Source: a virus | Direction: 5' to 3' (one strand) | IMG/VR virus record: IMGVR_UViG_3300037296_000147 | Span: 1 to 28,152 of that record | DNA length: 28,152 nt | Part shown: positions 1 through 28,152 of the stretch, piece after piece | Position numbering within the stretch: the stretch's first letter is position 1 | How the letters are laid out: the number at the start of each line of letters is the position of its first letter | Translations under genes and position numbers: made by a program | Notes under the pieces: generated by a model | Database searches by the model: none | What the model saw: the letters and a program-made list of their open reading frames with translations, nothing else | Told to the model about the DNA's origin: nothing

Positions 1-134
1 GACGGCGCAAGGCGCCCAATCTCTTCAACACTAATTTCGTCGTTACGAAAGACCCGCACATCTGCGCCTAATTCACGAAAATACTGCACAAGGTTATACG
101 TAAAAGAGTCGTAATTATCGATCATCAACAGCAT
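1..134 (-). CDS. trpG: Anthranilate/aminodeoxychorismate synthase glutaminase subunit, N-terminal part (host gene)
   Basis: Translating the minus strand from the ATG at 134 gives [19 protein letters not shown] and about 44 residues in all before the window edge. This is the characteristic N-terminus of TrpG/PabA class-I glutamine amidotransferases, which release ammonia from glutamine for chorismate amination in tryptophan or folate synthesis. The catalytic Cys-His-Glu residues lie beyond the window. It is the only clear chromosomal gene here and marks the left flank of the prophage; its 5' end faces the phage. TrpG and PabA cannot be told apart from this fragment. The frame is open to the edge and appears intact. 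Confidence 0.9.
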
Positions 135-573
135 AAAGCAACTAAGCCCTTGATTTTATTAGTTAAATTTAAAGCAACCACTACATATTACCCCTGATAT
201 TACCCCTTTACTTAAATTCAATAGAGAAAAACAACAGAGATAACAATAAAAACGGTGCATGGATTCTATCAAAACCCGTTTATTTTCTCGCCTTGTTTTT
301 TTCTGCAGTATTTTTTATAGCAAAAACAGTGCACCACGGAATCTATATGGCTTACAGCGTTTTTTCGTATCGATTTTAAGCGCTTTAGAACTGCACTTTA
401 TTACACCCCACTGCAATACTGTATTTCTACAAAACACAGCGTATACGGGCTGTGGGGCGTTGCTATTGCGCTTTTAAAGTTGCGGTGAGATATTTTTTCG
501 TAAAGCGCGCGGGCGTGGGGAGGAGTGCTTTTGGGGGGTCGTGGAAGCGGTACGCGGGCTGGCTGTGGGCATG
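135..573. other. Host-prophage junction region containing the presumed left attachment site
   Basis: About 440 bp between the trpG start and the terminator of the phage late operon. The left part is AT-rich. The trpG promoter and attL should both lie here, but the core cannot be delimited without the right end of the prophage. No tRNA or tmRNA end is visible, so the target is probably the intergenic DNA upstream of trpG. A 72-codon plus-strand frame at 259-477 has no recognisable similarity or good ribosome site and is not called as a gene. Confidence 0.5.
185..208. repeat. Two tandem 12-bp repeats, possible integrase arm-type sites
   Basis: ATATTACCCC occurs at 185-194 and again at 197-206, a 12-bp period (units end TG and TT). 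Short tandem repeats with a G/C run, close to the att core, are a usual layout for arm sites of P2/P4-type tyrosine integrases. That role is inferred from position; no integrase is in the window. Confidence 0.35.
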
Positions 574-598
574 AAAAAGGGCGCTGTATGCGCCCTTT
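574..598 (-). terminator. Rho-independent terminator of the late (tail) operon
   Basis: GGGCGC (579-584) pairs with GCGCCC (590-595) around a 5-nt loop, extended by AAA/TTT, and on the minus strand it is followed by a T run. It sits 22 bp past the stop of the last tail gene, as expected for the end of the late transcript. Confidence 0.85.
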
Positions 599-619
599 GG
601 TTGTTGTTTGGCGTGTGAT

Positions 620-1360
620 TTACTTTAGTAGCGGCTGCAGCTTACCCGCTTGTTCCGTGGCTTCCGCGCCTTTTTGTGTGTAGCTGGACGTCTGAATTGG
701 CGGCGATGTTGTACCCGCGCCCGCCGGATCTCTCCATGTTATTGAGTGGTTGTGTGTTCCTGCAACTTTTGCGAGGTCTGCGACGGTGTTCATTAGGTCA
801 TGAAGCAGACTATAAATGTTGGTTGCGTCGTCACCGACGTGGTGCTTTGCTGCGATGATTTCGCTAAGCTCACCCGCTTTGATGCGTAAGTCTTTTTCTA
901 TTTCTGTTGTGCTGTTCTTGCCTTTGGTTTCCCATTCATTCTCTTTGTTTACTTGCGTGTAGGCTTTCTCGGATTGCTGCCAACGTTGTGACGTTTCTGC
1001 CATGTTGGGCAGCTTCAAACCGTGTGGCAGTATGGAACGAATAAACGGATGTGCTGGCGATCCATATGCGAATGCCAATTCAACGATAGTACCAATGCTT
1101 GGTTTTGACCAAAAGCCACGCTGTTCGCCGCCAGCGGGAACCGGCAATAAGACATCCTCCATTACTGGCACATCTTTGTCTTCTTCTCCGTTAGCTTTTA
1201 GCAGTTGAACCGACACGGAATACACGGGCGTTTCTTCCGTGATCACCTCGCCCGCCAATGGCGTGAGTATGTCGGTTACTTTGGCCCACATGGGTAAGTG
1301 CCAACCACTTTTTAACTCTGGATACTTTCGCATGAGTACGCGTTCAATTATCGCTTCCAT
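620..1360 (-). CDS. Baseplate assembly / spike protein (gpV or Mu gp45-like)
   Basis: 246 aa. The central part, with GFWSKPSIGTIVELAFAYGS around residues 83-102 followed by a hydrophobic 'HPFIRSILPHG' stretch, resembles the OB-fold of phage baseplate assembly protein V / Mu gp45, which forms the membrane-piercing spike under the tail tube. The C-terminal third is polar and low in complexity, as in proteins that end in a trimeric spike or linker. It is the last gene of the late operon and overlaps the preceding gene by 13 bp, so translation is probably coupled. Assignment rests on residue pattern and position in the baseplate cluster; the exact P2 counterpart is not certain. Confidence 0.65.
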   Translation of the reverse strand: MEAIIERVLMRKYPELKSGWHLPMWAKVTDILTPLAGEVITEETPVYSVSVQLLKANGEEDKDVPVMEDVLLPVPAGGEQRGFWSKPSIGTIVELAFAYGSPAHPFIRSILPHGLKLPNMAETSQRWQQSEKAYTQVNKENEWETKGKNSTTEIEKDLRIKAGELSEIIAAKHHVGDDATNIYSLLHDLMNTVADLAKVAGTHNHSITWRDPAGAGTTSPPIQTSSYTQKGAEATEQAGKLQPLLK

Positions 1361-2031
1361 GACACCACCATTTTTGAATCAATCATGCGAACACTTGTCA
1401 GCCGGTTGTCGTTTAATAGATAGTTGGGGCGTAGACCTGGTATGGCCATAACTTCCGCACTTTGCGTGGCCAACTGTTTGTCTAATACGGCCGCTGGTAT
1501 GTTGATTGGTGTGTCAGGCCAATGCCCGTCTTTCCACGATCCGACATAAATCAAACCATCGCGGCGTTGCTGCCACAAATAGCCGCTGATTTCGAATACG
1601 TCGGCCAAAGCCTTAATAAGATGAAAGCCATTGCCCGTATTAATAAAATAAGGGACTTTCTTGGTGACGTAATCTGCCGCGGGCAGCGCAAAGCCTAATC
1701 CAGTTAATCGCTTAACTTCGGTCAATACGTCGTTCAATGTGACGTTACGCAATGCCATTTTTACCGGCATTTCCAACATGTTCGACTTCTCGCGACAAAA
1801 GATGGTTTGTACGTCGTTTCCCGCTGTCGTTGATCGTTCGACGTATCCATAGAAATGGCCTTGTTGTTGCCCACCATCAACTCCAAACGAAAAAAACGCG
1901 GTCCCACTTAGTGAAACCGCGCTTTTTATTAAGAAGGTCGCTCGACCTGGTATCCCTGTATTCAATGCCACATCATGAGAAACCAGCGCTACCCGTTCAC
2001 CATTAATTTTAAGCGTGTAGTCATACTTCAT
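1348..2031 (-). CDS. Putative baseplate hub-type tail protein
   Basis: 227 aa. The N-terminus (a beta-rich start with INGERV and a 'GIPGRATFLIK' stretch) followed by a long LysM-like region ('NVTLNDVLTEVKRLTGLGF', about 97-115) suggests a tail hub protein of the gpD / Mu gp44 class, which caps the tube and holds the spike. It lies directly before the gpV-like gene and overlaps its neighbours on both sides (11 and 13 bp), which fits hub and spike made together. I recognise the genomic position better than the sequence itself, so the hub assignment is inference; a plain 'phage tail protein' is the safe label. Confidence 0.5.
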   Translation of the reverse strand: MKYDYTLKINGERVALVSHDVALNTGIPGRATFLIKSAVSLSGTAFFSFGVDGGQQQGHFYGYVERSTTAGNDVQTIFCREKSNMLEMPVKMALRNVTLNDVLTEVKRLTGLGFALPAADYVTKKVPYFINTGNGFHLIKALADVFEISGYLWQQRRDGLIYVGSWKDGHWPDTPINIPAAVLDKQLATQSAEVMAIPGLRPNYLLNDNRLTSVRMIDSKMVVSWKR

Positions 2032-2575
2032 CCGCCTTACCTTCTTCTGCTGCCAATTTTTTATCGAAATACGCCAAGCCCTTTTCGAACCATCCGGCCG
2101 GCAGACTTTCCGCCACCGATACTTCGGATATTACTTTTTCATCCGCTGGCGCGGCGGCGGGCTCTTCTGACTTGATCTTCTTTTCTTCGATTTTTTCCGG
2201 TATTGAAAGATGCTCAATAAGCGTAAAGCTCACAGACCATGCTTGTGAGTCGTCCAACTCTTGCGCGCTCACTTCATCTGTAAAACGCACCTGCCGAACA
2301 CCAAACGCTTTGGCGGTTTGATTATTAATGTTGTAGACAACCCTTTTCCCTTTGTCGTCTTTTGCTGTGCTTAGGCGCTTGATGATCTTTAGAAAATCAG
2401 GATCTTCGTATTTAATATTTAACGTAACGCGCAATCGACACGCTTTCTCGCCCTCTTCCGCTGTTGCAGTAGATGAACTTTTGCCGGACAAATCGGATTC
2501 CGGCAAACTGAATTTGCAGTTCACCTTATGCCCGTAGCCGTTTATTTGAGTGTCGCCAAGAACGAGGATGATCAT
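2021..2575 (-). CDS. Phage baseplate/tail protein of uncertain role
   Basis: 184 aa. The first ~125 residues look like a compact mixed domain (beta-strand-like MIILVLGDTQINGYG start and a 'FGVRQVRFTDEVSA' strand pair). The rest is charged (KIEEKKIKSEEPAAAPADEK) and probably a linker, ending in a short amphipathic tail. It overlaps the fibre-chaperone gene by 4 bp (ATGA) upstream and the hub-like gene by 11 bp downstream. In related phages this slot encodes baseplate proteins. No catalytic motif is seen. Confidence 0.5.
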   Translation of the reverse strand: MIILVLGDTQINGYGHKVNCKFSLPESDLSGKSSSTATAEEGEKACRLRVTLNIKYEDPDFLKIIKRLSTAKDDKGKRVVYNINNQTAKAFGVRQVRFTDEVSAQELDDSQAWSVSFTLIEHLSIPEKIEEKKIKSEEPAAAPADEKVISEVSVAESLPAGWFEKGLAYFDKKLAAEEGKADEV

Positions 2576-3111
2576 TCGCTTGAATCTTCAAAAACTGGCC
2601 AATATTGGTCGTCAGTTACATCGATTTCTAACAAGTCTTCACGACCCAATAGAACAATCAAAGCTGTACGATTAGAGGAAATCCACGCTGAACAATTCGC
2701 CGTATCTAACTCACCATAAACACCTAAAGACGCGTTAATTTGGCCTATTTGGTTCCAGTGGGTATTAATGCGTTTTGTGCATTCAGCGTTTGCAAGTGCT
2801 GTTTGCTGCTCAAGCGTGGGCGGAATGATAGGCGCTTCAAGTAAAGCTCCTTCAGGTACTTCTTCACCAACCTCTTTGATCGTGTGCTTTGTGCCGTCTT
2901 CATCCCAGTACTCAGTGCCGATATTATCTACAACGTAGTGCCAAGCTCCTTCTTTGAAATAACGCTGAAAACCTTCTTTTTTAGCGATTAATTCAACGTC
3001 TGTCGAATAAGCTGGAATCATCCATTTACTACTTACTGGGTCTTTTTTAGCTTCGATTTGCTTTGTAAAAACAGGGTAATCAACCCCTAACTTGAATGCG
3101 TTCAAATTCAT
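2572..3111 (-). CDS. Tail fibre assembly chaperone-like protein
   Basis: 179 aa, directly downstream of the tail fibre gene (12-bp gap). It contains the pattern seen in phage tail-fibre chaperones: 'EYWDEDGTKHTIKEVGEEVP' at about 68-87, a proline-rich joint, then a helical part with repeated Glu/Gln/Ala. Such proteins help the fibre trimerise and are usually not in the virion. The partner is therefore the fibre encoded just before it. The C-terminal ~45 residues are acidic and variable, typical for chaperones matched to one fibre tip. Confidence 0.6.
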   Translation of the reverse strand: MNLNAFKLGVDYPVFTKQIEAKKDPVSSKWMIPAYSTDVELIAKKEGFQRYFKEGAWHYVVDNIGTEYWDEDGTKHTIKEVGEEVPEGALLEAPIIPPTLEQQTALANAECTKRINTHWNQIGQINASLGVYGELDTANCSAWISSNRTALIVLLGREDLLEIDVTDDQYWPVFEDSSE

Positions 3112-3123
3112 TTTTAGAGACTC

Positions 3124-4803
3124 CTAAAGACGGGTTTTTCCATAATAAGCGATGGAGCGAGGGCGAGAGTCCCATCTCAATATATGAGACGTATCCACCG
3201 TATTGACACTTGTTATCTCCCCGGCTCCTTCACCTGGTGTGTTTGAAACCGCTGAATCCACCAAGTTTTCATCTCTAACAGCTTGAGTAAACAACTTATC
3301 AGCCCATGCAGCACCAAAGTATCCTCCGGAGCGCCTTGCTACTTGTATTGTTGTTGCATCTTGGTGACTACCAAAAACACGCCCGCTGTCCACGCCATGC
3401 CCATCATCAAACATACGAATAAACTCACCGCCGACCATCGGAAGAGAGACAGTAGCCGAACCATCCAATTCATCAACAAATCCGTAATAGCCGCCATATG
3501 CAATCGGGTCTGCGTCTTTAGTGGATTGTGCAATGTAGTTTGATGATGCGGCGGCTTTAGCGCACGCAATCGGATGGTGAATGCTGTTGATTTCTGACCC
3601 ATCAAGTGCGTATTCCCCTGGACTTAAAACATCAACAGTGTCTGTATAAAGCTTCGCAATGTCCAAAACGCTACTGCCCGTTTTCGGGTTAATCTGGCTC
3701 GCTATATAAAACGCTCCAGCAATGTATCGCACTGTGAGCAATGCGGTTTCAAATATCTGTGTGTCAGACACAACGCCAGTCAGTGATATGGGCGCTAGAT
3801 CATCGATTTTAATTGTGAAAGTAGACGTGTTATTTGCTGAGACAATAAACGAGAACTCGTCGTAGTCGTTTAACTCTGTAATTTTTGTCGTTCCAGCTTT
3901 CGACGTTAAGACGATATCGTTTTCATCACCGCTTACATCGAATAATTTTTTACCACCTGGCGATTTAATATCTTTTAGATACGACATTTCGCGCTCTTCT
4001 GTTACCGCGCCCGAGGCGTCTAGTTCCGCAATTTTCGTTAGGTAATGTTCAATGCCATTCCCATCTACGTAATCAGCAAACGGCCCCGTATCAATAACGA
4101 ATTCACACGCCGCGGTCATGTCCGAAATATCGCCCTGCAGGCTAACGTTTAGCCAAATTTCATTAGGGAAAGTCGCGGTGGTGATTTCTTGCGCCGCCGC
4201 ATTTTTGACACGAACACCGCCAACATAACCAATGCCTGCCGCGACGCTATATGTTCCAGCCGATCCGGTGACTTTCCAGCCATCACCCAAGAAACCTTCA
4301 TGGCCGTAAATATCAAGATTCGCTAACCGCTCGCGCTCATCAATACCACTAAGCCGCGCATTAAAATCAATTTGCCATGTTTCCGCTGATACGTTGATTG
4401 ATGTGGCTTGCTGAATACCCAAGTAGGAAATTAAGAAATTACGTGTAATGGTATTACCCGCTACAGCGCCATCGTTTTTATTTTTTTCGGTTAATGGCAC
4501 GTATGTCACAGCGATCAAAACACCTTCATCATCGACTAACCCAACCCAATTGAATTGATAGTTACCAATGTTCGACCCCATGACCAACGAGTAAACCACT
4601 TGGTTGGTGTTTACATAGCCCGATTTAGTGACACTCAATTGATCGACGACATAACCGGCCGATGGAATAGATTCTATTCGTGTGGCTGGCTCGCCGCCCA
4701 AATCTGGCACGTTCGCCAAGATAAATTGGGTAATGTTTAGCGTGGCGTTGTCGCCTTGTTTTTTTGCAATTTGCTGCTGTCCAGCAATGGTAATAAACGG
4801 CAT
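3124..4803 (-). CDS. Tail fibre protein with DUF3751-type collar-fibre N-terminus
   Basis: 559 aa. Residues 1-150 match the phage tail-collar fibre domain (DUF3751) in pattern: start MPFITIAGQQQIAKKQ, then a GYVNTNQVVYSLVMGSNIGN stretch and 'FNWVGLVDDEGVLIAVTYVP'. This domain fixes the fibre to the baseplate. The middle is beta-rich with Ser/Thr/Asp, and the C-terminal ~150 residues have a tail-collar-like segment (GEFIRMFDDGHGVDSGRVFG) common in receptor-binding tips. It follows gpI and precedes a fibre chaperone, the usual order J-I-H-G of P2-like phages. It determines host receptor choice; the receptor cannot be read from sequence. Confidence 0.8.
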   Translation of the reverse strand: MPFITIAGQQQIAKKQGDNATLNITQFILANVPDLGGEPATRIESIPSAGYVVDQLSVTKSGYVNTNQVVYSLVMGSNIGNYQFNWVGLVDDEGVLIAVTYVPLTEKNKNDGAVAGNTITRNFLISYLGIQQATSINVSAETWQIDFNARLSGIDERERLANLDIYGHEGFLGDGWKVTGSAGTYSVAAGIGYVGGVRVKNAAAQEITTATFPNEIWLNVSLQGDISDMTAACEFVIDTGPFADYVDGNGIEHYLTKIAELDASGAVTEEREMSYLKDIKSPGGKKLFDVSGDENDIVLTSKAGTTKITELNDYDEFSFIVSANNTSTFTIKIDDLAPISLTGVVSDTQIFETALLTVRYIAGAFYIASQINPKTGSSVLDIAKLYTDTVDVLSPGEYALDGSEINSIHHPIACAKAAASSNYIAQSTKDADPIAYGGYYGFVDELDGSATVSLPMVGGEFIRMFDDGHGVDSGRVFGSHQDATTIQVARRSGGYFGAAWADKLFTQAVRDENLVDSAVSNTPGEGAGEITSVNTVDTSHILRWDSRPRSIAYYGKTRL

Positions 4804-4828
4804 AAATCATCTCTCTTATGATGAATTT

Positions 4829-5440
4829 TTAAAGGGTTGCTACGTCCAAATTCCACGAATGGCCGACGGCATCATTTCGCATTGTCGCGACAATACCCCA
4901 CGGCCCCGTTGATTCCTTCGCGACATCGAAGAAACTTAAATGACCAAATTCAACCACACTGACATTCATTTCAACGGCTGTTAATACGGTCAATTCATAA
5001 CGTCGGCATGTACGCCCATACTGCTGAACGATGTAGCTTAATAGTTCGGTATTAGACGCCACTTGCGAATCGGAAAGCCGCAAGGAAACTACGTCCCAAT
5101 TCACGGCATCTTCTCGTTCTACGATCTCTAAATAGCCGATTCCTAGACGCTCAAATATCTGGATGAATCCCGTTTTTGAACCCGCTTCCATAGCGTTTTG
5201 TTCGGCGTATTTAACGCGTTTTCTGAATAGCTCGTCTGGTTCATCGTTAAAGCGTGTTACGTCTTTTTGATAAGCGTGATACTTCAATAATGCAGCACTG
5301 CATGTTTCCGCATTCATTTGATTAAGCGGTGTTTTTATCCAGTCTTCGACTTGGTCCCACCAGTTACCAAACGCGCTTTTTAAGCTACCTACTTTCTCAC
5401 CGTTTTTTTGCCAAACCGGTAATGGGTAACGGTCTGCCAT
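4829..5440 (-). CDS. I: Tail protein I-like baseplate component
   Basis: 203 aa, between baseplate J and the fibre. The pattern of an aromatic/charged N-terminus, a helical segment with 'FRKRVKYAEQNAMEAGSKTG' at about 71-90, then 'IFERLGIGYLEIVE', agrees with P2 gpI family members, which join the tail fibre to the baseplate wedge. It starts 2 bp after the J stop and is followed by the fibre gene after 25 bp. P2 gpI is of similar size. The call depends on both pattern and conserved J-I-fibre order. Confidence 0.65.
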   Translation of the reverse strand: MADRYPLPVWQKNGEKVGSLKSAFGNWWDQVEDWIKTPLNQMNAETCSAALLKYHAYQKDVTRFNDEPDELFRKRVKYAEQNAMEAGSKTGFIQIFERLGIGYLEIVEREDAVNWDVVSLRLSDSQVASNTELLSYIVQQYGRTCRRYELTVLTAVEMNVSVVEFGHLSFFDVAKESTGPWGIVATMRNDAVGHSWNLDVATL

Positions 5441-5442
5441 GC

Positions 5443-6594
5443 CTAACCCTCCACAATGTTTAACGAGGAAAGAACTGGAATCGACATGTCAGAAACAATG
5501 CTGCTTAAGTTGAATTCAATGTCATCAATACCATCAAACAAGTCGTACAACTCGCCCGCTAAATTAGTAAACGAGAAACGGGAAAACGGTGCTGTCTTTG
5601 TCATTTCATACGCGGCATTACCGCGAAACGCTGAGTAAATAGCGTTGTAAACCTGTGTCTTTTTCGCTTCTTTCTCTTCACTCAATAACGTGTCTGAAAA
5701 GTACAAAGTCACGGTTAAATCGTGCTCTGTTTCTGGCATGTTATAGGCCACTACATCATCGCCATGGCCGTGGTAACCTTCCGTCGAAATTTGGCGGTTA
5801 ATGGTTTCTAGGTAACTTTGCGCCGGTGCGTTTAGATCAAATAAAATATAGGCGTTTGCTGTGCCTGGCCCCCGCGGTGCATCATGCTGAAACCATATTT
5901 TGTCCGACTGAACACCGACCCATGACGAAATCAAATATTTATAAACGCCGTCGGTGTGAAAGTGGCTTAGTGTGTTAAATGCATTACGAATTCGCGCGCG
6001 ATACGCTTCAATTTCTTCAATATCCGCGCCCACTTGGTCTATCCAATCGTTTGGATTGGTAACGCTTACACCGTCTAAATCGCACTTGCTAAAGTAGCCC
6101 GCTTCTAAGTTATAAGCCGTGGCGGCTTTTTCTGACGTGACAGAGACAATCAACCCCGCTTCGCCATCCTGAAAAATAGCGTCAATATCGGTAATCACTT
6201 TGTATACGGTGTTGTTAATCAAATCCGTATACACAACGGTGCCCGCTGGCACGGTGAAAGCTCCCGCTGTATTGGCTCTTGTGAATACAACACGGCCTTT
6301 CAGAAATTGGCTTTGCTTACGTGGGCAGTTGTAACTATCACCCCACAATTCAATAAACCCTTCCCCCACAGTTTTTAAGAAAAACTGTGGCATGACGTTT
6401 TTAATCAGTAATTGCACAATCCACAAAAATGGCTTGGTCGCGATAGCAGAGATCAAACGCCAGAACGGTGAATAGTTGGAGTCATTGGCAATAGTCGAAC
6501 CAGACTCTGCCAACACAGTCCGAAACTTAGCGGTTATTTCTACCTCTGTTGTGGGTACGCCGTTGTCTTTTAAAACGTCTTCAAAATCATTCAT
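5443..6594 (-). CDS. J: Baseplate assembly protein J
   Basis: 383 aa from the ATG at 6594, which overlaps the stop of the DUF2590 gene as ATGA; an upstream in-frame start at 6639 would read back into that gene and is rejected. The sequence shows the baseplate J pattern: 'FTVPAGTVVYTDLINNTVYK' with following beta strands, then 'EIEAYRARIRNAF' and a C-terminal 'GHGDDVVAYNMPETEHDLTV' region. Family members form the wedge ring of contractile tails (T4 gp6 equivalent). Length is above the P2 protein (about 300 aa), as in the HP1/K139 branch. Confidence 0.85.
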   Translation of the reverse strand: MNDFEDVLKDNGVPTTEVEITAKFRTVLAESGSTIANDSNYSPFWRLISAIATKPFLWIVQLLIKNVMPQFFLKTVGEGFIELWGDSYNCPRKQSQFLKGRVVFTRANTAGAFTVPAGTVVYTDLINNTVYKVITDIDAIFQDGEAGLIVSVTSEKAATAYNLEAGYFSKCDLDGVSVTNPNDWIDQVGADIEEIEAYRARIRNAFNTLSHFHTDGVYKYLISSWVGVQSDKIWFQHDAPRGPGTANAYILFDLNAPAQSYLETINRQISTEGYHGHGDDVVAYNMPETEHDLTVTLYFSDTLLSEEKEAKKTQVYNAIYSAFRGNAAYEMTKTAPFSRFSFTNLAGELYDLFDGIDDIEFNLSSIVSDMSIPVLSSLNIVEG

Positions 6595-6902
6595 ACAGTC
6601 ACCGTTATTTTTTCGCCCGCGACGGTTTTCGCTTCGCAAATCAGGCTTTCACTGTCCAAATACACATTGGCCGTACCTGGGTAAATGCGTTCGTCATTTT
6701 CCATTTCGATTTCAATTTTTGTGCATATTGCGGCAATAGTGGTTTGGTTACGTTCGCCGATCATTCGCCACGCGTAGCCTTTTTCGATGATCATGTGGCG
6801 TATGTCTTGTGCGACACAGTTCACGCCCTCAACTAGCAATGGTTCGCCGATGCTGGACAGTACGATGTCATCATTTTCAATGAGTAAATCAATACTTGGC
6901 AT
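6591..6902 (-). CDS. DUF2590-family baseplate protein (gp25/W-like position)
   Basis: 103 aa. The sequence starts MPSIDLLIENDDIVLSSIGE and has 'DIRHMIIEKGYAWRMIGERN' in the middle, which I associate with DUF2590, a short family found upstream of baseplate J in HP1/K139-type phages. The position equals that of P2 gpW / T4 gp25, which starts the wedge and nucleates sheath polymerisation, so an analogous role is likely. Its start overlaps the tape-measure stop (TAATG) and its stop overlaps the J start (ATGA), so the three genes are translated in a coupled series. Confidence 0.7.
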   Translation of the reverse strand: MPSIDLLIENDDIVLSSIGEPLLVEGVNCVAQDIRHMIIEKGYAWRMIGERNQTTIAAICTKIEIEMENDERIYPGTANVYLDSESLICEAKTVAGEKITVTV

Positions 6903-8956
6903 TAGCCTGCTTCCATTTCGAGTTGATACATAAGCACGTCACCACGCACAGCTTCGCCGTGGTTGTTCACTTCCATTTTCTCGACGTGCAATGATTTTTT
7001 ATTGCCACCAAACATGTTGCTAATCGTCTGGAATAATCCGCCCGATTCGCCACCACTTTGGCTTGATTCCGCACCCGGTAACGTCACCATTTTGTTAATG
7101 GTTTCGTTTTGGGATTCCGCCTTGCTAATGACTTCTTTTGTCTCTGTTGTGCTGGTATCGATACCCGGCAACCAAGACAGTTTGTTTTTCAGCCAATCGA
7201 CCTTTTCACCCAGAAACGCGAACGGATCAAGGACAGACAGCCAGCCTTTAAAATCCATCCACCACTGTTTGATCGATTCGAATGCATCAATATTTAACTC
7301 CCACGTTGGCATGAGTGAAAGACCGCTAATCCACACTTGGAAGTCACCCCACCATTGTTTGATCGGCTCGAATAGAGAGACGTCAATAAAGCCGCCAATG
7401 CTTGAGAAAAATCGACTAACTGCCGCACTCACTTCATCCCAATAAACCACCAAGGCAACTAATGCGGCGATCAATGCGACTACGCCAACCACAACCCAAG
7501 TTAGTGGGTTGGCAAGCAATGCGGCAGTAAATGCCCAGATAGCCGGCAAACTGGTTAAAAGTCCTGTTTTCATTGCAAGGAAAAATGCCGACACGGCAGG
7601 GCCATATAATACGAAGGCAAGCAAGGCGGTACGCATCAACCAAAGCGCGGCGGTGTAAGCCACCACAACCAATCGAGCCGCCCAAATAATTGGCCTAACG
7701 ACGATAAAGCGCATGGTAAAACCGACCATAGCGAACCGTGCCATGCCGATGGCAATGTTCATCACGCCCGCAATGGCAACAAAGGCAATAAACGCGGTAA
7801 TCGCTAAGCCAATCATTTTTGTTAAATGCGGGTATTTATCTGCCCATTCGACAATGATCGACGCGGCGTTTGTCATCATGTTTATGTAAGGTTCAATCGA
7901 TGGCAGGGCTTTTTGCCAAATCGCAATCGATACCGCCGTAACGGCAGATGCCAATCGTGTAAAATTATTCTGCATTTGCTTAGCCATCCATGTGGCCTTA
8001 TCCATGCCTTTGACTTGACCAAGCTTGTCTATATCGCCCGCTAATTTACCTACGTCGTTTGACATTAACTTGATAAATCCCACCGCTTCATCAGACCCAA
8101 ACGAATCGCTTAACACGTCGTTCATTTGTAATGCGCTAAGGCCATTTGTTTTGGTTTTTATCATGTCTAAAATTTCGACTACGGGTAGCAATGCGCCACT
8201 TTCGTCCTCAAAATCTAAGCCCAATTTTCCGCCCGCGCCCGATAGCCCGCCTAAAAACGCCCTGTATTTCGTTCCTGCTTCGGACCCGCTCATAGTCGAT
8301 TGCAACGTGCCCAATACGGCCATTTGTTCGTTGAGTTTTACGCCCATTGTTGTGGCGTCAGCACCAATCGAACCAAACGCGGCGGACATTTCTGGCCCCG
8401 TCGTTTTAAACATTTGCACAGCGGTGGCGGTTTGTCCTGCGAGCATTTCCACCCACGTGCCTTTGCCCATTTCGTTGGCTTGGCTTTTGAATATGCCGTA
8501 CATGGTGCCGAAATAGGACGTTATATCGGTCACATTGGCTTTAGTGGCTTTCGCTAACGTGCCCGCCGCCGTGGTAAAGCGCGGCAAGTCGTTATCTACT
8601 AGACCATCAATAGCAGATTGAATGTCGTAAGCAGAACGCACGTAATTGGACGCTTGGTCACCAAATTCTATGGAATATTTAAGTCCGGCTTGATTAAGCG
8701 CGGCCAGTGTACTGTCGGCTACTTCTAACGATTTCACTTCGCCCAACGCCATGTTCATATCGTTAGCAGGGTTGACCGTAGCAGCAAATGTACCGCTGGC
8801 AGCGATTAATGCCGCCACCCCCGCCGCCGTGTTCATAAAGGCTTTTCGAGAGTTATTCGTCACTTGCTGGATTGTTTTTTGAATACCTTTCATTGGCCCC
8901 GTAATTTTGTCCAACAGACCAACCGTTAACATTAGTTTGTCTAGTGATCCGGCCAT
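6902..8956 (-). CDS. Tail tape measure protein
   Basis: 684 aa. The N-terminal half has the TP901-type tape-measure pattern (a 'MALGEVKSLEVADSTLAALN' stretch, then 'AGTLAKATKANVTDITSYFG'). Residues about 380-510 contain several strongly hydrophobic segments that may help the protein cross the host inner membrane during DNA delivery. The C-terminal part has Trp-rich repeats ('IKQWWGDFQVWISGL' and 'IKQWWMDFKGWLSVL'). It sets tail length; at 684 aa the tail would be rather short for a myophage. The ATG at 8956 has a good AAGG ribosome site. It lies directly after the chaperone frameshift extension, as in P2. Confidence 0.9.
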   Translation of the reverse strand: MAGSLDKLMLTVGLLDKITGPMKGIQKTIQQVTNNSRKAFMNTAAGVAALIAASGTFAATVNPANDMNMALGEVKSLEVADSTLAALNQAGLKYSIEFGDQASNYVRSAYDIQSAIDGLVDNDLPRFTTAAGTLAKATKANVTDITSYFGTMYGIFKSQANEMGKGTWVEMLAGQTATAVQMFKTTGPEMSAAFGSIGADATTMGVKLNEQMAVLGTLQSTMSGSEAGTKYRAFLGGLSGAGGKLGLDFEDESGALLPVVEILDMIKTKTNGLSALQMNDVLSDSFGSDEAVGFIKLMSNDVGKLAGDIDKLGQVKGMDKATWMAKQMQNNFTRLASAVTAVSIAIWQKALPSIEPYINMMTNAASIIVEWADKYPHLTKMIGLAITAFIAFVAIAGVMNIAIGMARFAMVGFTMRFIVVRPIIWAARLVVVAYTAALWLMRTALLAFVLYGPAVSAFFLAMKTGLLTSLPAIWAFTAALLANPLTWVVVGVVALIAALVALVVYWDEVSAAVSRFFSSIGGFIDVSLFEPIKQWWGDFQVWISGLSLMPTWELNIDAFESIKQWWMDFKGWLSVLDPFAFLGEKVDWLKNKLSWLPGIDTSTTETKEVISKAESQNETINKMVTLPGAESSQSGGESGGLFQTISNMFGGNKKSLHVEKMEVNNHGEAVRGDVLMYQLEMEAG

Positions 8957-8968
8957 GCTGATACCTTC

Positions 8969-9432
8969 TTATCCCGAAAATGCCTTACTAATGCCACTAG
9001 CAATAGCAGCGGTTTGTCTTTCTAACTCGCGCCCTTCTAACCACAACGCCCGCCCTAGATTTTCGGACGAGTTGTCTTCATTCGGTAGATGACGCATACG
9101 TAATGTTACGAGTTGCTCGAAGCCATTTCTTTCGATGAAGTCGCGGAACTCGCTGGCGTCTTTACCAATTTTGGCAAATCACTGGTGAACTCTTCCGCGA
9201 TCATGCCTACCGCCTCTAGCACTAATGTCGCGCGCGGGTTATTTTGCCCATCGGAAAATGTACTCACAAATTTCGCGTGCTGCTCTTGCTCTACAGCATT
9301 CGATAGCATGTTATAAGCCGGCAGAACCGCGCCGCCTTTCGTCATCCCGTCCACGAATTTGTTGTACATTTTGTCGTCTACGGTAAAGCCGAAATCCACG
9401 GAACCCGCGGTGATTAAAACTAATTTAGCCAT
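8969..9432 (-). CDS. Tail assembly chaperone long form made by -1 frameshift (E+E' equivalent)
   Basis: The chaperone gene at 9106-9432 stops at its own TAA, but the -1 frame is open from just after a TGA (ending at about 9178) to a TAA at 8969-8971. It encodes a protein-like extension of about 67 residues (containing 'FRDFIERNGFEQLVTLRMRH' and 'WLEGRELERQTAAIASG'). A shift at CCA-AAA-TTG (A_AAA at 9169-9172) would give a fusion of about 154 aa; a second candidate is GTA-AAG slightly downstream. Most long-tailed phages make a minor frameshifted chaperone between tube and tape-measure genes (P2 E/E', lambda G/GT). The reading frame is seen; the shift itself is inferred. Confidence 0.7.
9106..9432 (-). 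CDS. Tail assembly chaperone, short form (gpE-like)
   Basis: 108 aa from the ATG at 9432, which has an AGGGGAA ribosome site; the longer upstream frame (to 9546) would run through the holin gene and is rejected. The protein is mostly alpha-helical with 'KMYNKFVDGMTKGGAVLPAYN' and a helical 'FVSTFSDGQNNPRATLVLEA' part, similar in layout to putative phage tail assembly chaperones of HP1/K139-like phages. It would coat the tape measure during tail assembly. The last ~20 residues are a Ser/Ala/Thr tail, which fits a frame in which the real sequence information switches to the overlapping -1 frame. Confidence 0.7.
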   Translation of the reverse strand: MAKLVLITAGSVDFGFTVDDKMYNKFVDGMTKGGAVLPAYNMLSNAVEQEQHAKFVSTFSDGQNNPRATLVLEAVGMIAEEFTSDLPKLVKTPASSATSSKEMASSNS

Positions 9433-9434
9433 TC

Positions 9435-9620
9435 TTATTCCCCTAAAAGTATATTTTGACGCGCTATCTTTAGATGCTCGCGCTTGAACCATAAATTCGT
9501 TAAAAACGTCGCAACACCGATCATCAAACCACCGATTGCCACCCATTCATTAATGGATAGGCCGTTTACTGTCGTGATTAATGACGCCCAGTACGCCGTG
9601 GCAACCGTCGATTTTTCCAT
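9435..9620 (-). CDS. Small holin, HP1-type
   Basis: 61 aa. Start MEKSTVATAYWASLITTVNG, one clear hydrophobic segment 'WVAIGGLMIGVATFLTNLWF' at about 26-45, then a short positively charged tail (KREHLKIAR). This layout matches the HP1-family small holins. A holin opens the inner membrane so the amidase can reach the cell wall. The GTG at 9623 is an equally good start by ribosome-site spacing (AAAGGA 7 nt away). It lies downstream of the amidase and the second membrane protein, in the lysis cassette. Confidence 0.7.
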   Translation of the reverse strand: MEKSTVATAYWASLITTVNGLSINEWVAIGGLMIGVATFLTNLWFKREHLKIARQNILLGE

Positions 9621-9635
9621 CACCTATCTATCCTT

Positions 9636-10196
9636 TTACTTTTTAAACATCTGCATAATGCCACCCATCGCACCCGCGATAGGCTGACCCGTCGCGGCGG
9701 CGTACCTTGCATGTTTTTCTTTTGTTCGCATACCGAAATAGGCTCGTAAAAGCGCGGTGGGCGTGCCCAGCAAAACCAATACTAACTCCCAACTTTCTGC
9801 GATCTGTTTCAGCATTTCACCGTTTTTTAAACACACCGCTATAGCCCATATGACCATCATTCCGATTACAGCAATAACCACAGTCCAAGCCATCATGTAG
9901 GCAATTTTAGGGCGCATATTAGCCGTTGGCGTCTCTGCCGAAACCATCGCTTGCAACTTATCTACTGACCCGTTTATTTCTGCTATTTCAACATCAAACT
10001 GCTTTTCAATCGCTGCACGCTGATTGTCGTCTAAACCGTTATAAGCGTTTAAAACATCTTTCCCCGTGGCGGTTTTAAGATCTAATTTTTTATCTTCTGG
10101 CAAAAGCGCGTTCACTGTTTTTGCCGCCGCCGCTACACCTGGAACAAAAGCACCAACCACATCTAAAGCGCCACTTAGAAAAGACTTAATACTCAT
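9636..10196 (-). CDS. Holin-like membrane protein (3TM/GTA-holin type)
   Basis: 186 aa from the ATG at 10196, which overlaps the amidase stop as TGATG. The N-terminus has a small Ala/Val-rich hydrophobic segment (GALDVVGAFVPGVAAAA), the middle is a charged helix, and two strong membrane segments follow: 'MMAWTVVIAVIGMMVIWAIA' (about 101-120) and 'WELVLVLLGTPTALLRAYFG' (about 136-155). This arrangement is that of 3TM-type holins found beside endolysins. Together with the 61-aa protein this gives two membrane proteins in the lysis cassette: holin plus antiholin, or holin plus pinholin. Which is which cannot be read from sequence. Confidence 0.65.
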   Translation of the reverse strand: MSIKSFLSGALDVVGAFVPGVAAAAKTVNALLPEDKKLDLKTATGKDVLNAYNGLDDNQRAAIEKQFDVEIAEINGSVDKLQAMVSAETPTANMRPKIAYMMAWTVVIAVIGMMVIWAIAVCLKNGEMLKQIAESWELVLVLLGTPTALLRAYFGMRTKEKHARYAAATGQPIAGAMGGIMQMFKK

Positions 10197-10597
10197 CAAT
10201 CAATGCTCCGTTTTTGCACGTCTGCCCACCACGTTTTTACGTCGAAATTTGGGCACGTTTTGTGTGTGTTCAAATCGCAATGGCCGACTATTTGCGCGTC
10301 TGGATACTCAGCGTGTAGCGCCAAAAATAAGCCTTCTAATGAACGCATTTGCTCATCCGTGAATTTGTCTTTTCCGACCAAACAAACACCCAGTGATTCA
10401 TGATTGTATGGATCAGCGTGGGCACCTTGCCAATACATAGGGCGACCCGCTTCAATATTTCCGTCCAACTTGATTACCGCGTGGTATCCGATCCCATCCC
10501 AACCGCGCTCCAAATGCCAACGATGAATATCCGCCGCCGTTGTTTCTCGCCCATTGGGCGTGTCAGAACAGTGAACCACTAGGTATTTAATGTTCAT
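10196..10597 (-). CDS. N-acetylmuramoyl-L-alanine amidase (endolysin)
   Basis: 133 aa, a single Amidase_2 domain similar to T7 lysozyme. The zinc ligands expected in the family are present: H9 (in LVVHCSDTP), H106 (in VGHCDLN) and C115 (in HKTCPNF). The catalytic Tyr and Lys correspond to Y38 (in GIGYHAV) and K113. It cleaves the amide bond between N-acetylmuramic acid and L-alanine of peptidoglycan at lysis. No signal peptide or SAR segment is seen, so release needs the holin. It starts 3 bp after the tail tube gene and overlaps the downstream holin-like gene. Confidence 0.92.
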   Translation of the reverse strand: MNIKYLVVHCSDTPNGRETTAADIHRWHLERGWDGIGYHAVIKLDGNIEAGRPMYWQGAHADPYNHESLGVCLVGKDKFTDEQMRSLEGLFLALHAEYPDAQIVGHCDLNTHKTCPNFDVKTWWADVQKRSID

Positions 10598-10600
10598 AAA

Positions 10601-11053
10601 TTACCCCAGCGTGTCTAAAAATTGCTGATCGAGATACGGCACACCGTTGATTTCGACAAAGCGCGAATCTGTGACGACATACGGAAGGGTGTGCTCCATT
10701 TTGTCGCCACCTTCTGCCGCTGCATCCAGTATTTTCGTTATCGACAATTTGCAGCCGTAGGCCGCTGTTTTGAACGATTGATCTACTGTTTTACCTATCG
10801 CGATAATGTCGAACACGGGCATTTGCTGAATTGATCCTGCCTTGCGTCCCTGTTCAACAATCAAATTGAAATTAGCGGTATCCACGGTAATTTCACCGCT
10901 TGCCCCAACTGCACCACGTACGTGGCCGTCTGGCACACCGCGTGTACTCGTTGCTTTGACGCCGTCTTCGACGTTTAGCGTGTACTGTTTGACGTTGATT
11001 AGTGCCGTACCCAAACCAATGTTTACGTCTGCACCAGATATATGCTGTGGCAT
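10601..11053 (-). CDS. Tail tube protein (DUF2597 / HP1 Orf24-like)
   Basis: 150 aa, directly after the sheath gene (2-bp gap). Sequence start MPQHISGADVNIGLGTALIN and the beta-rich body with 'VRGAVGASGEITVDTANFNL' and 'TLPYVVTDSRFVEINGVPYL' fit the HP1-branch tail tube family. It polymerises inside the sheath to form the DNA channel. Size is close to P2 FII (172 aa). The sheath-tube pair order is conserved in all P2-like phages, which supports the call. Confidence 0.8.
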   Translation of the reverse strand: MPQHISGADVNIGLGTALINVKQYTLNVEDGVKATSTRGVPDGHVRGAVGASGEITVDTANFNLIVEQGRKAGSIQQMPVFDIIAIGKTVDQSFKTAAYGCKLSITKILDAAAEGGDKMEHTLPYVVTDSRFVEINGVPYLDQQFLDTLG

Positions 11054-11055
11054 TT

Positions 11056-12156
11056 TTACACCTCGTTACTGAGAACTAATGCCACGGTGGCCGCGATGGC
11101 CTTAGGGCAATTATATGGGCGAATTAACAGCGGAATGGCAACGTTAGTTCGCGTTGTCCACACCACATCAACATCACCGTCTTGTGGTTTTTTTACTGTG
11201 CCTGGCTGTTCGCCTACACTGACACTTCGATTAATCATTGGGCGCATAAAGTAGGTTTTGTGCGCTTCAACCGAAGCCGGCGTACTATTCATTGAGCGGT
11301 CACCAATCTTTTTGATGGCCAATACCAGCACTTCACTTTTCACCGCGTTAACCACGCGACAATTTTCAATCACGGCAAAGTCACTGGCTTCCACCGCCAG
11401 CGTCATTCCGTCACTGCAATAAATTCCATCTTGTCCCGCGTAAACCTGTGGCACTGTGCCGCGTGCGTCGTTTAGCGCTTTTGCGTGGCCCATGTTGAAA
11501 GTAATACCGTCTTTATCCACGGGTAATATAGATAAGCCCACAATGGCACCCGACGCCACGCGCATCGGCGTGTCCGCAATAGAACGTGCTTCATGACATA
11601 AACGGCCGCAATACGTACCGAGCCAACCCGCGAACACTTGCGGAACGAGCGATAATAAAGGCGCCGCAACACCGTATTGAATGCCTTCAAAATCGGTAAT
11701 GAAATCCCCCCACGCCTTCGTTGCCACATCAATCACCGCAGTTACCGCGATCATGTGCATGTAACGACCAAATTCGTTTTCAGCGCCTACGATTGCCACA
11801 TTCATGGCATCTAGTTCCGCCGTGGTTGCTACGGGGTCTGTTACCACCACCATTTCGCACACTAGGTTTTGCGCCATCGCCGTATCGAACGCGGGCGACC
11901 ATGTGCCCGCCGCCGCTTGCGGCATGGCAATACACGTCCAGTTTGGGCCCGCGTTTTGTCGCGCCCACTGGATTGTGGTTTTTAGTTTGCTGGCAGGCAC
12001 TCCCAATACCTCGTCCAAATCTGTAGTTTGGTCAATGTCTTGAATGGTTCCCGCGTTTTTGGCGCCCTGCCCAATGAATAAAAACTGGTTTTCAACGCGG
12101 GTGAAATCACCGCTTCCGGTGTCTTTGCTGCTGACGCTTACCTTTCCTAATGCCAT
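11056..12156 (-). CDS. Contractile tail sheath protein (DUF2586-type)
   Basis: 366 aa. Start MALGKVSVSSKDTGSGDFTR, then an alpha/beta body with 'WGDFITDFEGIQYGVAAPLL' and a C-terminal region 'KTYFMRPMINRSVSVGEQPG' and 'IPLLIRPYNCPKAIAATVAL'. This matches the DUF2586 sheath family of HP1/K139 phages, which is shorter than and diverged from P2 FI. The sheath contracts to push the tube through the outer membrane. It is followed at once by the tube gene. Confidence 0.8.
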   Translation of the reverse strand: MALGKVSVSSKDTGSGDFTRVENQFLFIGQGAKNAGTIQDIDQTTDLDEVLGVPASKLKTTIQWARQNAGPNWTCIAMPQAAAGTWSPAFDTAMAQNLVCEMVVVTDPVATTAELDAMNVAIVGAENEFGRYMHMIAVTAVIDVATKAWGDFITDFEGIQYGVAAPLLSLVPQVFAGWLGTYCGRLCHEARSIADTPMRVASGAIVGLSILPVDKDGITFNMGHAKALNDARGTVPQVYAGQDGIYCSDGMTLAVEASDFAVIENCRVVNAVKSEVLVLAIKKIGDRSMNSTPASVEAHKTYFMRPMINRSVSVGEQPGTVKKPQDGDVDVVWTTRTNVAIPLLIRPYNCPKAIAATVALVLSNEV

Positions 12157-12159
12157 GTG

Positions 12160-12837
12160 TTATCTGCCTTTTTTCAATTCGTTAATCACTACGTCATGAG
12201 CCATTTGTTTTACCCATTGCGTGTCGTTAGGGAAGAATTCACGGGCAGGTAATTTGACTTGCCAGCTCTGTTTGCCCTTTCGATTACCCTTTAATTTGTA
12301 CAACATGCCCAGCGCTTGGAGCTTTGTTAAATTCTCCATAATGTATTTACGGCTTATCTTTTTGCGCTTACCGTCTCGTCTTCTTGATGACGCCCAACCC
12401 AGCCTTAATATGGCGTTTGCTTGCGCCTGTGTTGCTGGCTCGTCTCGCCAATCGCTTTTTTGTTGAGCCGTCATTTTTCTGGCCTTCATATTTTGCGTTT
12501 GGCCTTCTTGATGCACCCGCGCCATTTTCCCCATGACCTCGTTTTTAAAATCGACGGTGACGGATAAACCGCGCGTTCTTTGACGTATGTTCCGGCCCTT
12601 CACAAAACCGCTTAACATGTCGCCTTCTTTGGTGCGTTTTTTTCTCCGCTCTTTGAACGATTCGCCCCTCACATTGCGCTGGCTTTTTACGTTCTTACGA
12701 GCCTGTTTTTTTATCTCTCTGCCCATTTGCCCAAGCGCTCGTTTTCGGCGTTCTTTTGGCAACATGAACAGTTCTAATTCTGCATTGAGTGCCGTTTCAC
12801 CGCGCCAAAACGCGCGTACACCACTGGCGCTGTTCAT
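12160..12837 (-). CDS. S: Phage virion morphogenesis protein (gpS-like tail completion)
   Basis: 225 aa, very basic, with Lys/Arg-rich stretches ('ERRKRALGQMGREIKKQARK', 'FKERRKKRTKEGDMLSGF'). Basic composition, a position between gpR-like and sheath genes, and the helical N-terminus fit the virion morphogenesis / P2 gpS family, needed to attach the tail to the capsid. The start overlaps the gpR-like stop (ATGA). It is longer than P2 gpS (150 aa), with extra sequence in the C-terminal half. Confidence 0.7.
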   Translation of the reverse strand: MNSASGVRAFWRGETALNAELELFMLPKERRKRALGQMGREIKKQARKNVKSQRNVRGESFKERRKKRTKEGDMLSGFVKGRNIRQRTRGLSVTVDFKNEVMGKMARVHQEGQTQNMKARKMTAQQKSDWRDEPATQAQANAILRLGWASSRRRDGKRKKISRKYIMENLTKLQALGMLYKLKGNRKGKQSWQVKLPAREFFPNDTQWVKQMAHDVVINELKKGR

Positions 12838-13295
12838 TCGTTTTGGTTAATCAGATCAAATGATTCGGCAATGTCATGCTCTGGTTTTTCCAGTTTCCAA
12901 CGTCTGCCCGCGTATTCGATGCCGCCGCTCTCGTCTTCGGCTATGTACACGTCTTCTTCAAACGTCAGCGTTATTTCAATGTCCGCCGTGTAATCGTCCA
13001 ATACGTCTACGCTGATTTCTGGCGCTCTATCACCTTCACTCATGTCGCTGCGTTCGTCGTTATCGCCTAGCCACGTTATTAGTCGTGCGCTTAGCAAATC
13101 AATCGAGTTCTTTTGGTATTCGTAATGCTCAATCGAGAACACGGCGCGATAAGTCATGCGATGCAGAAAGACGCGATTGCCTTCCATTTTCCCTCGCGTT
13201 TGCAGGCTTAATTTCTCTGCCCATACGTCGATTTTTTCATGATGAAACATGCGACAACCGACCAAAAATGTTCGTAGTTCGGCCATCTTTTTCAT
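12834..13295 (-). CDS. R: Tail completion protein R-like
   Basis: 153 aa. The order L-R-S-sheath and the sequence pattern (start MKKMAELRTFLVGCRMFHHE; 'HRMTYRAVFSIEHYEYQKN'; 'LITWLGDNDER'; a beta-rich 'ISVDVLDDYTADIEITLTFEEDVYI' part) match the P2 gpR tail completion group. It caps the tail so it can join the head. The ATG region overlaps the gpL-like stop and its stop overlaps the next start, which implies coupled translation. Size is nearly that of P2 gpR (155 aa). Confidence 0.7.
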   Translation of the reverse strand: MKKMAELRTFLVGCRMFHHEKIDVWAEKLSLQTRGKMEGNRVFLHRMTYRAVFSIEHYEYQKNSIDLLSARLITWLGDNDERSDMSEGDRAPEISVDVLDDYTADIEITLTFEEDVYIAEDESGGIEYAGRRWKLEKPEHDIAESFDLINQNE

Positions 13296-13798
13296 ATGAT
13301 CGACGCCCTAAAACCGTCCGCGAATTTTGAACCCGCTGGTAACGCGCCATTCTGTTCGGCCACTTTCATAATGCGGTTGTTTAGCTGATCAATGGCTTTG
13401 TAAGCTGACCCTTTGAATTCATCCACTAACACATCACCACGTTCACCCTGTATTTCGGCGGCGGCTTTACGGTTGATGGTTTCGAAAAACTTGATCAATC
13501 CAGACCGCGCCCAACTCATGACAGCACGCTGATAAACGTCCACTAATTCGGCCTGAAACGCTTCCAATGTTTCCGCGACAATCACGCTTTGTAATATCAA
13601 TACGCTGTCTGTCAGTTCTTCATTAACGTGCCGCAACGCGCCTTTTAATTCGTAAATAAGCGGCGCTTCGTCGTATTCACCTGGCAAGCGATAAATGTCT
13701 TTGAACGCTTGCAGTTCAATATCAGGAAAAAACGGGCGGCTGTTTGTAATGACGGTGTCCGTGTTTTGTTTTGGGTATGTCATGCCGTTTAAACTCAC
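13292..13798 (-). CDS. L: Head completion/stabilisation protein (gpL)
   Basis: 168 aa from a GTG at 13798, chosen because AGGAG lies 8 nt upstream; the longer frame to 13837 lacks a ribosome site and the ATG at 13783 is further from it. The sequence has the gpL pattern: 'FFPDIELQAFKDIYRLPGEY', 'HVNEELTDSVLILQSVIVAE', then 'YQRAVMSWARSGLIKFFETI' and 'AYKAIDQLNNRIMKVAEQNG'. The protein plugs the portal vertex after packaging, together with the tail completion proteins. P2 gpL is 169 aa, so the length agrees. Confidence 0.85.
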   Translation of the reverse strand: MSLNGMTYPKQNTDTVITNSRPFFPDIELQAFKDIYRLPGEYDEAPLIYELKGALRHVNEELTDSVLILQSVIVAETLEAFQAELVDVYQRAVMSWARSGLIKFFETINRKAAAEIQGERGDVLVDEFKGSAYKAIDQLNNRIMKVAEQNGALPAGSKFADGFRASII

Positions 13799-13904
13799 GT
13801 TTTTTACTCCTGATATTTGTTGTGGAACACATCGCAAGCGGTTTTGGTCATCGCCATAAAATGACTACGCCAAAGCCGTTGCGTGTGCCGCTCGGGGGAC
13901 GTTT

Positions 13905-14939
13905 CTATTCTTTTACTGTTTTCGCCAATCTTGCTGTTAGTCTTTCTATTTTCTTTTTCACGCCTGCACGTTCGTTCAATGTCATAGCTCTTTCAAAGGC
14001 ATTTAATGCCGCTTCGTCTTCGCCTAGCACCTCTAAATGCTTACCGTACATGGCGTACATTTTGCCGTGAACAATGTCGGACAATTGCCATTTGTCTGAC
14101 TCAATCGCGTTAATAACCTGTTCTAAATACGGTCCCGCGCTTTTGTTCGCTTCAAGCTGCTTTGCCGCCCAGTCGTAAACATAATCACCAATGAATTGGT
14201 AAATGCTGGAATTAAAACGTGTCGGCATACGGTGAGTTTTTTGCTTAGCGAGGTGCAATGCCAATGGCACAGCCTTCGCAATATCACCCAAGTCGAAAAG
14301 GAAGATCATCATCCAGACCGCCACGATGTTTGGATACTTTGCAGCGCTCTGCACATAACCAATCACAAAATCTTCAACCCGTTTAATAGCCTCGGCCTTG
14401 TATGACGCACGGTCTTCAAGGTCTTCTAGTTTTTTCATTTCATCAATGGCATTCGCCATAGTGGCTTTATGTGTTTCAAGCTCTGGGTTGCCGATGTATT
14501 CGCTATCGTCTTGCAACTTTTCTTTGATTTTTTCAATGTCGTTTTCGACCCAATCTAAGCGGCCGTCTAGGTCGCTAACGCCGTCCTTTACGTTATCCAA
14601 ATCGTTACTTAATTCGTCAACGGTTCCAGCCAGCTCGTCGCTTTTTTCGCCTTGCTTTTCCAAGTCTGTTTTTAGTTCATCAACCGAACCTTCCACGCCA
14701 TCAACTTGGTTTTCTAAGTCGTCTGTTTTTTCGCTTTTTAGTTTTTCAGCCGCATCCTTAGCCACCAATTTTTCAGCCGCTCGCTTCTCCGACGCTGCTT
14801 TTTGTTCTTGCAGCTTTTGGCGCATTTTTGACATGACCGGCTGATCACCTTTGGCACCTTTATTGGCTGGTTTACCCGCTTCTTTTTGCGCGTTTAATTT
14901 CGACAGTTTTGCAAGTCGACGCTGTTGTATTAGGTTCAT
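13905..14939 (-). CDS. M: Terminase small (endonuclease) subunit gpM with long coiled-coil N-terminus
   Basis: 343 aa from the ATG at 14939 (GGA element nearby); a GTG at 14975 is possible. The C-terminal two thirds (from about 175) match gpM: 'WMMIFLFDLGDIAKAVPLAL', 'FIGDYVYDWAAKQLEANKSA', and a C-terminal TPR-like 'LGEDEAALNAFERAMTLNER'. gpM recognises cos DNA and works with gpP to start packaging. P2 gpM is 247 aa; the extra ~100 residues are a charged N-terminal part with heptad-like repeats (about 36-145, e.g. SVDELKTDL and TVDELSNDL), predicted coiled coil. It follows the capsid gene N as in P2. Confidence 0.85.
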   Translation of the reverse strand: MNLIQQRRLAKLSKLNAQKEAGKPANKGAKGDQPVMSKMRQKLQEQKAASEKRAAEKLVAKDAAEKLKSEKTDDLENQVDGVEGSVDELKTDLEKQGEKSDELAGTVDELSNDLDNVKDGVSDLDGRLDWVENDIEKIKEKLQDDSEYIGNPELETHKATMANAIDEMKKLEDLEDRASYKAEAIKRVEDFVIGYVQSAAKYPNIVAVWMMIFLFDLGDIAKAVPLALHLAKQKTHRMPTRFNSSIYQFIGDYVYDWAAKQLEANKSAGPYLEQVINAIESDKWQLSDIVHGKMYAMYGKHLEVLGEDEAALNAFERAMTLNERAGVKKKIERLTARLAKTVKE

Positions 14940-15022
14940 GTCTTGTTCCATTTGTATGGGTTTAATCAATGGCACTCAGTCAATGACCAAGTGCCATTTG
15001 TTAAACCAACTGGGGATTTGGT

Positions 15023-16060
15023 TTATTCTGCTGGCACCACTGGCGGTACATATTTCGTAACGCCCTTAATAATGCCAATGGCATTCGTTTCTTCGACGAT
15101 GTAATCCACGTTTTCAGAGTTGTAATCTTCCACACGACTGCGCTTTGGATTGTCAGTAATATGCCGGCGTAATGACCCTTCTTGCAGATAGATCGACAAG
15201 TTTTCTGGGTAAGTCACAATCACCGTGCCTTCGGGGAAAAATGGTGGTGTCACCGCTTTTAGCCCGGCAAAAATGCCTGTTACACGATTATCGTTAACCT
15301 GTGTTTTTTCTGTGGCTTTGTCGCCGTTAGCGGCCAAGCTCGCAAGTCGATAATCTCCCATCAAATCCGATGAAATAAACGCGACCAATTCGGAATCATC
15401 ACGCAACCATTCAGGAATCATCTGCTTGGCACTTTCAACGACCACATCTAAATTGCGCACATCCGCATCGACATGGCCGAAGGTCAAACCGTCTTCATCG
15501 ATTTGCGCTGGCGCTTCTTCGCGGACTTTTTGAAGCCAACCTTTATTGACGTCTTCTCCGTTTGGATTCGCTACCTTGTCGGTTTTTTTCGCAATCGACA
15601 CACCATGCCAACCAATTCGAACACGGTCATTTGTCATGCCTTTTCGATAAAGCGAAGAATATAACTCGCCATATTGTTGCGGTGTCCGGTTACGCCATTT
15701 GTCTAATTTTGCATACTTAATATGCACATCTACTTCCGTAAAGTGACATTCATAGCCAGCGTCACTTTCACTAACAACGTTCGATGTTTCGCGGTCTTCG
15801 TTGTCTGTATCGGTTCGCTTGGTAATCAGCCCTGAAATATCCAGACCGACTTTGTCACCTTTAATTTGATCAACCGTTAATACGTTGATCATTCCAAGAA
15901 ACCACGCGCCATTTTCAGCCGCTTTTTCATACAAACGCTGTTGTGTGGCTGGCTCTACATCAAACTGCTCGCCCACGTCCACACCAACCGATTCATGAAG
16001 TCGATTCATGTACGCTTTAAATTGCAACTTACCTTTTGCTGATAACTGTGTATTCGCCAT
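15023..16060 (-). CDS. N: Major capsid protein (gpN)
   Basis: 345 aa, P2 gpN family (HK97 fold). Start MANTQLSAKGKLQFKAYMNR, the 'FDVEPATQQRLYEKAAENGA' motif, 'RKGMTNDRVRIGWHGVSIAK' and the C-terminal 'GTVIVTYPENLSIYLQEGSL' are all typical. The ribosome site AGGAAAAG is well placed. P2 gpN is 357 aa. The first ~30 residues are probably removed by the gpO protease, as in P2. It is the product made in largest amount from this operon. Confidence 0.95.
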   Translation of the reverse strand: MANTQLSAKGKLQFKAYMNRLHESVGVDVGEQFDVEPATQQRLYEKAAENGAWFLGMINVLTVDQIKGDKVGLDISGLITKRTDTDNEDRETSNVVSESDAGYECHFTEVDVHIKYAKLDKWRNRTPQQYGELYSSLYRKGMTNDRVRIGWHGVSIAKKTDKVANPNGEDVNKGWLQKVREEAPAQIDEDGLTFGHVDADVRNLDVVVESAKQMIPEWLRDDSELVAFISSDLMGDYRLASLAANGDKATEKTQVNDNRVTGIFAGLKAVTPPFFPEGTVIVTYPENLSIYLQEGSLRRHITDNPKRSRVEDYNSENVDYIVEETNAIGIIKGVTKYVPPVVPAE

Positions 16061-16125
16061 CTTCTTTTCCTATCTAAGATTCTTTTTTAAGCGGCCCCCC
16101 AGACGCTTTGCGTGTAACCTGTGAC

Positions 16126-17013
16126 CTAAACGATTTCGAAGCTCACTTCCGCTTCGCCTTTGCTTTTTGGCGGCGCTTCGGTTTTGTCTTTCATCGCTTC
16201 GGTGAAGCTGTCTTGCAGCGCCGTGAAGTTTTCCGTTAGCGTTTTTAGCGTTTCCGCCTGCGTTGCGAATGCTTTCTTTTCGTCTTCAAGTGCGGTGATT
16301 TTTTCGTTTAGCGTTTTGATTTCAGACTCGAATTCTCGCGGCGCTTCGTCGCTCGCTGACCCGTCTTCTGCCGTTAACGCTGCTAGCTTTGTTTTAAACT
16401 CGGCCAATTCGTCTTGCAGTGTTTTGAACGCTGCTTTTTCTTCATCAGTCATGGGATCGTCTTCCTTTGGGGAGGTTTGTTTGCTAAAGAATCGCTCGAT
16501 AAAATTAGGGCGTTTTGTAACTTCCGCCGCTAATTCTTCGTCTGTTTGAGGTGTATTGAAGTCCAGCTCTACGCCGTCTTCATTCGCAAAAATTTGGAAG
16601 TGTTCGCCCTTCTGGCTAAAGGAAAGTTGCTCTGTGCCAAGGCTGGCTGGCTCGTCGGTAATAGCGAGGTGCATCAAATAGGCTTTGCCCGTCGCGGCGA
16701 AATCTTCAATCACACGAATACTAGTAAAGAGTTTTTGACCCGCTTTATTCAGCGCAAGCAGCATTTTGTTTGCTTTAATTTGAGCAAATAGACACATGCG
16801 GCCTTTGGCGTCTTTCTCTGCTTTTACTGCAATCACTTGGCCGTAATTTCCATACCAACCGTAATGGTCTTGAAAGATACTGGCGGTGTATTCGTCCATG
16901 TCGTAGGTTTCAGCCATGTCTTTAATCCACTGTTCTTTGATCTCACGACCATCGACAGTAGGGCCAGACGTTGCCACCTTGAACCATTTCGACTCTTTCA
17001 CCTTATCCGCCAT
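16126..17013 (-). CDS. O: Capsid scaffold and maturation protease (gpO)
   Basis: 295 aa. The N-terminal ~150 residues match the P2 gpO protease domain ('TSGPTVDGREIKEQWIKDMA', 'TASIFQDHYGWYGNYGQVIA', 'LAITDEPASLGTEQLS'). D21, H50 and S98 (in KLFTSIRV) are the likely catalytic triad by comparison with P2 gpO (Asp19, His48, Ser107). The C-terminal half is helical and charged, with coiled-coil-like 'IKTLNEKITALEDEKKAFAT', as expected for the scaffold part. It is the first gene of the late virion operon, and AAAAAGGG gives a ribosome site. Confidence 0.92.
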   Translation of the reverse strand: MADKVKESKWFKVATSGPTVDGREIKEQWIKDMAETYDMDEYTASIFQDHYGWYGNYGQVIAVKAEKDAKGRMCLFAQIKANKMLLALNKAGQKLFTSIRVIEDFAATGKAYLMHLAITDEPASLGTEQLSFSQKGEHFQIFANEDGVELDFNTPQTDEELAAEVTKRPNFIERFFSKQTSPKEDDPMTDEEKAAFKTLQDELAEFKTKLAALTAEDGSASDEAPREFESEIKTLNEKITALEDEKKAFATQAETLKTLTENFTALQDSFTEAMKDKTEAPPKSKGEAEVSFEIV

Positions 17014-17189
17014 TTCGTGCCCTTTTTCGCTTTCGTCAATTCGTTTTAAACACTTGATAGGGCAAAGATAAGCGCCAAACAGCGACGATTCCAGCGGGTA
17101 AAATCCACAGAATTGCGATAATCAAATAATCACAAGTCATTGTCTTTTCAGTCATTATTAGTTGATTGCATGGCGGCTAATATGGCGGC
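17014..17189. promoter_or_regulatory. Divergent late promoter region between the O and P operons
   Basis: 176 bp without a gene separating the divergent capsid (minus) and terminase-portal (plus) operons. By analogy with P2 both operons start here and need the Ogr-type activator encoded at 25312-25557. I looked for the P2-type TGT-N12-ACA site and found none on the plus strand, so a diverged site is expected. No strong sigma70 promoter stands out, which fits an activator-dependent promoter. Confidence 0.5.
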
Positions 17190-19007
17190 ATGGCACATTC
17201 TCAAGACATTATTGATCACGCACGATTACTCTATATCCGCGCTTTTAAACCGTCGGAAATATCAACACGCCTGAACGTTTCAGAGCGCACAGTTTTTAAT
17301 TGGATTGAACGTTTCAACTGGAAGGAATTACTGGCGTTTGATACGGCAGAAATAGAAGTCAGCCGGCGCATTAGCACGCTAACGAATCGCGAGAATAAAA
17401 CAAAAGACGAAACTCAAGAACTCGCCTCGCTGTGTCGTATTTTTGGTGGGTTAAGACAGGATCTAGCGAAAGCCGAAAAGATCATGGCGGAAGCCAAAGC
17501 CATCGCCGATGGTAAATCTGACGCGGTAGAAGGCGCCATCAATCGCGGTAATAGACGAAGCAACAGTAAGAAGAAAGCCAAAGCGAAAAACGACATCAGT
17601 GATATTGATGTATCCAAGTTTGACTCGTGGGCACACGAAAACCTTTTTGAATACCAATTACTGTGGCGCCAAGTCGCGCACGATCCAGACCTTTGCCGAA
17701 ACCGTTTTATATTGAAAAGCCGCCAGATTGGCGCGACGTATTATTTTGCCTTTGAAGCGTTTGAAGACGCAGTGAAGAATGGCGAAAACCAAGTATTCCT
17801 ATCCGCATCAAAAGACCAGGCGCGAATATTCAAAGGCTATATTCAAGCGTTCGCCCGCAATCAGTTTGATATTGAATTAAAAGGCCAAGACTCTATTGAG
17901 CTAACGAAAGACGGTAAATCTTGGGCCACGTTGTATTTCTTATCGACGAATTCCAGCACGGCGCAGGGTTACCACGGCCATTTATATGTGGACGAGGTGT
18001 TTTGGATTCACGGTTACGCCAAGTTGCAAAAACTAGCGTCTGGTATGGCCGCACATAGAAAATGGCGGCGTACTTATTTTTCCACGCCGTCCAGTTTACA
18101 ACACCCTGCTTACGAACATTGGAGCGGTGCGAAATTCAATAAGAACCGATCCCGCAAAGTCGATATTGATTTAACCGACAAGGTGCTTAAACAAGGCGCG
18201 TTAGGTGGGGACAAAATATGGCGCCATTTAGTTACAGTGGAAGACGCCGAAAAAGCCGGTTGCACGCTGTTTGATATTGCCGAACTCAAAGCGGAATACA
18301 GCAAACCGGATTACGAGAACTTATTTGGCTGTAAATTTGTTGACGATAACGAAAGCGTATTCCCGTTCTCGACACTGCAGAAATGCATGGTCGACGCATT
18401 CAGTAAATGGACGGATGTTGATTTTGACAGTGACAATCCAACCCGCAATAGACCCGTGGCGATTGGGTACGATCCTTCACGAATCCGAGACAACGCCGCG
18501 TTGGTGGTGTTGGAAATTCCGCCAACGCTGGCACAAAAATGGCGCGTCATTGAAACCCATCAATTCAAGGGGATCACGTCTGACTATCAAGCGGCGCGCA
18601 TTGCCGAGATTTATCAACGTTTTGATGTGAAATGGTGCGGCATCGATGTGACTGGCATCGGCCACGACACTTTTGATTGCTGTCTAGCGCTGCAACTCAG
18701 AAACCTCGTTCCTATTCATTATTCTGTTACTGAAAAAACCGACTTGGTAACACGAGCCAAACGCCTAATTGACGGCGGACGCTTTGAATACGACATGGGC
18801 AATAAAGAACTTTCTCAGTCGCTAATGATGATTCACCAAATTACCACCCCGAACGGATCAATCACCTACGGCGCAGCCCGTAGCGGCGAAACAGGCCACG
18901 CGGATTTGGCGTGGGCAGCATTCCACGCGATGCAAGCGGAACGACAATACGAAAAATCCAAAAAACCACAAACAGGGGCGAGCAAGACCCGCCTAACGAT
19001 TGGATAA
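17190..19007 (+). CDS. P: Terminase large subunit, ATPase/nuclease (gpP)
   Basis: 605 aa. Residues 15-45 form a helix-turn-helix (KPSEISTRLNVSERTVFNWI). The ATPase shows a Q-type Walker A, SRQIGAT at 177-183, and Walker B LYVDEV at 265-270. The C-terminal nuclease-type domain has 'AIGYDPSRIRDNAALVVLE' and 'KWCGIDVTGIGHDTFD', with the expected acidic residues. The motor packages DNA into the capsid through the portal and acts with gpM at cos. P2 gpP is 590 aa. It starts the plus-strand late operon and is followed by the portal gene after 13 bp. Confidence 0.95.
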   Translation: MAHSQDIIDHARLLYIRAFKPSEISTRLNVSERTVFNWIERFNWKELLAFDTAEIEVSRRISTLTNRENKTKDETQELASLCRIFGGLRQDLAKAEKIMAEAKAIADGKSDAVEGAINRGNRRSNSKKKAKAKNDISDIDVSKFDSWAHENLFEYQLLWRQVAHDPDLCRNRFILKSRQIGATYYFAFEAFEDAVKNGENQVFLSASKDQARIFKGYIQAFARNQFDIELKGQDSIELTKDGKSWATLYFLSTNSSTAQGYHGHLYVDEVFWIHGYAKLQKLASGMAAHRKWRRTYFSTPSSLQHPAYEHWSGAKFNKNRSRKVDIDLTDKVLKQGALGGDKIWRHLVTVEDAEKAGCTLFDIAELKAEYSKPDYENLFGCKFVDDNESVFPFSTLQKCMVDAFSKWTDVDFDSDNPTRNRPVAIGYDPSRIRDNAALVVLEIPPTLAQKWRVIETHQFKGITSDYQAARIAEIYQRFDVKWCGIDVTGIGHDTFDCCLALQLRNLVPIHYSVTEKTDLVTRAKRLIDGGRFEYDMGNKELSQSLMMIHQITTPNGSITYGAARSGETGHADLAWAAFHAMQAERQYEKSKKPQTGASKTRLTIG

Positions 19008-19020
19008 AGGACAGTAAATT

Positions 19021-20109
19021 ATGAGCGCAACAAAACCCCGTCAACGATTAGACAGTTCATACACCAGTACGGCGTCCGGCGTGCTCATGCCCGCTGATCC
19101 GCCGCGCAAAAGCAATCCACGGGCGTTTACGTTTGGCGACCCTGAACCGGTATTGGCTAGCCACATGAGTGATTATTTGGGCGTGTTCGCGGATTCGAAT
19201 AGCCTTTGGTATGTTCCGCCCGTGAGTTTACCGGGCTTGGCAAAAACTATGTATGCCAACGGTACCCATGCCAGCGTGTTGGAGTTTAAACAAAATCAGC
19301 TTCTTGCTAGCTGGAAAGACAATCCCATGATTCAAGCGAAAGAAGCCCACGCGGCGTTTAAAGATTTCGAAGTGTTCGATAACGCCTATTTTCTCGCGAT
19401 TCGTAATTTCTTGGGCGGCACTAATCGTTATGTGTGGTTGCCCGCCATTAATGTGCGCGTCGGCACAGATAACAATTATTTTTTACTTCAATCAGATGGC
19501 AGTTTCACAGAATACGCGGCGTCGGATATTGTCCATTTGAACGGCGGCGATATTCGCCAAGCGCTGTATGGCGTACCGACCTATTTTAGCGGCATTCAGA
19601 GTATTTTATTGGGTGAAGCCGCTACATTATTTAGACGTAAATATTACTTGAACGGCGCCCACTCTGGGTATGTCATGGTGACGTTTGACCTAGAAGACGC
19701 CCAAGCCGACGTACTAGAAGACGCGATGAAGCAAACAAAAGGACCAGGTAACCACCGCAGCATGTATTTGAACATGCAATCGACCATCGGCGGCAAACCT
19801 GGCTACACAAAAGACCGTGTGCAAATCATTCCTGTTGGTGACTTTGGCAACAAAGACGAGTACGACAAGATCAAAGAAGTCACTCAACAAGACATTCTGA
19901 ACATGCACCGCGTGCCCGCTGGTTTGGCGTCGATTATGGCAAACAATGCCGCAGGCCATGGGGATTTAAAAAACATTCGCGAAGTGTATTACGACTGTGA
20001 AACCGTTCCTAAGCAAGCGATTTGGAAGCAAATTAATGACCAGTTAATAGGCCGCGCGAAAATCGATTTTAACGAGCCTCGCTGGTTAATGGCAGAAGGT
20101 GCCGTATGA
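19021..20109 (+). CDS. Q: Portal protein (gpQ)
   Basis: 362 aa, P2 gpQ family. Typical stretches: 'SLWYVPPVSLPGLAKTMYAN', 'FDNAYFLAIRNFLGGTNRYV', 'GVPTYFSGIQSILLGEAATL', and 'DILNMHRVPAGLASIMANNA'. Twelve copies form the ring at one capsid vertex through which DNA enters and the tail is joined. P2 gpQ is 344 aa. It follows the terminase gene, and its stop overlaps the start of the next gene (GTATGA). Confidence 0.94.
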   Translation: MSATKPRQRLDSSYTSTASGVLMPADPPRKSNPRAFTFGDPEPVLASHMSDYLGVFADSNSLWYVPPVSLPGLAKTMYANGTHASVLEFKQNQLLASWKDNPMIQAKEAHAAFKDFEVFDNAYFLAIRNFLGGTNRYVWLPAINVRVGTDNNYFLLQSDGSFTEYAASDIVHLNGGDIRQALYGVPTYFSGIQSILLGEAATLFRRKYYLNGAHSGYVMVTFDLEDAQADVLEDAMKQTKGPGNHRSMYLNMQSTIGGKPGYTKDRVQIIPVGDFGNKDEYDKIKEVTQQDILNMHRVPAGLASIMANNAAGHGDLKNIREVYYDCETVPKQAIWKQINDQLIGRAKIDFNEPRWLMAEGAV

Positions 20110-20822
20110 ATTTTAATAAAAACCTGTTTAATGCGTTTGGTTCTAGCAGCGTCTTATCCAGCCCAACCACGGGCAAGGCGACGGCCACGAATACGCAGTC
20201 CGCGCAATTACGCTTGCGGCTCGATACACTTTTGCCCGTGGAAGGCGCGGTGGTTGTAGACCCCACTTTGCCAGACGAAATGAAAGTAACAAACTGCCAA
20301 ACCGCGTTGTTGAATTATGGCGTGGGCGCGAACAATCTAAACGCCCATGTGCAAACTCGTCTTGCGTCGTTCATGGACGATATGCAAGTGGCGTCTGCTG
20401 TAAAAGAGATAGACGGTTACATTAACGACGCCTCAAGTTGTGCGAACATCAACACGATTGCGGGCACCATGGCGGGCGCGACGGATAGCATTTTGGATGC
20501 CACCACGGATATTTTGAACGAACTGGACGCAGGCATTACCGCGTTTGATGCGGGAACAATGGAAAAACCAGACTTTGAAGACTTGCTTGATAGAGTCACC
20601 ACCGAGTTGGGTAACAACGTGGTGGCCATGCTTGGCATGGTTGCCAGCGAAGTAGCGATGGTGCAAAACATGTACGCCACGCATATTCAAATGGCAAAAT
20701 CGTTTCAAGTGGAAGCATTGATCAATGATCCGTGTGTAAGACCGTTTTTGGCACAACTTGCAGGGCCAGAACTTAGCCAAGTGCTGGTTGATGATTTTGG
20801 GATTGAGGATTTAGGACTATAA
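20106..20822 (+). CDS. Phage protein of unknown role, third gene of the terminase-portal operon
   Basis: 238 aa, overlapping the portal stop by 4 bp (ATGA), hence translated with it. The N-terminal ~60 residues are Ser/Thr/Ala-rich; the rest is mainly helical ('VQTRLASFMDDMQVASAVKE', 'DSILDATTDILNELDAGITA', 'VATMLGM'-like Ala/Met/Val runs near 'NNVVAMLGMVASEVAMVQNM'). No membrane segment, catalytic motif or zinc site is seen. It is not present in the P2 operon, which ends with Q. The location suggests a head, packaging or virion-internal role. The sequence is familiar as a conserved protein of K139-like phages but I cannot name a function. Confidence 0.55.
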   Translation: MNFNKNLFNAFGSSSVLSSPTTGKATATNTQSAQLRLRLDTLLPVEGAVVVDPTLPDEMKVTNCQTALLNYGVGANNLNAHVQTRLASFMDDMQVASAVKEIDGYINDASSCANINTIAGTMAGATDSILDATTDILNELDAGITAFDAGTMEKPDFEDLLDRVTTELGNNVVAMLGMVASEVAMVQNMYATHIQMAKSFQVEALINDPCVRPFLAQLAGPELSQVLVDDFGIEDLGL

Positions 20823-20850
20823 AATCAGATTTTTGAAATATATTTTTTCA

Positions 20851-21315
20851 TCATTGATATTTATATTTCAAACTTATGCTAATTTTCATTAATTCTGACT
20901 CAATCAATAAGTTTTTCCCTTTTAGCGCTTTCATCAGCTCTATTGATAATAACTCGTGTGCCTCTTGCTTTTCACATGCACCCAAAATCTTTAACATAGC
21001 CTTTTCAACAACCTCTAAATCAATATTAGATTCACCTTTTATCAAATTATAATAGGATGCGCCAAAAAATTCACGTTGCTTAATTAAGCTAACAATTGCT
21101 TCACTATAAGATTCATTCATGTAGGAAAACTCGTCATAACTCTCGAATCCTTCTTTTTCCAAAAAATCTTTAGTCGCAGAATTTTTCTCAGCAGTAAAAC
21201 TTAATATATCATCTAACAGAACGTCCTTTAAAAGTCTTGATGGCAATTCACAATTAGCATAGGATCCAGATAAAGTAAAAGCCAAAAACAGCGAAATTAT
21301 TATTTTTGTAAACAT
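20851..21315 (-). CDS. Small exported protein, unknown function (moron)
   Basis: 154 aa. Residues 1-20 (MFTKIIISLFLAFTLSGSYA) are a clear signal peptide with cleavage expected before NCELPS; no lipobox Cys follows directly at the usual position, although a Cys is at 22. The mature part is helical and acidic ('FLEKEGFESYDEFSYMNESY') with a second Cys in 'ILGACEKQEAHELLSIELMK', so one disulfide is possible. Base composition is more AT-rich than the virion genes. It is read against the portal operon and lies next to an exported HNH nuclease gene, suggesting an accessory module. Ribosome site AAGGAG is unusually close (2 nt) to the ATG. Function unknown. Confidence 0.6.
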   Translation of the reverse strand: MFTKIIISLFLAFTLSGSYANCELPSRLLKDVLLDDILSFTAEKNSATKDFLEKEGFESYDEFSYMNESYSEAIVSLIKQREFFGASYYNLIKGESNIDLEVVEKAMLKILGACEKQEAHELLSIELMKALKGKNLLIESELMKISISLKYKYQ

Positions 21316-21412
21316 AACTCCTTCCCCAAACTCAAAGTTTTTAAAATAAATTCATGGTAATAACTAGAACATCCTAAATTTATCAAATCGAGAAAAATAA
21401 GCCCATCCACTG

Positions 21413-21925
21413 TTACGTATCGCCAATACTATACCTAACCCACACCCTTTTAAACCTTGCTTTGTACTGCTCTACATTCTTAGGCGGTAGCCACTCATCC
21501 AATCCTTTTGCGCCTTTTTGTCTGTTTAATCTGGCCTCGACGGCGACTAGGTTTATTGGATCGTTAGCAAACTGTTTTCGCTTTTCCTTGCTCCATTTGT
21601 CCGCGCCGTGATCCCATGCCCATTTCAATGGCACTATGTGGTCTATGTCGATCTTTGACGCATCAAAAATCACTTCACCGGAATACATGGAAATCCAACG
21701 ACCAAACACTACACGGCATTGTTTGTCAGCATTAAAACGAACAGGTGTTGTTGATAGTGAAATAAGAAGCTCTTGTCTGGTATTTTGGCAATCTCTGTCA
21801 ACATCCGCCCAGCCGCTACCGAACTCACTTCGTTTGTATTTTCTATCTCCACCCTTGTCTCCCGCCAAAGCTATGTTTGTTGCTAACAGCGATACAACTA
21901 ACCAAAATACGCACCACTTTTTCAT
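21413..21925 (-). CDS. Exported HNH endonuclease (DUF1524/GmrSD-C-like)
   Basis: 170 aa from ATG 21925 (GTG 21928 also possible). Residues 1-21 are a signal peptide (basic MKKW, hydrophobic 5-20, ALA-G end). The mature part has 'FGSGWADVDRDCQNTRQELL' and the beta-beta-metal nuclease core D95-H96-I97-V98-P99, N125 and N134 with K137, the pattern of secreted HNH proteins. C46 and C70 could form a disulfide. It would cut DNA or RNA in the periplasm or outside. In a prophage accessory block such a nuclease could destroy entering phage DNA or give the lysogen a nutritional advantage; both are inference. The ORF is intact. Confidence 0.8.
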   Translation of the reverse strand: MKKWCVFWLVVSLLATNIALAGDKGGDRKYKRSEFGSGWADVDRDCQNTRQELLISLSTTPVRFNADKQCRVVFGRWISMYSGEVIFDASKIDIDHIVPLKWAWDHGADKWSKEKRKQFANDPINLVAVEARLNRQKGAKGLDEWLPPKNVEQYKARFKRVWVRYSIGDT

Positions 21926-22028
21926 CACTAGTTAACCTTAATATATGTAAAATTTAAGAACGTGCCGTGCCGCGCACTCCAGAAAACTATAAACTAACTA
22001 ATTATCTTCAATAATAAGGACATACATA

Positions 22029-22745
22029 ATGAATAAAAAGGAAAATTTAGAGCCCTTTCATAAGGCACTCGACGATGACAAGGGGCTGAAATCTAAACGG
22101 CAAATGATGATGTATGTAGCCTTAATCACGCTAGCATTAACGCTATCAGCTGCGACAATTAAAGAAGCTAATACTTTCCTGTTTAAGTTAGATTTTCTAA
22201 AGCCTGAAGGGTTAATGGCTTTACTATTTATGGCAAATTTTTTTTGCTTTATCCGATATCAAAACTACTCGACTCCACATGAAGATGCTCTAAATAAAAT
22301 TTGGCAAACACGGCTACTATCTGACTCTAGAGTGACAAAAATAAATAATGAACATAGATGTTATGAAGGGATCCTAGGGGATATTTACAGTGATATTTAT
22401 GATCATCATAGTAGTAACGTCAACCCGGGAGAAGAACCATACTCAGTTGAAATAAAATATAAAAATAGATTCATATTTTTTCGATATCTAATTGTTTCCT
22501 ACGATCATCGTGAGTATGAGTATCCAACCATTCAGTCATACAACATATCAAGAGAAATTGATTTTTTTCAATACTTAAAGCTCCTCTGGGTTGAGGTAGA
22601 TTTGAGAGGCCACTTTATGATTAACAATAGAGAAACCCTTGACCTATTAGCTCCAAAATTAATTTCAATATTTGCTTTCTTATCGGTTCTAATGAGAGAT
22701 AAGTTATACCTATTCACAGATTTATTTTTTATAGTACCTCAATAG
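22029..22745 (+). CDS. Membrane protein of unknown function (moron)
   Basis: 238 aa, start ATG 22029 with AAGGA 10 nt upstream. Two hydrophobic segments lie near the N-terminus (about 29-45, MYVALITLALTLSAATI; about 60-75, LMALLFMANFFCFIRY), giving a hairpin with a charged cytoplasmic N-terminus. A soluble part of ~140 residues follows, rich in Tyr, His and Asp ('YSDIYDHHSSN'), and a last hydrophobic segment is near 211-235. The sequence is AT-rich and strongly unlike its neighbours in codon use. It is transcribed alone from the gap shared with the nuclease gene and ends at a strong terminator. Candidate superinfection-exclusion or abortive-infection membrane protein by position only. Confidence 0.6.
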   Translation: MNKKENLEPFHKALDDDKGLKSKRQMMMYVALITLALTLSAATIKEANTFLFKLDFLKPEGLMALLFMANFFCFIRYQNYSTPHEDALNKIWQTRLLSDSRVTKINNEHRCYEGILGDIYSDIYDHHSSNVNPGEEPYSVEIKYKNRFIFFRYLIVSYDHREYEYPTIQSYNISREIDFFQYLKLLWVEVDLRGHFMINNRETLDLLAPKLISIFAFLSVLMRDKLYLFTDLFFIVPQ

Positions 22746-22747
22746 CA

Positions 22748-22773
22748 AAAACGCCCCATCATCGGGGCGTTTT
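22748..22773. terminator. Bidirectional rho-independent terminator between convergent genes
   Basis: AAAACGCCCC (22748-22757) pairs perfectly with GGGGCGTTTT (22764-22773) around a 6-nt loop. The A and T runs on the two sides make it work in both directions. It ends both the membrane-protein gene on plus and the early operon / KilA-N gene on minus. Confidence 0.92.
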
Positions 22774-22776
22774 ACT

Positions 22777-23307
22777 TCAATAGTTTTTACTTGTCATGTG
22801 CACCACATGCAGTCGTTCGTAGGCGTTTCCGTACAACCTTGTGTTTAAGGCTTTCAACGCTGGAAAAACCGTATCAGAAAACTCTTTTTTCATACTGGTC
22901 GTATGGGAATGGATAAGGCGCATTTTCTTTTCGTATTGAATGATTTGTTGCTCTAGTACAGAAATGTACTCACTTTGCTGAACCACCGCCACTTGCGAGC
23001 CATTTGCTTGCTGTTGCTGGTCAAAGGCACGGATAACATAAAGATGGAATTTAGGACTAATCCACATGGCATAGGCATAAACCAATTCTTTGCAAACCCA
23101 AGTGCCAACACCTCGAACGCTCTTTAAAGGGTTGTCCACATCTGGACAAGTAGATATTTCATTTATCAAATCTTTGGTTTGGCAAAGCCTTAGAAACTTA
23201 GTAGGACGATTTTTATCTTCCGTGCCACTTGCTCTATGTAGATCATTTAGGGAATACAGTCCGTCTTGAGTACGAACATCTTTAGATAGGATCGTTAAGT
23301 TATTCAT
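22777..23307 (-). CDS. KilA-N domain protein, probable antirepressor
   Basis: 176 aa from ATG 23307, chosen over the GTG at 23343 because AAGGA lies 9-10 nt upstream. Residues 16-95 form a KilA-N domain: '[14 protein letters not shown]', 'RPTKFLRL', '[20 protein letters not shown]' and 'YVIRAFD'. KilA-N proteins bind DNA and many serve as phage antirepressors (P1 KilA/Ant, P22 Ant group). The C-terminal half has a Gln-rich link ([10 protein letters not shown]) and a coiled coil, probably for oligomerisation. It is the last gene of the early operon and is preceded by a C4/P4-CI-type RNA regulator that covers its ribosome site, which strongly suggests an antirepressor that must be kept silent in the lysogen. 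Confidence 0.85.
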
Positions 23308-23314
23308 GATTGTC

Positions 23315-23357
23315 TTTCCTTGAGTATGCGAAATAACTACCACTCAATGAGACCAAT
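23315..23357 (-). promoter_or_regulatory. seqC-type target: ribosome site of the KilA-N gene plus second pairing segment
   Basis: Two parts complementary to the antisense segment at 23378-23403. The proximal part, 23315-23325 (ACTCAAGGAAA in the mRNA), contains the Shine-Dalgarno and matches 11 of 11 bases of the antisense segment. The distal part (TTGGTCT in the mRNA, 23350-23356) matches 7 of 7. Pairing would hide the ribosome site. This corresponds to seqC of P4 or the target boxes of P1 C4 RNA. Confidence 0.75.
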
Positions 23358-23489
23358 CACTGGGTGGCAGGGGAAAAGGGTTGGTCTACCGAACTCAAGG
23401 AAACGGCGAGCACAAGGCTCCCCCAATCCCCCACCATAACAGGGAGATTGCGCACAAAAAAAGCCGCTTAGGGCGACTTGCTGCGCCAT
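23337..23489 (-). CDS. Possible 50-codon ORF across the antisense RNA
   Basis: An ATG at 23489 opens 50 codons (starting [14 protein letters not shown]) through the terminator and antisense RNA and stops next to the GTG 23343. The segment is structured and conserved as RNA, so an open frame is weak evidence for protein. In P1 a small ORF, icd, sits between the C4 RNA and ant, and its translation controls ant, so the ORF is worth listing. No ribosome site is visible in front of it. Confidence 0.2.
23363..23435 (-). ncRNA. C4 / P4 CI-like antisense RNA
   Basis: GGTGG (mRNA strand, 23431-23435) pairs with CCACC (23363-23367), extended by GGG/CCC across a 2-nt bulge, and closes a ~73-nt domain. 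Inside are a small hairpin GAGC-loop-GCTC (23408-23420) and an unpaired antisense segment (23378-23403, seqB). seqB is complementary to an upstream segment (23486-23511) and to the KilA-N ribosome-site region (23315-23325 and 23350-23356). Phage P4 CI RNA (79 nt) and P1/P7 C4 RNA (about 77 nt) have this architecture and are cut from the leader transcript, in part by RNase P. They silence downstream genes by premature termination and block of translation. Complementarity is seen; processing and function are inferred. Confidence 0.8.
23456..23478 (-). terminator. Leader terminator/attenuator ahead of the antisense RNA
   Basis: In the mRNA, AGTCGC pairs with GCGGCT (6 bp with one G-U) around a 5-nt loop, followed by seven T. 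The stop codon of the 30-codon leader ORF lies in the loop, so a ribosome reaching the end of the ORF would melt the stem. Confidence 0.75.
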
Positions 23490-23560
23490 GAGTATACGAG
23501 AGACCAATCCCGACGCTGGATTTTGCCAGCGCGTGGTAATGATAGTCCTTGTTTTTTCAT
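23468..23560 (-). CDS. 30-aa leader peptide overlapping seqA and the attenuator
   Basis: ATG at 23560 overlaps the TGA of the 141-aa gene (AATGA), so its translation is probably coupled to that gene. It encodes 30 residues starting MKKQGLSLPRAGKIQRRDW and ending in SKSP; the stop TAA is in the loop of the attenuator. The peptide is basic and unlike a structured protein. Similar short frames are found upstream of P4/P1-type immunity RNAs in enterobacterial prophages, some annotated in the Ash or Icd-like group; this is from memory and unchecked. Its likely role is to let ribosomes cover seqA and open the attenuator, and the peptide itself may have none. Confidence 0.6.
   Translation of the reverse strand: MKKQGLSLPRAGKIQRRDWSLVYSWRSKSP
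23486..23511 (-). promoter_or_regulatory. seqA-type segment, alternative partner of the antisense RNA
   Basis: In the mRNA this segment contains TTGGTCT, which pairs with AGACCAA of seqB, then ACTCA with TGAGT, then GG with CC, with small internal mismatches. It resembles the ribosome-site region downstream (shared TTGGTCTC and ATACTCA blocks). It lies within the leader ORF, as seqA does within translated sequence in P4-type systems. Confidence 0.7.
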
Positions 23561-23982
23561 TCTGTCAATGTCTCGTTTAGCCTTGGGCTGTTTGTGGTTG
23601 TTTTTGGCGGCTCCCCAAAAAACTCATTTATTCGCCTTTTCATTTCCATCCCTCGCATCGCTTCAAATACATGCGGCATATCACATGACGTTACCGCGCT
23701 CATATCAATCTTGAAATCATGATTAAAAAAGTGGCTTTTTGGCACCTGTATGGATGCCGCGACGCGTTCGCCTAGCAAGCGTTTGTTATCGCATTCTAGG
23801 ACGGCCATTTTCATTAACGCCTCGTCTATGATGTGTTTTGGCACCACGTAACTCTCTACGCGCCCGTGCCTGACGATTTGCATCGTATCGGCACAATTTA
23901 CCGCTGTGGCTAGCGTTCCGCTGTCTATCTGCCCCAGTGTTATTTTCTGTGCACGTTCTATGGTGGTTTCTAAGTCGCTCAT
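23557..23982 (-). CDS. Hypothetical early phage protein (141 aa)
   Basis: 141 aa, ATGA overlap with the exonuclease gene before it and AATGA overlap with the leader ORF after it. The sequence is helical, with a His/Phe-rich 'VPKSHFFNHDFKIDMSA' segment and a Thr/Asn/Pro-rich C-terminus (PPKTTTNSPRLNETLTE). No known domain, membrane segment or zinc motif is seen. Because it is the last cistron read before the RNA switch, its translation level could influence the leader peptide and so the KilA-N gene. Function unknown. Confidence 0.55.
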   Translation of the reverse strand: MSDLETTIERAQKITLGQIDSGTLATAVNCADTMQIVRHGRVESYVVPKHIIDEALMKMAVLECDNKRLLGERVAASIQVPKSHFFNHDFKIDMSAVTSCDMPHVFEAMRGMEMKRRINEFFGEPPKTTTNSPRLNETLTE

Positions 23983-24560
23983 TTTGGCACCTCGGTTTTC
24001 AACGCCCCTTTGAATGCTTTCAACACCTCAATGAGTATTTTCGCTTCGTGTCTCGCGTCGTCTAGTGCCCTGTGCTGAACGCCTTCGAACGGCAAATCTT
24101 TCTTTGGATCAATATCCAACAACTCGCGGCCAAATAACACAGCGGTGCGTATGGATTGATTCGAACCAAAATCCCACGGCGCGGAACATCCTAGTTCCGT
24201 TTTGAATGCGTGCTCTAAAATCATGTTGTCGAATTCAGGGCCATTTCCGAAGACCTGCGGGCGCTTGATGCCCGTCTGCTCTATCCATTCCCCAAACAAT
24301 TCTAAACCGTCTTTTAACTCTCCATCATTGAAAGGCTTAAACACCTCTTCCCAAGCTTCAAAATTTTCATTTCTCTGCTTTTCCCACCACGCCATTGTTG
24401 ATTCGCTTACCGTTCGCCCTGGCTGATTTTCCCCCATAACGCAATTAAACGCTTCCCCAATAGTTAGTGTTTCGGTATCTACGACCACGGCACCAATGGA
24501 TAGAATAACCGCCGTTTGTAGCGTGTCTTTTGTTTCAATGTCTGTAACGATGACTTTCAT
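23979..24560 (-). CDS. DEDDh 3'-5' exonuclease (Rv2179c/RNase T-like)
   Basis: 193 aa. Motif I is D7-I-E9-T (VTDIETKDT), motif II D111 in 'NGPEFDNMILEHAF', motif III H163-x4-D168 (HRALDDARHEA). These are the four acids and histidine of DEDDh exonucleases. The 'SIGAVVVDTETLTIGEAFNC' and 'TMAWWEKQRNENF' parts point to the phage 3'-5' exoribonuclease group (DUF5051/Rv2179c-like). It would degrade RNA or ssDNA 3' ends during early infection. It starts at the end of a ~50-bp hairpin-RBS cassette also found before the 82-aa gene and overlaps the next gene by 4 bp. Confidence 0.88.
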   Translation of the reverse strand: MKVIVTDIETKDTLQTAVILSIGAVVVDTETLTIGEAFNCVMGENQPGRTVSESTMAWWEKQRNENFEAWEEVFKPFNDGELKDGLELFGEWIEQTGIKRPQVFGNGPEFDNMILEHAFKTELGCSAPWDFGSNQSIRTAVLFGRELLDIDPKKDLPFEGVQHRALDDARHEAKILIEVLKAFKGALKTEVPK

Positions 24561-24608
24561 AATATGTTTCCCCGTTTGTGTTAAAAATTAAAAACGTGAC
24601 GTGTCACG
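24558..24608 (-). repeat. Hairpin + RBS cassette, copy 1
   Basis: Directly after the TAG of the 82-aa gene lies the inverted repeat CGTGAC-AC-GTCACG (24595-24608), then TTTTTAA, then AACGGGGAAACA before the ATG of the exonuclease gene. The same order is at 24855-24906. In mRNA it forms a 5-bp stem with tetraloop followed by U, like a weak terminator or processing site, with its own ribosome site. Confidence 0.65.
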
Positions 24609-24857
24609 CTATTCCGTTCTTGACCCGCCTATCATTTTCAACAAGCGCGGCTCTACTGGCTCGCGCTGCAATTCGTCTATGATGACCTTCATTTCTTTTC
24701 CGTAGCCAAATTCCCCGTCGTCAGAAACTAGAATTCCTTCACTCACGCCCGTTTCAGGGTTGCGGGTAACGGCCAGCCCCAGTGGGTGCAATACCTCTTG
24801 ATTAATCTTTGCCATCAAACCCAGTTCTGCCAGTTGGTTCCAATCGATTGACTTCAT
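24609..24857 (-). CDS. Small hypothetical early phage protein (82 aa)
   Basis: 82 aa from ATG 24857; the longer open frame to 25031 runs back through the preceding zinc-finger gene and is rejected. The start has the same upstream cassette as the exonuclease gene (GGGGA about 9 nt upstream), which supports it. The sequence (MKSIDWNQLAELGLMAKINQ; 'HPLGLAVTRNPETGVSEGIL'; 'PRLLKMIGGSRTE') resembles small conserved proteins of P2-like phages often annotated only as DUF. No motif for function. Position between two copies of one repeat suggests gene plus leader were acquired or duplicated as a unit. Confidence 0.6.
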   Translation of the reverse strand: MKSIDWNQLAELGLMAKINQEVLHPLGLAVTRNPETGVSEGILVSDDGEFGYGKEMKVIIDELQREPVEPRLLKMIGGSRTE

Positions 24858-24906
24858 AATGTGTTTCCCCGTTTTGCGTTCAAATTTAAAAACGTGACGT
24901 GTCACG
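24855..24906 (-). repeat. Hairpin + RBS cassette, copy 2
   Basis: Same element as at 24558-24608: CGTGAC-AC-GTCACG (24893-24906) 7 bp after the stop of the zinc-finger gene, then TTTTTAA and CGGGGAAACACATT before the ATG of the 82-aa gene. The two copies share the hairpin, the AT spacer and the ribosome-site block, with a few differences in the spacer. Confidence 0.65.
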
Positions 24907-24913
24907 CTGTTTT

Positions 24914-25309
24914 CTACAATCTCAGTTTTTTTTCTTCTCGCGTGTACCAGCATTCCGCTACGCCTTTTAACCTCGGTAGGCCAAGTCCATTTTTGCAGCC
25001 CATTGGTAAGGGCTCGCCGCAAAAATCGCATTGTCCTAAATGCTGCTTTTCCGCTTCCATTCTGGCTTTGTCGCGGCGGATCAGTGTGGCTAGGTATTCG
25101 TTCACCTCGTAAGGTTCGGCCCCACCACGGTAAGCGCGTAGTTCGTCCAGCGTGTCCTCTTCGGCTTTTGATAATGGAACTCGGTATTCATGAATACCGA
25201 GTTCCGAATTTTTTTCGGCATCTCGCTGGCGTTTAGCGCGCTGGCGCTCTTTGTCTTTCTGGCGCTTCTTATCGGCCTTGGCTTGGTCGGCTTTTACTTT
25301 GCTGTCCAT
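24914..25309 (-). CDS. Zinc-finger early phage protein with basic helical N-terminus
   Basis: 131 aa from ATG 25309 (AGAGG 5 nt upstream; a GTG at 25315 is possible). Residues 1-38 are a highly charged helix (KADQAKADKKRQKDKERQRA). The middle 'LSKAEEDTLDELRAYRGG' and 'VNEYLATLIRRDKARME' look like a ribbon-helix-helix-like region. The C-terminus has four Cys: CDFCGEPLPMGC and a last Cys 15 residues later, a probable zinc site. A small DNA-binding regulator is likely. A perfect 30-bp palindrome lies within its coding sequence (25176-25205). It overlaps the end of the Ogr-like gene. Confidence 0.65.
   Translation of the reverse strand: MDSKVKADQAKADKKRQKDKERQRAKRQRDAEKNSELGIHEYRVPLSKAEEDTLDELRAYRGGAEPYEVNEYLATLIRRDKARMEAEKQHLGQCDFCGEPLPMGCKNGLGLPRLKGVAECWYTREEKKLRL
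25176..25205. repeat. Perfect 30-bp palindrome inside a coding region
   Basis: GGAACTCGGTATTCA at 25176-25190 is followed at once by its exact reverse complement (25191-25205). In RNA it folds to 13 bp with a CATG loop. On the plus strand it is followed by GAATTTTTTT, so it could stop antisense transcripts. It encodes SELGIHEYRVP on the minus strand. Confidence 0.9.
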
Positions 25310-25311
25310 GC

Positions 25312-25557
25312 TCACCTCTTCAAGTCCAATTCGTTTTGTTGGTTAACCAAAGCGCGTGCCATGTCGAAAACATCGGCTTTTGGCGGGTTGATGTAGTGCT
25401 TGAAATACATACCAATAACCGAGCGCGCACCGCACTCGCCCAAACATTGGACGTAGAGATCCTTTACGAATACGTCTTTTAGGCCGTCCGATAGATCATT
25501 GCTGTTGGTAACCACTGCTTTTCCCTTACACCTAGGGCATGGAATATGAACTGCCAT
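25312..25557 (-). CDS. ogr: Ogr/Delta-like late transcription activator
   Basis: 81 aa from ATG 25557, chosen because GGAGG lies about 10 nt upstream, inside the end of rep (26-bp overlap); the longer frame to 25653 has no such site. Cys pairs C7-P-R-C10 and C38-L-G-E-C42 form the zinc finger, followed by 'GARSVIGMYFKHYINPPKAD'. P2 Ogr (72 aa) and P4 Delta have this size and layout and recruit RNA polymerase alpha subunit to late promoters. P2 Ogr has C-x4-C in the second pair; here it is C-x3-C. Its targets would be the promoters near 17014-17189. Confidence 0.8.
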   Translation of the reverse strand: MAVHIPCPRCKGKAVVTNSNDLSDGLKDVFVKDLYVQCLGECGARSVIGMYFKHYINPPKADVFDMARALVNQQNELDLKR

Positions 25558-27373
25558 TCTCGCCACCTCCACTTTGTCGGTAAGGCTGATTGTTGGCCCC
25601 CATATTTTCCCGCCGCTTCGGCGGAAATTTGGGAACCGTACAGTTATTGACACGAGTCCAAGGAACGGCTCCGCCGTTCTTCAAAGAAGAAGACTCAGAG
25701 CCAGACCCAACGCGTTGGATCGTCCAGTCATAAAAACGCGTCACATACACATCAACACCACGGGCCACACCTTTAATGGACGAAACCAATTCTCCGTATT
25801 GGTTTTCTTCTTCTTCGCTGTAATGAAGTTTCAATGTCTGATTACGACCTGCGAACACGCCGCCCATTAATTTGGTAAAGTCTTTCCATCGGCCTTTGTC
25901 TGCCGCTTCATGGACTGACTTAATAACCGCACCCACGTTCTTTTTAATTTTTCGCAGTTCACGCCATACACTCACAGAAACCCCGCCAAAAAATTGAAAC
26001 TGTCGAATACCAAAACGACGCGCCCACCCCGTAATACTTTCGGCCATGTCTGACGCGTTGCGCCCTGTCTCGATGTCTTTTTCAATGTGCTCACCGTCCA
26101 CGCTTTTACAAATGTATTTCGCCATATAACCCGACGCCGTTCCTTGCGCTGGATCCATGTATTTAATGTCATACCGTTTTTCGTCCGCACCTTTTTCGTG
26201 GCCATCTTCTTGCAGTGCGTAATGTTTGAAAATGGCTAAAAATTTCTTTAGTTGTGCCGCTTCACCAAAGACCATCATGTGCCAATGTGGCGTCGCGTCG
26301 TGATGCGGCTCTACAACGCGAACACCATAAAAATGCACACCATCACGCTTGCATTTTGAACGGATGCGCTTAAACACATTGCAAAGGTAAGTTTGCCCAC
26401 GCCTTGGATCAGGGCATTTAGCTTTGTAAAATTTACCGACGCGGCGCCCGTTTTTACGCACCGCGTGATATTTACTTGGACAGGTCAACGTTAGGAAATA
26501 CCCGATATGACCCATTTCAACGGCCAGCTCTTCCGTACCACGGATGCGAGCCATTAGCTCACCACGCCGAATAAACGGATTAGAAACACCGCGACTTGAT
26601 AAATCTTCTAGAGTGAACGCTTCATCATTTTGATTAACCGCTTCCCAGCCTTTCAAAAATTCGGCATTGGCTTTTTGTTGTTTGCGGAATTTGTTTAACC
26701 CCCACTTTGAAAGATAAGGGGATGCACCGTTATGGACTTCGCCACATTCGCGCAAGATACTTTCAACCACCCGCCATTGTTTCTTCGCCTGTCTCGCCCA
26801 CCATTCTGGCGTGATCATGCGGGCAATCATGGCAACCACTTTGTCTTCATCGTCCCAATCTTTAAACGTCACACCAACTTCTTTTAAATGAACTTCCATC
26901 CATTTAAGAACCGCTTCGCGTCCTTCGTTGACCAGTAGCCCATACATGCCGGATTCGAATTCATAGCGTTTTACTTCTGCCCATTTACTCAGTTCGGCCC
27001 CGTCTAACTCACTGATCATCTTGTCGCAAAAGCGCAAACGGGCCACGACACCGCGCAACCATTCAATGGAATCGTTACTGTTACGCTTGGCGATTCGTTC
27101 CGCTTCCTTTTGCACGTAAGGACGCATTACCGAAATTTTGTTTAACAACCTGTATCGCTCAATAACACCAACCAACCATTCGTTGGCCGCAATATAGCTT
27201 TTCTCTTGGTCTAACTCGTCAAGACGCGCCCGCAATTCGAAAACGTCCTCATGACTTAAACCTTTCAACTGCTCTATTCGCCATTGCTCACATTCATACG
27301 GCCACATAAAACCCGCTGGCGCGGGTGGAATGTCAACTATTGCTTCTGGTTCACGGCTCCAATAACTAAGCAT
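25532..27373 (-). CDS. A: HUH replication initiation endonuclease (gpA/Rep)
   Basis: 613 aa from ATG 27373, which overlaps the stop of the preceding gene (ATGCTTAG); a TTG at 27403 is possible but has no good ribosome site. Motif 1 'YFLTLTCPSKYH', HUH motif H363-W-H365 (TPHWHMMVFG) and the two-tyrosine motif Y416-M-A-K-Y420 agree with P2 gpA (Y450/Y454), a rolling-circle initiator. It nicks the phage origin and joins to DNA 5' ends. P2-type proteins carry the origin in their own gene, so ori is probably within 25532-27373. P2 gpA is 761 aa; this is closer to K139/HP1-branch Rep. Confidence 0.95.
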   Translation of the reverse strand: MLSYWSREPEAIVDIPPAPAGFMWPYECEQWRIEQLKGLSHEDVFELRARLDELDQEKSYIAANEWLVGVIERYRLLNKISVMRPYVQKEAERIAKRNSNDSIEWLRGVVARLRFCDKMISELDGAELSKWAEVKRYEFESGMYGLLVNEGREAVLKWMEVHLKEVGVTFKDWDDEDKVVAMIARMITPEWWARQAKKQWRVVESILRECGEVHNGASPYLSKWGLNKFRKQQKANAEFLKGWEAVNQNDEAFTLEDLSSRGVSNPFIRRGELMARIRGTEELAVEMGHIGYFLTLTCPSKYHAVRKNGRRVGKFYKAKCPDPRRGQTYLCNVFKRIRSKCKRDGVHFYGVRVVEPHHDATPHWHMMVFGEAAQLKKFLAIFKHYALQEDGHEKGADEKRYDIKYMDPAQGTASGYMAKYICKSVDGEHIEKDIETGRNASDMAESITGWARRFGIRQFQFFGGVSVSVWRELRKIKKNVGAVIKSVHEAADKGRWKDFTKLMGGVFAGRNQTLKLHYSEEEENQYGELVSSIKGVARGVDVYVTRFYDWTIQRVGSGSESSSLKNGGAVPWTRVNNCTVPKFPPKRRENMGANNQPYRQSGGGENGSSYSMP

Positions 27374-27917
27374 GCTTAACAACCGTTCCCGTATTAAACT
27401 CAATGAACTTTCTTTCTTCTTCTTGTGCTATTTCCCACGCCACCAAGTCCAATTTTTCCGCCAGCTTTAACGCCACAGAATCCTTACACCAAAAAATAGA
27501 ACTTCTTCCCGCAATCTCAGACATAGACGCGGCACCATTCATTAAAAAGCGCTTTAGTCCACCCGTAACAGCGGCGACCATCATGTCCCTCAACAAAACC
27601 AATTCCTGTTTACTTATTGGGTCGTCGCCCATTTCTCGCGGATCGAACTCTTCAGCAATGCGCAACGGCATTACGGACCAACCACCAAAACCGGTTCTTC
27701 CTTTTCTAGCGCCCTGTTTCTCTATTTTCAAAATACTGAAACGCGGATTCCACGTTCCCAAAAATAACCACCCCATTTGCAAATCTTGATCTACTTCATG
27801 ACACACGCGCATCTTCATCCAATGCCTTGCCACTTCTAGCAACACTTCAATTTCCACATTGGCGAATGTCATCAATGAACTGGGAGTTTCTCGGTTCAAC
27901 TCGTGTACGTTTGACAT
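27366..27917 (-). CDS. Hypothetical early phage protein upstream of rep (183 aa)
   Basis: 183 aa, ATG 27917 with a GAGGAAGAGG ribosome site 4-9 nt upstream; the internal ATG at 27872 has none. Stop overlaps the rep start by 8 bp. The protein is probably helical and soluble. Notable stretches are 'WMKMRVCHEVDQDLQMGWLF', 'GFGGWSVMPLRIAEEFDPRE' and 'GGLKRFLMNGAASMSEIAGR'. No domain recognised. Position directly before rep fits a replication or host-takeover role. It overlaps the preceding gene by 71 bp, which is long and should be checked. Confidence 0.55.
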   Translation of the reverse strand: MSNVHELNRETPSSLMTFANVEIEVLLEVARHWMKMRVCHEVDQDLQMGWLFLGTWNPRFSILKIEKQGARKGRTGFGGWSVMPLRIAEEFDPREMGDDPISKQELVLLRDMMVAAVTGGLKRFLMNGAASMSEIAGRSSIFWCKDSVALKLAEKLDLVAWEIAQEEERKFIEFNTGTVVKHA

Positions 27918-28053
27918 AATCCTCTTCCTCTTTCGCTTTCTTTTCAGATACCCAAGATTTATTAATTGCTTCTCGTATTGGCCTTGGCGGACGCTTACGA
28001 ATAAAGGCTTTTAGCTGTTCGTATGACAGCTCAAGGGGTGTGATAATTTGCAT
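27847..28053 (-). CDS. Small hypothetical phage protein (68 aa)
   Basis: 68 aa, ATG 28053 with GAGGATG 5-8 nt upstream. Sequence is basic then acidic ('LKAFIRKRPPRPIREAINKS', 'VSEKKAKEEEDYVKRTR'), helical, no membrane segment or motif. The good ribosome site supports expression although it overlaps the next gene by 71 bp and the previous frame by 43 bp. Function unknown. Confidence 0.5.
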   Translation of the reverse strand: MQIITPLELSYEQLKAFIRKRPPRPIREAINKSWVSEKKAKEEEDYVKRTRVEPRNSQFIDDIRQCGN

Positions 28054-28151
28054 GTGTCATCCTCGCGGTTCATGGCGTCTAACTCGTCGCCACTGACTAA
28101 GAATTCAGAATGGCCGCAACTAGGGCAAAACTCCTTAGCACCCAGAAAACC
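28011..28151 (-). CDS. C-terminal part of a small zinc-ribbon-like protein (runs off the window)
   Basis: The frame read from 28151 is open for 46 codons to a TAA at 28011. It contains KEFCPSCGHSEFLVSGDELD, a C-x2-C knuckle like that of small phage zinc-ribbon proteins; a later 'DDTC' and 'LSC' could give the other ligands. It overlaps the 68-aa gene by 43 bp. The start lies beyond the window. Short and partial, so uncertain. Confidence 0.4.
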   Translation of the reverse strand, partial: GFLGAKEFCPSCGHSEFLVSGDELDAMNREDDTCKLSHPLSCHTNS

Positions 28152-28152
28152 C

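Follow-up and report, generated by a model that had tools for sequence, protein, structure and literature searches.

The locus examined here raises the question of whether a P2-like phage keeps its KilA-N gene silent in the lysogen through an antisense RNA switch in the leader of that gene. The DNA analyzed (the window) comprises positions 1–28,152 of the IMG/VR record IMGVR_UViG_3300037296_000147, a virus record of 28 kb in which P2-type genes for head and tail accompany the replication gene gpA. The KilA-N gene (22777–23307, minus strand, ATG at 23307) has an intact reading frame and encodes a protein of 176 amino acids (Pfam PF04383, 3.6e-21). An earlier note on this DNA had described three mutually complementary segments in its leader and interpreted them as a switch of the P4 CI/P1 C4 type. 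All three segments were located on the minus strand at the proposed positions, almost to the base. From the sequence, we conclude that this region is a complete antisense RNA unit of the C4/P4-CI type that would silence the adjacent KilA-N gene, and we assign this reading a probability of about 0.88. The family membership, anatomy, pairing, and covariation of the pairing are established by the sequence.

The C4 model of Rfam (RF01695), which had been suggested for searching the region, matched 23360–23441 on the minus strand with 50.5 bits (cut-off 45). The predicted mature C4 RNA spans 23363–23435 (minus strand), and its 5′ end was set by the motif TTAT|GGT, as in phage P1. The closed domain 23435–23363 folds with −32.1 kcal/mol (z = −2.1 relative to dinucleotide shuffles), and the three C4 stems (P1, P2, and P3) exposing the a′ and b′ loops were found both in the Rfam alignment and in the minimum-energy fold. 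The a′ segment, AGACCAA (23381–23387, minus strand), can form 7 bp with the target a2, TTGGTCT (23350–23356, minus strand). The b′ loop, TTTCCTTGAGT (23393–23403, minus strand), can form 11 perfect base pairs with the target b2, ACTCAAGGAAA (23315–23325, minus strand), which contains the Shine-Dalgarno sequence of the KilA-N gene. Together, a2 and b2 constitute seqC, and the a′ and b′ parts belong to seqB. Within the window, the pattern TTGGTCT-N(4–30)-ACTCA has exactly three sites (expected, 0.04), a number that was not reached in any of 100 shuffles. Those on the minus strand are seqA and seqC; the third is seqB, whose complement on the plus strand fits the pattern. No other locus in the window has an 11-bp complementary run in this geometry, and just one of 20,000 mononucleotide shuffles reached such a run.

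A promoter and an isrK/terminator unit were found as additional parts that the earlier note had not named. The promoter, TTGACA-18-TATCAT (23539–23568, minus strand), has 11 of the 12 consensus bases and is the sole promoter-like site in 22600–24700. The transcription start predicted from it, at approximately 23532, coincides with about the first base of an IsrK-like short RNA (23457–23532, minus strand; Rfam RF01394, 65.4 bits, cut-off 50), which contains seqA. The match ends in an intrinsic terminator situated between seqA and C4 (23454–23479, minus strand; a 7-bp stem at 23479–23461 and a T run), so that both features defining the isrK family, a score above the cut-off and an intrinsic terminator at the end, are present. 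Among the 36 leaders with a locatable isrK loop, 32, including P1 with its annotated P1c4 promoter, have their best promoter match ending exactly 12 nt upstream of this loop, and the related leaders have a T run at the equivalent position. A longer complementary pair (e.g., GGACACA ... TGTGTCC) flanks the terminator in several leaders and in P1 (23454–23490 in the window); the stem around the T run could therefore be extended in the read-through RNA.

The seqA segment contains copies of both target pieces, which are placed as the annotated a1 and b1 of P1. The a1 part, TTGGTCT (23501–23507, minus strand), mimics a2 and can form 7 bp with a′, while the b1 part, ATACTCATGG (23486–23495, minus strand), is a partial mimic of b2 that can pair with the b′ loop through the 5-bp core ACTCA, giving a pairing of 7 + 5 bp between seqA and seqB. 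The Rfam model for this part (c4-a1b1, RF03163) stayed below its cut-off in the window (33.7 versus 46.7 bits), but the sequence does contain both mimics, a1 and b1.

The unit was compared with known systems. The order of its elements (promoter, a1, b1, terminator, C4, a2, b2, and start codon) is that annotated for the c4-icd-ant unit of P1 (AF234172), and the spacing is also alike. The two units further share the C4 start motif, the hairpin, the T run, the promoter position, and a b2 element just before a start codon, which in P1 lies about ten bases before the icd start. They differ in the pairing tag (CTGTCAA in P1, AGACCAA in the window) and in the directly controlled gene, which in P1 is icd, needed for the expression of ant, and in the window is the KilA-N gene itself. 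The kilA gene of P1 is a separate gene outside C4 control. The leader of P4 (X51522), whose CI RNA immunity follows the same seqA-seqB-seqC logic, matched the same two Rfam families as the window, with 74.9 bits for C4 and 60.8 bits for isrK. Because P4 shares both families and P1 shares the layout, naming both phages in the original interpretation was right. The phages phiV10 (DQ126339) and ST11-OXA245phi3.2 (MK416010) are of types that differ from that of the window, and they also carry isrK and C4 above the cut-offs with pairing of their own tags. In both, the isrK-C4 unit directly precedes an anti-immunity or anti repressor gene; that of phiV10 is annotated with a Bro-N domain, not KilA-N. 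In Acinetobacter baumannii, the part of the report that we consulted describes a large set of phage-derived bacterial sRNAs with the C4 fold and processing at a GGW motif, and it analyzes no KilA-N target (PMC5320573).

To extend the comparison, KilA-N homologues were gathered from viral contigs and bacterial genomes. Both isrK and C4 scored above the cut-off in 14 of 14 leaders, which had been picked mostly because a motif scan suggested C4. When a covariance model trained on these 14 leaders and the window was run on 122 related loci, 44 had C4 directly before KilA-N; this count takes in the training loci, and not all of the loci are independent of one another. In the related leaders, 43–54 nt separate C4 from the KilA-N start codon. 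In the fetched regions of the Vibrio phages VaK and vB_PvuS_Pm34 and the Providencia phage PSTRCR_117lys, found through KilA-N homology, C4 was not found. Just upstream of KilA-N in VaK (2325–2410 of locus L163, minus strand), the Rfam family sRNA-Xcc1 was matched instead (65.9 bits, cut-off 53), hinting at a different RNA before a KilA-N gene.

The loop sequences vary among these phages, yet each fits its own targets. A covariation check on homologous leaders had been proposed, and it revealed strong covariation of the pairing when loops and targets were swapped between leaders. The mean score of b′ against the Shine-Dalgarno region was 8.33 for own and 5.32 for swapped combinations, and the best of 20,000 permutations reached 6.33 (33 distinct tags). 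The corresponding values for a′ against a2 were 7.02, 5.22, and 6.15 (23 tags). One leader was used per tag, and the statistics otherwise ignore kinship. The evidence for the a′–a2 pairing is this swap test; a crude fixed-anchor pair count was set aside because a2 was misplaced in many loci. In most leaders, the tag is also reflected in the b1 part of seqA; a clear b2 match is absent in a few (e.g., L024). The weak score of the c4-a1b1 model might be taken to indicate chance complementarity or a decayed remnant without function. However, the pattern statistics, the Rfam scores, and the intact KilA-N frame speak against this, and the covariation in the relatives already contradicts it; we consider it very improbable.

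Two observations concern loci with several units. One viral contig (L016) carries two C4 units about 1 kb apart (3896–3982 and 4861–4946). In the upstream unit, a′ fits its own a2, a1 has the tag of the downstream unit, and b2 is missing; it looks like a decayed or recombined copy. The genome of Marinomonas aquiplantarum contains three C4-KilA-N loci (L082, L088, and L095) with different tag combinations (b′ tags CCTACGG, CCTGTGA, and CCTGTTG), a pattern to be expected if none of the RNAs is allowed to act on the others.

We infer the following mode of action from the arrangement of the unit. Transcription would start just downstream of the promoter (23568–23539), and part of the transcripts would end at the terminator after seqA, yielding the short IsrK-like RNA. 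Read-through transcripts would carry C4 and KilA-N and would be processed, by RNase P if the analogy with P1 holds, to a C4 RNA of about 73 nt. A promoter followed by a terminator after seqA would thus give a short and a read-through RNA, as reported for Gifsy-1 (PMC4825925). The two loops of C4 would then bind a2 and b2 of the KilA-N mRNA. Because b2 contains the Shine-Dalgarno sequence, we propose that KilA-N translation is blocked in the lysogen, and this is the simplest mode of action, as annotated for icd-ant of P1. With its copies of both target pieces, seqA may base-pair with the C4 segment of its own transcript or act by titrating C4. As a free RNA, C4 could also act on the mRNA of a superinfecting phage that bears identical tags and may in this way give superinfection immunity.

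The terminator between seqA and C4 also allows a P4-like mode of action, in which pairing of C4 with seqA and seqC promotes premature termination ahead of KilA-N, with the Shine-Dalgarno overlap playing a secondary part. P4 matches both C4 and isrK, and termination is the published mode for its CI RNA, as described in PMC4825925; as summarized there, P4 acts by transcription termination on its replication genes, whereas KilA-N follows in the window. However, b2 covers the Shine-Dalgarno sequence and varies in concert with b′ from phage to phage, and a mechanism relying on termination alone would need no such arrangement. We therefore regard termination as the principal mode as rather unlikely, although it is an alternative to be reckoned with. 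P4 also has a complement of b′ just before an ATG; therefore, P4-type termination may coexist with the translational block.

A third mode is suggested by the isrK-orf45-anrP unit of Gifsy-1 (PMC4825925). This unit resembles that of the window in its isrK leader, its terminator with read-through, a short RNA downstream (processed in Gifsy-1 and predicted in the window), and a regulated antirepressor-type gene, a role that KilA-N would have in the window. In Gifsy-1, the unit was shown to act through orf45, which is coupled to the regulated gene. By analogy, the short IsrK RNA would activate KilA-N in trans via a translated, coupled leader open reading frame (ORF), and the C4 region would mainly be that ORF. 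The isrK score above the cut-off and a 50-residue ORF (23489–23337) that overlaps C4 are consistent with this mode. However, this ORF stops 29 nt short of KilA-N. A conserved leader ORF over C4 was considered and rejected because the frame varies among the relatives and nine related leaders lack an open frame in this region. Moreover, titration of C4 by IsrK would still be compatible with the C4 switch. The Gifsy-1 mode is therefore improbable. Since there is no conserved ORF over C4, unlike in P1 (icd) and Gifsy-1 (orf45), C4 appears to act on the KilA-N start itself. This appears to be a minor variation on the known family, to which the locus is a clean addition; it is not a new mechanism. 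Our literature search, with partial coverage, found no paper on the combination of C4 RNA and KilA-N.

The role of the KilA-N product bears on the purpose of the switch. We suggest that it would act as an antirepressor-like regulator and would have to be kept off in the lysogen. In PHROG, it matched a family of transcriptional regulators and, less strongly, an anti-repressor family, and the DNA-binding KilA-N domain is the only domain recognized. This last point, together with the position of the gene after the gpA replication operon, would also suit a C4 switch that silences some other lytic, toxic, or replication-linked regulator in the lysogen. On the other hand, C4/isrK units elsewhere precede anti-immunity or antirepressor genes (P1 ant, phiV10, and the Klebsiella phage ST11-OXA245phi3.2), and the PHROG match to anti-repressors, although weak, points the same way. 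A regulator of another kind is thus a substantial possibility, although we doubt it. Downstream of KilA-N are two genes, 21413–21928 (minus strand) and 22029–22745 (plus strand), which are 75–83% identical in the closest relative (L002); one has a GmrSD C-terminal/HNH endonuclease-type domain, and the other has no Pfam or PHROG match.

Searches for CI and integrase in the window record gave no match; as this record is probably only a fragment, little can be read into the result. The record of L002, whose KilA-N is 66% identical, contains an S24-peptidase HTH repressor (S24-type CI), a divergent CII-like gene, and an integrase. The S24-type CI would be something for an antirepressor to act on, and these genes of L002 make it likely that this phage group has both a CI layer and an RNA layer. 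The gene order around the unit is common to the window, L002, and the M. aquiplantarum prophage L088. The assignment of the phage to an HP1/K139-like type was not specifically supported: the best capsid matches are P2-family Pseudomonas phages (approximately 40% identity), and the shared gene order is with the Marinomonas prophage.

These results place a C4/P4-CI switch before KilA-N in a P2-like phage and at many other KilA-N loci. They may, somewhat short of even odds, represent a widespread sub-class of C4 that acts directly on the KilA-N start without an ORF of the icd/orf45 type, in which phage-specific tags would define RNA immunity groups and the IsrK-like RNA would act as an internal decoy to lift repression. 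Given how much the tags vary in nature, RNA immunity groups can be predicted from sequence, and a single architecture joins two lines of research, the antisense immunity of P1 and P4 and the IsrK of Gifsy-1.
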